DNA from: Luteolibacter luteus
GTDB taxonomy: Bacteria; Verrucomicrobiota; Verrucomicrobiia; Verrucomicrobiales; Akkermansiaceae
DNA: 64,000 nucleotides
Assembly (NCBI RefSeq): GCF_012913485.1
Contig: NZ_CP051774.1
Span: 3,348,001-3,412,000 of the forward strand
Direction: 5' to 3'
The position numbers and the translations under genes are program-made. Below the pieces are notes generated by a model. The model was given only the letters and a program-made list of their open reading frames with translations, was not told where the DNA came from and ran no database searches. Of this stretch, positions 1-64,000 are shown piece after piece. Positions within the stretch are counted from its first letter, which is position 1. The number at the start of each line of letters is the position of its first letter.

Positions 1-2070
1 CGGGGACTTGGTGTCGGGGTAGAGGTTCACTTCGCGGACCGAGTAGCGCTTCGCCGGATCGAGGCCCTTCAGCTTCACCGCACCATCGCTGCCGAGGTTC
101 TTGCGTGAGCCGGTGACGAGGTAGTTGAACCACACGGCTTCCTGCTTGGACTCGTTCACGTACATCAGCGAAGCGAAGTCATTCGTGTAGGGCGAGACGA
201 GGCGGTAGAGATCGCCTTGCCAGATCGTGGGCCCGAGTTCCTTGTAGAGCTTCAGGGAATCCTGGGTGAAGCGGAGTTCCTTCTCATCGAGATGTGAAAC
301 CACGATGTCGTGGCCGAACTTGCCCATGAGGGCCACATCGGTGCGGTACTTGATCGGCTGCTTGCCCCAGTCCGTGACGTGGGCAGCCATGGTGATGGAG
401 GGGAAGAACTTCGAATACTCCCACTGCATGTAAACGCGGTCGAGAGGATCGGTGTTATCGCTCGGCCAGAACTCGGTGAAGTACTTGAGCGCGCCGTAGT
501 CCGCGCGGCCACCGCCACCAGCGCAGAGCATGATGGGAAGCTTCGGATACTTTTGGCGGAGACGCTCCATCACGGAGTAGAAGCCCTTCACGTAATCGAC
601 GTAGAGGTGGGCCGGATATGGGTTGGTGGCGGACTTCGCATTGAAGATCACCGCATTGCAGTCCCACTTGATGTAGCCCAGCGTGGGGTTTTCGGTGAGG
701 ATCTTGTCCACGATGCCGAAGACGAAGTCCTGCACCTCGGGATTCGAGAGATCGAGGACCAGCTGGTTGCGGTAGTAGTGCGGCTCGCGATTCGGGGATT
801 GGATCACCCATTCCGGATGCTTGGTGTAGAGCTCGCTCTTCGGGTTCACCATTTCCGGCTCCAGCCAGATGCCGAACTTGATGCCGTTGGTCTCGGCTTC
901 CTTCACCAGATGGCCGATGCCGTGGGGGAGCTTCAGCTTGTTCGGCTCCCAATCGCCGAGTCCGGCGTGGTCATCATTGCGCGGGAACTTGTTTCCGAAC
1001 CAGCCATCATCGAGGAGGAAGACATCGCTGCCCAGCTTCTTTCCATCCTTGATGAGCGCGGCGAGCTTTTCCTCGTTGAAGTCGAAATAGGTAGCTTCCC
1101 AATTGTTGAGGATGGTCTGGCGGGTGCCTTCGCCTTCCAGCACGCGGTGCTTGCGAGCCCAGCGGTGGAGATTGCGGCTGGCATCGCCCGAGCCGGTGCC
1201 GGACCACGTGTGGATGAGGGCGGGCGTGGTGAATTCCTTCTTCGGCGCCAGCGTGTATTCGGAGGCGAAGGGATTGATGCCGGCGATGACCCGGAGGTTG
1301 CGCGCGGGGTCGACCTCCAGGGCGATCTGATAGTTGCCGGTCCATGCCAGGTTGCAGGCGATGACCTCGCCGTTGTCTTCTTCGACCGGGCCGTTGATCC
1401 CGATCATGAAGGAGGGCGGCTGGAAGAGATTGGCGCGGGTGCCGAGCTTGGAATCGAGGATCTTGATGCCTGCGCCGAGTTCTTCGGATTCGGGCTGCAT
1501 TTCGCGGGCCCAATCGCCGTGGTAGTGGGTGAGGTAGTGATGCTTGCCGGTGAGGAAGAGATTGGCAGAGGCGTATTTCTGCATCTTCACCGCACCCTCT
1601 TCGCCATGGCTGATGACGGACCACTGCTCGATCACGTCTTCCTCGATGTAGGCCTTGTAGTAGAGGGTGACGTGGAAGGGATGGGCGGGATCGACCAGCT
1701 TGACGGTGGTGAGCTGGACATCGTTCGCGAGTTGCTTCGCCTCGTGGCTCTCGTAGTTCAGGACGAGGGAGGCATCGCCATCCGAATGCGTGACCTGGAT
1801 GGCGGGCTCGAGGAGATTGCGTGACCCCGCGGTGGTGTAGGCGGCCCCGTAGACGCCGGTCGGGTCATCGGCGGCCTTCCGGCGGTCCGGGAGCTTGGCG
1901 TACTCGGCGGCATCGGCGAGGCGCTTGCCGTGGTGGATGACCAGCGGTTCCTTGCCAGCCTCGACGCGGAGGACCAGAGCGGAGTGCTTCGTTTCGATGG
2001 CGATTTCGCCGGCGGATGCGGTGAGCGTGCCGGTGGCCACCACCAGCGGGATGAAGCGGAAGGGTGTCAT
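1..2070 (-). CDS. Alpha-galactosidase, glycoside hydrolase family 36 (3' end outside window)
   Basis: A continuous reading frame runs from ATG at 2070 to the window edge without a stop, giving 690 visible residues; the C-terminus is cut off. The first ~20 residues look like a signal peptide, so a periplasmic or secreted enzyme is expected. GH36 hallmarks are present: DWEPNKLKLP, GIWLEPEMVNP, the nucleophile motif YIKWDCN (Asp about residue 470) and the acid/base motif PSDNTDP (Asp about 538), followed by QWEYSKFFP and a late VSHL segment. The family releases terminal alpha-1,6-galactose from raffinose-type sugars and galactomannan. The start fits the signal peptide and has no strong Shine-Dalgarno. 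A palindrome about 145 bases upstream may be an operator. Function is confident; exact substrate is inferred. Confidence 0.93.
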   Translation of the reverse strand, partial: MTPFRFIPLVVATGTLTASAGEIAIETKHSALVLRVEAGKEPLVIHHGKRLADAAEYAKLPDRRKAADDPTGVYGAAYTTAGSRNLLEPAIQVTHSDGDASLVLNYESHEAKQLANDVQLTTVKLVDPAHPFHVTLYYKAYIEEDVIEQWSVISHGEEGAVKMQKYASANLFLTGKHHYLTHYHGDWAREMQPESEELGAGIKILDSKLGTRANLFQPPSFMIGINGPVEEDNGEVIACNLAWTGNYQIALEVDPARNLRVIAGINPFASEYTLAPKKEFTTPALIHTWSGTGSGDASRNLHRWARKHRVLEGEGTRQTILNNWEATYFDFNEEKLAALIKDGKKLGSDVFLLDDGWFGNKFPRNDDHAGLGDWEPNKLKLPHGIGHLVKEAETNGIKFGIWLEPEMVNPKSELYTKHPEWVIQSPNREPHYYRNQLVLDLSNPEVQDFVFGIVDKILTENPTLGYIKWDCNAVIFNAKSATNPYPAHLYVDYVKGFYSVMERLRQKYPKLPIMLCAGGGGRADYGALKYFTEFWPSDNTDPLDRVYMQWEYSKFFPSITMAAHVTDWGKQPIKYRTDVALMGKFGHDIVVSHLDEKELRFTQDSLKLYKELGPTIWQGDLYRLVSPYTNDFASLMYVNESKQEAVWFNYLVTGSRKNLGSDGAVKLKGLDPAKRYSVREVNLYPDTKSP

Positions 2071-2214
2071 GGGTCTGGGGTCTTAGAGAGGAAAGAAGGG
2101 TTTGATCCTGTCATTCTCCCCGAAGGTTCCCGGGCAAGGCCATCCTTTTCCCCGACAGGTCACCCAAAATGGTTTGATGGGTGGACGGGAGGATGGAATC
2201 CGGTGCCTGTTCCG

Positions 2215-2240
2215 CCTGTTATAACTGGAAAAATAACAGG
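2215..2240. promoter_or_regulatory. Candidate operator: 8-bp inverted repeat CCTGTTAT/ATAACAGG
   Basis: The 408-base stretch 2071-2478 holds no convincing gene. It should carry the promoter of the alpha-galactosidase, which is read leftwards from 2070. In it CCTGTTAT (2215-2222) and ATAACAGG (2233-2240) form a perfect inverted repeat around a 10-base A-rich spacer, and another CCTGTT lies just to the left at about 2206. The layout fits a dimeric sugar-responsive repressor site, but the regulator is unknown and no promoter boxes were assigned. Confidence 0.35.
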
Positions 2241-2478
2241 TGCGAGGGAAGGGGAACGAACTTCCGACATTGAACGTCGATGCGGGGGATCCGTGTGGAG
2301 TGGAAGGGTGGATCGAGAGCACGCTGGTGGGGGAGTTTGGCGGATGCGGGGGCGGGTTTCTACTGCCAGAACGGGCTTCGAAAAGCGGCACGCCGGTTGC
2401 CCTTAATGCGGGCATTGAGGGTGGCTTCCTCGTTCTCGTGAACGAGCCTGCAGCGGGTGAAGAGATGCCGGGAGGGAA

Positions 2479-3684
2479 CTAAGGAACAAACTCGATCTCG
2501 ATGCCCTTTTTTCGCCAGGCGTCGGCGAACTCCTTTTCGAGTTTTTCGAAGGTGCTGCCGCCGAGGAGCGGGGCGAGGGCGTCCTCGTCGTTCTTTCCGG
2601 CGCGGAGGGCCTTCAGGTATTCGGTGATGCGGTAGGACTTTCCGCCGCCCTCCATGTGCAGGAAGTAGTGGGTGAGGAGCAGGGCGAAGCCGTAGTTGAA
2701 GTTCGCATTCCGGCCCGCGAAGTAGCTGTAGTCCATCAACAGGAATTGCTTCAGCCGGGGTGCGCGCAGTTTCTTGCCGAGATTCCTGCCGAAGCGACCG
2801 TCCTCACCGTAGGCGGTCACGTAGTTGAGCACGATGTTTCCCTGCGGATCCGGGCGGAAGTGGCCCCAGGTGTAGGGAGTGGAAGCGAGGTATTCGGCGA
2901 GGCCCTCGACCAGCCAGCCATTGCGGGAGGAGCGCATGTATTCGCGGGTCGTGAGCTGGTGCGCCAGCTCGTGGATCAGCACCTTGTTCTGCTTGGCGGT
3001 ATCGAGGCTGAAGCCGGTGGAGGTGCGGGTGAGGCCGAGGCTTTCCATGGGCACCATCACGACTCCGGTGGAGGGGACATAGCAGCCGGCCGAGCCCGCC
3101 GGGCCTCCTGCCTGAATGTAGCCGTTCATGCTCTGGAACAGCAGGACATCCAAACGCCCCTGCCGGATCACCCCGGAGTGCAGGGCGAGCGGGACGCTGG
3201 TGGCGTATTTGTGAGTCGTCTCGAACATCATCGCGAAGTTCCGCAGGACGTCTTCCGTCAAGCGGGCATCGCAGGTGAAGCGGTAGTGGGGGCTTTCGTA
3301 GATGTAGCGTCCGGTCTTCGCGTCCTCCGAGACGACCTTTGATTGGGAGGCACCATCCATGCGGATTTCGCGCGGCCATGCGTAGCCGAAGTTCGTCTGG
3401 ACCGGTGTCTGCGCTGCCGTGCCGGGAGTCGCCGGGGCGGCTGGTGCTACGGACTGCAGGCGGACGAGAGCCTGCCGGTCGGCGGGGCTGAGATCGGCCA
3501 CGGGAGTGGCGAAAGTCCGGCCGTTTTCGAAGGCGAAGATCGCATTCGCGCCGTCGACCTTCACGAACTCCGCTTGGAAGGTGCGGCCTTGGGTGTTGGT
3601 CCAAGTCCGCTGCTCCGCATGACTCTTCGCGCAGGAGAGGGCGAAGAGGAGGCCGGAAAGAAAGGCGCCATGACGGGAGGTCAT
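2479..3684 (-). CDS. Secreted SHD1-domain zinc metallopeptidase-like protein
   Basis: 401 residues. An N-terminal signal peptide (about residues 1-23) is followed by an SLA1-homology domain 1 (RTWTNTQGRTFQAEFVKVDG...), a small beta-rich module common in Planctomycetes and Verrucomicrobia. The C-terminal half has a gluzincin-like zinc site, LIHELAHQLTTREYM, followed by WLVEGLAEYLAS, matching HExxH plus a downstream glutamate of DUF1570-type peptidases. A secreted or periplasmic metallopeptidase is likely; the substrate is unknown. The start gives a good signal sequence. It is followed downstream by the alpha-galactosidase across a 408-base gap, so the two are probably transcribed separately. 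Confidence 0.82.
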   Translation of the reverse strand: MTSRHGAFLSGLLFALSCAKSHAEQRTWTNTQGRTFQAEFVKVDGANAIFAFENGRTFATPVADLSPADRQALVRLQSVAPAAPATPGTAAQTPVQTNFGYAWPREIRMDGASQSKVVSEDAKTGRYIYESPHYRFTCDARLTEDVLRNFAMMFETTHKYATSVPLALHSGVIRQGRLDVLLFQSMNGYIQAGGPAGSAGCYVPSTGVVMVPMESLGLTRTSTGFSLDTAKQNKVLIHELAHQLTTREYMRSSRNGWLVEGLAEYLASTPYTWGHFRPDPQGNIVLNYVTAYGEDGRFGRNLGKKLRAPRLKQFLLMDYSYFAGRNANFNYGFALLLTHYFLHMEGGGKSYRITEYLKALRAGKNDEDALAPLLGGSTFEKLEKEFADAWRKKGIEIEFVP

Positions 3685-3737
3685 GGCGCATTAAAGATCC
3701 GCTTTGCCGGAATTTCCGAGGAAATTTCCCTAACTCC

Positions 3738-4283
3738 TCAGCGTTGGACGATCACCGGCGTGCCGACGCGGACGGCATCGTAGAAGCGCTTGGCGTGGCG
3801 CTTTGGCAGGCGCACGCAGCCGCTGGAGGCGGGATAGCCGGGGACATTTCCGGCGTGCAGGCCGTAGGCACCGCTGAAGCGGAGGAAGTAGGGCATCGGC
3901 ACACCTTGGAACTTGCTGCCAGCAGGACGACCACCCTTCCGGATGTCGATGTTCTCCTTCACGACTTTTCCGTTCTTCACGTAGTTCCCGTAGAGGGAGG
4001 AGCGATGGTCGGCGTCCTTTTCGACCACGCTGAAGCGGCCGCGCGGCGTGTCCTTGCCTTCGCGGCCGGAGGAAATCGGGGCTACGGCGACCATCTTGTC
4101 GTGCTGGTAGAGGTAGGCTTTTTGTTCGCCGAGCTTCACCAGGATCTTGCGGTTCCGGGTGCCGCCGCGATCCATCATGCCGCCCAATTCGGGGACGGAG
4201 GCGCAACTGGCGAAGAACAAGGGTAGGGCGGCGAGGGCGAGCCAGAGGGCCCGCGCGGGACGGTTCGAAGTGCGGTTTTTCAT
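3738..4283 (-). CDS. L,D-transpeptidase (YkuD domain) lipoprotein
   Basis: 181 residues. The N-terminus has a lipoprotein signal with lipobox LFFASC at about residue 27. The rest is a YkuD catalytic domain with the motif HAGNVPGYPASSGCVRLP, giving catalytic His about 143 and Cys about 156. The family builds 3-3 cross-links in peptidoglycan or attaches proteins to it, acting in the periplasm. The segment SSGREGKDTPRGRFSV is the usual substrate-side loop of the fold. The start gives a classic signal peptide. It stands alone between the SHD1 peptidase (same strand) and the divergent DUF4394 gene. Whether it cross-links or anchors proteins cannot be told from sequence. Confidence 0.92.
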   Translation of the reverse strand: MKNRTSNRPARALWLALAALPLFFASCASVPELGGMMDRGGTRNRKILVKLGEQKAYLYQHDKMVAVAPISSGREGKDTPRGRFSVVEKDADHRSSLYGNYVKNGKVVKENIDIRKGGRPAGSKFQGVPMPYFLRFSGAYGLHAGNVPGYPASSGCVRLPKRHAKRFYDAVRVGTPVIVQR

Positions 4284-4499
4284 GCGTGGCGACAGGGCTG
4301 CCCTGTCCCACGGCTTGGCCGTCCCGTCAACCTATCAGGGGTGATTTTCGGGCCCCGGCGGCCATTTCTGAATGCCCCTATTGCGTTTTGGTCGTCGCGA
4401 CCTGTGGCCTGCGGATCTCAAGGTGTTAGGTTTGCTCCTGCTCTTCCTTGCAGGCGCTGCCCCCTGAAACCCAAACCCCAACCAGGAAAAACCGAACAC

Positions 4500-5333
4500 A
4501 TGAAAGTCACATTCCGCCATGCACTCCTCTCGCTGGCGATTCCCGCTGCCTTGCTGGCTCCAGCGAAGGCGCAGGATGCCCTTGCCGGCCTCGCTCCCAA
4601 GAACCGGCTCGTCTTTTTCAGCGCGAATAACCCGGGGAGTGTCGAGGTCCTGAAAGTTACCGGTCTGCAGAGGGGAGAAAGGCTTCTTGGCATCGACCGC
4701 CGCCCGGCGACCGGGCAGCTTTTCGGGCTAGGGAGCAGCAGCCGCCTCTATGTGATCGATACGGAAACCGGTGCGGCGACTGCCTTGGGCAGTGCGGCCT
4801 TCACCCCGGCGCTCAGCGGGACAAGCTTTGGTTTCGACTTCAATCCGGTGGTCGACCGGATCCGGATCACCAGCAATACCGGGCAGAACCTCCGTGCCGA
4901 TCCGAATACGGGCCTGATCGCTGCCACCGACACGGCGCTTGCCTATGCGGCAGGAGATCCCGGTGCGGGTTCGGTTCCGGGCGTGGCGGGTTCCGCCTAT
5001 ACCAACAGTGTCAGCCCGACCCCTGCGGCTACCACGCTCTACAACCTCGACGTGACCCGCGACGTGCTGGTGACCCAGAATCCGCCGAACGATGGAGCCC
5101 TGAATACCGTGGGTGCGCTCGGGGTGAATGCCACCAAGCTTGCGGGGTTCGATATCTCCGGCGGCACCGGCACGGCTTACGCGAGCATCCAGAAGAAGCT
5201 GGCCTTCGGAAAGAGTGCCCGTGCTTCGCTCTACACGATCAACCTTGCCACCGGGCAGGCCACCTTGGTTGGCAAGATCAGCGGTCCCTACCCGATCACC
5301 GACATCACGGTCCTGAACACTTTCGCCCAGTAG
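4500..5333 (+). CDS. Secreted DUF4394 family protein
   Basis: 277 residues. The frame is open from 4341, but the ATG at 4500 begins a clear signal peptide (MKVTFRHALLSLAIPAALLAPAKAQ), so I chose it. The mature part is a run of beta-strand repeats with the DUF4394 pattern: NRLVFFSANNPG, LLGIDRRPATGQLFGLG, FGFDFNPVVDRIRITSNTGQNLR, GTAYASIQKK and LYTINLATGQATLVG. The fold is expected to be a beta-propeller-like exported domain; no function is known. It stands alone and is followed by a strong terminator hairpin at 5369-5411. Confidence 0.86.
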   Translation: MKVTFRHALLSLAIPAALLAPAKAQDALAGLAPKNRLVFFSANNPGSVEVLKVTGLQRGERLLGIDRRPATGQLFGLGSSSRLYVIDTETGAATALGSAAFTPALSGTSFGFDFNPVVDRIRITSNTGQNLRADPNTGLIAATDTALAYAAGDPGAGSVPGVAGSAYTNSVSPTPAATTLYNLDVTRDVLVTQNPPNDGALNTVGALGVNATKLAGFDISGGTGTAYASIQKKLAFGKSARASLYTINLATGQATLVGKISGPYPITDITVLNTFAQ

Positions 5334-5368
5334 AGGGGACCTATTTTCCCCCCTACAAAACAAAACCC

Positions 5369-5411
5369 AAGGGAATCGGGGCGATGGCGCTCCGGTTCCC
5401 TTATTCTTTTT
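5369..5411 (+). terminator. Rho-independent terminator, probably bidirectional
   Basis: AAGGGAA (5369-5375) pairs with TTCCCTT (5396-5402), and GC-rich inner arms extend the stem. It is followed by ATTCTTTTT on the plus strand. On the minus strand the tail GGGTTTTGTTTTG is also T-rich, so it can serve both the DUF4394 gene and the convergent SH3 gene. Confidence 0.85.
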
Positions 5412-5427
5412 CGCCCACGCGATTTGC

Positions 5428-5772
5428 TCAGGCCACCGGCTTCAGCAGGTAGCCCGCGACCCAGCCTTCCTGACCTGCGGCATTGCGGCACCAGTGCCAG
5501 CCGTGGATCTGCTTGAGGGAGTCCAGTTCATCGCCGCGGCGGATCACCAGCACGGTGGGATCGAAGGCCTCGATCGCGGCGAAGCGTCCTTCGCCCAAGG
5601 GTTCGAGGATCTGCTCGGGGACGTAGCCGTCATTGCCATTATCGTCTTCCGCCCAGACCCAGCCGGGCCAAGCGCGATCCACAGGGCCTACCGTGACTTC
5701 GTCTCCGGGCTCCAGGCGAAGCGGGTCGCTGTCCTTTTCCTCGTAATCGGCGTTGGCGGTGAAGCGTGGCAT
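5428..5772 (-). CDS. Small protein with two SH3-like domains
   Basis: 114 residues from the chosen ATG at 5772; an in-frame ATG at 5853 would add 27 residues that do not resemble the domain. Two SH3-like halves are visible: DYEEKDSDPLRLEPGDEV with WPGWVWAEDDNGNDGYVP, then VLVIRRGDELDSLKQ with WHWCRNAAGQEGWVAGYL. The family (variant SH3) binds peptides or acts as a structural module. There is no signal peptide, so a cytoplasmic role is likely. The gene converges with DUF4394 and is divergent from recQ. The partner is unknown. Confidence 0.78.
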   Translation of the reverse strand: MPRFTANADYEEKDSDPLRLEPGDEVTVGPVDRAWPGWVWAEDDNGNDGYVPEQILEPLGEGRFAAIEAFDPTVLVIRRGDELDSLKQIHGWHWCRNAAGQEGWVAGYLLKPVA

Positions 5773-6005
5773 GAAGAGAGGATGTAGCAGTACGGCGGGA
5801 AGGGGCAAGGATGCTTGAGGGGTGGAATTACCAATCATCAATCTTCCCGTCACCGAACGGAGTGCCGCTTCGCGGGGAACGGAAGATAAAGAGAGGAGAT
5901 CGGAGGATGCGGCTGGTTGCCGCTAAAGTGCGACGGCCATAGACGCGCCGCTACATTTTTCCTGACCGCTCCTGCGGAGCCTTGTCCTTTGTCCTTCCTC
6001 CCGGC

Positions 6006-7934
6006 ATGTCCTGCGGCGTGAGCGCCGACCTGATCCTTGATACCCTCCGTGACCGTTTCGGGCATGCGGGGTTTCGCGGCGGGCAGAGGGAGGTGGTGGA
6101 AGGTTTGATCGATGGCCGCTCGATGCTGGCGGTCTTCCCGACGGGCGGGGGGAAGTCGCTATGCTACCAATTGCCGGCACTTTTGCTGGATGGGGTGACG
6201 CTGGTGGTTTCTCCACTGATCGCGCTGATGAAGGATCAGGTGGATGCGCTGCGGGCGAAGGGGGTGGCGGCGGCGCGGCTGGACTCCACGCTCGAGCGGG
6301 AGGAATACGAGGCGGTGATCCGCTCGCTGGGGGACGGCTCCTTGAAGCTCCTGTATGTGGCACCGGAGAGGCTATCCAACGAGGGCTTCCGGGCCCGGCT
6401 GAAGAAGCTGCGGATCGCGCTGGTGGCGATCGACGAGGCGCATTGTATTTCCGAATGGGGCCACAATTTCCGGCCGGACTACCTGAAGCTTGCGAAACTG
6501 TGCCGTGACCTGAAGGTGCCGCGGGTGCTCTGCCTCACCGCGACCGCCACGCCTGCGGTGGCGAAGGATATCCGCAAGGGTTTCCGGATCACGGAGGGCG
6601 ATCACATCCAGCTCAGCTTCCACCGGGCGAACCTGGACCTGCGGGTTTCACCGTTGTCCGCGGGCGAGCGGAAGGCTCACCTGCTCCGGCGCCTGAAGGA
6701 AAGCGAGGGGCCTGCGGTGGTGTATGTGACCCTGCAGCACACGGCGGAAGAGGTGGCCACCTTTCTCCAGAAGAACGGCCTGCCTGCCCGTGCCTATCAT
6801 GCGGGCCTGCCTGATGAATTCCGCGCCTCGGCGCAGGAGGATTTCATGGCGGGAACTACGAGAGTCATCGTAGCAACGATCGCCTTCGGCATGGGGATCG
6901 ACAAGGCGGACATCCGTGCGGTCTATCACTACAACCTGCCGAAGAGCATCGAGAACTACACCCAGGAGACCGGCCGTGCCGGGCGCGATGGCAAGCTGTC
7001 CGCCTGCGAGCTGCTGGCCTGCGGCGATGACCTGGTGACGCTTGAGAATTTCATCCATGGCGACACTCCCTCGCCGGCGGCGGTGCGGCACTTCATCGAT
7101 CACGTTCTGCGGCTGGGGAACGAGTTCGATCTATCGACCTACGAGCTGTCCTCGGTGAATGATATCCGGCCGCTGGTGGTTGGCACCTTGCTTACCTACC
7201 TGGAGCTAGAGGGCATCATCGAGGCGACCCGGATGTTCTGGTCGACCTACCAGGTGAGACCGCTGCGCGACATGGAGTCGATGCTGGCCGGCTACGATGC
7301 ACGGCGGAAAACCTTCCTGCGGAAGATCTTCGCGGCCGCGAAGGAGGGACGGAGCTGGTTCACCTTCGAGATCCAGGAAGTCGCGATGAATAGCGGCGAG
7401 GACAAGCAGCGGATCGTGGCGGCGCTGACTTATCTGGAAGAGGCGGGTGATCTGACGGTGAAGAAATCCGGCATCCGCCAAGGCTACCGGATGAAGAAGG
7501 ATCCGGGCGACCTGAGGGAACTGGCGGAGCGGCTGGACGCGCAATTCCGCCGTCGTGAGGAGGCCGATCTCCAGCGCCTGCATGAGGTAGTGGAGCTGGC
7601 CGAGCAGCCCGGCTGCCTGACCGGATTCGTGACGGGGCACTTCGGCGAGAGGCTGGCGGAGCCCTGCGGTCACTGTGATCGCTGCAGGGGGATCGCGCCT
7701 TCACCGGTCCCGCGGACGGCTCATCAGGAACCATCGGCGGAGGAACTGACGGCGATCCGGGACCTGAGGGGCGAAGGTCATGCCGCACTGAAAACCCCGC
7801 GCCAGCTTGCCCGCTTCCTGTGTGGCATCTCCAGTCCGGCGGTAACCCGGGCGCGCCTCTCCCGGCACGATGCTTTCGGCCTCCTTGAACACCTGCCATT
7901 TGCAGAAGTTCTCGATTTGGCGGAGTCGTTTTGA
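6006..7934 (+). CDS. recQ: ATP-dependent DNA helicase RecQ
   Basis: 642 residues from the ATG at 6006; a TTG at 5982 would add eight. Superfamily 2 helicase motifs: FPTGGGKSLCYQLPA (Walker A), SPLIALMKDQV, IDEAHCISEWGHNFRPDY (DEAH box), LTATATP, IAFGMGIDKADIRAVYH and QETGRAGRDG. A zinc-binding region follows, with a Cys near CLTGFVTGHFGE and then PCGHCDRC, and a winged-helix (RQC-like) region lies between. I see no HRDC domain at the C-terminus. RecQ unwinds DNA 3' to 5' during recombination and fork repair. It is a single gene, divergent from the SH3 protein and followed by about 500 noncoding bases. Confidence 0.95.
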   Translation: MSCGVSADLILDTLRDRFGHAGFRGGQREVVEGLIDGRSMLAVFPTGGGKSLCYQLPALLLDGVTLVVSPLIALMKDQVDALRAKGVAAARLDSTLEREEYEAVIRSLGDGSLKLLYVAPERLSNEGFRARLKKLRIALVAIDEAHCISEWGHNFRPDYLKLAKLCRDLKVPRVLCLTATATPAVAKDIRKGFRITEGDHIQLSFHRANLDLRVSPLSAGERKAHLLRRLKESEGPAVVYVTLQHTAEEVATFLQKNGLPARAYHAGLPDEFRASAQEDFMAGTTRVIVATIAFGMGIDKADIRAVYHYNLPKSIENYTQETGRAGRDGKLSACELLACGDDLVTLENFIHGDTPSPAAVRHFIDHVLRLGNEFDLSTYELSSVNDIRPLVVGTLLTYLELEGIIEATRMFWSTYQVRPLRDMESMLAGYDARRKTFLRKIFAAAKEGRSWFTFEIQEVAMNSGEDKQRIVAALTYLEEAGDLTVKKSGIRQGYRMKKDPGDLRELAERLDAQFRRREEADLQRLHEVVELAEQPGCLTGFVTGHFGERLAEPCGHCDRCRGIAPSPVPRTAHQEPSAEELTAIRDLRGEGHAALKTPRQLARFLCGISSPAVTRARLSRHDAFGLLEHLPFAEVLDLAESF

Positions 7935-8200
7935 AGCTTGGGGCCTCCGGGGGCAGGGCGGGAGGGCAGCTTATTTTGTAATCGCTTGGGCCTCCAGTGC
8001 CCCGCGATGCAGCCCAAAAAGTAAATACGCCGCGGATACTTCATCCGGGTGACGTCATGTCTGGCACTTTTTGAGAATCGAAAACGGTCGCTTCATGCTG
8101 CCTCCGGCCGCAGCTTGATCAAGTCGACGTCGTCAAGAATGCGGCCTTTTCCCGCCTTTTCACAGGGTTTCGCAACATTTTTGATCGACGGACGGTTATA

Positions 8201-8216
8201 GTGACGAAATTGTCAC
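8201..8216. promoter_or_regulatory. Inverted repeat GTGACgaaattGTCAC in a long leader region
   Basis: The 517-base stretch 7935-8451 between recQ and the polyphosphate polymerase gene has no convincing coding frame. It contains GTGAC (8201-8205) and GTCAC (8212-8216) as a perfect inverted repeat with a 6-base spacer, flanked by similar sequences CGGTTATA on the left and CGGTTGTTA on the right. A second palindromic core, TGACGTCA, lies at about 8051. The site is about 235 bases upstream of the VTC start, so it may be an operator for that module. No Pho box could be assigned. Confidence 0.35.
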
Positions 8217-8451
8217 GGTTGTTATCGCGATGAAAGCCAATGTGATCTCGTGTGCCAATCCGGCAGGCGCTATCGTCTGCACGGATAGGACTTGCCGTGT
8301 TGAGCGGCCGGACACGGAGGCCGCGGACGGCCAGACCCGCGGGCTCCTCATCGCTCCCACCCCTGGACGCCACCCAGCGTTTGATCCAACCTTTTGCATT
8401 GCAGTCATCTGTAACGCATAGGCGATCCCATACTGTTCCCCCAGAGCCGCA

Positions 8452-9390
8452 ATGGATGCCAATCAGAATAGAAGAGAGTTCAAGTTCGTGCTCCCGCCTC
8501 ATTTGCAGGGGGTGCTTCGCGCGCGCGTTGCCGAGATGATGGTGGCCGACCGCGGCGCGGAAGGCGGCTATCCGGTGCTCTCCGAATATTTCGATACCGA
8601 CGAGCGCAGCAGCTACTGGCAGAAGCAGATGGGGGTGCCGAACCGCCGGCGCATCCGCAGCCGCGTCTATGGACAGCGGGACGGAGCGATCCCTCCGAGT
8701 GCCTTCATTGAGGTGAAGCACAAGCTGGATGGAGTGACGGTGAAACGCCGGGTCTCCGTGGGGCTCGATGAGCTGACCCAATTTTCCCAAGGCGAGCTTC
8801 CTGCGCGGGAGAGCTATGCCTCCGCGACCGATGAGCGTGTCTTCGCCGAGATCCGTGACCTGGTGAACGGCCGCGAGCGCAAGCCGGTGGTGCAGATCCG
8901 CTATCATCGCTATGCCTTCGATAGCGGTCCGGAAGGGACCATCCGCATCACCTTCGACCTCGATCCGCGTTGCCGTTTCCGGCTGATCCCGCTGACTCCG
9001 GATGATCCGGACTTCGAGCTTCCGCTGCTGGAACCGGGCTCCGCCATCATGGAAGTGAAGACCATCGGCCCCGTGCCGTACTGGTTCCGGAATATCATCG
9101 GGGAGTTCAATCTCGTGCCGCGTGGCTTCAGCAAGTACACGGCCGCGCTGGAGATGTATGAATTCAAGCAACGGCAGGCTCCGAGGCCGGAGCCGCCGAA
9201 GACCCAATCGGTCGTGCCGCCGCCACGGAAGACGCAGGCGCGCCAGTTGGATGAAAAGGGGCGCGTGCGTCCTACCCCGACGGCAAGCTTGCCGCGTCGT
9301 GCCGGGGCCGCCAAAGAAGATCGCCCGGGTGTGCTTGGCCAATGGATCATGCGGATCGCGTCTCTTTTTCAGGCGCAGAAAGTCCGCTGA
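8452..9390 (+). CDS. VTC-domain polyphosphate polymerase
   Basis: 312 residues, no signal peptide. The VTC (CYTH-superfamily tunnel) domain fills most of the protein: RREFKFVLPP, GGYPVLSEYFDTDERSSYW, RRRIRSRVYG, FIEVKHKLDGVTVKRR, PVVQIRYHRYAF, IRITFDLDPRC and IMEVKTIGPVPYWFRNI. The basic and acidic residues in these strands are those that bind ATP, metal and phosphate chains in the family. Known members polymerise inorganic polyphosphate from ATP. The C-terminal ~70 residues are proline- and basic-rich and probably disordered. The next genes encode a DUF4956 membrane protein (49 bases on) and a porin, a common arrangement for VTC-type genes, so one operon is likely. Confidence 0.9.
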   Translation: MDANQNRREFKFVLPPHLQGVLRARVAEMMVADRGAEGGYPVLSEYFDTDERSSYWQKQMGVPNRRRIRSRVYGQRDGAIPPSAFIEVKHKLDGVTVKRRVSVGLDELTQFSQGELPARESYASATDERVFAEIRDLVNGRERKPVVQIRYHRYAFDSGPEGTIRITFDLDPRCRFRLIPLTPDDPDFELPLLEPGSAIMEVKTIGPVPYWFRNIIGEFNLVPRGFSKYTAALEMYEFKQRQAPRPEPPKTQSVVPPPRKTQARQLDEKGRVRPTPTASLPRRAGAAKEDRPGVLGQWIMRIASLFQAQKVR

Positions 9391-9439
9391 TTTTTGCCAA
9401 GTAATCTAGGCCCACCCCCGTTTCCTCAAAAGACCCAGC

Positions 9440-10192
9440 ATGTACTCATTCGACGCCCTTTTCGCGCTTGGCAGCAAGTTGCTTGCCCAAGCTCCCTCGC
9501 CGATCCTTGACGGATTGTTCAAATTTGCTCCCGCGGCCGATGGCAGCAAGTCGCCGCTGGAGGTGGTGGTTGCCATTGGGATCAGCCTCGCACTGAATCT
9601 CCTGATCGCGGTGATCTACCGGCGGACCTACAAGGGAACCCGCTATTCCCAAGACTACGTGCAGACGCTGATCATGATCGGCGTGGTGACGACGATCCTG
9701 ATCATGGTGGTGGCGAACAACGGGGCGATCGCCTTCGGCATGTTTGCGGCTTTCTCGGTGATCCGCTTCCGCAGAACGCTGGGGCAATCGCGCGACCTTG
9801 CGTTCGTGTTCCTCGCGATGGCGATCGGCATGGTGGTCGGCGCGGGCAAGTATGACATGGCGGTGATCATCACGGTGATCGTCGGTCTCGCGGTGATCGT
9901 CCTGACGAAGACGGATGCCTTCGCGCCGCGCCGTGCCTCGCACATGCTGACGCTGCGGATGACCAGCGACATGGATTTCGAGAAGCTGCTGGAACCGGTC
10001 TTCAATGAATTCACGGACCGCGTGGAGCTGGTGAGCGTGTCTTCCGCCCAAGCCGGGATGATGACCGAGCTGCGCTATGGCATGCAGCTGAAGCTGGGCG
10101 TGAGCACGCCGAAGCTGCTGGAGGCGCTGCACCTCGTCTGCGGGAACAACCGCGTGATCCTGACCCCGACCGGCAACGAGCTCGACGCTTGA
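9440..10192 (+). CDS. DUF4956 integral membrane protein
   Basis: 250 residues. Four membrane segments are visible: VVVAIGISLALNLLIAVIY, LIMIGVVTTILIMVVAN, the AIAFGMFAAFSVIRF region with LAFVFLAMAIGMVVGAG, and MAVIITVIVGLAVIVL. A soluble C-terminal ferredoxin-like or ACT-like region of about 80 residues follows. The RFRRTLGQSRDLAFVF loop is typical of DUF4956. Members often sit beside VTC polyphosphate polymerases and CotH-like kinases, which suggests a membrane partner in polyphosphate handling. It lies 49 bases after the polymerase gene and 41 bases before the porin. The activity itself is unknown. Confidence 0.88.
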   Translation: MYSFDALFALGSKLLAQAPSPILDGLFKFAPAADGSKSPLEVVVAIGISLALNLLIAVIYRRTYKGTRYSQDYVQTLIMIGVVTTILIMVVANNGAIAFGMFAAFSVIRFRRTLGQSRDLAFVFLAMAIGMVVGAGKYDMAVIITVIVGLAVIVLTKTDAFAPRRASHMLTLRMTSDMDFEKLLEPVFNEFTDRVELVSVSSAQAGMMTELRYGMQLKLGVSTPKLLEALHLVCGNNRVILTPTGNELDA

Positions 10193-10233
10193 GCTGCCTG
10201 AGTCCTGTCTGACTTCCAAACCCAAGCAGCTTG

Positions 10234-11682
10234 ATGAAAACCCTCGCCCGCATTGCTTTCCTGTCCTGCCTCGCCGTCGCAATGACGCCGGCGGACCTCC
10301 GAGCCCAAGACGCCCAAGAGCCCCACAAGGAGCACAAGTCGAAGGACGGAAAAAAGAAGGATGGGAAGAAAGGGAAGGGGAAGAAGAACAAGGATAAGGA
10401 CAAGGCCAAGAAGCACGAGGAGGTGGCACCTGCTGCTTCCGGCGATGGCGCGGTGGCGGGAACTGCCACGGATGCCCCGACGGATGCGAAGGGTGCGGTG
10501 GTCGAGCCGGCTCCGGCGATCGAGCACAAGAACAATGGCGACTGGTGCGCCTGGCTGAATGACAAGCCGGGCCTGCTTTACGAAAACAAGGATAACCCTT
10601 GGATCGACTCCTTCGAGGTTGGCGGACGTTTCCACTATCAGGCTGCATCGATCGAAGGCACCGACGTCAACGGTCTCGATTTCAACGACAAGTACGACGA
10701 GTATCGTAGGCTTCGCCTGGAGACGAAGACGGGCTTCCTTCGCTACTTCACCGCCGAGATCAACGTGAACCTGGTGAAGGATGATCGCTTCCGCGATGAC
10801 TTCTACTCGGATCTCGAGTGGGGCTATGACCGCTTCGACGAGGCATCGATCGAGTTCGACCTTCACAAGGCGATCGGAGAGCGAGGTCCCTTCGACGACA
10901 TCAAGATCAAGTATGGCCGGATGAAGCTCAAGATGTCGGAGGAGATCCACATGTCCTCCAACGAGATTTACACGATCGAGCGCTCCGGCATCGCCGACAA
11001 GCTGGGCGGGAACCAGAGTCGCCCGACGGGAGCGACGCTGGAGCTTGAAAAGGGTGACTGGAAGCTGGTGACCGGCGTCTATAGCGCCGAGGACGATGCG
11101 GATTTCATCGGCGGCTGGAATGACGGGCAGTTCTACTACGGCAGCTTGGAATGGAAGGCGACGAACGACTTCCGCCTGTTGCTCGACTACAGCCAGAACG
11201 ATCTGGATGACAAGCCGGTGGTGGATGACGCGCTCGGCTATGCATGGGCGGCCTCTCTTTCCGCGATCTACGAGAAGAAGAATTGGGGCATCATCACCGA
11301 GGCCATCTATGGTGACAACGGTGGTGCGAATGGCCTGATCGCCCGTCGCCAAGGTGATTTCCACGCCTTCGTGGTGATGCCGTGGTATTGGATCATCGAG
11401 GACAGGCTGCAGGTCGTCCTGCAGTATCAATACCTTCATTCATCCGAGTCGCAGGGTCTCCAGATCCCGACCCGCTATGTGCGTGCGGACCATGAGAATC
11501 CAGCGGTGGACGTGGACAATGGCCGCGGCAGCGAGCATCACTACCTCTACGGCGGCCTGAACTACCACATCTGCCGTGACCGCATCAAATTGATGGGTGG
11601 CGTTGCTTACGATGATCTGACGACCCGCCGTAGTGATGTGAAGGCGCTGACCTACCAGATCGCGCTGCGGACCTCATTTTGA
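10234..11682 (+). CDS. Outer-membrane porin (OprO/OprP-like) with a lysine-rich N-terminus
   Basis: 482 residues from the ATG at 10234. A signal peptide ending near DLRAQD is followed by a striking lysine/aspartate/glycine-rich stretch at about residues 29-65 (EHKSKDGKKKDGKKGKGKKN...) and an Ala/Pro-rich linker. From about residue 120 the chain alternates strands and turns in a porin-like pattern: FEVGGRFHYQAAS, RRLRLETKTGF, IKIKYGRMKLKMSEE, DFRLLLDYSQND and a C-terminal phenylalanine (IALRTSF), the usual barrel assembly signal. It resembles phosphate-selective porins. Its place behind a polyphosphate polymerase suggests phosphate or polyphosphate traffic. The basic tail could bind polyphosphate; that is inference. 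Confidence 0.8.
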   Translation: MKTLARIAFLSCLAVAMTPADLRAQDAQEPHKEHKSKDGKKKDGKKGKGKKNKDKDKAKKHEEVAPAASGDGAVAGTATDAPTDAKGAVVEPAPAIEHKNNGDWCAWLNDKPGLLYENKDNPWIDSFEVGGRFHYQAASIEGTDVNGLDFNDKYDEYRRLRLETKTGFLRYFTAEINVNLVKDDRFRDDFYSDLEWGYDRFDEASIEFDLHKAIGERGPFDDIKIKYGRMKLKMSEEIHMSSNEIYTIERSGIADKLGGNQSRPTGATLELEKGDWKLVTGVYSAEDDADFIGGWNDGQFYYGSLEWKATNDFRLLLDYSQNDLDDKPVVDDALGYAWAASLSAIYEKKNWGIITEAIYGDNGGANGLIARRQGDFHAFVVMPWYWIIEDRLQVVLQYQYLHSSESQGLQIPTRYVRADHENPAVDVDNGRGSEHHYLYGGLNYHICRDRIKLMGGVAYDDLTTRRSDVKALTYQIALRTSF

Positions 11683-11705
11683 TTTTCGCGGGGAGCCGCG
11701 GGCAC

Positions 11706-11741
11706 AAAAAAGCTGCCGGAAACCTTTCGGCCCCCGGCAGC
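11706..11741 (-). terminator. Rho-independent terminator of the M60-peptidase gene
   Basis: Read on the minus strand, GCTGCCGG (11741-11734) pairs with CCGGCAGC (11719-11712) and is followed by six T residues (11711-11706). It lies about 20 bases past the stop of the leftward M60 gene and faces the end of the porin gene. Confidence 0.85.
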
Positions 11742-11762
11742 AATTCGCGGTGACTTGAGACC

Positions 11763-14700
11763 TCAGGGTGTCACCGAGATGTTGTCGAACGACGAGGTAT
11801 TCATCGTCGTGGTGCTGCCGCTGCCGACGGCAAGGCCGATGTAGCAGCTGGTGGCGAAGGACACGGTGGTGGAGCCCACGTTCGTCCATGAAGTTCCATT
11901 GGAGCTGCGGTAGGCGGTGATGGTGGTGCCGCTCCGCACGAGGCGGACCCAGACATTGGGCACGGTGCCATTACTGCTATTGGTCGTAGTGGTGCTGCTG
12001 CCCGCGGTGGTCCTGCGGGACCAGCGGTAGGCCGCGGTGCCGTGGACTCCCATGAAGATATTCCGGGAGTTGGCGGCGAGGGTATCGCGGATCATCACGC
12101 CGACCCGTGCCGAGGTGCCGGTAGAGCCGAGCGCCGGGATGCGCGCCGTGATTTCGCCGTCCCCGCTGAGCGCCTGGTAGGTGAAGCGGAAGCCGTCGGC
12201 AGTGCCTCCGATCACGCCCGCGCCGTTCAGGGTGTGGGTGCTGCCGAAGAATTCGGAGCGTCCCGCCAGGCCGGTGGTGCCGATGTCCGCGGTGATCCAA
12301 GGGAGCGGGTAGGCAGTGACCGAGACATTGTCGAAGGTGGCAGTGCCAAGTACGGCGTCGTCCGTACTTAGCACGGGCAACCCGATGCTGATGGTGCTGC
12401 CCAGCGTGATCGTAGCCTGGCCGACCTGGGTCCATGCCGTGCCATTGGCGGAGACATAGGAAGTGATCAGGTTTCCGGAGCGGGTGAGGCGGACCCAGTT
12501 GTCAGGGAAGGCATTGAGTGCAGGCCCGGAGACGCTGGAGCTGCTGCCGCCGGTGGTGGCCCGGTATTGCATGGCGAAGCCATTTCCCGGGGTGACCACG
12601 ATCATCGCGTGCGCGGAGTTTGCCGCGGAGGTATCGCGGATCATCACGCCGGCCTTCGCCCACTGGTGGGTGTTGGTTTGCGAGGTGACGCGCGCGCGGA
12701 TCTCGCCATCGCCCGTCATGGTGGTGGAGACGAATTGGAACTCGTCCGAGGTTCCCCAGATGTCCGCGCCGCTGCCGCTGATGGTGTAGACGCCACCGCT
12801 ATAACTGCTGCTGCCGGCCACGCCGACGGCACCGATGTCCGCACCGGTCCATCCGGAAGGCAGGCTGCCACCGGTGACGGAAACCGTGGACACACTCGAA
12901 TCCGCCGTGGAGCCGGAGAGCCCGTAGACCACGCGTGCCTTCAGCGGATGCGATCCGATGACGGAGGTGTTCAGCGTGGTGGTGTAGGGAGGCGTGTAGT
13001 CTTCCGCGATGACTGCGCTACCATCGAGGAATTGCACCTTGGTGATGTTGTTGCCGTTGTCGGTGACTGTCGCGGCAGCGGGGATGGCCGCGGGTGCGCT
13101 GTAGCTCGCGCCATTCGATGGTGAGGTCAGCGTGATCGATGGGGCTGCAGGTGCCGGGGTGCTCAGCGAAATCCCGGGCGCAGCCGGAACCAGTGCGGAA
13201 CCCGGGACGACCGCCCGCGTGATGCCGGGGCCTGACCATGCTACTGCCAGGTGATCACCGCCGCCGCCTTCCGATTGGACGGCCTCGATGTAGTAGGGGT
13301 AACCCGCGATGAGGAACTTCGGAGCGGACTTCTGCGTGCTTTTCTCATCCCAGGATTGGAAGCCGGTCCAACCGCCCACGATGGCGATGTCTTCTTTGCC
13401 GGAAGAACTTGCCGAGCTGCTGAGCGAGAGCCGCGAGTCATCGTCCGATGCGATCCAGAAGGTATAGAGGCCCGTGACCGGCGGGATGATCCAGCCGCTC
13501 AGGCGGCGTGTGTAGTTGTCCGCCACGTTCTGCGCGGTGGTGAAGGATGTCTGGTAGCCGGTGAAGACGGGGGTGCCGGCGGTGGTGTTCCAGCCGGTCC
13601 ATCTTTCCTCACGCACGCCGAGGCTTGCGTTGGCGTAGACCGTCACCTGTCCGTAGCCGGATTGGCCTGCGCTATCTGTCACGCGCACGGTAAGCTGATA
13701 GGCGGCCGGTGAACCGAGCGAGCCGGGGGTCTGCAGCGTGACTTGGCCGGAGGCATTGATCGCGAAGATCCCGCTGCCGTTGCCTGCCGTGATCGCCCAG
13801 GAAGAAGCGGTGCGGGAGGGGTCCAGCGTGGCGGTTGCCGTGCCGAGCACGGTGCCGCTGCTCATGGCGGAAGTCGCAGTGAAAAGCTTGCCGGCCACCA
13901 CCGGAGTGTCCGGGGTGTTGGTGATGTTCACCGTGAAGCTCCGCGTGATCGTATGGCGCGTGCCGCTGAACGGAATGCCATTGCCGGACGCGGTTACCGT
14001 GAGCGAATAGGAGGCAGCACGCTCGTAGTCGATCGAGAAGACCCGCAGCTCGCCGGTAAAGGGATCGATGCTGAAGTCGCCGTTCGTGTCACCCGCGGTG
14101 ATCGCATAGGTGTGGGTCTCGCCCGGGTCGGGATCGGTCACGCTGAAATCGTGGATCAGGGTGCCCTGCGGCGTGTCCTCGGCGAGCGAGATGGTGCCGG
14201 GATTGCTGATCGCGGTCATTGCCGAGTTGTCGTTCCATACGGGATAGCCGCGGGAGCTGATCAGGTCCTTCACCGATTGGGTGATCTCATAGCCCTTGCC
14301 CGTGACGCCGAGGCCGTAGCGCTGGAAGTAGGTGTCGAGGTTCCGCCCGGTGGCATCGCAGAAAAGGATGTAGAAGCGGTTACGCTTGAAGTTGGGATCG
14401 CTGGTACTGAGGTTCTTGATGTCCAGATCCGTGGAACCGCCCGGGTTCTGCAAGTAGTTCATCAAGCGTCCCAGTGCGGTCTTGTAGGCGGTCCAGCCGA
14501 AGGCTTCGGAGATATTGTAGTAGAAGTCGTAGACCGTTTCCCCGGTGTCGTTTGCCGGATCTCCCTCGCAGGCCGTCTGCCAGGTTTGTTGCGTGGCAGG
14601 CAGAGCGAGGTATTGGGCGCGGCGGGCGATGCGCTCGCTGGCATCCAGCGAGGGATGCGAGCTGTTGTCCCAGGCGGTCCGCTTGTGGACCATGTTGTAG

Positions 14701-16577
14701 ATCATGCCCGGCAGCAGGTTCACATCCGCTTCTGCATGCGTCGGGATGACGAAGGCGCCGTCGAAGTCGTCCTGATAGCCGTGGCCGAGCTCGTGGTAGT
14801 TGCCCCAGGAGCCGTTCTTCATCGGGTTGTTGAGGAACTCGTCCCCGCCGACGCCCCAGCCCGCCTCGATCGGGTAGCCGGCATAGGCCGCGCCGTAGGC
14901 CACGTAACGTGCGCTTGCGATTGCTTCCCCGCGCTTCCGCCAGGCACTATAGCCATAGTATTCGTCGCCGATGTCCATGACCGTCTTCCAGTGGTTCGCC
15001 ACCTGGGTCGGATTGCTCAGCGCCGCGAGTTGCGAGCGCTCGACATAGATCACCAGCTTCTCGGTCTTGATGAAGCCGTAGGGAGCCGGGTTGTTCTTCA
15101 GCGTGCTGTTCCACTCCGTGTCCGTATTCACGCCAAGGGTGAAAGCGGGTGCGGGCAGTGCACCATCAACGGTGACATTGAAGGTGCCTAGGCTGGAGTT
15201 CGCGGGTACCAGGATGGTGACCAGGCCGCCCAGCACGTGGCCGGTCTGCGTGGTGGTGGCAGCCAGCGACACGCGGCGCCAGAGCTTGGGATAGAAGGTC
15301 CATGTGCCTTGGTTCCAGATCTGGTCCTCGCTCCCGTTCGGGGAGATGTGGGCCTGCAATCCCGCTGCGGTTTTGTCGGAGGGAATCGTGATCGTGATCG
15401 TCGCGCCCGGTGCGGCGTAGACGCCGGTCTCGATGCGGGTCGGCTTGCCACCTTGGTTCATGTAGAAATCGGCGGGCGTGTTGCCATTCACCGATACCGT
15501 CCGGCTGACGGTGCTGCCTGCCAGCGGCGTGCCGGGGAAATCATTCGCGCTGGGGTGGGCGAAGAGCTGGCCCGGCGTCAGGGTATCGAACTTGTTCGAT
15601 TGATAGCGCGTCAGCATCGCTTGAACGGGCTGCGAGCTTTTCACGACCGGTGAGGCTTGGGTGGGGGCGATCGTGCCGTAGTGCGAGCCGTCTCCCAGCG
15701 TCTCCATGTCCGCATTCAGCGCGGTGACATTGGTCCGCACGGCGAGCACTTGGTCGATGCTATTGGCCGCGATCGTCTTGTCCGCGAGCGAGAGAGTGAT
15801 GAGCCCTTCTTCGTCGCGGATCAGGTCGCCGCTGCCATTCAGCGCGCTGTAGTAGGCGGAAGGCGCGGTGCCCGGAACGGTGAAGGGGCTTGCTCCACCC
15901 CAGCCGCTGCCGCTGTAGGTGAGGCCGAAAGGTCCCATCACCGCAAAGGCATCGGCGCTCGGCGTAGCCCCCAGTGCCCATGGCGTGGCCCCGCACACGA
16001 TGCCGCCGCCGGCGGCCGTGAAAGTTTGGATCTTGGTCACCGCGGCGGCGCTGTAGCCCGAGTGCCAATCGAAGACGAAGACATCCACGCCGCTAAGGTC
16101 GTTGGCGGAGGAGGACATTGCCGTGGTCACGCTCTTGGTGAGGTAGCCGCGGCTGGTCCAGAAGCTGGTCGAGACACCGGAGCCGCAACCGACCGTGATC
16201 GTCGATGGCGTGGTCTTGCGGCTCGCCCATTTCACGGAGGCTTCCAGCAGCAGCGGCATCGAATCGCTGCCGCCGAAGATCGGACCGTTGTGGGAAAAGG
16301 CGACGGCCCGTGCAGTGGTGCTGGTGGTGCCGTCGTTGTAGCGGCCTGCAGCCATCATCGCCACGCCGCCCGAGTCCATCAGGACCGGGAAGGAGGATTT
16401 GCCATGACGTGCCACGCTGCCGGGGGAGCCCCAGCCGGACACGGGTTGCCCGGCGGAAGTGCCGGTGATCTCGGCGAAATCGCCGGGGATGGTTGCCTGG
16501 GCGAGGGCGTGCCCGCCGCACAGAACCGATGCCGCCGCGAAGAGGGCGACGAATCGGGATCGGATGCTTCTTTTCAT
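11763..16577 (-). CDS. Giant secreted M60-like (enhancin-type) peptidase with cadherin, PA14 and Ig-like modules
   Basis: 1604 residues from the ATG at 16577, which starts a signal peptide ending near GGHALAQ; the frame stays open upstream to 16691. An N-terminal region of about 350 residues lacks a clear name. A peptidase M60 region follows, with WGNYHELGHGYQDDFDG and a later acidic residue in PTHAEADVN, the HExGH...E zincin site of enhancin/mucinase enzymes. Then come a cadherin-like repeat (FSVTDPDPGETHTYAITAGD), a PA14-like module (GLYTFWIASDDDSRLSLS), a bacterial Ig-like domain (PSNGASYSAP) and two related C-terminal lectin-like repeats (GDGEIRARV / GDGEITARI). M60 enzymes cut glycosylated proteins such as mucins. 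A surface glycoprotein-degrading role is inferred. Confidence 0.88.
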   Translation of the reverse strand: MKRSIRSRFVALFAAASVLCGGHALAQATIPGDFAEITGTSAGQPVSGWGSPGSVARHGKSSFPVLMDSGGVAMMAAGRYNDGTTSTTARAVAFSHNGPIFGGSDSMPLLLEASVKWASRKTTPSTITVGCGSGVSTSFWTSRGYLTKSVTTAMSSSANDLSGVDVFVFDWHSGYSAAAVTKIQTFTAAGGGIVCGATPWALGATPSADAFAVMGPFGLTYSGSGWGGASPFTVPGTAPSAYYSALNGSGDLIRDEEGLITLSLADKTIAANSIDQVLAVRTNVTALNADMETLGDGSHYGTIAPTQASPVVKSSQPVQAMLTRYQSNKFDTLTPGQLFAHPSANDFPGTPLAGSTVSRTVSVNGNTPADFYMNQGGKPTRIETGVYAAPGATITITIPSDKTAAGLQAHISPNGSEDQIWNQGTWTFYPKLWRRVSLAATTTQTGHVLGGLVTILVPANSSLGTFNVTVDGALPAPAFTLGVNTDTEWNSTLKNNPAPYGFIKTEKLVIYVERSQLAALSNPTQVANHWKTVMDIGDEYYGYSAWRKRGEAIASARYVAYGAAYAGYPIEAGWGVGGDEFLNNPMKNGSWGNYHELGHGYQDDFDGAFVIPTHAEADVNLLPGMIYNMVHKRTAWDNSSHPSLDASERIARRAQYLALPATQQTWQTACEGDPANDTGETVYDFYYNISEAFGWTAYKTALGRLMNYLQNPGGSTDLDIKNLSTSDPNFKRNRFYILFCDATGRNLDTYFQRYGLGVTGKGYEITQSVKDLISSRGYPVWNDNSAMTAISNPGTISLAEDTPQGTLIHDFSVTDPDPGETHTYAITAGDTNGDFSIDPFTGELRVFSIDYERAASYSLTVTASGNGIPFSGTRHTITRSFTVNITNTPDTPVVAGKLFTATSAMSSGTVLGTATATLDPSRTASSWAITAGNGSGIFAINASGQVTLQTPGSLGSPAAYQLTVRVTDSAGQSGYGQVTVYANASLGVREERWTGWNTTAGTPVFTGYQTSFTTAQNVADNYTRRLSGWIIPPVTGLYTFWIASDDDSRLSLSSSASSSGKEDIAIVGGWTGFQSWDEKSTQKSAPKFLIAGYPYYIEAVQSEGGGGDHLAVAWSGPGITRAVVPGSALVPAAPGISLSTPAPAAPSITLTSPSNGASYSAPAAIPAAATVTDNGNNITKVQFLDGSAVIAEDYTPPYTTTLNTSVIGSHPLKARVVYGLSGSTADSSVSTVSVTGGSLPSGWTGADIGAVGVAGSSSYSGGVYTISGSGADIWGTSDEFQFVSTTMTGDGEIRARVTSQTNTHQWAKAGVMIRDTSAANSAHAMIVVTPGNGFAMQYRATTGGSSSSVSGPALNAFPDNWVRLTRSGNLITSYVSANGTAWTQVGQATITLGSTISIGLPVLSTDDAVLGTATFDNVSVTAYPLPWITADIGTTGLAGRSEFFGSTHTLNGAGVIGGTADGFRFTYQALSGDGEITARIPALGSTGTSARVGVMIRDTLAANSRNIFMGVHGTAAYRWSRRTTAGSSTTTTNSSNGTVPNVWVRLVRSGTTITAYRSSNGTSWTNVGSTTVSFATSCYIGLAVGSGSTTTMNTSSFDNISVTP

Positions 16578-16817
16578 TTTCGGGGTTTTATCGAGGTCTG
16601 AGGGGGGTGGTTCAGAGGCAAGGGGGGACAGCAGGAAAACGTCGAAAGCCGCCGCGAAGAGCCGACCAAGCGAAGGCTCGCGGTCCCTCAAAACGTGAGG
16701 GAATTAGCCTTTGATGGCTTGGGAAAGAGGAAGAAAGGTCTCGATTTTGAGCTGAATATGTCAGCTATGGCTCGAAAACACGCAGGGGATCGCTCGGTCG
16801 AAAGTGATCCAGTTGAA

Positions 16818-16840
16818 TTTTGGCAGAAAAGTTGCCAAAA
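16818..16840. promoter_or_regulatory. Inverted repeat TTTTGGCA/TGCCAAAA upstream of the M60 gene
   Basis: TTTTGGCA (16818-16825) and TGCCAAAA (16833-16840) are perfect arms around a 7-base spacer, about 240 bases upstream of the leftward M60 start. The surrounding 16578-16973 stretch (396 bases) is AT-richer than its flanks and has no convincing gene. It may be an operator or an RNA hairpin. The second hairpin in the same gap is listed separately. Confidence 0.35.
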
Positions 16841-16921
16841 ATTGATTCGTCAACTCATTTGCGAATCACGACGGAGGCTCATACCTCTCAAAATCAGACA
16901 TTTAGACTGAAAGAAATCCAT

Positions 16922-16946
16922 CAAATGCGCTACGACGGCGCATTTG
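16922..16946 (-). terminator. Hairpin CAAATGCGC/GCGCATTTG just past the TPR gene
   Basis: Perfect 9-base arms (16922-16930 and 16938-16946) enclose a 7-base loop, 27 bases beyond the stop of the leftward TPR gene. The tail on the minus strand (ATGGATTTCTTTC) is only moderately T-rich, so an imperfect terminator or a 3'-end stabilising hairpin is likely. Confidence 0.45.
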
Positions 16947-16973
16947 TCATACAGAAAATTTTCAGGCCCTTTT

Positions 16974-19292
16974 TCAGCGGAGAACACTCTCCGCTTCCTT
17001 CACCCATTCTCCGCCGCGGTAAACTTCGGATTCAAGTGTGAGGGCTGGCGACGGCATTGGTGCCGGGCTGCCATCGCAGGCGAAAATCCTCACTTCGATT
17101 CCTTGGGGATCCTTGCCGGGAAGTATGGGCAGGATCGCTGCGGCGATGCCGTCCGGCCCCTGGATATGGAGATCGCCCGCTTCGGTGAAATCGCCATTTC
17201 CATTCGCATCCACCGCAAGGAGGTCTCCGCTACGAGGGTCATAGTACTCAAGCCGCAGGTCCACCGGGGATCTCAAGCGGAAGGGAATTGAGACCGAGCC
17301 CTCCGGTAACGCGATCTCATGGAACAGCGAAACGCTGCGGAAGGGATTTGTCTCCAGCATGCTCGCATCAAGCACCACGCTGCGCTTGGCATCCGGCGTC
17401 CAATCCACCGTCCAGCAAGAAGCTTTGGTGGAAGTGCCACCGGCCGTTTCCCAGCGCACTTTCACCACGGCTTCCGTCACCTCGGGAGCGGCGGCGATTG
17501 AAATCCGAACTTGGGTTTCTCCGCCTCCGGCAAGGACTCGCGGCAGATCGACCGCGGCGGCCGGGCGGCCTGACTGGAGCTGGACTTCATCGCCTGATGC
17601 GGTGGCCCCGGGTCCTTCGATCACCAGCTTGCCGGCGGTTCCGGTGGCTGAGGAATTGAAGGCGACAAAGCGGGTTCGGGCCGACTGGCCCGGCAGGGCG
17701 ATGCTGGAGATCTCCAAGGGTTGAAGGTGGACCTCCGGTACCCCGGCGATGGGTGTGGGAGAGGTGGGTGCCTCGTTCAACACGCGCTCCTCGACCTCCG
17801 GCTTGAGCCAGCGCTTCTGGTAGTCCGGTAGATTCGTGGCAAGTTCGCGTGCGAGCTTGAACGTGGCGCGTGCGGCATCTTTCTCCCCGAGTTTCGCCAG
17901 CGCGAGGGCTCGCGAGACCTCCGCTTTCACCCGGCGGGAGTCCGGCAGTTCCGCATGATGGCGCAAGAAAGCTTCCAACTCGGCCAGCATCATACGGGCT
18001 CCCTCGATATTTCCGGCGGCGAAGTGCGCCTTGAAGAGGGCGAAGATCAAGGCCGGCTCGTGCAGGGTCCAGCCGAAGGCCTGTGTCAGGCGACGTGCTT
18101 CGCCATACATCGCGATCGCCTCCGCGGGCCGTTTCCGGTTCAAGAGGTAGTCGCCATACTCGCGATACAGGCTTGGTTCGCCGCGCTTATTTCCCTGCGC
18201 CCGCATCTTGCCCAGCAGCTTTCCGAATTCGGAATCGAGGCCGTCTTCGCCTTGGTCTGCCCGGGCGATCAGGCTATCGCGCCCGGAATAGACCGCCTCA
18301 AATTCCAGACCGGCTTCCAGCGTTCGCATCGCTTCAGCGTGCAGGACATCCAGCGCATCCTTGGAGTCCTGGAGCTCCAATTCCATCCTTGCGATCAAGC
18401 GGCTGGTTCCCTCGTCCAGATCGTCCCTCATCAAGGCCGCGACCTCTCGTGCTTCCCCCAGCAGTTGCTCGGATGGGCCTTCCCATTGGGAAAGATTCCG
18501 TAGCAGGTTGAGCTGCAGGTTGTGACGCATTGGCAGGAGATTGCGGTCGCCTTCGGTCTGCGCCAGCAGCTCGCGCTGGGCGGCGATGGCTTCGCGATCA
18601 TAGCCCAGGAAATCGAGGATCATTGCCCGGCTCGCAAGAAGCTTGGCGATATAGAAATGTTCGGGCTTGGGAAACTTCCGCCATTCGGTGCCCAAGGCCG
18701 CGGCGGCCTGATCAAGCAGCACGCGTGCTTCCTGCGAGCGGCCCATGATATCCAGTAGCTCAGCCTCGCGCTCAAGGACGCGCCAGCCCCAAGCTCGCAG
18801 CGCGGAAGGCATTTCCAGCACTTCGCCCACGGTGATCGACGGACCGTCGGAATGGATGGTAACCTTCTTGCCACGCAGGGTCTCGGCGGCGGCGCGATTC
18901 ATCTGCCAGGCTTGGCCTAGCCTGCCCTCAGCGCGGAGCCCGCGCTCGGCGTAGCCGAAATACTGCACCCGCCGGGCGGCGTCGCCGCGTGGTGCATCGT
19001 CCACCGGATAATCGTTCAGCTCCTCGATCATCTGGAGCGCGGCTTGTCCGGCTTCGATGATTTTTCCCTGCCGGTAGAGGTAAGGGAGGACATTGGTTCC
19101 TGCGGCGGTGGCGTAGTCCACGTTCCCAGCTTCCAAGGCGGAGCGGTAGCTGCGCTGCATGGCGTCCACCGCCTGCGGCAGGTCTCCGCGGGACTCGGCT
19201 TCCCGTCCTTCGCGGAACTCGTCGGCATAGTTCCCCGCGAAAGCATGGCACCAGGGAAGCAGGGCGAGGGACGCGAGGATGGAGAATCGCAT
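16974..19292 (-). CDS. Secreted TPR-repeat protein of unknown function
   Basis: 772 residues. A signal peptide (MRFSILASLALLPWCHAFAG) is followed by helical tetratricopeptide-like repeats over about residues 25-520 (for example EGREAESRGDLPQAVDAMQRSYRSA, broken here by family consensus positions, and YGDYLLNRKRPAEAIAMYGE). The last ~250 residues are beta-rich, with strands such as IRISIAAAPEVTEAVVKVRW reduced to short repeats and an acidic turn VDANGNGDFTEAGD resembling an EF-hand-like calcium loop. It is probably a periplasmic scaffold. The neighbours are the M60 peptidase and DUF1080 genes on the same strand but well separated. No enzyme motif was seen. Confidence 0.75.
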   Translation of the reverse strand: MRFSILASLALLPWCHAFAGNYADEFREGREAESRGDLPQAVDAMQRSYRSALEAGNVDYATAAGTNVLPYLYRQGKIIEAGQAALQMIEELNDYPVDDAPRGDAARRVQYFGYAERGLRAEGRLGQAWQMNRAAAETLRGKKVTIHSDGPSITVGEVLEMPSALRAWGWRVLEREAELLDIMGRSQEARVLLDQAAAALGTEWRKFPKPEHFYIAKLLASRAMILDFLGYDREAIAAQRELLAQTEGDRNLLPMRHNLQLNLLRNLSQWEGPSEQLLGEAREVAALMRDDLDEGTSRLIARMELELQDSKDALDVLHAEAMRTLEAGLEFEAVYSGRDSLIARADQGEDGLDSEFGKLLGKMRAQGNKRGEPSLYREYGDYLLNRKRPAEAIAMYGEARRLTQAFGWTLHEPALIFALFKAHFAAGNIEGARMMLAELEAFLRHHAELPDSRRVKAEVSRALALAKLGEKDAARATFKLARELATNLPDYQKRWLKPEVEERVLNEAPTSPTPIAGVPEVHLQPLEISSIALPGQSARTRFVAFNSSATGTAGKLVIEGPGATASGDEVQLQSGRPAAAVDLPRVLAGGGETQVRISIAAAPEVTEAVVKVRWETAGGTSTKASCWTVDWTPDAKRSVVLDASMLETNPFRSVSLFHEIALPEGSVSIPFRLRSPVDLRLEYYDPRSGDLLAVDANGNGDFTEAGDLHIQGPDGIAAAILPILPGKDPQGIEVRIFACDGSPAPMPSPALTLESEVYRGGEWVKEAESVLR

Positions 19293-19367
19293 GGCTGGCC
19301 GGAAGCTAGGGCCCGCCAGTCATAGGTCTATGCCCTCTCTGTGAAGATATCGGGAAATCATCTTCCG

Positions 19368-20045
19368 CTATTCCAGCTCCATGATCCGTGCGTTCCGGAT
19401 CTCCACGAAGCTTCCGCCGCGGCTTAGTTCCTGAAAACCAATGCGGCCTTTCCGCGGGCGCTCGGCCAGGGGCTTGGCATCGGTTCCATCGTGGCGTTTC
19501 ACGGTTTCCTTCTGCTCATCCAGATCGAGGTCGAGGATCGTCTCGCCGTTCAAGACCACGGTCACTTTGGATCCCTTGAGGGTGATCTTGTAGCTATTCC
19601 ACTCGGTGGGCTTGTAGACTTGTTTCTTCGGAGCCACTGCCCGGTAGAGACCGCCGGTGAGTTCGGACTCCTTGGCTTGGGGATTGTAGCGGACATCCGC
19701 CATCTGGAGCTCGATGCCATCGAAGGCGGGATCTCCCGCCGCCGGGAAACGTAGGCCGCAGCCGCTGTTTCCCTGCTCCCCGAGCTTCCATTCGTATTCC
19801 AGGACGAAGTCGCCGTATTCTTTGTCGCTCATTAGCCAAGTGCCGCGGGGATCACTGCCGTAGAGGACGCCGTCCTTCACCTTCCAGACCACGCCGGGAT
19901 CCGCGGGGTTCTTCACATCGTCCCATTTCCGGACGCTCCAACCCTCGGGAACGCCGTCTTTCGGGAAGAGCGGCTGGAATTCCGCTGCCTGCAGGGTGAG
20001 CGAGTGGCAAACCAGAATTATCGCCGCAGATAAAGAAGGAGACAT
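19368..20045 (-). CDS. DUF1080 / 3-keto-disaccharide hydrolase-domain secreted protein
   Basis: 225 residues. A signal peptide ends near LTLQAAEF. The rest is one concanavalin-like DUF1080 domain: FQPLFPKDGVPEGWSVR, GVVWKVKDGVLYGS, WLMSDKEYGDFVLEYEWKL, GNSGCGLRFPA, GIELQMADVRYN, EWNSYKITLKGSKVTVVLNG and GRIGFQELS. The domain is abundant in Verrucomicrobia and Planctomycetes; some members hydrolyse 3-keto-glycosides, others only bind sugar. It is likely periplasmic. The gene stands alone between the TPR gene and the SGNH hydrolase gene. Confidence 0.9.
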   Translation of the reverse strand: MSPSLSAAIILVCHSLTLQAAEFQPLFPKDGVPEGWSVRKWDDVKNPADPGVVWKVKDGVLYGSDPRGTWLMSDKEYGDFVLEYEWKLGEQGNSGCGLRFPAAGDPAFDGIELQMADVRYNPQAKESELTGGLYRAVAPKKQVYKPTEWNSYKITLKGSKVTVVLNGETILDLDLDEQKETVKRHDGTDAKPLAERPRKGRIGFQELSRGGSFVEIRNARIMELE

Positions 20046-20112
20046 ATCCCAAGGCTAGCTTCCGTATCCAAGCGGACGCGAGGAGAATCACGGTTGTCCT
20101 GATCCATGTCCC

Positions 20113-21120
20113 TCAAGGGAGCTTCTCCAACATCACGGCTTCAATTTTCTTGGCCAAGCGTTGGAAACCGTTCGAGGTCGGGTGGAGTTCGTTCGCCCAA
20201 TCGTCTTTGTAGTTTGCCCCATTGCGCAGGGTTTTCCGCAGATCGATGTAGTAGACCTTCGAATGGTCCGCGGCGACCTTCTTCAGCGCGGCGTTGAAGG
20301 CGTCGAGCACCTTCACCATGATTTCGATACCTTCGGCAGGGTCCGTACGCCGCTTCTGGACCAAGGCCGGTTTCAGCCACGGCCCTGAGAAGTTGAAGCC
20401 AAGGAAACTCACGTCACGACCGTCCGGCACAGCATAGTCATAACCATGAAGGAAGATCGGGAGGCCCGGCTTTACCTTGCGTACGGCGCTGATGAGATCC
20501 TTGAGGGCCTTCGCGAAATAGATGCCAAAGATAAAATCGAGGGTTTCCTTCCGGATCACAGGCTGTCCCCATGTCTTGTGATTGAGATAGCTCGCCAGTT
20601 CCACTCCGGCGAGGTCGTTGCCCCCACCGGAGAAGAAGAAGGCGTCCGCATTCTTGTCCAGAATAGCCTTTAAGGTCTTTTCGAGCTGTGGAGGCAAAGC
20701 CGGCTTCATGCCGGTCCCCTTGCCCGAGGTATCGGTGCCGTAGACCATGTTCTCCATGGTATCTCCCGCCTTGCTGACGCGATAGACATTGATCCGGCCC
20801 GAGCTTTGCAAATGTCCGAGAAGGTCTTTTCCTCCGAGGAAGGCCGGCTTATAGTCGAACCAGGAATCACCTTCGGCAACCACGACAAATTGCCGCAGCG
20901 CCGTGCGCCCCTCCGCGGCCATCATCACGGGCGCCTTCTTGCGGTCCTTGAAGCCGGCATTGGAACAAGCCTCGTATTCGGCCTGCTGGGCCGCATTGAG
21001 CGTGGCGGGTTTGGTCGAGGCGGTCCTAGCGGCAGCTTTCTTTACGGAAGGCTTCGCCGTGGTCCGCTTGGTCGTGGCTTTTCGGGCCGGACGTTTGGCG
21101 GCTGTCTTTTTTGCGGGCAT
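20113..21120 (-). CDS. SGNH/GDSL-type hydrolase with a histone-H1-like basic N-terminal tail
   Basis: 335 residues. Residues 1-45 are Lys/Ala/Thr-rich with AAKRPARKATTKRTTAK and SVKKAAARTASTKPA repeats like bacterial histone-H1 tails. From about residue 75 an SGNH hydrolase fold appears: VVAEGDSWFDY (block I, Ser), a Gly-containing block II, FFFSGGGNDLAG (block III, Asn) and DDWANELHPTSNGF (block V, Asp and His). Such enzymes are esterases, lipases or acyltransferases. There is no signal peptide, and the basic tail suggests nucleic-acid or polyanion binding. The gene is divergent from the subtilase at 21258 with 137 bases between them. The substrate is unknown. Confidence 0.82.
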   Translation of the reverse strand: MPAKKTAAKRPARKATTKRTTAKPSVKKAAARTASTKPATLNAAQQAEYEACSNAGFKDRKKAPVMMAAEGRTALRQFVVVAEGDSWFDYKPAFLGGKDLLGHLQSSGRINVYRVSKAGDTMENMVYGTDTSGKGTGMKPALPPQLEKTLKAILDKNADAFFFSGGGNDLAGVELASYLNHKTWGQPVIRKETLDFIFGIYFAKALKDLISAVRKVKPGLPIFLHGYDYAVPDGRDVSFLGFNFSGPWLKPALVQKRRTDPAEGIEIMVKVLDAFNAALKKVAADHSKVYYIDLRKTLRNGANYKDDWANELHPTSNGFQRLAKKIEAVMLEKLP

Positions 21121-21153
21121 GGGAGGGGAGGGTTATAGGAGGGAAAGTGAATT

Positions 21154-21172
21154 ATCCATGGATGATATCCAT
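21154..21172. promoter_or_regulatory. Overlapping palindromes ATCCAT/ATGGAT between divergent genes
   Basis: Three half-sites overlap: ATCCAT (21154-21159), ATGGAT (21158-21163) and ATCCAT (21167-21172). They make ATCCATGGAT plus ATGGATgatATCCAT. They sit in the AT-rich 137-base gap between the SGNH hydrolase and subtilase starts and could be a shared operator. Confidence 0.35.
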
Positions 21173-21257
21173 TTCGATCAATGTATCTATTGGGGTCATT
21201 TGCATGCTGTGTCGAGAAAGTCTTCGACATATCGATTGAATTTATCATGATAGCACG

Positions 21258-22844
21258 ATGGCGGAAGACCTAACCTCCTATGTCTTGCTTCCGATGCGTG
21301 GCCTCCGTGTGGACCCGAGCGGTGCCTCGGCGTCTCTTTCGCAACTTTTCCATCACCTCCGGGCCGGAGTGAAGAAGGTCGATCTGAAAAGCCTGACGAA
21401 ACCGGGAGGGGCGGAAGCGGCCTTGAGGAGTCTTTCGCTGCCGACGCTGCGGCTTCCGGATGACACCATCAGGGCGGCGAGCGATCTCGCGATGCGCTGT
21501 CTGGATGCGGTGAGCGAAAACGGGGCGAAGCTCGTCCAGCTTTCGGAAGAAGCGGCGCAGGCTCTCAGGCGCTCGCAGCCGGGGATGCGTCTGGCGCCAG
21601 TCCTCTACTATCGGACGGCGGAGGCCCCTTTGCCGCGGGTGGAGGTCCAAGCGAGAACTTCGGCTGCGGGTCCGGCAGTGAAAGCGAAAATCACGGTGCT
21701 CTCAAAGGACGGGAAGAGTCCCTTCACGGGGCTTCGGGTCATCGCATTCACCGACTTCGCGGGCCGTGCGGGAGAGGAGGCCTTCACCAATTCGAATGGG
21801 GAAGCAAAGTTTTCCAGCCTCAAGACAGGGGAAAAAATAGAACGGTTGTACGTCGAGCCGCCGGCGAGCGGGTATCACGGCGGATTCAAGAAAGGGCTGA
21901 TCCTGAAAGCGGACAATCTTGTCTCCCTTCTCCCCATTGATTTCTCCCTGGCCGATGGGGTTCGCCACTATTACGGCGGCCAAGCAAAGAGCTCCGATGG
22001 CGAAGGAGTGAAGATCGCGGTCGTCGATACCGGCATCGATCGCAATCATCCCGATCTGATTGTGAAGGCGGGTGCCTGTACGGTTACGGGTGAGGATCCG
22101 AAGGAATGGGGTCCCTTGGGAGGCCCGCATGGCACCCATGTGGCGGGGATCATCGGAGGCCGCGGAAAGGTGAAGGGGGTCGCGCCGGCTTCCGAGATTT
22201 TGAGCTACCGGGTTTTTCGGCAACAACCAGGAGTGCCTTCGGCGAATTTCGCGATCTCCAAGGCGATCGACCAAGCCGTGCAAGCCGGATGCCACTTGAT
22301 CAACCTGAGCTTGAAGCATGATTCCGAACCGGGAGACCCGCCCCTGATCGACGATGTGATCCGGGCCGCCTTGGAAGACGCGCGCGATCAAGGGGTGGTG
22401 GTGATCGCAGCGACGGGTAACGACGGTCGGCAACGGGTTTCGTTCCCGGCGTTGGACGCGGCTTCGATCGCGGTCTCGGCTTTGGGAAGGAAAGGGACCT
22501 ATCCGGCCGGGAGCCAAGGTCCGGCGGATGAGATGGCACCCTATAGCAAGGATAAGAAAACCTTCGTCGCGGCTTTTTCAAACATCGGGCCGGAAGTGGA
22601 TGTCATCGCTCCGGGTGTGGAGATCATTTCGACGGTTCCCGGGGGCTACGCCCCGATGAGCGGCACCTCCATGGCGACGCCCGCTGTAACCGGCTTGGCC
22701 GCGCGCTTGCTGTCCCGCAATCCCTCGATCCGCGACATGGACGCAGGGCCGGAACGGGCCGACGCAATCACCCGGATGGTCCTTGCCAGTTGCCAGAGCC
22801 TTGGTTTCAGGGCACAATTCCAAGGAGATGGAATCCCGCTCTGA
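21258..22844 (+). CDS. Subtilisin-like serine peptidase (S8), apparently not secreted
   Basis: 528 residues. The C-terminal ~280 residues are an S8 domain with the full triad: Asp about 257 (VVDTGIDRNHPD), His about 291 (HGTHVAGIIGG), Asn in VIAATGNDG and Ser about 471 (SGTSMATPAVTG). The first ~240 residues are not a normal I9 propeptide: a helical region with EEAAQALRRSQPGMRLAPV is followed by a carboxypeptidase-regulatory-like beta domain (KITVLSKDGKSPFTGLRVIAF). No signal peptide is visible, so it may act in the cytoplasm or leave by another route. The last 17 bases overlap the next small gene, which looks like a detached propeptide. It is divergent from the SGNH hydrolase gene. Confidence 0.9.
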   Translation: MAEDLTSYVLLPMRGLRVDPSGASASLSQLFHHLRAGVKKVDLKSLTKPGGAEAALRSLSLPTLRLPDDTIRAASDLAMRCLDAVSENGAKLVQLSEEAAQALRRSQPGMRLAPVLYYRTAEAPLPRVEVQARTSAAGPAVKAKITVLSKDGKSPFTGLRVIAFTDFAGRAGEEAFTNSNGEAKFSSLKTGEKIERLYVEPPASGYHGGFKKGLILKADNLVSLLPIDFSLADGVRHYYGGQAKSSDGEGVKIAVVDTGIDRNHPDLIVKAGACTVTGEDPKEWGPLGGPHGTHVAGIIGGRGKVKGVAPASEILSYRVFRQQPGVPSANFAISKAIDQAVQAGCHLINLSLKHDSEPGDPPLIDDVIRAALEDARDQGVVVIAATGNDGRQRVSFPALDAASIAVSALGRKGTYPAGSQGPADEMAPYSKDKKTFVAAFSNIGPEVDVIAPGVEIISTVPGGYAPMSGTSMATPAVTGLAARLLSRNPSIRDMDAGPERADAITRMVLASCQSLGFRAQFQGDGIPL

Positions 22845-23100
22845 AGGCAAACCTCCCCGTTTGATCGTCCGCTATCGCGGCAAGGGAGCTGCGCCGTTGG
22901 AGCAGGCTCAGGAAGAGATTGCCAAGCGCGGCCTGCAGGTCGTGGACCGTTCCTCCCGCATGCTTTTGCTGGAGGATTCCGGCACGGTCTCTTCGGCGGA
23001 AAGCCTGAAGAGGGCTTTGCCGGAGTGGAGCGTGAGCGAGGAGATCCATTATTCCATCCCTGATCCGACGCCTCGGGTAAAGGGGCCGGGGAAGTCCTGA
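22828..23100 (+). CDS. Small propeptide/inhibitor-like protein following the subtilase
   Basis: 90 residues from the ATG at 22828, which directly follows an AAGGAG stretch; the frame is open back to 22783. It overlaps the subtilase end by 17 bases, so translational coupling is likely. The pattern RLIVRYRGKGAAPLEQAQEE, GLQVVDRSSRMLLLED and SLKRALPEWSVSEEI has the strand-helix-strand-strand-helix-strand order of inhibitor I9 (subtilisin propeptide) domains, and the missing propeptide of the protease next door fits. It could fold or inhibit the protease in trans. The similarity is by pattern only. Confidence 0.65.
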   Translation: MESRSEGKPPRLIVRYRGKGAAPLEQAQEEIAKRGLQVVDRSSRMLLLEDSGTVSSAESLKRALPEWSVSEEIHYSIPDPTPRVKGPGKS

Positions 23101-23237
23101 GGGGTGCGAAAACCTTGGGGTCCAAGGGAATCCGGGAGGGGGGAGGCTGGTCGGACGGGGGTGATTTCACCGCAAATTCCCGCATCTCCCCGGTGGTTGA
23201 CCCCCTGCGGGGTCGCTGCTAGCGTCCGCGCCCGCCA

Positions 23238-25985
23238 ATGAGCACTGAATCCCAATATAAAGACACGCTGCTGCTTCCGCAGACGAGTTTCCCCATGCGC
23301 GGGGACCTCGTCGACAACGAGCCGAAGCGTCTCGCGATTTGGGAGAAGCAGGGCCTCTATCAACGCATTCTCGAGCGCCGCCGTGCCCAGAAGGCGCCGA
23401 CCTTCATCCTTCATGACGGCCCGCCCTTCGCGAATGGCGACGTGCACATGGGCACCGCACTGAACAAGGTGCTCAAGGACCTGGTGGTGAAGTCGAAGAC
23501 GATGGCCGGGTTCACCGCGCCCTTCGTCCCGGGTTGGGACTGCCATGGCCTGCCGATCGAGTTCAAGGTGGTGAAGCAGGCGACCGGCCTGGAGCCTGCC
23601 GAAATCCGCCGCCGTTGCACCGAGTTCGCGGAGAAGTTCATCGATATCCAGCGCGGTTCGTTCCGCCGTCTTGGCGTCTTCGGCGATTGGGAGAATCCCT
23701 ACCTGACCATGGCCCCCGGCTATGAGGCGGAGATCCTGCGCGTCTTCGCGAAGCTCGTGGAGAGCGGTGCGGTCTATCAATCGAAGAAGCCGGTCCAGTG
23801 GTCCTACGGTGCCCATACCGCCTTGGCCGAGGCCGAGGTGGAGTATCAGGACAAGGAAAGCCCGGCGATCTTCGTGAAGTTCCCGCTGACGCCGGAGTCT
23901 TCCTCGAAGCTGGGCATCGGCAATGCGTCGATCGCGATCTGGACGACCACCCCGTGGACGCTGCCTGCCAACCTTGGCGTGGCGGTGCACCCGGAGTTCA
24001 CCTACGAAGTCTGCCAGTTCGAAGGCAGCAACCGCCGGGAAATCCTGATCGTGGTGAAGGAACTCGTCGCCGAACTGGAGACGAAGTCCGGGATGCGTCG
24101 TACTTCCGTGCTGAAGACGGTGAAGGGCCGCGAGCTCGAACACCTCGAGGCGCGCCATCCTTTCCTCGACCGCACCTCGAAGATTATCCTCGGCCAGTTC
24201 GTCACCACGGACACCGGTACCGGCGCGGTTCACATCGCCCCCGGCCACGGTGCGGATGACTACGTCGTGGGCCAGCAATATGGCCTGGGCGTGCTTTCGC
24301 CGGTGGATGACGATGGCAATTTCACCGCCGAGGTCGGCCTGCCGGACCTCGTGGGCAAGCACGTCTTCAAATCGAACGAGCCGATCGTCGAGCTGCTTGA
24401 AGAGAAGGGCGTGCTGCTGGCCCGTGAAGTCTATCGCCACAGCTACCCTCACTGCTGGCGCTCGAAGACGCCAATCATCTTCCGTGCGGTGGAGCAGTTC
24501 TTCATCTCGCTGGAAAACCTGCGGGGCAAGGCGCTGGATGCCATCGACAAGGTCGAGTGGCTACCTGCGTGGGGCCGGAACCGCATCTACGGGACCGTCG
24601 AGTCCCGCCCGGACTGGTGCATCTCCCGCCAGCGCACCTGGGGCGTGCCGCTGCCGGTATTCTTCGATGCCGACAACAAGGCGATCCTTTCCTCCGAGAT
24701 CGCCTGCAAGGTGGCCGACATGGTGGAAGAGCACGGCACCAACATCTGGTTCGAACTTTCCGATGAAGAACTCATCGCGAAGCTCGGCCTGCCTGCAGGC
24801 GTGAAGAAGTGCCGCGACACGCTGGACGTGTGGATCGACTCCGGTTGCTCGCATGTGGCCGTGCTCGAGAAGCATCCCGAGCTGCACGCGCCTGCCGATC
24901 TTTACCTCGAAGCGACCGACCAGCACCGCGGGTGGTTCCAGAGCTCGCTCATGATGAGCGTGGCCTGGCGTGACGCCGCGCCTTACAAGGCCGTGCTGAC
25001 CCACGGTTTCGTGGTGGACAAGGACAAGAAGGGCAAGCTCTCCAAGTCCGAAGGCAGCTCGGGCAAGCCGATCGACGCCGCCTTCTTCTATAACAAGTAC
25101 GGCGCGGACATCGTGCGTCTGTGGGTATCCTCGGTGGACTGGCAGAGCGAAGTGCCTTTCGGCGAAGACCTCTTCAAGCAGGTGGCCGAGCCGTATCGCC
25201 GGCTGCGCAACACCCTGCGCATCCTGCTGGGCAACCTCGACGGCTTCGATCCGGAGATGGATCGCGTGGCGGCGAGTCACATGCCGGTGCTCGACCAATG
25301 GATCCTGGAGCGTCTCAATGCCGTGGTGGCCGAGTGCCGCAAGGCCTACGACCAGTATGAATTCCGCAAGGTCTTCAACTCGCTCAACCAGTTCTGTTCG
25401 ACCGACCTTTCCGCGATCTACATCGATGCGACGAAGGACCGGATGTATTGCGACGCGAGGAACTCGGTGCGCCGTCGTGCGAGCCAGACCGCGATGTACG
25501 ATGTCTTCAACGCGCTGGCAAAGCTGCTTGCGCCGATCCTTGCTTACACTGCGGATGAGGCATGGGAGCATGCGAACTTCACCGAAGGCAGTATCCATGA
25601 ACAGGACTTCCCCGAGCCGGATTCGGCATTTGCCTCCGGTGTGGCCACGGCGAAGGTGAACCGCCTGCTGGAAATCAAGCGCACGGTGCAGACCGCGATC
25701 GAGGAGCAGATCCAAGCGAAGTCCTTTGCGAAGAACAACGAGGCCGCCGTCACCCTGGTGGTCCCGGAGAAGGAGGCGGTGTACGACCTGCTGCGCGATC
25801 GCCAGTTCGCGACGGAGTTCTTCATCATCGCCGATCTGGACGTGTCTGCCGGTCCGGCGCTTTCCGCGAAGGCGGCGAAGACGAAGCACCACATGTGTCC
25901 GCGTTGCCGGCGTTACGAGCCGCTCGGCGAGTCCGGCGTCTGTGCCCGCTGCGAGTCCGTGGTCCAGACCGTTTCCCACGCCTGA
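23238..25985 (+). CDS. ileS: Isoleucyl-tRNA synthetase
   Basis: 915 residues, normal length. Class I synthetase signatures: PPFANGDVHMG (HIGH box, about residues 62-72), WDCHGLPIEFKV, the editing domain around TTTPWTLPANLGV and GTGAVHIAPGHGADDY, DVWIDSG, and KLSKSEG (KMSKS box, about residue 600). The C-terminus has a zinc knuckle, CPRCRRYEP with CARCESV. It charges tRNA-Ile with isoleucine and edits valine. It is followed three bases later by lspA, a common pairing, and both are probably cotranscribed. Confidence 0.97.
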   Translation: MSTESQYKDTLLLPQTSFPMRGDLVDNEPKRLAIWEKQGLYQRILERRRAQKAPTFILHDGPPFANGDVHMGTALNKVLKDLVVKSKTMAGFTAPFVPGWDCHGLPIEFKVVKQATGLEPAEIRRRCTEFAEKFIDIQRGSFRRLGVFGDWENPYLTMAPGYEAEILRVFAKLVESGAVYQSKKPVQWSYGAHTALAEAEVEYQDKESPAIFVKFPLTPESSSKLGIGNASIAIWTTTPWTLPANLGVAVHPEFTYEVCQFEGSNRREILIVVKELVAELETKSGMRRTSVLKTVKGRELEHLEARHPFLDRTSKIILGQFVTTDTGTGAVHIAPGHGADDYVVGQQYGLGVLSPVDDDGNFTAEVGLPDLVGKHVFKSNEPIVELLEEKGVLLAREVYRHSYPHCWRSKTPIIFRAVEQFFISLENLRGKALDAIDKVEWLPAWGRNRIYGTVESRPDWCISRQRTWGVPLPVFFDADNKAILSSEIACKVADMVEEHGTNIWFELSDEELIAKLGLPAGVKKCRDTLDVWIDSGCSHVAVLEKHPELHAPADLYLEATDQHRGWFQSSLMMSVAWRDAAPYKAVLTHGFVVDKDKKGKLSKSEGSSGKPIDAAFFYNKYGADIVRLWVSSVDWQSEVPFGEDLFKQVAEPYRRLRNTLRILLGNLDGFDPEMDRVAASHMPVLDQWILERLNAVVAECRKAYDQYEFRKVFNSLNQFCSTDLSAIYIDATKDRMYCDARNSVRRRASQTAMYDVFNALAKLLAPILAYTADEAWEHANFTEGSIHEQDFPEPDSAFASGVATAKVNRLLEIKRTVQTAIEEQIQAKSFAKNNEAAVTLVVPEKEAVYDLLRDRQFATEFFIIADLDVSAGPALSAKAAKTKHHMCPRCRRYEPLGESGVCARCESVVQTVSHA

Positions 25986-25988
25986 TTC

Positions 25989-26615
25989 ATGGCCGTAGCC
26001 GAGACATCGAAGGATATGGAAACCGCGTTGGAACCGGGGAAGAAGGAGGTCCGTTTTATCACCCTCTTCCTGTCGATCGTCCTGCCGCTCTACATCCTCG
26101 ATCAAGTCACCAAGTTTTGGATCGTGAAGCGGTTCCCGCCCTCTTGGCTGGATGAGGACCCGCGCGAGCATATCGCGGTGATTGATGGTTACTTCAATCT
26201 TGTCCGAGTTCACAATCAGGGTGTGGCCTTCGGCTTCGGAAATGGCAGCGATTGGGCACCGGTGGTGTTTCTGGTCGTGCCCCTGATCGCGCTCACTCTG
26301 ATCACCATCGGCTGGCGGAAGAATTTCTTCGTCGGCACTTGGGGCAAGGTGGCTGCTTCCTTGCTGCTCTGCGGGATCCTCGGCAACCTGACCGACCGTT
26401 TGGTGCAGGGCTCCTTGTTGGAGGAGATGAAGGGCGCGTCTTTTTGGGACCGCCTGAAGGCCGGGTATGTCGTCGATTTCCTCGACTTCACCATTCCGGT
26501 GTTCAACTACCAATGGCCCTCGTTCAACGTGGCCGACTCCTGCATCTGCATCGCGGCGGCGCTATTGTTCTTCACGGGACTGAAGGCGGACATGAAGCAG
26601 GCGAAAGGGTCCTGA
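25989..26615 (+). CDS. lspA: Lipoprotein signal peptidase II
   Basis: 208 residues with four membrane segments. Family motifs: LDQVTKFWIVKRF, FFNLVRVHNQGVAFG (here YFNLVRVHNQGVAFG), GNLTDRLVQG with catalytic Asp, and VVDFLDF plus WPSFNVADSCI with the second catalytic Asp. It cleaves signal peptides from diacylglyceryl-modified prolipoproteins in the inner membrane, serving the several lipoproteins of this window. The N-terminal ~35 residues before the first helix and an insert of about 15 residues after the first Asp motif make it slightly longer than usual. It starts three bases after ileS. Confidence 0.95.
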   Translation: MAVAETSKDMETALEPGKKEVRFITLFLSIVLPLYILDQVTKFWIVKRFPPSWLDEDPREHIAVIDGYFNLVRVHNQGVAFGFGNGSDWAPVVFLVVPLIALTLITIGWRKNFFVGTWGKVAASLLLCGILGNLTDRLVQGSLLEEMKGASFWDRLKAGYVVDFLDFTIPVFNYQWPSFNVADSCICIAAALLFFTGLKADMKQAKGS

Positions 26616-26639
26616 CTTGCCAAGCTGCGGCCACCGGAA

Positions 26640-27419
26640 ATGATGGCCGGAATGAGGGGAGTGGTTGCCGCGCTGTTAGCCGCATGGGCGCTTGTCGCAG
26701 GGGTGTTTGCCCAAGACGATGATTTCGTCGCGCCGCCTGCGCCCGCGGATGGGATCCTGGATGAAGCGCGGATGTTGCAGAGGGATCCGGGGCGCCACAG
26801 GGCACTGGCGGAATCACTTGCTGAACTGGAAGCCAAGCATGGCTTCCGGATGTACTACGTCCTCTACGATACGCTGATCAGCAGCAGTGCCGGGGAGCGC
26901 GCGATGAAGCTTCAGAAGGCCTGGCTCGGGGAGAAGCCGGGCATCGTTTTGGTGTTGGAAACGGACCGTGGGATTTTCCGCTTCGGGCAAGCGCTGCCGA
27001 AGCAGGAGAAGATCGGGCCTACCGGAAGCATCGAGCGGCCGGATCCTTCCAGCCTTTCCGCCTTTGCGCTGGGAGATATCATCCGCAATATCGAGCCGGG
27101 GCTGAAGGAGGCCAAGGACCGGGGTGAGTTTTCCGAGAAGCTCGGGATCGGCGTGGCGCAGGGGATTCTCAAGGAGCTGGATAAACGCGCGGCCGAACCC
27201 AAGGACAACACCCGGTTGCGGATGATCGTGCTCGCGATCGGCTTGCTTGCCGGGACCGGATTGGTGGCGCTGCTGGTAGTGGCCGGGCTGAAGCGCGCCG
27301 AGTCGAAGTCCCGGGAACGCTATGTGTTCCCCAAGGTCAATGTCGGCATGCGCCTGGGTGCGCCCTATGGCGGCGGGAAGGTCAGCTCTCGGAGCTTCGG
27401 CGGGAAACCGCAGGGATAA
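26640..27419 (+). CDS. TPM-domain-like membrane-anchored protein
   Basis: 259 residues. Three ATG codons lie near the start (26640, 26643, 26652); each gives a signal peptide ending at VFAQDD. A TPM (repair/phosphatase-like) fold follows: GILDEARMLQRDPGRHRALAE, FRMYYVLYDTLIS, GIVLVLETDRGIFRFGQ and SEKLGIGVAQGILKEL. One membrane helix (LAIGLLAGTGLVALLVVAG) precedes a Gly-rich tail with SSRSFGG. It starts 24 bases after lspA and is likely in its operon. Its stop overlaps the convergent DUF2062 gene by 38 bases. The function is unknown. Confidence 0.75.
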   Translation: MMAGMRGVVAALLAAWALVAGVFAQDDDFVAPPAPADGILDEARMLQRDPGRHRALAESLAELEAKHGFRMYYVLYDTLISSSAGERAMKLQKAWLGEKPGIVLVLETDRGIFRFGQALPKQEKIGPTGSIERPDPSSLSAFALGDIIRNIEPGLKEAKDRGEFSEKLGIGVAQGILKELDKRAAEPKDNTRLRMIVLAIGLLAGTGLVALLVVAGLKRAESKSRERYVFPKVNVGMRLGAPYGGGKVSSRSFGGKPQG

Positions 27420-27951
27420 TGCGGACCCCATTCCGCTTCGGCAGCCTCGGAAGGTGATGCGGCATGACGGCGGAGAAGAGATGCACCAGCGGGAATGCCA
27501 GCATCCCGAAAACGATCCCGGAGACCGTGGCACCGAGCATGAAGGTCGCTGCATTCACGGTGCCGAGGCCGGGAATCACCAGCGTGCCGAGCATTTCAGG
27601 TGCGGAAATCTTCAGGAAATCCTGGAGGCGGTTGCCGATCCACAGCTGAAGCCACCAGATCCCGACATTGGTGATCGGATTGCTCAGCCAGGTCGCGGCG
27701 ACGGCGAAGGGCACATTCACGCGGAACTTCATCGCCGCGATGGCCGCGACGAGCGTTTGCGGAATCAACGGGATCATCCCGAAGAAGAGCCCGATCGCGA
27801 GACCGCCCGCCACCGTATCGCGGCAGGGCTTCCATAACTCGCGCTGCATCAGGGGAACGGTGAGTTTTTTCCACCATTCACGGTGCCGCAGCTTTGGATG
27901 GCGCAGTGCCCGATAGGCGCGCCTTACCATCCAAAGGTACTTCCGCTTCAT
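27382..27951 (-). CDS. DUF2062 family membrane protein
   Basis: 189 residues. It has the DUF2062 signature PCRDTVAGGLAIGLFFGMIP, LIPQTLVAAIAAMKFRVN and AATWLSNPITNVGIWW, with three membrane helices and basic ends. Members are small inner-membrane proteins, sometimes fused to glycosyltransferases; no activity is known. Its 3' end overlaps the convergent TPM-like gene by 38 bases, and it is divergent from uppP with 125 bases between. Confidence 0.9.
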   Translation of the reverse strand: MKRKYLWMVRRAYRALRHPKLRHREWWKKLTVPLMQRELWKPCRDTVAGGLAIGLFFGMIPLIPQTLVAAIAAMKFRVNVPFAVAATWLSNPITNVGIWWLQLWIGNRLQDFLKISAPEMLGTLVIPGLGTVNAATFMLGATVSGIVFGMLAFPLVHLFSAVMPHHLPRLPKRNGVRIIPAVSRRSSES

Positions 27952-28076
27952 TCCAGATAGGCCTCGTTTTTTGAGCTACGACAGGCGCGTGCAACTTCTC
28001 TCCACTATGGCGGTGAAGCAACCGTAAATCCCTTGCTAGCCGTGATATTAAGCAACAATGTCGCCTTTTCTCCCTC

Positions 28077-29036
28077 ATGAATTGGTGGCAAGCGCTTGTT
28101 CTCGGAGTGATCGAAGGGGTCACCGAATATCTCCCCGTCAGCTCCACTGGTCACCTGATCGTTGCCCAGAAGATGATGGGAGTCGGCACGTCGGCGGATC
28201 CATTTGAAGCTGTCAAAGCGACCGAGGCGGCAAACTGCTTCGCGATCTGTATCCAGTGCGGGGCGATTGCCGCCGTGCTGGGTCTCTATTGGCCGCGTGT
28301 CCGCCAAATGATCCTGGGCCTGCTGGGGAAGGATCAGGAGGGCCTGAAGCTGATCTTCGCGCTGATCTGTGGATTCCTGCCAGCCGCGGTGATCGGGATT
28401 CTGGCGAATGACTGGATCGAGGCGAAACTCTTTCATTTCAAGTGGGTGGCCCTCGCCTGGATGGTGGGTGGCGTGGCGATCCTCGGGGTCGACCGCTGGA
28501 TGAAGAAGGGGGGCGGATCGAAGGGGGTCGAGCTTGCCCAGATCACCCTGAAAATGGCGCTGATCATCGGCTTCGCCCAATGCATCGCGATGTGGCCGGG
28601 TACATCCCGGAGCTTGATGACGATTCTTGGCGGCCTGCTGGTGGGGCTCCGGCTGAGTGCTGCGGTCGAATTTTCCTTCCTGCTCGGGCTGGTGACCCTC
28701 GGTGCGGCCACCGCGAAAAAGGCGGTCTGGCCGGTGGATTTGGCCGAGAAGTGGGCCGCGATCCCGGGGTATGAGGCGCAGACGGCTCTCCACGAGGTGG
28801 CCGGGAAGTATGATACCAAGCTGGGCGGAGCCCTCCTGATGTGGGATACTTACGGCGCGGTGCCCCTGATCATCGGGGTAGTGGCGGCCACGGTTTCGGC
28901 AGCAGTCGCTGTAAAATGGATGGTTGGCTACCTGAACCGGCGCGGTTTGGGCGTCTTCGGCTGGTATCGGATCGCCATCGGGATTGCCGCTGCGGTGATG
29001 GTGGCGACGAATTTCCTGGGTCTCGGGGCTGCCTGA
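28077..29036 (+). CDS. uppP: Undecaprenyl-diphosphatase
   Basis: 319 residues, many membrane helices. BacA/UppP motifs are clear: GVIEGVTEYLPVSSTGHLIV (glutamate-rich active-site motif) and MWPGTSRSLMTILGGLLVGL (PGxSRS motif). It recycles the lipid carrier for peptidoglycan and other envelope polymers by removing a phosphate from undecaprenyl diphosphate. A segment of about 50 residues between the fifth and sixth helices (AEKWAAIPGYEAQTALHEV) makes it longer than the usual ~270. It is a single gene. Confidence 0.96.
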   Translation: MNWWQALVLGVIEGVTEYLPVSSTGHLIVAQKMMGVGTSADPFEAVKATEAANCFAICIQCGAIAAVLGLYWPRVRQMILGLLGKDQEGLKLIFALICGFLPAAVIGILANDWIEAKLFHFKWVALAWMVGGVAILGVDRWMKKGGGSKGVELAQITLKMALIIGFAQCIAMWPGTSRSLMTILGGLLVGLRLSAAVEFSFLLGLVTLGAATAKKAVWPVDLAEKWAAIPGYEAQTALHEVAGKYDTKLGGALLMWDTYGAVPLIIGVVAATVSAAVAVKWMVGYLNRRGLGVFGWYRIAIGIAAAVMVATNFLGLGAA

Positions 29037-29099
29037 GGAGGCTACGCAGGGTTTCGGATTTCACTTGCCCGCGGCCTCCGCCCGCCTTGCACTTGCGGG

Positions 29100-29762
29100 G
29101 TGAGCGGCCACCCGCGGAAACCCATCGTTCTGGTACTCCTCGCCCTGTTGGCGGTACTGGCGATGCCTGCGTACGCGCAGCAGAAGTCGGCCCGGGTCGC
29201 CCTGACGGATGGCTTTGACTATCCCGTGGGGAAACCGGATGCCGCCGGCTACTACAAGGCGCGCGGCCTGCGCCTGCGCCCGCCGGTCCACTTCGGCGAG
29301 GACTGGAACGGTGCCGGTGGCGGGGATAGCGACATGGGCGCGCCGGTTTACAGCATCGGCGATGGCGTGGTCACCTGGGCGTATGATGTCCACCAAGGCT
29401 GGGGAAATGTGGTGATCATCCGCTACGGCTACCGCGATCCGGCTTCGGGCCAAGTCCGCTTCTGCGATGCGCTCTACGGCCACCTGCGCGACATGATGGT
29501 GAAGGTCGGCCAGATCGTGAAGCGCGGCCAGCAAGTTGGCACGATCGGTAACAACCGCGGGATGTATGCCGCGCACCTTCATTTCGAGATCCGCCACAAT
29601 CTGAACATCGGCATGCAGCGCGAGAGCGTGGAGCGCGATATGACCAACTGGGCGGACCCCACCGAATTCATCAAGCGCTACCGCCGTCTCAACCGGGACT
29701 GGGGAAAGGTGGCGATGCCACTGGGCACTTATCAGGAGTACCAGGGTTTCAAAGGCCTCTGA
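29100..29762 (+). CDS. Secreted M23-family (LytM) peptidase
   Basis: 220 residues from a GTG at 29100; no ATG gives a complete signal peptide, while this start yields PIVLVLLALLAVLAMPAYAQ. The LytM/M23 zinc site is present: HFGEDWNG (first His and Asp), LYGHL and HLHFEIRHN. Such enzymes cut peptidoglycan cross-bridges or act as regulators. Here the residues look intact, so activity is expected in the periplasm. The nuclease gene follows after three bases and is probably cotranscribed. Confidence 0.9.
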   Translation: MSGHPRKPIVLVLLALLAVLAMPAYAQQKSARVALTDGFDYPVGKPDAAGYYKARGLRLRPPVHFGEDWNGAGGGDSDMGAPVYSIGDGVVTWAYDVHQGWGNVVIIRYGYRDPASGQVRFCDALYGHLRDMMVKVGQIVKRGQQVGTIGNNRGMYAAHLHFEIRHNLNIGMQRESVERDMTNWADPTEFIKRYRRLNRDWGKVAMPLGTYQEYQGFKGL

Positions 29763-29765
29763 GCC

Positions 29766-30428
29766 ATGGCAGCGCGACGCTACGGGCGGAGGAAGACGTG
29801 GCAACTGGTGGCGATCCTGATCGCCTCCGCGATCGTCTGGTTTCTCGATCCCCAGCGGCGGGGTGCGCCACCGAAGGCGAGGCCTGTGCCGAATGCCGAA
29901 GTGCCCGCAGCCCATGCGAACGGGTATGAGACCTTCACCGGTTGCCAGTGGGTGGACCATCGCCAGAATGACGGCGACAGCTTCCGGGTGAAGCTGCCGG
30001 ATGGCCGGATCGAGCAATTCCGGCTCTACTATGTGGACAGCCCGGAGAGTGAATTCCGCAGCTACCGGGGAGGGGAGACCAATCGCGAGCGCATCCATGA
30101 GCAGGCGAAGGTTTTCGGAATTGATGACGAGCAGGCCGTGGAGATCGGGAAGCGGGCGAAGAAGCTGACCCATGACCTGCTTTCGCGCGGCAGTTTCACC
30201 ATCCAGACCAAGTGGGAAGATCCCTTCGGCGACCGACGCTACCACGCCTTCGTCATCCCTTCTTCAGGTCCTCTTCTGGAGGAGACCTTGGTACGCGAAG
30301 GGCTCGTGCGGATCCACACGAAGGGTGCGCCGATGCCGGATGGAACGCCGGTGAAGGAGCGGCTGAAGACGCTTCGTTCCCTGGAGGATGAGGCGAAGCG
30401 GGCGAAACGCGGCGCATGGGGATTGTAA
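29766..30428 (+). CDS. Membrane-anchored staphylococcal-nuclease-like protein
   Basis: 220 residues. An N-terminal membrane helix (WQLVAILIASAIVWFLD) anchors a thermonuclease (SNase) domain: QNDGDSFRVKLPDG, FRLYYVDSPES (catalytic Arg, Asp and Glu), RAKKLTHDLLS, DPFGDRRYHAFV (second catalytic Arg) and LVREGLVRI. The domain cleaves DNA or RNA with calcium. It would face the periplasm, suggesting nucleic-acid scavenging or turnover. It lies three bases after the M23 peptidase gene. A short inverted repeat CATTGC/GCAATG (30444-30459) follows the stop. Confidence 0.88.
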   Translation: MAARRYGRRKTWQLVAILIASAIVWFLDPQRRGAPPKARPVPNAEVPAAHANGYETFTGCQWVDHRQNDGDSFRVKLPDGRIEQFRLYYVDSPESEFRSYRGGETNRERIHEQAKVFGIDDEQAVEIGKRAKKLTHDLLSRGSFTIQTKWEDPFGDRRYHAFVIPSSGPLLEETLVREGLVRIHTKGAPMPDGTPVKERLKTLRSLEDEAKRAKRGAWGL

Positions 30429-30520
30429 GCTTTTGATTGTCAACATTGCTTAGGCAATGAGACATGGACAAAAGGTGGGGAAATCTGCTAGAAAGCACGG
30501 GTTCTCCCCCCATCCCCCCC

Positions 30521-31264
30521 ATGAAGACCCCCGCGCTTCTCGCCGTGGCTGCGCTTGCCACCGCGTTGCCTCTCGCTGCCCAAACTCCAGTCTATACTCT
30601 CCCGGGTGAAACCGGCGGCACCTTCACCTATCTGACGATTTCCCAGCAGGTGGAGTATGCGGATTCCGCGCATCTTGCCGGAACCGATCGCGTCTTGGAT
30701 GAGGCGGTGGTCACGATTTATTCGAACGTGGCGCGCCAAGTGACGGCCACGCTTTCTTTCTATTCCGCGATGGAGGACGAGGTGAACTACGAGGGGCCGC
30801 TCGGCCAGCCGGGTGTGCTTCCCGGCGCGCTGGCCGGTTACAAGCCCTCCGATGTGCCGCTCTGGACATCCGGTCCGCTGCTCTTCTCCGTGGATGGAGA
30901 TGGCACGAACAACCTCAACCTGAGCCAGCTCGTTTTCTCGAACATCAACACGCTGGTTCCGGACGACGTCTTCTGGTCGATCACCTTCGAGAGCATTTCG
31001 AACTACAGCGATGGCGGTGCCTTCGGCCCCAAGCTGGAAGACGGCACGGCCCTGCAGCCGACCGGTGCCGAGACGGATCCCAGCCGCTTTTACGTCCGTG
31101 GTGACATTACCGATGGGGAGTGGACGCCGGTGTGGCTGACTTCGGCGGCACCGCCGACGAGCACGCTCTCGATCCAGCTGACCGCGGTGCCGGAGCCTTC
31201 GGGCGTTCTATTGGTCGCCGGTGGTGTGGTTGCCGGTTTGCTTCGCCGCCGCCGCTGCGCTTGA
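30521..31264 (+). CDS. PEP-CTERM-type exported protein
   Basis: 247 residues from the ATG at 30521; the frame is open from 30464. A signal peptide (LLAVAALATALPLAAQ) starts it, and the end VPEPSGVLLVAGGVVAGLLRRRR is a PEP-CTERM sorting tail: PEP motif, hydrophobic helix, basic end. In the family the tail is cut by an exosortase. The middle is a beta-rich domain without cysteines and with a choice-anchor look (FSVDGDGTNNLNLSQLVFS). No exosortase gene is in the window. The SMUG gene starts nine bases after the stop. Confidence 0.85.
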   Translation: MKTPALLAVAALATALPLAAQTPVYTLPGETGGTFTYLTISQQVEYADSAHLAGTDRVLDEAVVTIYSNVARQVTATLSFYSAMEDEVNYEGPLGQPGVLPGALAGYKPSDVPLWTSGPLLFSVDGDGTNNLNLSQLVFSNINTLVPDDVFWSITFESISNYSDGGAFGPKLEDGTALQPTGAETDPSRFYVRGDITDGEWTPVWLTSAAPPTSTLSIQLTAVPEPSGVLLVAGGVVAGLLRRRRCA

Positions 31265-31272
31265 GTCGGCCC

Positions 31273-31995
31273 GTGTCCGAGCCACTCATCGCTGCATCCC
31301 GCCATCTTGCCGATCGTCTGCGTCCGCTTGCCTTCAGCAAGGCGGCTTTCACCTATCTGCCGCTGGATTACGCCCGGGAGCCGCATGAGCTCTACCTGAG
31401 CCGGTTTGGCAAGGGGCCGAAGAAGGTGGTGTTCCTAGGGATGAATCCGGGACCCTTTGGCATGGCGCAGACGGGTGTGCCCTTCGGCGAGGTGGCTTCA
31501 GTGCGGGATTGGATGGGGATCTCCACGCCGGTGGGGAAGCCGGACAAGGAGCATCCGAAGCGGCCGGTACAGGGATTCGATTGTCCGAAGTCCGAGGTTA
31601 GCGGGCGTCGCCTATGGGGGCTTTTCGCCGAGCGCTATCCGAAGGCCGGCGATTTCTTCAAGGATCACTTTGTCCTCAACTATTGCCCGCTGGTGTGGAT
31701 GAGCGAGACCGGCGCGAACCTGACGCCGGACAAGCTGCCCGCAAGCGAAATGGAGGAGGTGGAGGAGGCCTGCCTTGAACACTTGGCGGCATCGATCAAG
31801 GAACTCCAGCCGGAGTGGTTGATCGGCGTCGGGGGCTATGCCGAGGAACGGCTGAAGGAAGCGGCCGCGAGGAGTGGCCTGAGCGCGAAGCTGGGACGGG
31901 TGCTGCATCCTTCGCCGGCATCCCCGGCTGCGAACCGCGGTTGGGCAGAAGCGGCGACGAAGCAGCTGGTGGCACAGGGGGTGTGGAAGGTGTAG
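31273..31995 (+). CDS. SMUG1-like single-strand-selective uracil-DNA glycosylase
   Basis: 240 residues from a GTG at 31273, nine bases after the PEP-CTERM stop; the frame is open further upstream but that part reads as antisense-like sequence. SMUG motifs: FLGMNPGPFGMAQTGVPFGE (catalytic Asn in GMNPG) and HPSPASPAANRGW (DNA-intercalating motif 2). It removes uracil and oxidised pyrimidines from DNA in base excision repair. Length is close to the family's. Cotranscription with the PEP-CTERM gene is possible but probably incidental. Confidence 0.93.
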   Translation: MSEPLIAASRHLADRLRPLAFSKAAFTYLPLDYAREPHELYLSRFGKGPKKVVFLGMNPGPFGMAQTGVPFGEVASVRDWMGISTPVGKPDKEHPKRPVQGFDCPKSEVSGRRLWGLFAERYPKAGDFFKDHFVLNYCPLVWMSETGANLTPDKLPASEMEEVEEACLEHLAASIKELQPEWLIGVGGYAEERLKEAAARSGLSAKLGRVLHPSPASPAANRGWAEAATKQLVAQGVWKV

Positions 31996-32029
31996 CGGTA
32001 AACTACGATAGATATAGTAGTCGATGGCG

Positions 32030-33187
32030 CTACTTCCTTGCGGCGGACCGCCATTCCTTTGCTGCGGCGACGTCGCCTTTTGCTTCCAACCAATCGGCGA
32101 CAGCGGCATTTGCGTCTTCTTTCATGTCCGCTCTGCAGTCCTTCGTGACCCACGCGCTTGCTTCCATCGAGTTCGCTTCGAGCCAGCCGTTTAGCAGTTC
32201 GGGAAAGGGGCCTTTGCCGCGGAATTGCTCGGCCGCCAGTCTACAAGCTTCGGAGGGATCTGACTTTGCGATCCCCTTGAGGAGTCCTGCCTTCTCTTCC
32301 TCCGAGAATGTCTCCCTTGCGTCGGTCCAAATTTGTTTGGCCTCCTTGCCGGAAGCGGCGGCGAAAGCCTCACAAACTTCGGGAGAGATGCTGCTCATCC
32401 CGGTTTCATCCAGCTGTTCCAACCAAACGGTGAATTGCTTCGAGCTTTTCGGGCCCCCTCCATGGTTGACGAGTTCGCCGACCAGAGATTGATCATTTTC
32501 ATTATTGCCCATGAAGAAGGCGGATGGGAATTCGCCCTTGGTGCCTTGGCCCTGCATTTCCAGCAGCACGTTGAATGCCGTGGCTCTGACAGCCTGCCGC
32601 CGTTGCGTTGCCGGCAGATCCGCCAAGAACTCGGAAAACCCGGCAGGCGAAAGCCGATAGTAATTCAGGGCAATCACCTCCAAGGTGGCGGGATCGACCA
32701 AAGGCTTGGCAAGCGAAGCAAGCATCCGGGAGGCGAGTTGCGGATCCCGGGTTGCCAGATCTTTCAAAGCCCAATTGGTCAACAGTCTCCGCCCCGGCGG
32801 TTCGTCCAGCGATTCCAAGAGTCCGAAAAATCCCGACGGATCCGTGTTCAGGGAACTTGAGAAGATGGCGATGGCAGCCGCTTCCCATTCGTCGCCCAGC
32901 TCCGGGAGGAGAGTCAGGTATTGGCGCAGTGCCGTGAGAGGATCATTGCGATAGGCTGCTCTCAGGCTCCCGATCTTTTCCGAGTTCTTCTCCGAGACCT
33001 GAGGCGGTTGTTCGCTTCGGCCGACCCCTGAATTCAGGTGGCCGACGGTTGTTCGCTTTGGGGCGGGTGTTTTAGATTCTGTTCGGTGAGAAGCTTGTTC
33101 GCGGCAGGTGCAGCTAAACGCGACAAGCATCCAGAGTGGAAGCTTGCGGCAGATACTCCGATGCCGTGCTCGCAGAGAGCAGCTCAT
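32030..33187 (-). CDS. Predicted lipoprotein with helical repeats, unknown function
   Basis: 385 residues. The N-terminus (LPLWMLVAFSCTC) looks like a lipoprotein signal. The rest is helical and rich in Ala, Leu and Glu, with repeat-like units such as DPLTALRQYLTLLPELGDEW, DPQLASRMLASLAKPLVDP and SDPSEACRLAAEQFRGKGP. This resembles the large family of helical-repeat proteins in Verrucomicrobia. No catalytic motif was seen. Its ATG overlaps the stop of the upstream gene by four bases (ATGA, 33184-33187), so the two are coupled. Confidence 0.72.
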   Translation of the reverse strand: MSCSLRARHRSICRKLPLWMLVAFSCTCREQASHRTESKTPAPKRTTVGHLNSGVGRSEQPPQVSEKNSEKIGSLRAAYRNDPLTALRQYLTLLPELGDEWEAAAIAIFSSSLNTDPSGFFGLLESLDEPPGRRLLTNWALKDLATRDPQLASRMLASLAKPLVDPATLEVIALNYYRLSPAGFSEFLADLPATQRRQAVRATAFNVLLEMQGQGTKGEFPSAFFMGNNENDQSLVGELVNHGGGPKSSKQFTVWLEQLDETGMSSISPEVCEAFAAASGKEAKQIWTDARETFSEEEKAGLLKGIAKSDPSEACRLAAEQFRGKGPFPELLNGWLEANSMEASAWVTKDCRADMKEDANAAVADWLEAKGDVAAAKEWRSAARK

Positions 33188-34428
33188 TGATTGTTTTGAA
33201 TGCTGAGCGCTCCGAGTTTGACTCCTTGCTCGAAGTTCTTTTTGAAGGCTGCGGGAATCTCTGGCGCGACGGTATTGGCACGATCCAGAGAGACATTCTG
33301 AACAAAGATCGCGCCCATCGCAAACGCCAGCGATGGCTGGCCTTCCTTGGGAACATCTTGAAACAATCCGAGAACTTCCGAGTCGCTACAAACTCCCACC
33401 ACCGGCCTGATAATGCCCTGCAGGAAGGGCGGATAGGCAGGGTGGTCGGGCGGTACCAATGCCACCCAGCCCTTCACGTCCGCGATGGTCATCGCGGCGT
33501 TCCTGGAGCGATCGTTGCCGAGATGCTGCCCCGTCATGGCGGCCAGCTGAATCGGATCGAGGCCCCAATTCTCCGCAGCTTCGGTGACGCTTCCGGGGCG
33601 GGAGATCGAGATTTCCCTCTCCGCCATCTGTTCGGAAAGGAATTTCGCACTCTCCGCGCTTAGTGAGGGAAGAATGTCTTTGGCGAGTTTGCGAGCCTCG
33701 GCAGACGTGGAAGCTCCCGGATCCTCCGGGTAAATCCTTACGGTGAGACTTCCCTCGTAGTAAGCCATGTCATTGCCGTCCCGGCTCAGATCCCGCGCAT
33801 CACGAAGAGCCTCTTGCCAATTCTCGATCGCGTGCCTGCCCAGCAATGACGCCCCACAATCCAAGCGGTTCTGATTGTGGGCGATGTCTTTGACGATCTC
33901 GCGAATCTCCGAAGGGTGCGACTCAGCGAAAACATTCACCAGACCAAGCATGTAACCGTTTTCGAATTCTTGATCTCCTATGGTTGCCTTCAGCTTGAAA
34001 GCCTGGGCCGGGGTCGAAAGGTGGTGAGCGAGCGCCTGCGCCATGAACGATTTTTGGCGACCTGTGGCGTTCCGGCATAGTTCAGGGAATATCCTGATGA
34101 TCGCATCATCGCCCTCGAGGAGTTCGGGATAGCGGCTCGATAGTGCGGCCCACATTCCTTCAGGGGTAACATTCGGTTCAGCGAACAATGACTCCACGGA
34201 GAGAGGGCCGGCGGTTTCTTCCGCAGGGTGCAGTTCGGGAATTTCGGAGAGCTTGGATTTCACGAGCTCCGCCCCACCCGCTTGCCCCGCGGTGCCGGAT
34301 GCGGCCTCGCGCTTTGAGCACGATGTTGTGAGAGCGGCCGCAAGGGCAAGGGGCATGCAGGCGAAGTAAAAGCAACTCGCCGGGTGCGAACGATCCGCCC
34401 CTGTCTTTATGCCGATTGCAAAAGTCAT
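33184..34428 (-). CDS. Predicted lipoprotein, partner of the downstream gene
   Basis: 414 residues from the ATG at 34428. The frame is open to 34500, but that start would leave only 15 bases to the divergent gene at 34516. The chosen start still leads into a lipobox-like MPLALAAALTTSC. The mature part is helical (LFAEPNVTPEGMWAALSSRY, NWQEALRDARDLSRDG, SAEARKLAKDILPSLSAESA) with no recognised domain. It overlaps the next gene by ATGA. Both probably act together at the inner or outer membrane; the task is unknown. Confidence 0.68.
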   Translation of the reverse strand: MTFAIGIKTGADRSHPASCFYFACMPLALAAALTTSCSKREAASGTAGQAGGAELVKSKLSEIPELHPAEETAGPLSVESLFAEPNVTPEGMWAALSSRYPELLEGDDAIIRIFPELCRNATGRQKSFMAQALAHHLSTPAQAFKLKATIGDQEFENGYMLGLVNVFAESHPSEIREIVKDIAHNQNRLDCGASLLGRHAIENWQEALRDARDLSRDGNDMAYYEGSLTVRIYPEDPGASTSAEARKLAKDILPSLSAESAKFLSEQMAEREISISRPGSVTEAAENWGLDPIQLAAMTGQHLGNDRSRNAAMTIADVKGWVALVPPDHPAYPPFLQGIIRPVVGVCSDSEVLGLFQDVPKEGQPSLAFAMGAIFVQNVSLDRANTVAPEIPAAFKKNFEQGVKLGALSIQNNQ

Positions 34429-34515
34429 CACATTGGACTTTCCCACCGCGGGTTTCGTGCCGTCAAGCCAAGTCGTTGTAAGATAGCTTGGCACCTTCAT
34501 TGCGAAGAGGGAGGC

Positions 34516-34788
34516 ATGAACACCGACGTCTATATCCGTGAAGCCGAAGGAGGATTTACCCGGCGCCTGGGGGCCGAGGTGATCGAGGAGTGGGAAACCG
34601 GGCGGATGATCCGTTCGGAGAGCCGGCTGGAGTCCGAGCCCTTCATCAGCTACTACATCGTCGATGGCGAGAGCCTCTCGGCGGTGAAGCTGGGGCAGGC
34701 GAAGGGTGAAGGACCCTTCGACTATGCGGCGGAAATCGACCCCTCTGACACGAGGCCACTGCCCGACTTCGAGATTCAGGCTACTTGA
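34516..34788 (+). CDS. Small conserved-looking hypothetical protein
   Basis: 90 residues from the ATG at 34516, which follows GAGGGAGG, a good Shine-Dalgarno; the frame upstream is open but unlike protein. The chain is acidic and mixed strand/helix (MNTDVYIREAEGGFTRRLG, VIEEWETGRMIRSESR, EPFISYYIVDGE). No family was recognised. It is divergent from the lipoprotein pair and convergent with the small gene at 34804-35028, with 15 bases between. Confidence 0.6.
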   Translation: MNTDVYIREAEGGFTRRLGAEVIEEWETGRMIRSESRLESEPFISYYIVDGESLSAVKLGQAKGEGPFDYAAEIDPSDTRPLPDFEIQAT

Positions 34789-34803
34789 GTTGAAGGCGAC
34801 GAC

Positions 34804-35028
34804 CTATTCCCCGACGGGAGATCCGCCATTCGCGAGGCCCAGCCTTTCATCCATGCGACGTTCGAGGGCGGCAATGGAATCGGAGGGCGTCACGTCACGC
34901 ATGGCATCGACGAAGGCCAGGTCGATGTCCTCGCCAGTGACGTCGGGATGGGCTTCCGAATAGTTGCGGAGGAAGACCTGCTTTTCTCCCTCTTCACGAA
35001 GGAGGTTGATGGTGGCTTGCTCGCTCAT
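34804..35028 (-). CDS. Small acidic protein, paralog of the 35386-35607 product
   Basis: 74 residues. The core FLRNYSEAHPDVTGEDIDLA followed by VTPSDSIAALERRMDERL aligns with FIEQYRKDHPGVSADQVEEI and IAPSEDRTKLVAAVEHAL of the protein at 35386-35607, so the two are paralogs. It is helical and soluble, with no known function. Its ATG overlaps the stop of the upstream 58-residue gene by four bases, which supports both being real. Confidence 0.62.
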   Translation of the reverse strand: MSEQATINLLREEGEKQVFLRNYSEAHPDVTGEDIDLAFVDAMRDVTPSDSIAALERRMDERLGLANGGSPVGE

Positions 35029-35201
35029 GGTTCCGGGGTGTTTGCAGCGTCCGTTCCTTTCTGCGGAAGGTTTCCCATCTTCCTTGCCGTCTCCTCGTCG
35101 TAGGCATTCACCCGGCTTTCGTCGTGATTCTGATCGCGGCTCGGATCATCAGGAGCGACCTCCTTGAGAGGGCTATTTGCGATCTTTGGCGTGGCATTCA
35201 T
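35025..35201 (-). CDS. Small hydrophilic, probably disordered protein
   Basis: 58 residues from the ATG at 35201; the open frame to 35396 is longer but the added part is Gly/Ala/Arg-rich noise. The sequence is charged and low in hydrophobics (KEVAPDDPSRDQNHDESRVN, ARKMGNLPQKGTDAANTPEP). The stop overlaps the next start (ATGA, 35025-35028), a sign of coupled translation. No family was recognised. The 184 bases between its start and the divergent gene at 35386 hold no clear feature. Confidence 0.45.
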   Translation of the reverse strand: MNATPKIANSPLKEVAPDDPSRDQNHDESRVNAYDEETARKMGNLPQKGTDAANTPEP

Positions 35202-35385
35202 GAAGATCTTTGTTGCACCGCACATGCCATCGGCTGGATCCCTGCGAAGGGGCTGCTCAATGCGAGTAGCGGCTGCAAAGTGCCAGTCCGGGACGCAATA
35301 TGCATCGGATGGCAGGGCGCCGCGGTGGCCGGACCCTTCACAGGCAGAAGGCGAGCCTGCGGCGCGGCCCCTGCTTGGAAAGTGC

Positions 35386-35607
35386 ATGGCCGACAAGAAA
35401 GGAAATACTTCGCAGGACCGTCGTGCCGTGGCCCTTTCCGAGGACCACGAGCGCCGTCACTTCATCGAGCAGTATCGCAAGGATCATCCCGGTGTCTCCG
35501 CGGATCAGGTCGAAGAAATCTTGGACCGTGCCGCTGCCTCGATCGCTCCTTCTGAAGATAGGACGAAGCTGGTGGCGGCGGTGGAGCACGCCTTGAGATC
35601 CTCATGA
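35386..35607 (+). CDS. Small acidic protein, paralog of the 34804-35028 product
   Basis: 73 residues from the ATG at 35386; the long upstream extension of the frame does not look coding. The core FIEQYRKDHPGVSADQVEEI / ASIAPSEDRTKLVAAVEHAL matches the small protein 0.4 kb to the left, in the opposite orientation. It is helical, soluble and of unknown function. Confidence 0.6.
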   Translation: MADKKGNTSQDRRAVALSEDHERRHFIEQYRKDHPGVSADQVEEILDRAAASIAPSEDRTKLVAAVEHALRSS

Positions 35608-35678
35608 AAGTGGCAGAGGTCTTTTTTGGCTGATCCCTTCACTCGACAAAGCGGCGCGGATCCGCGAGGGATCGGGCA

Positions 35679-36482
35679 ATGAAAAAGCTGCTGCTGCTCG
35701 CCCTGATCGCGCCCGCGCTGGCCAACGACACTGCCATCAACTCGGGAGGGCATGGCCCAGCACCGCTTGGTGAATTCGATGGCGAGGAATCGGTGATCCG
35801 GATGATCTCGGAGAAGATCGAGATCAAGATGGGCAAGAAAGAGTCGCAAGTGACCTGCCGCTTCACCTTCCGGAGCTCGAAGAAGGAGGGGGACGCGAAA
35901 CAGACGGTGGGCTTCCCCGATCTGTTAGAGATGGAGTCCGATACCGGAACGATTTCGAAGCTGGAGACTTTTGTCGATGGGAAGCCGGTGGAAGCACGGA
36001 AGGTGCGCGGCTGGTTCAGCACGGCGGAATGGGGCACGCCGAAGAGTGGCCTGGGCCAGCCCACCGTCCCGGGAGAACAGATCCAGTATGCGGATTTCTA
36101 TGTGGTGGATCTAAGCTTTCCACCAGGGAAGGACGTGATCGTCGAGCGGAAGTACATCGCGGACAATGGTGGCGATGCGATGGGATCCACCGCGTTTTCT
36201 TATACCACCCACACTGGAGCGGTGTGGAAGGACACGATCGGTGAGGCGGAGTTCCGCGTGGTTCTGGATGGCTGGACGGTCGATGACTTCGCCTTTGAAG
36301 ATGGCAAACAGAAGCTGCCGCCGCGTGAGCAGTCTGCGTGGTGCTTTCCCAATCTCGCGGAATGGAAAGTGGTTTCGCCGACGGAGCTGAGGATGACTTG
36401 GAAGGACTTCGAACCCGCGGTGCATCGCACGCGACGCGGGATCTTCCTGGCAACCTGGAGCAGGAAGGCTTCCGAGGAATGA
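35679..36482 (+). CDS. Secreted protein resembling DUF4424
   Basis: 267 residues. A short signal peptide (MKKLLLLALIAPALAND) leads into a beta-rich domain: SVIRMISEKIEIKMG, VTCRFTFRSSKKEGDAKQTV, GFPDLLEM, VDLSFPPGKDVIVERKYIAD and FSYTTHTGAVWKDTIGEAEF. The order NDTA, then status-like strands, then VTCRFTF fits DUF4424-type exported domains, by pattern only. It is a single gene, convergent with the large surface protein. Function unknown. Confidence 0.6.
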   Translation: MKKLLLLALIAPALANDTAINSGGHGPAPLGEFDGEESVIRMISEKIEIKMGKKESQVTCRFTFRSSKKEGDAKQTVGFPDLLEMESDTGTISKLETFVDGKPVEARKVRGWFSTAEWGTPKSGLGQPTVPGEQIQYADFYVVDLSFPPGKDVIVERKYIADNGGDAMGSTAFSYTTHTGAVWKDTIGEAEFRVVLDGWTVDDFAFEDGKQKLPPREQSAWCFPNLAEWKVVSPTELRMTWKDFEPAVHRTRRGIFLATWSRKASEE

Positions 36483-36487
36483 AGGGC

Positions 36488-36520
36488 GGATCCGCGTGGT
36501 AGCTGGAGCGCTACGGATCC
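36488..36520. terminator. Hairpin between two convergent genes
   Basis: GGATCC (36488-36493) and GTAGC (36499-36503) can pair with GCTAC (36510-36514) and GGATCC (36515-36520), giving a bulged stem. It lies between the stops of the DUF4424-like gene and the surface protein gene. There is no T-run, so this is weak. Confidence 0.3.
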
Positions 36521-36567
36521 CGGGCGCTTCCCCAGGACTGCCGTAGGATCCACAGGAGTTCTCCGGA

Positions 36568-39500
36568 TTACTCCGGCAGGGTCACGATCCGATAATAGCG
36601 CACCGGCTCGGTGGATGGATGAGCGGAGGTTTTCGGAGGCCCGGAATCAATCCATTGAGTCCGGTTCGAAGACGCCGTGACCGATGGCTCCGCACGGTGC
36701 CAAAGGGTGCCATCGTGGGTGTATTCGATGGCGTAAGCCGAGCCGGGGACAGAGTTGAACTCCAACAGCATGTCACGGTTTTCCAGCACGACCACGCGGG
36801 TGGGCCCGCTGCCGCCATCTGCCACCGCCGGCTCTGTCGGGGCGACTGCGAGAACGGAGGAGATCGTATAGGTCGGAGCGAAGCTGGGGTTTCGTCCCGG
36901 GTGGAAGAATTCGATGGTCAAGGTGACTTGTGCCCCGGGTGCCAAGGCTCCCGACCAATCCACATAGGGGAGCCCCTGCGGATCGAGCCCCTGCCGGTTG
37001 TAAACCTGGACGTCAGCCGGGAGATTTCCAACGAGAAGCCGGAAGCCGGCAAGAGCAAGGGTATTGTTATTGGTAACGGTAAGCTTCTGGATGAAGAGCC
37101 CCTGCTGCTTGTCGATCAATGGTGCGATGTCGAGCTTGGCGACCCCTGTTCCGGCGGGGCTGACAATGCCGCTTGTCACCGATGCCGAATCGTCGCCGGG
37201 CGCGATGCGGGGTTGATCGGTCGAGACGACGTTCGCATTCGTGCCGAGGTTGGCAGTCCCGCCCGGCGCTCCCGGTGAAACCGCATAGGTCACGCTCAAG
37301 CTCGCCGTGCTTCCCTCGGCCAGATCGAGCTGCCAGCGGTTTCCGCTGAAGGTTCCGGTTCCGGGCACCGCGGGATTCGCCGTGACTCCCGGTGGAAGTG
37401 CCGAGCCAAGTTCCACCGTCACCGATGTGGCATCGCTCGGGCCTCGGTTTTCGAGGGTGAAGGTATGAGTGACGGTGCCCGGAGCGCCCACCACCGGCAG
37501 GCTGCTTGCCGCGCTGAGGTGGAGATCGACACGCTCGCTCACGGTGAGGGAAACGGTCGCGATGCCGGACCGGTTTGTCCCATCGTTTGCACGGTAAGTG
37601 AACGAATCGGGGCCGAAGTAATCGGGCAGCGGAGCATAAAGGAAGGACCCATCCGGGCGCAGAAACAATTCGCCGTGGCTAACGTTTGAGACGAGTTCCG
37701 CCACGAGATGATCCGGACCATTGCCGTCGTCTTCGTCAGTGTCGTTGGCCAAGACGCCGGCGGCGGAGGAAATATCCAAGCTGCCATCCTCAGGAACTTC
37801 ATAGCCGGAATCGTCCAGGGCGACCGGAGAGAAGTCATCGTCGATGATCGTTGCCGTTACTTCCTTGCCTGCCGCGAGATCGTAGGCGCCTCCAGCCGAT
37901 AGGGTGAAGGTGATGCTCTCATCGGCCTCGTCGAGATTGTCGGCCACGGGATCGATCGTGACGATGGCCTCCTCTGCTCCGGCGGGGATGGTGACCTTGG
38001 TCCCTTCGGCTCCGCCGAGGAGGTAGTCTTCTCCTGCGGTGGCGCTGCCGGACGAGGTGAAATTCACCTCAAGGGCTGCTCCCGAATCCCCCGTGCGCGC
38101 CACCCGGATCTGGAGTTGGCCCGCGAGGTCTTCCTGCAGCGAGGCCGGGCCAACGATCGAAGCGCTGACGACCGGTACCGGTGCCGCCAAGCGAAACCCA
38201 AGGGTGGGATTTTCGACGGTCGGGATGTTATAGTCCTGACGGGAGGTCGTCACAAAGGGGGAGCCGACGTTCCATCCTCCTCCCCGGATGCCCCGGCGTG
38301 CGGCGCTGAAAACCGTGTCGTTCCATTCCGAGACGTTCCCGCTTTGGTCTGCGGTGCCGTAGTAGCTCTCGCTTTGCGCGCCCGCGCTTCCCACCGTGGT
38401 CAAGTGTCCCGCCAATCCTCCCCAGCGCGCACCGGATTCGTAGTTTGCCACGTTCACGCCGGGATTGCTGATCATGCCGGACCCGTTGGTGGTTGCCGGC
38501 ATCGGTGCATTCTCCGCCCGGGTCGCATAGAGCCAGTAGTTGTCGCCAGCTCCGGCCCCCGGGGTGGGATCGTAGGCGGCGGCTTTGTACCATTCGTCCT
38601 CGCTCGGGATGAAATATTTCGCGCCAGCTTGCCGGATAGGAGTTTCGACCGACATGTCGTAGACACCGTTCTCCGTGCCGCCGCTGCCTTTCCCGTTGTG
38701 CATCCAGTTCGCCATCCGGGCGGCGTCATTGAAGCTGACCCAGATGACCGGCTTGTTCGCCATGTTCTTCCGCGTGGAATACGTGTAGCTACCGGGAGTG
38801 CCGCTGCGGATGATGCCAGCGCGGGGGTCCGATACAGTGGCAAGATTGAAGAGTCCGTTGGGATCTGAAGCGGCGACGGCATTCAGGAATTCCACATACT
38901 GCGTGTTGGTGATCTCATGCTTCGTGATGCGGTATTTGTAATCCACCCGGCCGAAGCCAATGAGATCCGGCCGGTTGCCGGGGTTCCCGACGGTCTTCCA
39001 TTCCATGGGGATCGGGACATCGCTGGTGTCTGCCACCTCGGTTCCGAAGCGGAGGTCATCCACCCGGACGGCATTGCCCCGTTCCTGCGGGGCGGAGATA
39101 TCGATGCGGTCGATTCCAAGAGCCTCGGTGAAGCCGATGAATGTGCTGAAGTCGGCCGCGGTGATCAGCGTCTGGTCGCCGACCACGGTGCCGTTGCTGT
39201 AAGCTTGGACCCGCGCGGTGACGTTCCCGCTCCCGATTTTCACCATGAGTCCGACCTTTGCGTAGAGGCGGTCGAAGAGGATCCGCATCCTGTAGCCCTG
39301 TGTGGTATTCACCAGGATGTAGTCGCTGGGGGTCGCGTCGGTGACCCCGATGAGGCGGGGATCGAAATTGCGATTGTCGTCGTGCTCGCCCTGGAAGGTG
39401 ACCCCCTGGATCGGCTGGGGTAACTGGATGGTATCCTGCGGGGGGGCGATGCCCTCGAAATTGAAGAGCGTCAGGCCGGGATTCGCAGTCAGGAAGGCTT

Positions 39501-39597
39501 GGAGATCCGTGAACGTCTCACCGGAGACCGGAGAGGCGAAGCCGAGCAGCATGCTGCCCAAGAATGCGCGGCGGAAAAGGGAACAGAGAAGGGTCAT
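36568..39597 (-). CDS. Multidomain surface protein: FGE-sulfatase, Calx-beta, cadherin-like and DUF11 modules
   Basis: 1009 residues with a signal peptide ending near ASPVSGETF. After an N-terminal beta domain comes a formylglycine-generating-enzyme (FGE/SUMF) fold: YRITKHEITNTQYVEFLNAV, KPVIWVSFNDAARMANWMHN, YFIPSEDEWYKAAAYDP, GNVSEWNDT, RRGIRGGGWN and NPTLGFRLA. Then a Calx-beta module (FTSSGSATAGEDYLLGGAEG), a cadherin-like repeat (GVLANDTDEDDGNGPDHL, YFGPDSFTYRANDGTN) and a DUF11-like repeat (FTLENRGPSDATSVTVELG), ending in a short beta tail. This FGE type usually lacks the oxidase cysteines and acts as a binding or adhesion fold. A surface-adhesion role is inferred. The next gene upstream is a barrel candidate. 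Confidence 0.85.
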   Translation of the reverse strand: MTLLCSLFRRAFLGSMLLGFASPVSGETFTDLQAFLTANPGLTLFNFEGIAPPQDTIQLPQPIQGVTFQGEHDDNRNFDPRLIGVTDATPSDYILVNTTQGYRMRILFDRLYAKVGLMVKIGSGNVTARVQAYSNGTVVGDQTLITAADFSTFIGFTEALGIDRIDISAPQERGNAVRVDDLRFGTEVADTSDVPIPMEWKTVGNPGNRPDLIGFGRVDYKYRITKHEITNTQYVEFLNAVAASDPNGLFNLATVSDPRAGIIRSGTPGSYTYSTRKNMANKPVIWVSFNDAARMANWMHNGKGSGGTENGVYDMSVETPIRQAGAKYFIPSEDEWYKAAAYDPTPGAGAGDNYWLYATRAENAPMPATTNGSGMISNPGVNVANYESGARWGGLAGHLTTVGSAGAQSESYYGTADQSGNVSEWNDTVFSAARRGIRGGGWNVGSPFVTTSRQDYNIPTVENPTLGFRLAAPVPVVSASIVGPASLQEDLAGQLQIRVARTGDSGAALEVNFTSSGSATAGEDYLLGGAEGTKVTIPAGAEEAIVTIDPVADNLDEADESITFTLSAGGAYDLAAGKEVTATIIDDDFSPVALDDSGYEVPEDGSLDISSAAGVLANDTDEDDGNGPDHLVAELVSNVSHGELFLRPDGSFLYAPLPDYFGPDSFTYRANDGTNRSGIATVSLTVSERVDLHLSAASSLPVVGAPGTVTHTFTLENRGPSDATSVTVELGSALPPGVTANPAVPGTGTFSGNRWQLDLAEGSTASLSVTYAVSPGAPGGTANLGTNANVVSTDQPRIAPGDDSASVTSGIVSPAGTGVAKLDIAPLIDKQQGLFIQKLTVTNNNTLALAGFRLLVGNLPADVQVYNRQGLDPQGLPYVDWSGALAPGAQVTLTIEFFHPGRNPSFAPTYTISSVLAVAPTEPAVADGGSGPTRVVVLENRDMLLEFNSVPGSAYAIEYTHDGTLWHRAEPSVTASSNRTQWIDSGPPKTSAHPSTEPVRYYRIVTLPE

Positions 39598-39627
39598 GGA
39601 ATTTTCCTGCGTGGCGTGAGCGGTTCT

Positions 39628-40770
39628 TCAGGGAAGCGAATAGCGGATTTGGAAGCCCGCGCTGAGACCGCCGGGATCGACCTTCATGATGCTGGGCCCT
39701 ACCTGCGCACGGAATTCGCCCGCGGTATCGAAGCGGGTGAAAGCAGTGATCCCGATGAGATCCGTCAGATCATAGCCGAGGTCGGCTTGGGCATAGACGC
39801 CGGTGCGGAACTTGGTGCCGGAGTCCTTTTCTGACCAGCGGGCGACGGTGGTGGTGCCTGCGGTATTCGTTCCTTTCAATTGCTCGGATTGGTGTCCTTC
39901 CCAGCGATAGAGGTTCAGGATGAGTCCGCTTTGCAGGGCGAGCTCCAGAGGCCCCCATGAACGGCTGAAGGTGGGGCCAAGCGCCAAGCTCGAAACATCC
40001 ATGTCAAAGGACGCAAACACCGTGTTGGTAAAAGCCGCCGAGTCGCTGGACAAGAGCACGGGCGTGATGATGCGTGTGGAGGGCAAGTTTCCGATCAATG
40101 GGCCCGGTCCTCCGAAAGATCCCGCATAGGGTGCAGAGGGCGGCACCACGCCGCCGAGCGAATAGATGTCCGTGTAGTCCAAGCGGTAGTTGTCGCGGAG
40201 CTGGCTGGCCGAGAAATCCGAGAAAGCCAGGGATTGATCGACCTTGGTGAAATCGAAGCTGCCGCTGAAGCCCACGCGGAAACCGCCGAGGGCGTGCGGG
40301 CTTTTCAAGTCCACTTGGACGTGGGGAGAGAAGCCGGACAAGCTGTCCTTGCTGTAGGAGCCCGTTCTCGGATCGCTGGTCGCATCGCGGACCACGCTTT
40401 GGGTCCCGCTCGCGGAGAACATCAGGTTATCACCTTGGACCTGGGCGGCGGAATCATAGCCCCAGTACCAAGTGGAGCCATCGGCCGAAGTCCCTTCGTC
40501 TTGGCGCACATAGCCATTGTTGTAGAAGCGGTCGCCGTATTCGTCTTCTTCGCCGATCGGAGGAGGAACCAGGGAACTCTCCCCGACCAAGGATGGCAGA
40601 ATGAAATCTCCGCTGCGGGATCCCGCATTGATCTTCAGTGATCCAATGTTCCGGACCGAGGGGCCCACCGAGATATTCCATTCCCATCCGCCCGAGGTAG
40701 AGGGTGGCGGAACGATATCACCGGCAGATACGGGAAGAATGAACAGCAGCAGTGGAGGCAAATGCTTCAT
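39628..40770 (-). CDS. Predicted outer-membrane beta-barrel protein
   Basis: 380 residues. A signal peptide (MKHLPPLLLFILPVSAGD) is followed by alternating strands with aromatic girdle residues: GWEWNISVGPSVRNIGSL, FRVGFSGSFDFTKVDQSL, SFDMDVSSLALGPTFSR, LQSGLILNLYRWEGHQ, FRTGVYAQADLGYDL and a C-terminal GFQIRYSLP. This fits a barrel of about 12 or more strands, but no family was recognised. It lies 30 bases upstream of the surface-protein gene on the same strand, so the pair may be one operon. Confidence 0.68.
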   Translation of the reverse strand: MKHLPPLLLFILPVSAGDIVPPPSTSGGWEWNISVGPSVRNIGSLKINAGSRSGDFILPSLVGESSLVPPPIGEEDEYGDRFYNNGYVRQDEGTSADGSTWYWGYDSAAQVQGDNLMFSASGTQSVVRDATSDPRTGSYSKDSLSGFSPHVQVDLKSPHALGGFRVGFSGSFDFTKVDQSLAFSDFSASQLRDNYRLDYTDIYSLGGVVPPSAPYAGSFGGPGPLIGNLPSTRIITPVLLSSDSAAFTNTVFASFDMDVSSLALGPTFSRSWGPLELALQSGLILNLYRWEGHQSEQLKGTNTAGTTTVARWSEKDSGTKFRTGVYAQADLGYDLTDLIGITAFTRFDTAGEFRAQVGPSIMKVDPGGLSAGFQIRYSLP

Positions 40771-40919
40771 GAAATGGAGGGAAGTGGCCGGATAGAGGTG
40801 CGGGGGCTCCTATTCGGCGGGAAAAGTGAGGTTTTTTGGAGGACTAGGGGACGGCGGAGCTCCGGGCAAGCTCTGCCGGAAGTTCTTCGCAAAAACTACG
40901 CTCTGCCGGCGCGCGGTCC

Positions 40920-42035
40920 TTACTTTGCCTTTGCGGTATCTGATTTCTTCCAGAATTCCCGCCCTGCCGGAGTTTCGTGATCGACGAGCAGCCATAACTC
41001 GCGGGCGAGGGAGCCCTCGGAGATCAGGTCCCCGTAAGGCTGTTTTTTCCACGCCTCGTAGTGGCCTTCCACGTTCTTGATCGCGCGCTGCTTGAGATAG
41101 TCCTCGCCGGTCTTGCGCCACAGCTCGAGATCGGCCTCGACCTGAAGGTGCGACCATTTGATGGGATCGCGATAGACGCCGTTGCCTCCGAGGAAGCTGT
41201 TCGCCGCCTTGCCGACGCGCAGGGCTTCATCGAGGTAGAACTGCTGGCCGGTGCGGGTGTGGAGGGAGATGAAGTTCCGCAGCATCAGTGCGGAATTGTA
41301 GGTGAGCTGGCCCTTGTTGATGTTGCCGGTGGTGACGTCGATGTTGTCCCAGAAGAGACCGTTCTCTCCTTGCAGCGTCTTCACGGTCCACACGGTGATC
41401 TTTTCTCCCTCGGCATTCCACTTCGCGGCGTCCGGGTCTTTCTTGAAGCGGGCGAGCCGGAAACAGCCGAGCGCAGCCGGGGCATTCGCGCAGGTGTTCT
41501 TGCCATTGCCCTTGTGCTGTTCGTGCCAGTAGATGCCGCCGCCGGCTTTGTCGTCCCAGCCGCTGATCACGAATTCGAGGACTTCCTCGGCGCGCTTCAG
41601 ATAGCGGGATTCGCCGGTCTGCTCGTAGGCCTCGAGGAAGGTGAGGACCATCCAGGCATTGTCGTCGTAGTACTTGTCGTTGCCGCCTTGGGTGCGGGCC
41701 GGTTCATAGCCGGGGATCTTCACTTTCGTGTCCCAGTAGGCATCCATCGCCTCGAAGAACTTCCGCATCACGCTGCGGTACTCCTTGTCATGACGGGCGG
41801 CGGCGACCACTGCGGAGAACATCACGCCGGCACCCCAGATCAGCTCCGGCTCCTTCCCGTCGGCCTTGCTCATGTAGAGGCCGGACTTCCGATCCCAGAA
41901 GTGCTCCTGGATGTAGGACATCACTTCGGCGGCCTGCTCCTGATGCTTCGGCGCTTGGGCGGAAGCAGGTGTCAGGCTGGCGCACGCGAAAATCGCGGTG
42001 AGGGTGCCGGCGAGGAGCGGGCGAGCAGAATTCAT
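40920..42035 (-). CDS. Secreted glycoside hydrolase family 76-like protein
   Basis: 371 residues from the ATG at 42035, which begins a signal peptide ending near LTPASAQA; the longer frame to 42083 is unlikely. An alpha/alpha-barrel pattern is seen with the GH76 paired aspartates KYYDDNAWMVLTFLEAY, plus WDDKAGGGIYWHEQ, NGLFWDNIDVTTG and LTYNSALMLRNF. GH76 enzymes cleave alpha-1,6-mannan, and some members are transglycosidases. Secretion suggests polysaccharide use. In the 150 bases after it a decamer GCTCTGCCGG occurs twice, 30 bases apart (40870 and 40900). Confidence 0.85.
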   Translation of the reverse strand: MNSARPLLAGTLTAIFACASLTPASAQAPKHQEQAAEVMSYIQEHFWDRKSGLYMSKADGKEPELIWGAGVMFSAVVAAARHDKEYRSVMRKFFEAMDAYWDTKVKIPGYEPARTQGGNDKYYDDNAWMVLTFLEAYEQTGESRYLKRAEEVLEFVISGWDDKAGGGIYWHEQHKGNGKNTCANAPAALGCFRLARFKKDPDAAKWNAEGEKITVWTVKTLQGENGLFWDNIDVTTGNINKGQLTYNSALMLRNFISLHTRTGQQFYLDEALRVGKAANSFLGGNGVYRDPIKWSHLQVEADLELWRKTGEDYLKQRAIKNVEGHYEAWKKQPYGDLISEGSLARELWLLVDHETPAGREFWKKSDTAKAK

Positions 42036-42143
42036 GGGGATATCAAACGGGGTTGACCCGTGATGGCAGGCCTCTCCCGTCACGGCAAGGCGGCTCCTCA
42101 GGAGGCACGTGTCATCCGGGCAAACTTCCAGCTTGCCAAATTA

Positions 42144-42160
42144 ACTTTGTGTCACAAAGT
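42144..42160. promoter_or_regulatory. Palindrome ACTTTGTG-t-CACAAAGT (site 1)
   Basis: Perfect 8-base arms (42144-42151 and 42153-42160) around one base. It lies in the 218-base gap between the divergent GH76 and IspH-like genes, 94 bases before the IspH-like start. A near copy lies 60 bases further right, so a dimeric regulator is likely. Confidence 0.5.
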
Positions 42161-42205
42161 GAGTCCTGTCTGATCCTTCGTTTGCCGTTCAGGCCTGCCT
42201 TGAAA

Positions 42206-42220
42206 CTTTGTGGAACAAAG
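42206..42220. promoter_or_regulatory. Palindrome CTTTGT-gga-ACAAAG (site 2)
   Basis: This degenerate second copy of site 1 has 6-base arms and the same CTTTGTG core preceded by AAA. It ends 34 bases before the IspH-like start codon, overlapping where a promoter or leader would be. Confidence 0.45.
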
Positions 42221-42253
42221 CCGATGTTATCAAGCCCTCTCTCCGCTCCTCCC

Positions 42254-43105
42254 ATGCGCTGTGAACTCCGTCGTGCCTTGGTATTGGGACACGGCCAGGA
42301 GACCCGCGATGCCCTCACACGTCTCGACAGCCGCTTGAAGCGCGGGGCCGTGACCGTGCTGGGAGCGCTGGCCCCGGACGCCGCGCTCTGCGAACTTTAC
42401 CGCCGGAAGGGTGTACTGGAGGGAAGCCCTGAGGAATTCCGCGCGCCGACCCATACCGTGGTGGTGCCGCTGACCGGGCTGCCGAAAGCCTGGGTCCGGA
42501 AGTGGAAGGAGAATGGCCACGAAGTGCTGGACCTGACCCTGCCGTGCGTGCGGCGGGCGCAGACCTCGCTGAACCTCTTGGCGCTGGAGCATTGCAAGCC
42601 GGTGGTGATCGGCTGCCGGGACCAGCATGAATCGGCCGCCATCGCCGGTGAGGTGGCGGGGACCCTGGTGGTGGAGGATGCCGAGCAGGCCGGGTTGCTG
42701 CCCTTTGCTCCGAAATTTGGTCTCGTCTGCCAGCCGACGATTTCCCGCCGCCGCGCGCATGCGGTGGCGGAGGCGATCCGGCACCGGCATCCGGACAGCC
42801 GGATGGTTTTCCTCGATACGACCACGCCCGCGATGTTGGAGCGCGAGCGGTCCGTGGAAGGGCTCAGCCGCTGGGCGGAAATGATCATCGTGGCAGGGGA
42901 GGCGAGCGAGTCCTCCGTCCGCGCGCTGATCGATGCGTCCCGGCGGCTGGGCCTCCCCGCGCGCGCGGTGCCGGATGCGGGATCGCTGGAGCTGCGGGAA
43001 TTCGCCGGGCTCAGCAGGATCGGGATCACGGCAGGCGAGTTTTCCCCGGAAGCCGTGGTCGATGGGATCGCAGCCCGACTGGAGACCGAGCGAAAAGGGG
43101 AATGA
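42254..43105 (+). CDS. IspH/LytB-fold protein lacking all Fe-S cysteines
   Basis: 283 residues from the ATG at 42254 (an ATG at 42224 is also possible), close to true IspH length and order. Real IspH has a GFCxGV motif, TCPxV, HPE and an IC-x-AT motif, whose three cysteines hold the 4Fe-4S cluster. Here the matching places read GHGQETRDAL (residues 12-21), DLTLPCV (93-99), GCRDQHES (120-127) and LDTTTPA (187-193). The first and third cysteines are gone and the second is shifted by two positions. ITAGEFSP near residue 260 and the ASESSVRAL region are kept. It should not make isoprenoid precursors as IspH does; a binding or regulatory role is guessed. It follows two palindromes. Confidence 0.75.
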   Translation: MRCELRRALVLGHGQETRDALTRLDSRLKRGAVTVLGALAPDAALCELYRRKGVLEGSPEEFRAPTHTVVVPLTGLPKAWVRKWKENGHEVLDLTLPCVRRAQTSLNLLALEHCKPVVIGCRDQHESAAIAGEVAGTLVVEDAEQAGLLPFAPKFGLVCQPTISRRRAHAVAEAIRHRHPDSRMVFLDTTTPAMLERERSVEGLSRWAEMIIVAGEASESSVRALIDASRRLGLPARAVPDAGSLELREFAGLSRIGITAGEFSPEAVVDGIAARLETERKGE

Positions 43106-43208
43106 AGTTTTTCTGAACTCCAGATGGACGGAATGGGCGCAGATGAAACGGGATCGGGAAAACTTGCCGGTCCGGAGAGACAGTCCGGGTAGGGAAGCCC
43201 CGGGGAAA

Positions 43209-43328
43209 ATGGCGATGGCGGCTCGTCAATGGGTTAGATGGGAACTGACATCGATATCGCCATCGCCCGGGGTCGCTCCGGGGAATCCGGCATTTTCATC
43301 TGCGCCCCTCCCGTCCATTTGCGGGTGA
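43209..43328 (+). CDS. Possible trp leader peptide ORF
   Basis: The 302 bases between the IspH-like gene and trpC (43106-43407) hold no normal gene. A 39-codon ORF starts at 43209 and reads MAMAARQWVRWELTS..., with two Trp codons at 43230 and 43239, as expected of an attenuation leader. A 10-base inverted repeat (GGCGATGGCG at 43211-43220 and its complement at 43258-43267) and a GC-rich 8-base hairpin (43338-43345 with 43370-43377) follow. No clear T-run follows the last hairpin, so this is only suggestive. Confidence 0.25.
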   Translation: MAMAARQWVRWELTSISPSPGVAPGNPAFSSAPLPSICG

Positions 43329-43407
43329 GGGCTTGCTCCGGGCGGGCGGGCAGCCGCTCTTTCCGCTTTCCGCCCGGCGCTTTCCGGTCTTTCCTCCCGC
43401 GCCTGCC

Positions 43408-44196
43408 ATGTCCGACAAGCTCGCCCAGATCATCGCCACCAAGCATCAGGAAGTCGAAGCCCTGATGGCCCGTGCCGGGCATATCCGCGCCGCAGCCTTG
43501 CAGCGGAACGAGTTCCGCGGCTTTCGTGCGGCGCTGGATCGCGGTCCGGACCGCGTGGGAGTGATTGCGGAAGTGAAGAAGGCCTCGCCTTCCGTCGGCT
43601 TGATCGATCCGAACTTCGACCCCATCCGCCAGGCGAAGCGCTATCTGGATGGCGGCGCATCCTGCCTCTCGATCCTGACGGACGAGCAGTACTTCCAAGG
43701 TTCGCTGAGCTACCTGAGCAAGATTTCCGAATTCTCCGATGCGCCGCTACTGCGGAAGGACTTCACGATTCACCCGGTGCAGATCCACGAGGCGATCGTG
43801 GCCGGTGCCGATGCGATCCTGCTGATCGTGGCCGCGCTGGATGACGACAATCTGAAGCGCCTCTACAACGAGGCGAAGGACTTCCAACTCGATGTGCTGG
43901 TGGAAGTCCACGACCTGCCGGAGATGGAGCGCGCGATCGAACTCGGCGCGGACCTGATCGGCATCAACAACCGCAACCTGAAGACCTTCGAGATCGACCT
44001 TGCGGTCACCGAGGAGCTGGCGGATGAAGTTTCGGATGATGTGATCCTCGTTTCCGAGTCCGGCCTGCGCAGCGTGGAAGATGTGCAGCGTGCCCTCGAT
44101 GCCGGCGCGAACGCCGTGCTGATTGGCGAGTCCTTGATGCGGGCGCATAACCCGGCCGAGGAGATCGAGGCGTATCTGGAGTTGAGGGCGGTCTAA
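43408..44196 (+). CDS. trpC: Indole-3-glycerol phosphate synthase
   Basis: 262 residues from the ATG at 43408; the frame is open earlier but the extra part is Pro/Arg-rich noise. (beta/alpha)8 barrel motifs: GVIAEVKKASPSVGLI (catalytic Glu and Lys), YLDGGASCLSILTDEQYFQG, PLLRKDFTIHPVQI, GADAILLIVAAL, LVEVHD, IGINNRNLKTFEID and VLIGESLMR. It closes the indole ring in tryptophan synthesis from CdRP. No other trp gene is next to it. The next gene, a secreted paralog, starts 48 bases later but is unrelated in function. Confidence 0.95.
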   Translation: MSDKLAQIIATKHQEVEALMARAGHIRAAALQRNEFRGFRAALDRGPDRVGVIAEVKKASPSVGLIDPNFDPIRQAKRYLDGGASCLSILTDEQYFQGSLSYLSKISEFSDAPLLRKDFTIHPVQIHEAIVAGADAILLIVAALDDDNLKRLYNEAKDFQLDVLVEVHDLPEMERAIELGADLIGINNRNLKTFEIDLAVTEELADEVSDDVILVSESGLRSVEDVQRALDAGANAVLIGESLMRAHNPAEEIEAYLELRAV

Positions 44197-44244
44197 AGAC
44201 GGCTGCTTGCAGTCCCCGGAGGAAAGACACAGCATGCGGAAGCC

Positions 44245-45681
44245 ATGGTCAGGCTTCTCTTGTTGGCATTGTTGATTTTCGCCGGCGGCGTTCGCGCGGC
44301 CTCGACGGCGGCATGGAAGGTGTCGTTGGAGACGCTGGCCCCGGATCACAAGACCAACGAAAAGATCCGCAAGCTGGAGAAGCCGCCTGGCGAGTCGGCG
44401 TTCTTCCAGCCGGGCGATGAGCTGTGGGATGTTTCGAGCGTTCTGGAGGACGAGAGCTTGATCCCGTATGGCTACATCGAGGCGTCCTATGAAGAGGAAG
44501 AGAAGCCCCGCGGGCCTTGGAAAGGGGAGTGGGCGGTGTGGAATGCGCGTTTGGGAAGCTTGGTGGCGAGGGGTAGCTATGCGGATCTCTTGAAGGCACA
44601 GCTCGCGTGGGACTTTGAGAAGGCTCCGGATTTCGTTCAGGCCAAGTCGTCAGCGAAACCGAATGTCTTCCGCATGCAACTCGATTGGCTGCGTCCTGGG
44701 GCAAAGGCTGCGTTCCAATCCATTTCGATGATTTGTGAAGGCGGCAAGATGACGAAGAAGACCGAGGGTGGCGTTTCCATCGAAGCCGATCCGAGCGTCG
44801 GATATTCCGAGCAAATGATCTTCACCAGGATCGCCGCAACTTGGGTCGTGGAAAAGGAATCTCAGGGCTTGGAGGTGACAACTTCGGGATACTTCGAGGA
44901 CGGCAAGAGGGCCTTCGTTGCGAGGCACGGAACCGGTGAGGATGGATGGGAGCTCTACCTCACGTGTCGGGAGCAAAGGGCTGACGGAACGCCGGCTGCC
45001 GAAGCCCGGCTACTGGAGAACAAATACAGTGGTCCAAGGCCCTGGCGAGGGGGAGATGGTCGTGTATTCGGAGAGTTCCGCATTCCTCTTCAAGGAGAGC
45101 GTTCGGTTGTTTGGAGCCCGATTCCTCCTGACTTAGGTTCGCGGCCGATGCCATTGTTGAAGCATGATCTCCAGGTGCCGGAAAATCTCCGGCGATGGAT
45201 CGAGGGGCCTTTGGTCGACTGTTCGACGCTGTTGAAAGGCGAAGGCATCAATGTGGAAGCTCCCGGATTCTTCGCGGGATACGATGTGCTGGCGCATCAG
45301 CTTGTCGTCGTTGGCGACGAGGCGACTCATGCCGCTATCAAAAGGTTGCTCGGGAAATTGGGAGGTCCTCCGGAGACAAATCTTCTCATCGAATTGTGTC
45401 CCGAGACAGGCAACACCGGGATCGTCGTGCGGGATGGAGAGAGGGGAGGGATTTGGGAACTCAGAGGGCAGGAAAGCGAGGCCATATTCGAGGTCGAGGC
45501 CACTCGGGGGACCGGCAGCGTAGCCTTGAGGCTGTTCACCAGGCTCATGGCCGATGGTGCGGACAAAGGAGAGTTGACCATAGGGATGGACCTCATACCG
45601 CGCCGTTGGCAGAAGATGATGGAGGCAAGTTCCGGCGAAGCGGTCGAGGTGCTGATCCGGGTGGGAGATGCTCCGCCCTAA
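44245..45681 (+). CDS. Secreted protein of a tandem paralog triplet (copy 1)
   Basis: 478 residues. Signal peptide LLLLALLIFAGGVRAAS. The N-terminal domain has the triplet signature: AAWKVSLETL, KIRKLEKPPGESAFFQPGDELWDVSSV (conserved core PPGESAFF plus GDELWD) and EWAVWNARLGSLVARGSY. A middle region and a beta-rich C-terminal part follow, the latter with STLLKGEGINVEAPGFFAGYDV and a strand-helix unit HQLVVVGDEATHAAIKRLLG like those of secretin N-domains. No family was recognised. Copies 2 and 3 follow at 43 and 24 bases on the same strand, so one operon is likely. Confidence 0.75.
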   Translation: MVRLLLLALLIFAGGVRAASTAAWKVSLETLAPDHKTNEKIRKLEKPPGESAFFQPGDELWDVSSVLEDESLIPYGYIEASYEEEEKPRGPWKGEWAVWNARLGSLVARGSYADLLKAQLAWDFEKAPDFVQAKSSAKPNVFRMQLDWLRPGAKAAFQSISMICEGGKMTKKTEGGVSIEADPSVGYSEQMIFTRIAATWVVEKESQGLEVTTSGYFEDGKRAFVARHGTGEDGWELYLTCREQRADGTPAAEARLLENKYSGPRPWRGGDGRVFGEFRIPLQGERSVVWSPIPPDLGSRPMPLLKHDLQVPENLRRWIEGPLVDCSTLLKGEGINVEAPGFFAGYDVLAHQLVVVGDEATHAAIKRLLGKLGGPPETNLLIELCPETGNTGIVVRDGERGGIWELRGQESEAIFEVEATRGTGSVALRLFTRLMADGADKGELTIGMDLIPRRWQKMMEASSGEAVEVLIRVGDAPP

Positions 45682-45724
45682 GCGCTCTTGAAAGGAGATA
45701 GGAATCCAACCACTGATCGACTCC

Positions 45725-47143
45725 ATGAATCGAACACTTCCCCTGCTAGCTTGGCTTCTTGCGATGCTGTCTGCGCAAGGCATGACCGCGGCGTGGAAGG
45801 TGCCACTGGAGGGCTTTGTCGAGAACTTGGAAGCGGATGACCGGGTGAAGAAGCTCGGGACAGCGCCGGGTAATTCGGCGTTCTTTCAGGAGGGAGACGA
45901 GCTGTGGGACGTCTCCGCTGTCTTGAAATGGGAAAGGAGGATTGGAGAGCCGGGCGACGATCCATTTGCCGGAGGTTCGCAACGTGTGGCGGCTTTCAAG
46001 TGGACAGGAGATTGGCTTGTCTGGAATGCCCGCTCCCAGCTGGTCGTTGCCAGTGGTTCATGGATGGATTTGAGAGATGCGGAGCAGGCACTTGGCTATT
46101 GGAGCCTGCCCATCTTGATCCGTTCCAAGTTTGAGATTCTTGGAGGAGAAGAGGACAAGTTGAAACGTTCGCTATCCTTGGTATTGAGAAGCGGGGAACG
46201 CGCTCAGGCCCGTTGGGAAGGAGGAAGCCTGGACTTGGAGGGGATCGCGGGTTCGACCGATGCGATTGATCTTCGCTGGACCTATGACTGGCCGACGGGA
46301 GAAGAAGGCCAGACATGGAGCGTGGTAAGCGCGACGACCTTGAAGGAGGGCGAACGGACCTTGCTCGCAGCGCAAGGGCAGGACGAGAGAAGATGGCAGC
46401 TTTTCACAACCGTTACCATAGAAGTGATCGATGGAACTCTCCGCTCGCAAGTGAGGTTGATCGAGGAGTCGGGAAGGATCGTCTCCTGGCAGCCTGAAGT
46501 GAGAAACTTCGAGCCTTTTTTGCGGCCTTTGCCGGGCGGCTTGGTTCTGGGAGTTTTCGAGGTGTTCCCCGACTTTGCCGAGAGGCTTGATCCGGAGTTC
46601 GGGAAGAAAGCAGCCCTTGCCGAGTCTCCGCCACAAGCGAAGGACTGGGTTCGGGGGCTTCGCGTGGATGCGCGGCCCCTTTTGGCAGGTCAAGGGATCA
46701 AGATCGAAGGTGAAGGTAGCTTTGCCACCTTTGATGCACGCGGATACCTGGTGGTGATTGCCGATGCAAAAGCTCTCGATCTGGTCACTCAGATGACGAC
46801 TCCTCTTTGGGATCCTCCTCCTCCGTCGATCCGGATTGGAGCGAATGCCGAGGCCGGAGGATGGCTGTTAACGACTCGTTCCGGCGAGAAGGCGGAGATC
46901 AAGCGCAGCCGCATGGGTGCAACGGAGGCCTTGTTTGTCATTGAGCCTATCCTTGGAGGCCAGGAGCATCTCATGGATGTGCGCTATACGATTGATGCGA
47001 TCAAAGGCACGAAGGTCTCGGGTCGTGTCGAGTCGCAAGCAACTCTTGAAGTCGGAAAGCCGAAGGCGGTTGCGTGCTTTTCTTCCGACGGCGAGGAGGC
47101 GACGAATCTGATCCTGACCGGGGAGATCGATGAAGGGTCTTGA
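45725..47143 (+). CDS. Secreted protein of a tandem paralog triplet (copy 2)
   Basis: 472 residues. Signal peptide LPLLAWLLAMLSAQGMTA. The shared parts are AAWKVPLEGF, RVKKLGTAPGNSAFFQEGDELWDVSAV, GDWLVWNARSQLVVASGSW, WQLFTTVTIEVIDGTLRSQ and RPLLAGQGIKIEGEGSFATFDARGY. Together with copies 1 and 3 it defines a family about 450-480 residues long with a single-domain core GDELWD and a repeated order of strands. There are no Cys pairs and no catalytic motif I can name. It is intact, with codon use like its neighbours. Confidence 0.75.
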   Translation: MNRTLPLLAWLLAMLSAQGMTAAWKVPLEGFVENLEADDRVKKLGTAPGNSAFFQEGDELWDVSAVLKWERRIGEPGDDPFAGGSQRVAAFKWTGDWLVWNARSQLVVASGSWMDLRDAEQALGYWSLPILIRSKFEILGGEEDKLKRSLSLVLRSGERAQARWEGGSLDLEGIAGSTDAIDLRWTYDWPTGEEGQTWSVVSATTLKEGERTLLAAQGQDERRWQLFTTVTIEVIDGTLRSQVRLIEESGRIVSWQPEVRNFEPFLRPLPGGLVLGVFEVFPDFAERLDPEFGKKAALAESPPQAKDWVRGLRVDARPLLAGQGIKIEGEGSFATFDARGYLVVIADAKALDLVTQMTTPLWDPPPPSIRIGANAEAGGWLLTTRSGEKAEIKRSRMGATEALFVIEPILGGQEHLMDVRYTIDAIKGTKVSGRVESQATLEVGKPKAVACFSSDGEEATNLILTGEIDEGS

Positions 47144-47167
47144 AGGAGGGGCGATTCATAAGATGTC

Positions 47168-48529
47168 ATGTTCAGAATCCTTCTTCTCATCTTGGTTCCC
47201 TTCTTGGGGATCGCCAATGCGCTTACAGTCGGCTGGAAGGTTCCGATTGAGCAGTTCAATCCGGATTTGACCACGAACGGCAGGGTTCGGAAATTGGACA
47301 GGCCTCCAGGCGAATCGGCTTTCTTCAAGGCGGGCGACGAACTCTGGGAGATTTCCAAGGCCGTGGAGTGGAGAGGTGAGCCTAGGACAAACCAAGATCC
47401 GTTTGAGGAGTCCGACGCCATATGGCAGGGGGATTGGATCGTTTGGAATGCGAGTTCGCGCATGATCGTTGCGCGGGGCACATTCGTGGAATTGAAGGAG
47501 GCTGAGAAATCCTTGGGGTTTGAAGAAGGTCTCTCGGTGATGAAGATGCGCTTTGAACTCTCCGGCGGAGCGGCAGGGGGAGATGAGCGTCGTGTGCTGT
47601 CGTTGTCATCGTCGAACGGAAAGAAAGCGAAGGCCGAGAGCCATGGCTTTCAGGTTAGTGCCGAGCCATACGCCGGGCAAAGCGCCTCCACCGATCTGAT
47701 TTGGAGCGCGTCTTGGCCCGCGGGTGAGGAGGATTCATCGTGGAAGGCCGAGGCAACCGTGGTCCTGAAGGACGGGCAGGAGTTTCTCTTGGCTCGCGGT
47801 GGGGAAGGTCAGGGGGCGTGGAAGCTCACGGGAAGCGTCGTCCGGCAAACCATCGACGGGATCCGTTCTTCGGAAAGCCGTTGGGTGGAGTTGCCGAAGC
47901 AGCAGGTGATGCCGTGGCCTCCCGGTCATGAGGAGTTCGCTCCGGTTCGTCGTCCATTGGGCGAGAGCCTGCAGATTGGAGTCTACAGCGGGGCAGCGGA
48001 TTTCCTTTATCAGGAGGATCCGGTTCTTGTGGAGCCGCCAGCAGCCCTTGCCGAGTGGGTGACGGGACCTGTGATCGACGCGCGGGAATCATTGGAGATC
48101 CTTGGCTTCTTATTCCTGCGCGAAGGCTTTTTCGCAGGCTTCGACGTCAAGTCGGGACGGCTGCTGACAATCGCAGATGCTCAGCAACAGGAGATGCTGC
48201 AGGACGACTTTGTGGATAGCCCCAGGGCACCATTCCGGCTTTGGGCGGAAACGAATCTGGAGGCTGGAGGGATTACGTGCCGGTCAGGCCAGAAGGCTTC
48301 GCTGTTCCGAAGCCGGAAAGGCGAGATCCAGCAGCTCTTCGAGATCGAGGCCACCGAGGGAGACGACAGGATCGTTGATGTGCGATACGCGATCCAGATT
48401 GCTCCCGATGAAAAAGCCACGGGTGGCATGTCCCTGATCAAGGAAAAGCCACAAGCCCTCGCGAAGTTCTTGAGAAGCGGGAAGGAAACTGATTTCACGC
48501 TGACCATCCGGGATCACTGGGGACGGTAG
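47168..48529 (+). CDS. Secreted protein of a tandem paralog triplet (copy 3)
   Basis: 453 residues. Signal peptide ILLLILVPFLGIANAL. The shared parts are VGWKVPIEQF, RVRKLDRPPGESAFFKAGDELWEISKAV, GDWIVWNASSRMIVARGTF, DLIWSASWPAGEEDSSWKAE and DARESLEILGFLFLREGFFAGF. It is slightly shorter than copies 1 and 2. The GHL10 hydrolase gene follows 68 bases later on the same strand. The protein is probably periplasmic or on the surface; its function is unknown. Confidence 0.75.
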   Translation: MFRILLLILVPFLGIANALTVGWKVPIEQFNPDLTTNGRVRKLDRPPGESAFFKAGDELWEISKAVEWRGEPRTNQDPFEESDAIWQGDWIVWNASSRMIVARGTFVELKEAEKSLGFEEGLSVMKMRFELSGGAAGGDERRVLSLSSSNGKKAKAESHGFQVSAEPYAGQSASTDLIWSASWPAGEEDSSWKAEATVVLKDGQEFLLARGGEGQGAWKLTGSVVRQTIDGIRSSESRWVELPKQQVMPWPPGHEEFAPVRRPLGESLQIGVYSGAADFLYQEDPVLVEPPAALAEWVTGPVIDARESLEILGFLFLREGFFAGFDVKSGRLLTIADAQQQEMLQDDFVDSPRAPFRLWAETNLEAGGITCRSGQKASLFRSRKGEIQQLFEIEATEGDDRIVDVRYAIQIAPDEKATGGMSLIKEKPQALAKFLRSGKETDFTLTIRDHWGR

Positions 48530-48597
48530 CATGGTCCAGCCATGCCGTTAGGCATCCCCGCTTGCATGGGCTGGATATTCAAGGCATCTAAGGGGCC

Positions 48598-50022
48598 ATG
48601 CTTGCCCGGATCATCGCCTTGACCAGCTTGCTTGCCGGCCTTGCGGCGGCGCAATCGTATCGTCCATCAGGAGAGAAGCCGCCGATGCCTGCCCGGGAAT
48701 TCCGCGGGGCATGGGCGGCGGTGGTTCATAATATCGACTGGCCCAGCAAGAAGGGGATGTCCCCCGCCGCGCAGCAGGCGGAGATGCGGGCGATCCTCGA
48801 CAAGATGGCGTCTCTGAACATGAACGCGCTGATCTTCCAGGTGCGGCCGCATTGCGATGCGGTCTACGCGTCCTCCCGGGAGCCGTGGAGCCCGTGGTTG
48901 ACCGGGACGATGGGCAAGTCGCCGGGCTACGATCCGCTCGACTATTGTATCAAGCAGGCCCACGCGCGGGGGATCGAGGTGCATGCGTGGTTCAATCCCT
49001 TCCGCGCGCTCTCGAATGTGAACCAAGGCACCTGCGCGAGCCACGTTTGCCAGGCCTCGCCGCACGTGACGAAGCGCTATGGCTCGCTGGTGTGGTGCGA
49101 TCCGGCGCAGACCGAAACACGGGCGCGGGCCTTCGGCGCGATCTTGGACGTGGTGAACCGCTACGATGTGGATGGGGTTCACCTCGACGACTACTTTTAT
49201 CCCTACCCCGAGGGCGGGCGGCAGTTCCCGGACGGCCGTTCCCCGGCGACGCGGCGGAAGATCGTGGATGACTTCGTGCAGAAGCTCTATTCCGACGTGA
49301 AGGGCGCGAAGCCATGGGTGCGCGTGGGCATCTCGCCCTTCGGCATCTGGCGGCCCGGTGTGCCGGGTGGCATCGAGGCGGGGATCGACTCCTACGAGCA
49401 GCTCGGTTGCGATGCGCGGAAGTGGCTGTCGAATGGCTGGGTGGATTACCTCGCCCCGCAGCTTTACTGGCGGGACCAGCCGCGGAAGCAGAGCTTCTCC
49501 GCGCTGCTCGGCTGGTGGCGCCAGCAGGGAAGTCGCCCGGTGTGGCCGGGGATCGCGGTTTCCCGCGTGGGCAGCTCGGAAGATCCGGGCCGTCCGGCTT
49601 CGGAGATCACCAAGCAGGTCGAGCTTTCCCGGAGCATCGGGAAGAATTGGGCGGGTCACCTCCAATGGAGCGTGAAGGGCCTGATGCAGAACCGCGGCGG
49701 GATCTCCAATATGTTGGCGAAGAACCAGTACGCGCAGCCGGCGCTGGTCCCGCCGATGCCATGGATCAGCCAGAAGCCTCCGGGTCGTCCTGCTGCCAAT
49801 GCGCAGGGCACCGGCTCGGGCGTGCGGGTGAATCTCCAGAGCGGAGATCGCTCGACGGCGAAATATGCGATCCAAGCGCGCTATGGAAACCAGTGGCGCA
49901 TGGCCAAGGTGGTGTCCGGCGGAACCAAGGCGACCGACATCAGCGGGCAGCCGGATGCGGTGGCGGTGAGTGCCGTGGACCGCTTCGGAAATACCAGCGC
50001 GCCGGTCGTGCTTTCGCGCTGA
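48598..50022 (+). CDS. Secreted GHL10-type glycoside hydrolase (DUF187)
   Basis: 474 residues. A signal peptide (IIALTSLLAGLAAAQS) is followed by the GHL10 TIM barrel: REFRGAWAAVVHNIDWPS, LNMNALIFQVRPHCDAVYAS, ARGIEVHAWFNPFRA, YDVDGVHLDDYFYPYP (putative catalytic acid pair), VRVGISPFGIWRPG and VDYLAPQLYWRD. A fibronectin-like C-terminal region follows after a Pro-rich linker. Family members act on peptidoglycan-related or other glycans. Its neighbours are the triplet and small membrane genes. Confidence 0.9.
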   Translation: MLARIIALTSLLAGLAAAQSYRPSGEKPPMPAREFRGAWAAVVHNIDWPSKKGMSPAAQQAEMRAILDKMASLNMNALIFQVRPHCDAVYASSREPWSPWLTGTMGKSPGYDPLDYCIKQAHARGIEVHAWFNPFRALSNVNQGTCASHVCQASPHVTKRYGSLVWCDPAQTETRARAFGAILDVVNRYDVDGVHLDDYFYPYPEGGRQFPDGRSPATRRKIVDDFVQKLYSDVKGAKPWVRVGISPFGIWRPGVPGGIEAGIDSYEQLGCDARKWLSNGWVDYLAPQLYWRDQPRKQSFSALLGWWRQQGSRPVWPGIAVSRVGSSEDPGRPASEITKQVELSRSIGKNWAGHLQWSVKGLMQNRGGISNMLAKNQYAQPALVPPMPWISQKPPGRPAANAQGTGSGVRVNLQSGDRSTAKYAIQARYGNQWRMAKVVSGGTKATDISGQPDAVAVSAVDRFGNTSAPVVLSR

Positions 50023-50226
50023 AGATGGGGGCCGTGGAACATGGATTCATGTGCTCCACGGCGATTCCACTTGCAGAGCGTCTACCAAGGTGCTGCAACG
50101 CCTCGCGCCCGGGCGCAAGGACCCGGGCAAGCCATTGAAAATACTTTACTTTTGCGAGATAATTGCGGCATATAGCGCGCGTCCCGCAATACACCTGCCG
50201 GCCATGGGCCGCACCCTTGCCTCCTG

Positions 50227-50436
50227 ATGAAAGTCCGATTTTTCGTAACGGGTTCTTCCGTGCTTTTGGCCATTTGGCTCCTTGCCACGTTTTTCAGTGA
50301 AGTCTCCGCGGACAATTACCCGCAATTCGGCAAAGGCTCGGTGCCTGTGTCGGCGAAGGTGAGTCCATCCGTGAAGCAGGAGAAGCCGGTGGCGGTCGTG
50401 GCGGAAAAAGAGCTCCCGCCGACGGCGATGGAGTGA
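50227..50436 (+). CDS. Small single-pass exported or membrane protein
   Basis: 69 residues. One hydrophobic segment (SSVLLAIWLLATFFSEVSA) near the start is a signal peptide or anchor. The rest is a Val/Lys/Pro-rich tail (PVSAKVSPSVKQEKPVAVVA). No family was recognised. The 205 bases before it hold no clear gene. Confidence 0.5.
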   Translation: MKVRFFVTGSSVLLAIWLLATFFSEVSADNYPQFGKGSVPVSAKVSPSVKQEKPVAVVAEKELPPTAME

Positions 50437-50499
50437 GGGCAAGGGCCGCAGGGAATTCGCGGCTGGATTTTTCCGGCTTGTCCGGGCAAATTGGCGGGC

Positions 50500-50742
50500 A
50501 TGGCTGACGAACCGATCGTCTGCGACAACAAGCCGATGGGCCTGCAAGTCGAGGCAGGCGTCCACTGGTGGTGCGCCTGCGGGCGAAGCGGTCATCCACC
50601 TTTCTGCGATGGCAGCCACAAGGGAACCGGATTGCAGCCGGTGAAGTTCGAGACGCTGGTGGAGACCACGGTATGGTGGTGCCAGTGCAAGCATAGCAAG
50701 AGCCCGCCGCTCTGCGATGGGACGCACAAGAGATTCCGGTGA
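50500..50742 (+). CDS. CDGSH iron-sulfur domain protein (two motifs)
   Basis: 80 residues from the ATG at 50500. Two CDGSH motifs are present: CACGRSGHPPFCDGSH and CQCKHSKSPPLCDGTH, each with the three Cys and one His that hold a 2Fe-2S cluster. The protein is soluble and small, as in bacterial double-CDGSH (mitoNEET-like) proteins, whose roles are electron or cluster transfer. The 250 bases after it, up to 50992, hold nothing convincing. Confidence 0.93.
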   Translation: MADEPIVCDNKPMGLQVEAGVHWWCACGRSGHPPFCDGSHKGTGLQPVKFETLVETTVWWCQCKHSKSPPLCDGTHKRFR

Positions 50743-50992
50743 TGATCACCACGGGCATCCATGCGGGAAGCGCGGGGGATTTCGGCCGGGCATTGCGCGG
50801 TCCCGGAAAGGAGTGGCTCTCGAAGAGACAGCTGAGGTTCTCCGCCCTGGTGGAGCGCAGGTGCAAGAGGCGGGGACTACTTGCGAGGTTCCGTATTTCT
50901 GCAGCGTGGCGGCGGGTGCGATCGAGATCCCGGCAGCCGGACAAGAGCCGCTGTCTGTGGCTCGGTGTGTGAACGTCCGACCAAGTCGATCT

Positions 50993-51397
50993 CTAGATCG
51001 GACGGTAGAATGGATTCCGGAGGATCTTTTCCTCGATCTCCAAGCGCCGGTCCTCGGCCCATTCGGGAGCTAGGGCTCTCCATCGTTCTTCCGGGAGCCG
51101 GGTATAGACCGGATGACCGTTCTCGATCAGGTCGCCGGGGAGCCTGAAGGATCGCGTTTTTCCTTCATGCCGCTCCGCAAACTGAAACTCTGCAGGATAG
51201 GAGGTGGCCCAGACTCCCCAGCCCTGCCGACGAAAGCGGATGACACCCCGGATGAAGAGGGTTGCGATAACGACCAGAAGCGTCCCGGCCAAGAGGGCGG
51301 GGAACTTCCAGAGCGGCCACCCGAAGAGTTCGGGTGACCATACGACTCCCGCGACGATCAGGACCCAGATCGAGAAGAGCTTACCGACGTAATTCAT
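50993..51397 (-). CDS. Small membrane protein of unknown function
   Basis: 134 residues. Two membrane helices (LFSIWVLIVAGVVW and FPALLAGTLLVVIATLFI) are followed by a charged cytoplasmic tail with VWATSYPAEFQFAERHEGKT and LPEERWRALAPEWAEDRR. No family was recognised. It lies 25 bases downstream of the phosphorylase-like gene on the same strand, so it may be transcribed with it. Confidence 0.7.
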   Translation of the reverse strand: MNYVGKLFSIWVLIVAGVVWSPELFGWPLWKFPALLAGTLLVVIATLFIRGVIRFRRQGWGVWATSYPAEFQFAERHEGKTRSFRLPGDLIENGHPVYTRLPEERWRALAPEWAEDRRLEIEEKILRNPFYRPI

Positions 51398-51422
51398 GGG
51401 ACGCCGGATATTTCAGGCGCGT

Positions 51423-53084
51423 TCAGGCGTAGATCTTCTCGTAGTACTCCGTCACCATGCGGTCGGAGTCGAAGAAAGGCACCACTTCGTTCATCGAGTT
51501 GAGCACCAGCTTCCACCAGCCTTCCGGGTCGCCGTAGTAGAGTGGCAGGACCTTCTGTTCCATGGCTTCGTAGAAACCGAGGAGGTCGTGGCGATCGCGG
51601 GCTTCGGGCGTCAGGCTGAGATCAGCAGGCGGGATGATGAAGCTGTTGTGGCCGTCCTTCGAGAACTCGCAGACCCATCCATCATAAGTGGAAAGGTTGA
51701 TGGCTCCATTCATCGCGGCGGTCATGCCGGAGGTGCCTGAAGCTTCGCGGGTGACGATCGGATTGTTCAGCCAGATGTCCGCGCCGTATTTCAGCTGCCG
51801 GGAAAGCTCGAGCTCGTAGCCGACGAGCACGGCCACGTTCGGGAAATCCTTCGTGGTCTGGACTAGGTGGTTGAAGGTCTCGATCGCTCCGAAGTCGAAG
51901 GGGAAGGGCTTGCCGGCCCAGATGATCTGCACCGGCTTGTCGTTGTTGTTCACCAGCGAGCGGAACATCCGGATATCGCGGGTGATCAGGTCCGGGCGCT
52001 TGTAGCCGGCGAAGCGGCGGGCCCAGACGATGGTGAGTACGTCGGGATTGAAAAGCTTGCCAGTCTGGTTGGCGACGGTCTGGAAGAGGCGGGACTTCAG
52101 CTCGCGCTTGCGGCTGGCCAGCGTGTTGATGTCGCCTTCCACCCGCGAACCTTCGATGCCGCGATCCTTCCAGAACTTCGCGTTCTGGGCGTTTGTCACA
52201 TGGGTGATCGGGCAGATACCGGGAAAGCTTTCCCACATCTTGCGGGAGACGTCGCCGTGGAGCTTCGAGACCGCATTTGAAATGTGGCTCATCCGCAGGG
52301 CAGCCAGCGAGTGATTGAAGACCTCGCCTTCGATGCCGGTGACCTTGCGGACCTCGTCCATCGGCACGGAGCCGAAGAAGCTGAAATCGTGGAGCAGCTT
52401 GAAGTCGTGCTTTTCGTTGCCGGCTTCCTCGGGCGTGTGGGTGGTGAAGACGAAGCGCTTCTTCACTTCATCACTGCTACGATGCTTCTCGTAGACGCGG
52501 AAGGCGGCGGAGAGGCCGTGGGCCTCATTCAGGTGCCAGACTTCGGGATCCACGCCGAGTTCCTCAAGCAGGCGGGCACCGCCGGAGCCGAGGACGATGT
52601 ACTGGGCGATGCGGCGCAGCGGGTCATTGTCGTAGAGACGGTGGGTGATCGCGCGGGACAGTCCGTCGTTTTCGTCGATGTCCGTGGTCAGGAAGAACAT
52701 CGGAACGGTGCCGAAGACATCGCCCGGCAGGAACATCGCCTTCACCCATACCGGGTGGCCGTGGACGGGGACCTGGAACTTGATGCCCGTGTCCTGCAGG
52801 AAAGCATACTGTTTCTTCCGGAACTGGACCGCCATCTCGCGCTCCTCGCCGCGGGCCTGGTCATAGTAGCCGTAGGTCCAGAGCATGCCGATGCCGCAGA
52901 GATTCTGGCGCATCGCGGCAGCCGAGCGCATGTGGGATCCGGCGAGGAAACCCAGGCCGCCGGAGTAGATCTTGAAAATCTGGTCGATCGCGAACTCGCA
53001 GGAAAAATAGACGGCGCTCTTCGAGAACTTCGGGTCGATCTCGTAAGGATGGGCGAAAGGCTTCGGGAGAAAGGATCCTGACAT
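51423..53084 (-). CDS. Alpha-glucan phosphorylase-like protein (GT35, short type) with Thr at the PLP-lysine site
   Basis: 553 residues from the ATG at 53084; the frame is open to 53372 but the extra part does not look coding. The short GT35 family pattern is clear: VYFSCEFAIDQIFKIYSGGL, WHLNEAHGLSAAF, FTTHTPEEAGNEKHD, WARRFAGYKRPDLI and IIWAGKPFPFDFGAIE. In classic phosphorylases the lysine of GTGNMKF or SGMK holds PLP. Here the match is ASGTSGMTAAMNGAINL, with Thr at residue 455 (codon 51720-51722). Glycogen phosphorolysis is therefore uncertain; relatives of this subtype may share the change. It is divergent from the urea operon. Confidence 0.85.
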   Translation of the reverse strand: MSGSFLPKPFAHPYEIDPKFSKSAVYFSCEFAIDQIFKIYSGGLGFLAGSHMRSAAAMRQNLCGIGMLWTYGYYDQARGEEREMAVQFRKKQYAFLQDTGIKFQVPVHGHPVWVKAMFLPGDVFGTVPMFFLTTDIDENDGLSRAITHRLYDNDPLRRIAQYIVLGSGGARLLEELGVDPEVWHLNEAHGLSAAFRVYEKHRSSDEVKKRFVFTTHTPEEAGNEKHDFKLLHDFSFFGSVPMDEVRKVTGIEGEVFNHSLAALRMSHISNAVSKLHGDVSRKMWESFPGICPITHVTNAQNAKFWKDRGIEGSRVEGDINTLASRKRELKSRLFQTVANQTGKLFNPDVLTIVWARRFAGYKRPDLITRDIRMFRSLVNNNDKPVQIIWAGKPFPFDFGAIETFNHLVQTTKDFPNVAVLVGYELELSRQLKYGADIWLNNPIVTREASGTSGMTAAMNGAINLSTYDGWVCEFSKDGHNSFIIPPADLSLTPEARDRHDLLGFYEAMEQKVLPLYYGDPEGWWKLVLNSMNEVVPFFDSDRMVTEYYEKIYA

Positions 53085-53310
53085 GAGAGACGGGCGCTGG
53101 GTTAGGCGGAAGACGTTTTCGTTGAGGACCCGCGGGTTAGGTCGCGGATGACTGTGCCAGCCATGGCCCACGAGCCGCCATTTGTCGAGTCCTGCGCCGG
53201 AGATGCTGTTTCCGTACCAGCTTGGAAAGGATTCCCGGAGCGGTCTCGCATCACGGTGACAGAGTGGGTCGGGGGTGGTGGCACGCCAGTTGCTCATGCG
53301 TAGATCCACC

Positions 53311-55062
53311 ATGACTCCCGCGTCGCCCAAGAGAACCGATGGAATCAGCCGGAAGATCGGGCGCCTGCTCATCTGCCTCGGTATCTTGCTAGGCCAGGGC
53401 TTCGCTCAGGAGGCCGCTCCGAAAGGAGCCCGCGAGATCGTCGCGGAGGCTGCCGCCACCACGGATACCGACAAGCAGAAGGAACTGGTGGAAAGCCTTG
53501 GGAATGCGGAGCCGGAGCAGGTTACCCTGTGGTTGGGGAAGTGGAAGGAAGGCGAGATCTACCTTTATCAGGATGCCGCCGGGACCGACGTGGCGGTGAC
53601 CTTGGATGGGGAGGCCGATGCGGATGAAAAGCACGCGTTGAAGGCCCTTGCCACCGAGAAGCCGGTGACCGCGGAAGACGGCAGCGCCGTCCGCATGACC
53701 AAGGACGAACTTTATCTCGCGGATACCGATTCCTCGCTGCGCCGGGTGATGAAGGGGGTGACGGATCGCCTCGCACTGGCCTCCCCGGATGTGAAGAAAA
53801 GGTTACAAGCCGTTCAGGACACCGGCCTCGAGCAGGATCCGGCGAAGTTGCCGCTGCTGGAACAGCGGGTAGCCGTTGAACAGAACGGCAGGATCAAGGA
53901 CGCGCTGGCCGAGGCAGTGGCGATGATCAAGCTCCGCTCCCCGGAACTCCCCGTGCGCGAGGGAGCGGTAAAGGAACTCGGCGACATGGGTTCGATTGCT
54001 TCGCAAAGCGCGATCAAGACGGTGCGAGGCGAGGCGGAAGCGGCCGGGCAAGTGGGCCTGGTGGGCGCGTGTGACAAGGCCTTGCGGGATATCGAGAACC
54101 ACATCTCCCGGGTGAATACGATGGGAACCCTTTTCCGCGGTCTGTCGCTCGGCAGCGTGCTGTTGGTAGTGGCGATCGGTCTGGCGATCACCTTTGGCCT
54201 GATGGGCGTGATCAATATGGCACACGGCGAGTTGATCGTGGTGGGCGCTTACACGACCTATCTGATCCAGAATCTTTTCGCCGGAGGCATCCACATGTCG
54301 CCCTTCGGCCTGAAGATCGACATTCCCGGAATGAATCTCTCCGGTGGGAGCTGGGATCTTTATTTCCTGGTCGCGATTCCCGCAAGCTTCCTTACCGCGG
54401 CAGGCGTGGGCCTGCTGCTGGAGCGGGGGATCATCCGCTTCCTCTACAAGCGTCCGCTGGAATCGCTGCTCGCCACCTGGGGTGTTTCGATGGTCATCCA
54501 GCAACTCTTCCGCCTGGTCTTCGGCGCGAACAACGTCCAGGTAGAAAGCCCGTCTTTCCTCTCCGGAAACTGGACGGTGAACGACATCGTCTTCGGCTGG
54601 AACCGCCTCTTCGTGATCGGGTTCGCGGTGCTCATCATTTTCATGACCTGGGCAGTGCTGACCAAAACGTCACTGGGTCTGCTGATCCGCGCGGTGATGC
54701 AGAACCGCAGCATGGCCGCCTGCATGGGTGTGAAGACGGAGAAGGTAAACATGATGACCTTCGCCTTCGGCAGCGGCCTTGCGGGGCTTGCGGGGGCCTT
54801 CCTTTCCCAGATCGGAAATGTCGGACCGAACCTCGGGCAAAACTACATCGTGGACTCCTTCATGACCGTCGTGGTCGGCGGCGTGGGGAATATCATGGGC
54901 ACGGTGATCAGCGCGCTAGGCATCGGCATGGCGGATCAATCCCTGCAGCAGATCCTCGGTGATCCGGTCACGGGCAAGATCCTCGTGCTGGGTGCCATCA
55001 TCCTTTTCCTCCAGTGGAAGCCCTCCGGCATCTTCGCCACCCGCTCCCGTAGCCTCGACTGA
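53311..55062 (+). CDS. urtB: Urea ABC transporter permease UrtB
   Basis: 583 residues from the ATG at 53311; upstream in-frame ATGs exist at 53296 and 53275. A signal-like helix and a soluble N-terminal region with HEAT-like helices (VVAVAEA-type repeats, [15 protein letters not shown]) precede the LivH-type permease from about residue 270: [60 protein letters not shown] and [17 protein letters not shown]. This N-terminal extension is normal for UrtB. It passes urea through the inner membrane. It is the first gene of the cluster, and no urtA binding-protein gene precedes it. Confidence 0.94.
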
Positions 55063-56192
55063 TGAAAACCTCTCTCGCCGGGAAAACTCCCACGCTTCTC
55101 CTCTCCCTCCTCGCGGTCTTCCTCGTGGTGGTCATGCCGTCGCTGAATGCCGCGGGGGCAGTCTCCGATTTCACACTGAACACCTGGGGCAAGTACCTTT
55201 GCTACGCGATTCTCGCGATCGCCGTGGACATGCTTTGGGGCTACACCGGTCTGCTCTGTCTCGGGCAGGCACTGTTCTTTAGCCTCGGCGGTTACATGCT
55301 GGGCATGCACCTGATGCTGATGATCGGTCCGGACCCGGTGTATAAAAGCGCGCTGCCGGATTTCATGGACTTCATGGGCCGCAAGGAACTCCCCGGCTTC
55401 TGGGAGCCTTTCCAATCCTTCCCCTTTGCCGCGCTGATGATTTTCTGCGCGCCCGGCGTCTTGGCGGGGATCTTCGGTTACCTCGCCTTCCGTTCGCGGA
55501 TCAAGGGGGTGTATTTCTCGATCCTCACGCAGGCGCTGACCTACGGTGCAGCGCTGATGTTCTTCCGTAATGAACTCTACATGGGTGGGAACAACGGCTT
55601 CACCGATTTCCGCACGATCCTCGGCGCGGATCTCCGGAATCCGGAAACCAAGCGCTTCCTCTACATCGCCTCTGCGGTGACGCTCACCCTGGTCTTCCTC
55701 GGTTGCCGATGGCTCACCAACTCGCGTTTCGGCCTGATCCAGCGGGCGATCCGCGACAGTGAGAACCGCGTGCTCTTCTCAGGCTACTCGGCCGCGAACT
55801 TCAAGCTCTTCATCTTCGTGATCAGCGCGATGATTGCGGGGATCGGCGGTGCGCTCTATGTGCCGCAGGTGGGCATCATCAATCCCAGCGAGATGATGAC
55901 CGAGAAGTCGCTCGAAGCAGTGGTGTGGGTCGCTGTCGGCGGTCGCGGCACGCTCTTCGGGCCGATCCTCGGAGCCATCGGCGTGAACTACTTGAAAAGC
56001 TGGGCGACCACCGAGTTCCCCGACTACTGGCTGATTATCCTGGGAGCCACCTTCGTGCTGGTGGTGCTTTTCATGCCTAAGGGCATCGTCGGGATCCCGG
56101 GCCAGATCCGCGAGCTGATCGCCAGCCGCCAGAGCCGGAAGCGTGCCGCTGAAGAAGAACTCCTAGCAACCTCTGCCGCGAAGACCAAATGA
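55062..56192 (+). CDS. urtC: Urea ABC transporter permease UrtC
   Basis: 376 residues, one base overlap with urtB. LivM-type membrane protein with [71 protein letters not shown] and [20 protein letters not shown]. It pairs with UrtB to form the urea channel. The four-base overlap with urtD continues the operon. Normal length. Confidence 0.95.
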
Positions 56193-56956
56193 GCATGCAG
56201 CCTTACCTCCTGGCCGCGGAGGGACTGAATAAGTCCTTCTCCGGATTCCAGGCCATCCGCGATCTCAACTTCGCGCTCGAGAAGGGCGAGCTGCGCACGG
56301 TCATCGGGCCGAATGGCGCGGGCAAGACGACCTTCCTCGATCTGATCACCGGACGCACCAAGCCGGATAGCGGCACCCTGCACTTTGAACAGACGCACGA
56401 TCTGCTGCGGATGAACGAATATCAGATCTACCGCCTGGGCATCGGCCGGAAGTTCCAGACGCCCACGGTCTATACGGACCACAGCGTGCGCGAGAACCTG
56501 CTGCTCTCCTTGGCCGGGTCACGAAGCATCTGGCACTCCTTGGTTGGTCGCGTGAAGCGAGAGCAAGAGGAGCGCATGGATGAAATCCTGCAAACGATCA
56601 AGTTGACCGAGCGCGCGCATGCCAAAGCGGGATCGCTCGCTCACGGCCAGAAGCAGTGGCTGGAGATCGGGATGCTGCTCGCCCAGGATGCAAAGCTGCT
56701 GTTGGTGGATGAGCCGGCGGCAGGCATGACCGATGAAGAGACGCATCGCACCGGCGAGCTGCTGCTCTCGCTGGCCGGCAAGCACACGATCGTCGTGATC
56801 GAGCACGACATGACCTTTGTGCGCCAGATTTCGCAGGGCCGCATCGTGACGGTGCTGCACCAAGGGAACGTCCTTTGCGAAGGCGCGGTGGACAAGGTGC
56901 AGAATGACGAGCGCGTCATCGAGGTTTACCTGGGCCGCAAAAAGAAAGCTGCATGA
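56189..56956 (+). CDS. urtD: Urea ABC transporter ATP-binding protein UrtD
   Basis: 255 residues. LivG-type ATPase: [20 protein letters not shown] (Walker A), [35 protein letters not shown] (the divergent signature usual in UrtD), [20 protein letters not shown] (Walker B) and IEHDMTFVR. It powers urea uptake with UrtE. Overlaps of four bases lie on both sides. Confidence 0.95.
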
Positions 56957-57678
56957 GTGCCATTGCCACCGAAGCCACCACCCTTTCCGCCCGCAATATC
57001 AAGGTCGCGATCGGCGGAAGCCAGATCCTGCGCGGTGTTAGCCTGAATATCCGCCCGCAGACTGTCTTTTGCCTGATGGGCCGCAACGGCGTGGGCAAGA
57101 CCACCACGCTCAAGGCGATCACCGGCCTGATCGGCATGGAGGCCGGCGAGGTCGATCTTTTGGGAGAAAACATCTCTCGGATGAGCCCCGAGAAGCGGGC
57201 GCTGGCAGGCATCGGCTTCGTGCCGCAGGGCCGCGAGATTTTTCCGCAGCTCACCGTGGAGGAGAATCTCTTCGTCGGCACGGTTGCCCGTGGGCGGAAG
57301 CCGAGGGCGGAAGAATTGGACCGCATCTTCACGCTCTTTCCGATCATCAAGGAATTCCTGCCACGAAAAGGCGGCATGCTCTCCGGCGGCCAGCAGCAAC
57401 AGCTCGCGATCGGGCGCGCCCTCTTGACCCGCCCCAAGCTGTTGATTCTCGACGAGCCCACCGAGGGTATCCAGCCAAACATCATCGATCAGATCGGGGA
57501 TGCCATCAAGATGCTCCGCGACGAAGGCGAGATGGCGATCCTGCTGGTCGAGCAGTATTTGGATTTCTGCAAGGAACTCGGCGATGACTTCGCCATCCTC
57601 GAGCGCGGCCGTGTCGCGGCTGATGGGCCGATGAGCGGCCTCAGCGACGAGCTTATCAAGGAATTCCTCACCGTTTGA
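56953..57678 (+). CDS. urtE: Urea ABC transporter ATP-binding protein UrtE
   Basis: 241 residues. LivF-type ATPase: GRNGVGKTTTLKAITG (Walker A), GFVPQGREIFPQLTVEENL, LSGGQQQQLAIGRALL, LILDEPTEGIQPNIIDQIG and VEQYLDF. The PNIIDQI stretch is typical of UrtE. It overlaps urtD by four bases. The next gene is an uncharacterised small membrane protein, two bases after the stop. Confidence 0.96.
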   Translation: MSAIATEATTLSARNIKVAIGGSQILRGVSLNIRPQTVFCLMGRNGVGKTTTLKAITGLIGMEAGEVDLLGENISRMSPEKRALAGIGFVPQGREIFPQLTVEENLFVGTVARGRKPRAEELDRIFTLFPIIKEFLPRKGGMLSGGQQQQLAIGRALLTRPKLLILDEPTEGIQPNIIDQIGDAIKMLRDEGEMAILLVEQYLDFCKELGDDFAILERGRVAADGPMSGLSDELIKEFLTV

Positions 57679-57680
57679 TC

Positions 57681-57965
57681 ATGATCCGCGAAACCCTCGA
57701 GCGCATGCAGCGCCTGCTGTTTGCCTTTGTCCTCTTTGTCCCTTCGATCCTCGCCGCTCACCCCGGGCACTATCATCCGGGTGAGGAGGATGAGTTTGAC
57801 CAGCTTCGCGCGGACTATTTCCATCTGCATGGCTATCTGGAGATCGGCTTGGCCGCGGTGGCTTTGGTTGCCATCGGCTTGCTGCATTTCCACTCGAGCC
57901 GGAAGGTAAAGATCGGTGCCGCGATTGCCTTCAGCAGTTCGGTCGCCCTCATCGTCGCGTTCTGA
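57681..57965 (+). CDS. His-rich small membrane protein between urt and ure genes
   Basis: 94 residues from the ATG at 57681, two bases after urtE (a TTG at 57675 overlaps it). After a signal-like helix ([15 protein letters not shown]) the mature start reads [13 protein letters not shown] with several His and acidic residues, then FHLHG and two more membrane helices ([18 protein letters not shown] and [17 protein letters not shown]). HupE/UreJ nickel permeases also begin with a His-rich stretch after the signal, but they are twice as long. A nickel- or urease-related role is inferred from place and His content. Confidence 0.7.
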
Positions 57966-57978
57966 TCCCGCGTCATCC

Positions 57979-58281
57979 ATGCACCTTTCCCCGCGCGAAC
58001 AGGAAAAGCTACTCGTGGTGGTGGCTGCCGACCTTGCCCGACGTCGCCGTGATCGAGGCCTGAAGCTGAACTATCCGGAAACCGTGGCGCTGATCACTGC
58101 CGAGATCTTCGAGGGTGCCCGCGATGGCAAGTCGGTCGCGGAACTCATGAGCTACGGCACCACCTTGGTCACCCGGGACGAGGTGATGGAGGGCGTGGCG
58201 GAGATGATTCACGACATCCAGGTGGAAGCCACTTTTCCGGATGGCACCAAGCTCGTCACCGTTCACCATCCCGTGCGATGA
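57979..58281 (+). CDS. ureA: Urease gamma subunit
   Basis: 100 residues from the ATG at 57979; the open frame upstream belongs to an overlapping reading. Standard Ure[59 protein letters not shown] and [18 protein letters not shown]. It packs against UreB and UreC. It overlaps ureB by four bases. Confidence 0.97.
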
Positions 58282-58595
58282 TCCCCGGAGAAATCATCAC
58301 GCCTGAGGGCGCGCCGGACATCGAAATCAATGTCGGCTTGGCCAAGCTTACCATCGCCGTGGCGAATAAAGGCGACCGGCCGGTGCAAGTGGGTAGCCAC
58401 TTCCACTTCGCGGAGGTAAACAGCGAACTCGATTTCGACCGTGAGGCCGCGCGTGGCTTTCGCCTCGATATCCCGGCGGGTACCGCGGTGCGCTTCGAGC
58501 CCGGTGATACGCGTGAGGTGCCGCTGGTGGCCTTTGCGGGCAAGCGCGAGATTTACGGACTGAATAACAAGGTGAACGGGAAACTCGATTCATGA
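58278..58595 (+). CDS. ureB: Urease beta subunit
   Basis: 105 residues: [60 protein letters not shown] and [13 protein letters not shown]. Normal length and order. Instead of ureC, an intervening element with a perfect inverted repeat and a tRNA-like stretch follows, so ureC starts 250 bases later. Confidence 0.97.
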
Positions 58596-58607
58596 AGAGC
58601 AGCGATG

Positions 58608-58736
58608 ATTTAACCGCGAAGGGACGCGAAACGCCGCGAAACCCAAAGACCATGGAAGGTGAAGGAAGCAATGCATGGGTTTCCCTCCTCCGGGCTGTCC
58701 CGTTCCGCGATGTTTCGCGTCCCTTCGCGGTTAAAT
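58608..58736. repeat. Palindromic insertion element between ureB and ureC
   Basis: The 25 bases 58608-58632 are exactly complementary to 58712-58736; imperfect pairing (such as CCGCG with CGCGG) continues inward, so the 129 bases could fold into one long hairpin. The core ACCGCGAAGGGACGCGAAAC resembles palindromic repeats scattered in other bacterial genomes. The ORF 58592-58849 across it overlaps the ureB stop and the ureC start by four bases each, so the element may keep translation coupled. I do not call that ORF a gene. Confidence 0.85.
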
Positions 58737-58771
58737 GGTTCGCTGCGTTTCGTTCCATGTTTGAGCGATTG

Positions 58772-58810
58772 GTCGGATTTGAGCCGACGAGCAGCTCATT
58801 CGTAATGAGC
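58772..58810 (-). other. tRNA-like remnant (anticodon and T arms) upstream of ureC
   Basis: On the minus strand, GCTCA/TGAGC (58810-58806 with 58798-58794) encloses TTACGAA, which looks like an anticodon loop with ACG. A 5-base spacer follows, then GTCGG-CTCAAAT-CCGAC (58788-58772), which looks like a T arm. The D arm and acceptor stem cannot be closed, so it is not an intact tRNA. The gap sits between the palindrome and ureC. Confidence 0.4.
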
Positions 58811-58845
58811 AGGTCTCTCGTGCCGGTCCGCATCCGGAAGTCCCG

Positions 58846-60567
<1,722 letters not shown>

Positions 60568-60581
60568 GAACCGCTGGAGTC

Positions 60582-61010
60582 ATGCATCTCATCCAGCGAA
60601 TGATCGCTCCGGCCTCGGAGCTTCCCGAATCCAGCCAGGTCGTGCTTTCGGCGGAGCGCCGCCAATTTCTCAAGCGTCGCTGGCGGGGCATCGCGAATGA
60701 CGGCACGGAGTTCGGTTTCGATCTGGAATCGCGGCTTGTTGATGGTGCCGTCATCTTCCAGCAGGACGGGAAGGACTACATCGTGCGACAGCTCCCGGAG
60801 ATGGTGTATGAAGTTGTTTTCGAATCACCCGCACATGCGGCGATGGTGGCGTGGCGGGTGGGGAACCTGCACCTTCCCGCGCAGATCCTCGAGGACCGCA
60901 TCCACGTGCTCTACGATGAAGCGATGTCCCATCTGATCGGTTACGAAGGCTGGGCCTACAGTGAGCCGGAGGTGCTGTTCCAGCCTCTGAAAGCCGTGGC
61001 GCATGCCTAG
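60582..61010 (+). CDS. ureE: Urease accessory protein UreE
   Basis: 142 residues. N-terminal peptide-binding part (ASELPESSQVVLSAERRQFL and RWRGIANDGTEFGFDL), C-terminal metal-binding domain around MVAWRVGNLHLPAQILEDRI and VLYDEAMSHLIGYEGW. The long His-rich tail found in some UreE is missing. It brings nickel to the urease complex. It starts 14 bases after ureC. Confidence 0.93.
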   Translation: MHLIQRMIAPASELPESSQVVLSAERRQFLKRRWRGIANDGTEFGFDLESRLVDGAVIFQQDGKDYIVRQLPEMVYEVVFESPAHAAMVAWRVGNLHLPAQILEDRIHVLYDEAMSHLIGYEGWAYSEPEVLFQPLKAVAHA

Positions 61011-61024
61011 TTAGGAAAGAGCCG

Positions 61025-61738
61025 ATGTCCGATTCTTCCGCCATGGCCGACTCAGCCGGAGCAGCGCAGCCGCTCCGCTACGATGCATGGCTGTGGCTGA
61101 TGCAGGCAAACGATTCGCAATATCCCTCGGGGGCTTACGCACACTCTTACGGACTCGAGGAATTGGTCGAGGCAGGCGTGGTGAAGAATGCGGAAGGCCT
61201 GGAGTGCTTTCTTGAAAAGCAGATCCTGCCCGCGCTGCTCAGTTTCGAGCTTCCCTATTTCGTGCAGGCCCACCGGGCGGCGGGCCGAGGTGATGTCGCC
61301 AAGCTGGCCGAGCTCGATGGCGAGCTGGACGCATGGCGTTTGCCTGCGGAGACGCGGGATGCCTCGCGGCGCATCGGCTCGCGCCGCCTTGAGTTGCTCC
61401 GGCAGCTCGCGCCCTCACCCTTGGTGGAGAACCACGCGGCGAACTGTCCCTTCAGCCATCATCTCATCGTCACCTCCATCGAGCTCTCCTCGATTCCGAT
61501 CGCTCAAGCGGCACGCGCCTTTGCCTTCCAGACGATCACCGGCTTTGCCACCGCCTCCATGAAGCTGATGCGGATCGGCCAGACCGTCTGCCAGGCGATC
61601 GTCCGCCGCACGCTCGACCGCATCGGCATGGAAATCGATGTCGCCCTTTCCCGCCCGCCTGATGGCTGGTTCAACCCGCTTCTCGAAATTGCCTCACTCC
61701 GCCATGCCCGCGCCGATGCCCGACTCTTCATTTCCTGA
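61025..61738 (+). CDS. ureF: Urease accessory protein UreF
   Basis: 237 residues, all-helical: [72 protein letters not shown] and [17 protein letters not shown]. It acts as the GTPase-regulating partner of UreG in nickel insertion. It starts 14 bases after ureE, and its end overlaps ureG by 23 bases. Confidence 0.94.
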
Positions 61739-62351
61739 TTCTCCCGCCAAGCGTCCCTTCCGGCTCGGAGTCGGCGGCCCCGTCGGCTCGGGGAAGACGA
61801 TGTGCGTGCTACGGCTTTCGCAGTGGCTGAAGGACGAGCTCTCCCTCGCGGTCATCACGAATGACATCTACACCCGGGAGGATGCCGAGTTCCTGTTGCG
61901 GGAAGGCGTGCTGCCTGCGGACCGCGTCCGCGGCGTCGAGACCGGTGGCTGCCCGCACACGGCGATCCGGGACGATATCAGCATGAACATGGCGGCGGTG
62001 ATCGATCTCGAGAACGCGCACCCCGACCTGAAGCTGATTTTGATCGAGAGCGGCGGGGACAATCTCTCCGCGACCTTCTCCCCGGAACTGGTGGATGCCT
62101 ACGTCTACGTCATCGACGTGGCGGAGGGGGATAAGATCCCGCGCAAGGGCGGCCCGGCGATCCGGACCAGCGACCTGCTGCTGATCAACAAGACCGAGCT
62201 GGCACCTTACGTGGGGGCAGATCTCGCGGTGATGGACCGGGATGCCAGGAAGATGCGGGGAGAGCGCCCTTTCCTTTTCGCGGACATGAAGTCGGAGAAG
62301 GGGAAGGAAGACCTGCTTGCTTGGCTCAAGCGGGAGTATCTCTTCGTCTAG
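61716..62351 (+). CDS. ureG: Urease accessory GTPase UreG
   Basis: 211 residues from the ATG at 61716 (61704 is also possible). SIMIBI GTPase: [17 protein letters not shown] (P-loop), [36 protein letters not shown] (CPH metal motif), [21 protein letters not shown] and [17 protein letters not shown]. It drives nickel delivery to UreC. UreD, the other usual partner, is not in the window. Confidence 0.96.
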
Positions 62352-62361
62352 CGAGGGCGGG

Positions 62362-62422
62362 CCTTTTCCTTGACAATCAAGCACCGCTACGAAAGGTGGT
62401 AGCCGATTCAAGGAAAGGAGGG
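62362..62422 (+). promoter_or_regulatory. Possible hairpin covering the Shine-Dalgarno of the PUR gene
   Basis: CCTTTTCCTTGA (62362-62373) can pair with TCAAGGAAAGG (62408-62418) with one bulged base, enclosing a smaller CACC/GGTG stem. The right arm overlaps the AGGAGGG Shine-Dalgarno (62416-62422) that precedes the ATG at 62424, so it could hide the ribosome site. The idea rests on base pairing only. Confidence 0.3.
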
Positions 62423-62423
62423 C

Positions 62424-62633
62424 ATGGTGGATAGCGACCTTTTGCACACGGAAAAGATCTTGGCGGACCGGAAGACGTTCTTTCTGGATCTCAAGGAAAA
62501 CGCCCGCGGCATGGTGGTGAAGATCACCGAGGACGTCAGCGGGAACCGCGATACGATCATGGTTCCGGCGGAGATTCTGGGCGATTTCATCGCTGCCTTG
62601 ACCGATATCAAGGCGACGGCGGATAGCCGTTGA
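62424..62633 (+). CDS. PUR-domain (DUF3276-type) nucleic-acid-binding protein
   Basis: 69 residues, a single PUR repeat: TFFLDLKENARGMVVKITED and NRDTIMVPAEILGDFIAALT. The fold binds single-stranded DNA or RNA in bacterial PUR proteins, which occur in Bacteroidetes and Verrucomicrobia. A strong AGGAGGG Shine-Dalgarno precedes the start. It is 72 bases past ureG and probably separate from the urease operon. Confidence 0.85.
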   Translation: MVDSDLLHTEKILADRKTFFLDLKENARGMVVKITEDVSGNRDTIMVPAEILGDFIAALTDIKATADSR

Positions 62634-62819
62634 GGCGTTAGGCGCCAAAGAGATGCGGTCGGTGGGCTCTAGCAGCCGGTTAGGCTGGAGGGCGGGGGAA
62701 TCTACGTGAAAATCACGTAAGGGTGACTTAAAGGTTTGAGGCTGCGCGTATCTAGGGCATACTCGGTCACAGCTTAGGTCCCGTAAGCGAAATACCGGCA
62801 CCCAACAGTATTTCCGATT

Positions 62820-64000
62820 TTGAAGCTCCAGACGCCCCGCCACCCAAGCGCTGCCCCCCCCAGTGCGAAGAGGAAAAACGGCTCAGGTTCCGAATGGCGG
62901 AACCGCCTTCTCCTCGGGATTTCCTTCCTCCAGTTGGCTGGCCCGATCGCGGCCGCCGAGGAGGTTTGGCAGCCGGTTACGGACTACTCGATCTCTTTCC
63001 CGGGGGACCGGCCGGACGCTGCACCGGCGATCAACCCTTTCGAAAATTTCACCCATTTCGGCACCGACTTCGGCTGGATGGGGCCGGGCCAAGCCCGCAT
63101 CGACGCCCGTGCCGGAGCGATCCGGACCAAGCCGGATGGCGAGTGGACCGGTGCTTGGCACTCCTTGGCGGGATTGGCCGGGGAGGGTAGCCGGATGTTC
63201 GATCCCACCGACGTGATCGGCCTCGGCGGGCCTGCTGAGAAGCGTGCCGGCGTGCTGGCCGTGATCGTGGAGGCCCGTGGCAATGGCCAGTTGCGGGTAG
63301 AGCTGGCGGATTCCGCCCGCTCGGTCCGCTGGTCGCAGACCACCGTGCTCGTTCCGGGAGAAAAGACCCGGCATCGCTTCGAGATCAAGGCCGCCGAATT
63401 GGGCCCGCTGAAGTTCATCAACTGGGTGGCTGAGCCCGGCAGCGCGGTCGAGATTTCTTCGCTCGGCTTCGGTGTGGAAAAGCCGGAGATGGACCCGGAG
63501 GAGTGGCTGTTCCGGGTTTCGATGGGCAAGCTCCGCCGTTGCCACGATGCGGATTGGGGTCTCACCCGTGACCGTGCCCACACGCCGGCCGGTGTTTTCG
63601 ATTCGATTACTTCCTCCGGCCTGCACGCCTTGGCGAGTGCCGCGGCGGTGAAGGAAGGGGTGCTGGAGAAGGACAAGGTGGCGGATGAAGTCCGGCGCAC
63701 CACCCAGGCGATGCTCGGCATGCCGCGGGCGGCGGGCTTCATGGCGCACTTCGCCCGCCGGGCTGCCGATGGCATGCCGGAGATCCACCCCGGCACCGAA
63801 TACAGCACGGTGGATACCGCCATCGCCCTCCACTCGTTGCGTCTGGCGGCGGGGATCCTTGATCTGCCGGACGTTTCGGCAGCGGTAGGGCAGGCGATCT
63901 CAGAGCTGGATTTCGATTTGGTAAGCGATTCCGAGGGCTGGATCAGCCATGGATTTGCTCAGGACGGCACCACGCCGCTGGCCAGCCAGTGGCGGGACTG
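62820..64000 (+). CDS. Secreted glucoamylase-like protein (3' end outside window)
   Basis: The frame is continuous from a TTG at 62820 to the window edge (393 residues seen). No ATG precedes the signal peptide (NRLLLGISFLQLAGPIAAAE), so TTG is the best start. After a beta-rich N-terminal region comes a helical part with WGLTRDRAHTPAGVFDSITS, SSGLHALASAAAVKEGVL, AGFMAHFARRAADG and GTEYSTVDTAIALHSLRLAA, the pattern of the glycoamylase-type alpha/alpha barrel. A sugar-related, exported role is inferred; the active site lies partly outside. The 186 bases before it hold nothing clear. Confidence 0.72.
   Translation, partial: MKLQTPRHPSAAPPSAKRKNGSGSEWRNRLLLGISFLQLAGPIAAAEEVWQPVTDYSISFPGDRPDAAPAINPFENFTHFGTDFGWMGPGQARIDARAGAIRTKPDGEWTGAWHSLAGLAGEGSRMFDPTDVIGLGGPAEKRAGVLAVIVEARGNGQLRVELADSARSVRWSQTTVLVPGEKTRHRFEIKAAELGPLKFINWVAEPGSAVEISSLGFGVEKPEMDPEEWLFRVSMGKLRRCHDADWGLTRDRAHTPAGVFDSITSSGLHALASAAAVKEGVLEKDKVADEVRRTTQAMLGMPRAAGFMAHFARRAADGMPEIHPGTEYSTVDTAIALHSLRLAAGILDLPDVSAAVGQAISELDFDLVSDSEGWISHGFAQDGTTPLASQWRD

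Follow-up and report, generated by a model that had tools for sequence, protein, structure and literature searches.

The window, that is, the whole stretch of 64,000 nucleotides of Luteolibacter luteus DNA that was analysed, carries at 42254..43105 (+ strand) an open frame of 283 aa with no internal stop. Its product is a cysteine-less IspH/LytB paralog, called pseudo-IspH below, as judged from a Pfam match (PF02401, LytB; 5.7e-27, 95.1 bits for a cut-off of 24.5), a residue table and an AF2 model with the IspH fold. Of 7 close orthologs, 4 have methionine at the place equivalent to the start (ATG 42254). Among named records, the closest is from Luteolibacter (now Neoluteolibacter) marinus, order Verrucomicrobiales, with 73% identity over residues 1-282.

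IspH is an Fe-S enzyme in which three cysteines are essential. In an alignment with E. coli IspH, C12, C96 and C197 correspond to Gly14 (codon 42293-42295), Leu96 (42539-42541) and Thr191 (42824-42826), and a cysteine, Cys98 (42545-42547), is located two residues past the second position. The initial annotation had described the same replacements, and no re-alignment restores the cysteines: the motifs of Cys-complete proteins pair with those of the window protein without gaps (GMCFGVRDAL with GHGQETRDAL, DTTCPLV with DLTLPCV and DTVCRPT with DTTTPAM). The TAG motif (residues 259-261) is retained, as had also been claimed. The protein scores 83.8 bits with the IspH equivalog model TIGR00216, far below the cut-off of 187.85. 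We class it with the LytB fold family and not among the IspH enzymes.

Reading the gene as a pseudo-enzyme had presupposed a true ispH elsewhere in the genome (6.41 Mb, one contig). Its only further LytB gene (G000:C1:5358298-5359317) encodes a long IspH that does carry all three cysteines (GFCYGV, DTTCGDV, DTICGAT), and IspG and DXR are also present. The genome does not depend on pseudo-IspH for a Cys-complete IspH. A PF02401 search of 57 genomes, this one included, gave a match in 56; among the 15 with a Cys-less copy, 14 have a long-type match, and none was found in G001, whose draft assembly is listed as 90% complete.

Upstream, a divergent glycosyl hydrolase family 76-like gene (40920..42083, - strand; PF03663, 1e-39) shares its upstream stretch with pseudo-IspH. 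Two predicted operators fall between the two genes: a distal one, CTTTGTGTCACAAAG (42145..42159), and a proximal one, CTTTGTGGAACAAAG (42206..42220), 33 bases ahead of the ATG. Counting the window's, 6 of the 9 clade-A genomes have a GH76 profile match in their locus, and the window's GH76-like gene may be co-regulated with pseudo-IspH. A scan of the stretch for sigma-70 promoters found none. The next gene downstream is trpC, encoding indole-3-glycerol phosphate synthase (43408..44196, + strand; PF00218, 2.2e-89). Of the 9 clade-A genomes, just 4 (the window's, L040, L041 and L049) have it near pseudo-IspH, and it was dropped as a functional clue, being a mere neighbour. Beyond it, three tandem paralogs (478, 472 and 453 aa; 44245-48529, + strand) form a cluster that no other protein of the compared loci joins. 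On the other side, at 36568-39597 (- strand), a secreted-looking protein of 1009 aa appears by eye to carry Calx-beta and cadherin-like repeats alongside a formylglycine-enzyme-like domain.

The Cys-less clade

The compared loci contain 61 distinct LytB homologs: 30 short Cys-complete proteins (group B), 3 long IspH and 28 Cys-poor sequences. Two of the last (L011 and L032) come from a single G015 gene, split into halves at contig ends, and were excluded from tree and tables, leaving 26 Cys-poor rows; L014 was kept, its N-terminal end missing at a contig edge. The tree comprises 60 rows, all from this order apart from E. coli IspH, which is one of the 60; the Cys columns were retained in the alignment, and the tree was rooted with long IspH. 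It answers the proposal of the initial annotation that cysteine-less homologs be placed in a tree: the 26 rows form one clade (100/100), with a single change of state in 100% of 200 bootstrap trees. L015 and L017 are on long branches. The position of the clade within group B has moderate support (84/59, 87/93), to which synteny is added. Its members belong to three genera of one family, g1 (that of the window), g13 and g10. C12 and C96 are missing in 26/26 members and C197 in 23/26, the other three keeping the third cysteine, so that the loss is not due to chance. On this tree, the short second IspH has lost its Fe-S ligands once, in the ancestor of the three sampled genera.

Partner genes, predicted operator and regulon

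Two genes, c1 and c2, precede the LytB gene in 18 of 25 group B loci. The same arrangement is found in 14 loci of the Cys-less clade, covering g13, g10 and part of g1. c1 encodes a membrane protein of about 210 aa with six long predicted helices (pLDDT 90.4); the one copy scanned had no Pfam match, and its predicted structure had no PDB match at E <= 0.001. c2 encodes a protein of about 100 aa with an HTH_34 winged helix (PF13601, 1.3e-21, 76.9 bits for a cut-off of 27 in the one scanned, that of L055); no NCBIfam model scored above its cut-off with the c2 of the window's genome. In the subclade of the window, pseudo-IspH stands alone. The c1-c2 pair of the window's genome is located 0.78 Mb away (G000:C1:2607240-2608174) and is followed by an Exo_endo_phos gene. 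In L046 and L093 such a gene sits between c2 and LytB, which hints at a trace of an older gene order.

Across 288 genomes of the order, the short second IspH (LytB2) and c1 occur together in 124; LytB2 occurs without c1 in 14, c1 without LytB2 in 7 and neither in 143 (Fisher 2e-55, a statistic blind to phylogeny). LytB2 was classified in 53 of the 138 genomes that carry it (23 Cys-less, 30 Cys-complete). c1 is found in all 23 genomes classed as Cys-less in this sample, and the 7 classified among the 14 genomes with LytB2 only are all Cys-complete. Two genomes of the window's genus, G004 and G014, have neither the pseudo-IspH gene nor c1 and c2.

The palindrome CTTTG-Y-NNN-R-CAAAG recurs upstream of c1, where it is exact in 38 of 42 loci and absent in 4. 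It is also found ahead of the Cys-less genes: of the 23 with upstream DNA (L045 and L049 lack it and are outside this count), 22 have two sites and the remaining one has a single site. The paired sites are spaced by 57-62 bp in 21 cases and by 85 in L098. At least one palindrome precedes 16 of 25 Cys-complete genes. Seven of the nine genes lacking it (L051, L087-L092) are in loci without c1, while L099 and L102 adjoin c1-c2. No site lies ahead of the two long IspH genes in the compared loci or near the long ispH of the window's genome, and a reversed control pattern was found nowhere in the same upstream stretches.

The complete genome has four copies of CTTTG-N5-CAAAG. One is at c1, two are the window sites 42145 and 42206 ahead of pseudo-IspH, and the fourth is at genome position 5226326. 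The reversed control occurs nine times against these four, so the count is not enriched and the telling point is where the sites lie. G004, which has none of the three genes, has no site; G014 has one, lacking the Y...R centre. Together these observations are strong evidence that the pseudo-IspH gene stayed under c2 after parting from it, with c2 binding predicted from the position of the sites and their co-occurrence with the genes. The gene very probably belongs to the c2 regulon.

The gene that carries the fourth site at its 5' end encodes a small SLBB-domain protein (PF10531, 4.2e-11, over the cut-off), which weakly resembles PEP-CTERM exopolysaccharide export proteins (36.4 bits for a cut-off of 180). 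Including this one, 21 further sites were considered, the other 20 being picked from the matches listed for their Y...R centre (G011:C3:349135 and sites without this centre were left out). Fourteen of the 21, across 12 genomes, are at the 5' end of an SLBB-family gene; since 12 of these site-adjacent genes went into the profile, this figure is a count rather than an independent test. SLBB models match all six family proteins scanned at E <= 0.01, and SLBB or Poly_export is over the cut-off in five, L150 being below. The remaining seven sites have other neighbours (L132, L135, L139, L141, L145, L148 and L149). Those of L135, L139 and L145 are Wzz-like by eye, and Pfam gave nothing in the two scanned. 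Exo_endo_phos genes are found within the predicted regulon in relatives. These genes point to exported polysaccharide or the envelope as the process served, and the regulon, which the initial annotation could not see, is the stronger clue to the role of the protein.

In L133, L137, L138 and L143, a sigma-factor-like gene (by eye) is located across the site from the SLBB gene. G036, a genome with a Cys-complete copy, has two more palindrome places (L151 and L159), one of them with two copies; the nearby frames are membrane-protein-like by eye and have no SLBB-family match.

The remade active site and possible roles

The AF2 model of the window protein has a pLDDT of 95.7. Foldseek pairs it with the IspH:HMBPP structure (E 3e-20, TM 0.90), and a VIA-align superposition on 3szu_A gives a Z of 32.7 over 275 residues at 1.9 A. 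According to the model, the window protein adopts the three-lobed, closed fold of IspH.

In a published review, the diphosphate pocket of IspH is formed by H41, H74, H124, S225, S269, T168, N227 and Q166, and E126 is the likely proton source (PMC8837944). Group B matches the E. coli residue in 30/30 proteins at positions 12, 41, 74, 96, 124, 126, 166, 167, 168, 197, 203, 225, 227 and 269. In the Cys-less clade the cysteines are replaced by varied residues (position 12: D 11, G 8, S 6, T 1; position 96: L 14, S 9, T 2, A 1; position 197: S 16, T 3, C 3, A 2, D 2), and the pocket by more uniform ones. H41 is Pro in 25/26 members, H124 is Asp in 24/26, S225 is Glu or Asp in 24/26 and N227 is Ser in 25/26; position 269, Ser in IspH, is F in 19, H in 3, Y in 2 and D in 2. 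E126 (25/26), R203 (26/26), Q166 (23/26) and T168 (13/26) are retained. The window protein has P, T, Q, E, S, F, T and Q at H41, H74, H124, S225, N227, S269, T168 and Q166, thus keeping two of the eight pocket residues, and it also keeps the catalytic Glu, E126. Its exceptions are Gln at 124, where 24/26 members have Asp, and Pro at T167. As far as the alignment tells, the pocket of the clade has turned acidic and bulky. Set against the pocket residues listed in that review (PMC8837944), the residue table indicates that the clade has lost the redox centre and most of the contacts to diphosphate but has kept E126. The uniformity of the replacements across the clade makes them look like a new site rather than decay.

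The window protein is almost certainly a non-redox pseudo-IspH. The explanation that we prefer makes it an effector, either a sensor or a regulatory subunit, in a c2 regulon of envelope polysaccharide. We hold the chances of this whole account to be evenly balanced, and those of the effector role taken separately to be a little short of that. The short second IspH, present in many Verrucomicrobiales and often beside c1-c2, would have lost its Fe-S ligands once. c2 would be a repressor acting on CTTTG-Y-NNN-R-CAAAG and holding down its own operon, the pseudo-IspH gene through two sites, and the SLBB gene, which is polysaccharide-export-like. A membrane-linked signal passing through c1 would release c2, and pseudo-IspH would then be made. 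Its three-lobed cavity may close on a small non-diphosphate ligand, perhaps cationic or metal-linked, gripped by carboxylates at positions 126 and 225 and, in most members, by one at 124. Pseudo-IspH would thereby work as a non-redox effector of an envelope-polysaccharide response and not as a reductase. The Cys-complete relative may supply the isoprenoid carrier for polysaccharide export. We tentatively suggest that the switch formed by c1, c2 and the palindrome, which occurs across much of the order, first ran a spare IspH, presumably for isoprenoid carrier supply for exported polysaccharide, and that within one family this enzyme was later converted in place to a cluster-free signalling protein closing on a new ligand.

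Almost as probable as the effector role is a new catalytic one, itself no more than a serious possibility. The cavity would have been rebuilt as a non-redox active site, for example that of a hydrolase, lyase or isomerase acting on a precursor of the envelope or of a polysaccharide. The residues of the old site are common to the clade and not the product of random decay, E126 and R203 being inherited (30/30 in group B) and Asp124, Glu/Asp225 and Ser227 being new. An enzyme would also fit the match of the predicted model to closed IspH and a predicted regulon that includes SLBB genes, joined in relatives by Exo_endo_phos genes. However, the window protein itself is without D124, position 12 varies across the clade, and the neighbouring genes define no pathway substrate.

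The initial annotation had proposed a pseudo-enzyme reused for another task, perhaps sensing an isoprenoid or other phosphorylated ligand. The first part agrees with the loss of IspH chemistry, the maintenance of the gene by selection in many species and the presence of another, Cys-complete ispH. The second finds no support. A sensor of HMBPP, IPP or DMAPP would be consistent with the close kinship to Cys-complete IspH, the predicted closed fold and the retention of Q166, but H41, H124, S225, N227 and S269 are replaced in nearly all 26 members, several by acids or Phe, when compared with the diphosphate pocket as given in PMC8837944. Such a sensor is improbable.

That the gene is decaying without function is very improbable. 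It does evolve faster than long IspH, and G004 and G014 are without it, along with c1-c2. However, its dN/dS (Nei-Gojobori) ranges from 0.073 to 0.445, below 0.5, in 10/10 Cys-less pairs, which share genomes and reach a dS of 1.05, compared with 0.054-0.146 in 7 long-IspH pairs and 0.112-0.271 in 4 group B pairs. Decay was rejected on these values, which show the Cys-less genes to be under purifying selection, with a dN/dS above that of long IspH. Moreover, the search matches to the Cys-less genes have no stops inside (a lone TGA in G006 is the gene's end), and the double site is conserved. An Fe-S reductase relying on other cysteines, such as Cys98 or Cys159, is the least probable of all and was rejected: a cysteine at the T165 position (Cys159 in the window protein) occurs in 22/26 members, but the next-best Cys column reaches 11/26, so that there is no second clade-wide column, L070 has two cysteines in all, and Cys98 is not conserved.

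We know of no IspH-fold protein that works without iron inside a gene-regulatory circuit; pseudo-IspH, if the preferred effector reading is true, would be the first. In this clade the fold survives without the cluster ligands and around a rebuilt pocket while Cys-complete kin persist in the same neighbourhood in sister genera, a natural experiment on the conversion of a metalloenzyme. With an operator and a regulon predicted, the new role can be tested directly. Annotation by Pfam score alone would probably label such genes ispH, which matters for gene counts of the MEP pathway.

Among the matches listed from the open literature, and as far as their available text goes, none describes a Cys-less IspH clade or a c1-c2-LytB operon. 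The protein resembles the IspH enzyme (LytB, HDR; EC 1.17.7.4; E. coli b0029) in its full predicted fold, its PF02401 match and the conservation of E126 and R203; it differs in the absence of the cluster cysteines, the replacement of most diphosphate ligands and its low TIGR00216 score. Mycobacterium tuberculosis also has two LytB homologs, of which the second does not replace the essential one; however, both keep all critical residues, which the second copy described here has lost (PMC4550268). Rice OsIspH2, a second IspH gene likewise non-functional as IspH, has an early stop and is termed a duplicated pseudogene (PMC9044040), whereas pseudo-IspH is an intact frame under selection.

The nearest lineage is group B itself, the short Cys-complete second IspH of Verrucomicrobiales, with which the clade shares the c1-c2 neighbourhood and the palindrome. 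Group B proteins differ in keeping the active-site residues, and the one tested passes TIGR00216 (237 bits). An AurF/ferritin-like diiron protein is encoded directly after the Cys-complete IspH in 8 of 25 group B loci (L052, L054, L056, L058-L061 and L084); the two copies scanned give weak matches (1.6e-5 and 0.0017), and the profile has no match in any Cys-less locus. In two genomes of genus g9 (L087, 4795-9075; L088, 4888-8177), in loci with no c1 or c2 match, the short and the long IspH genes lie 1-2 kb apart on the same strand.
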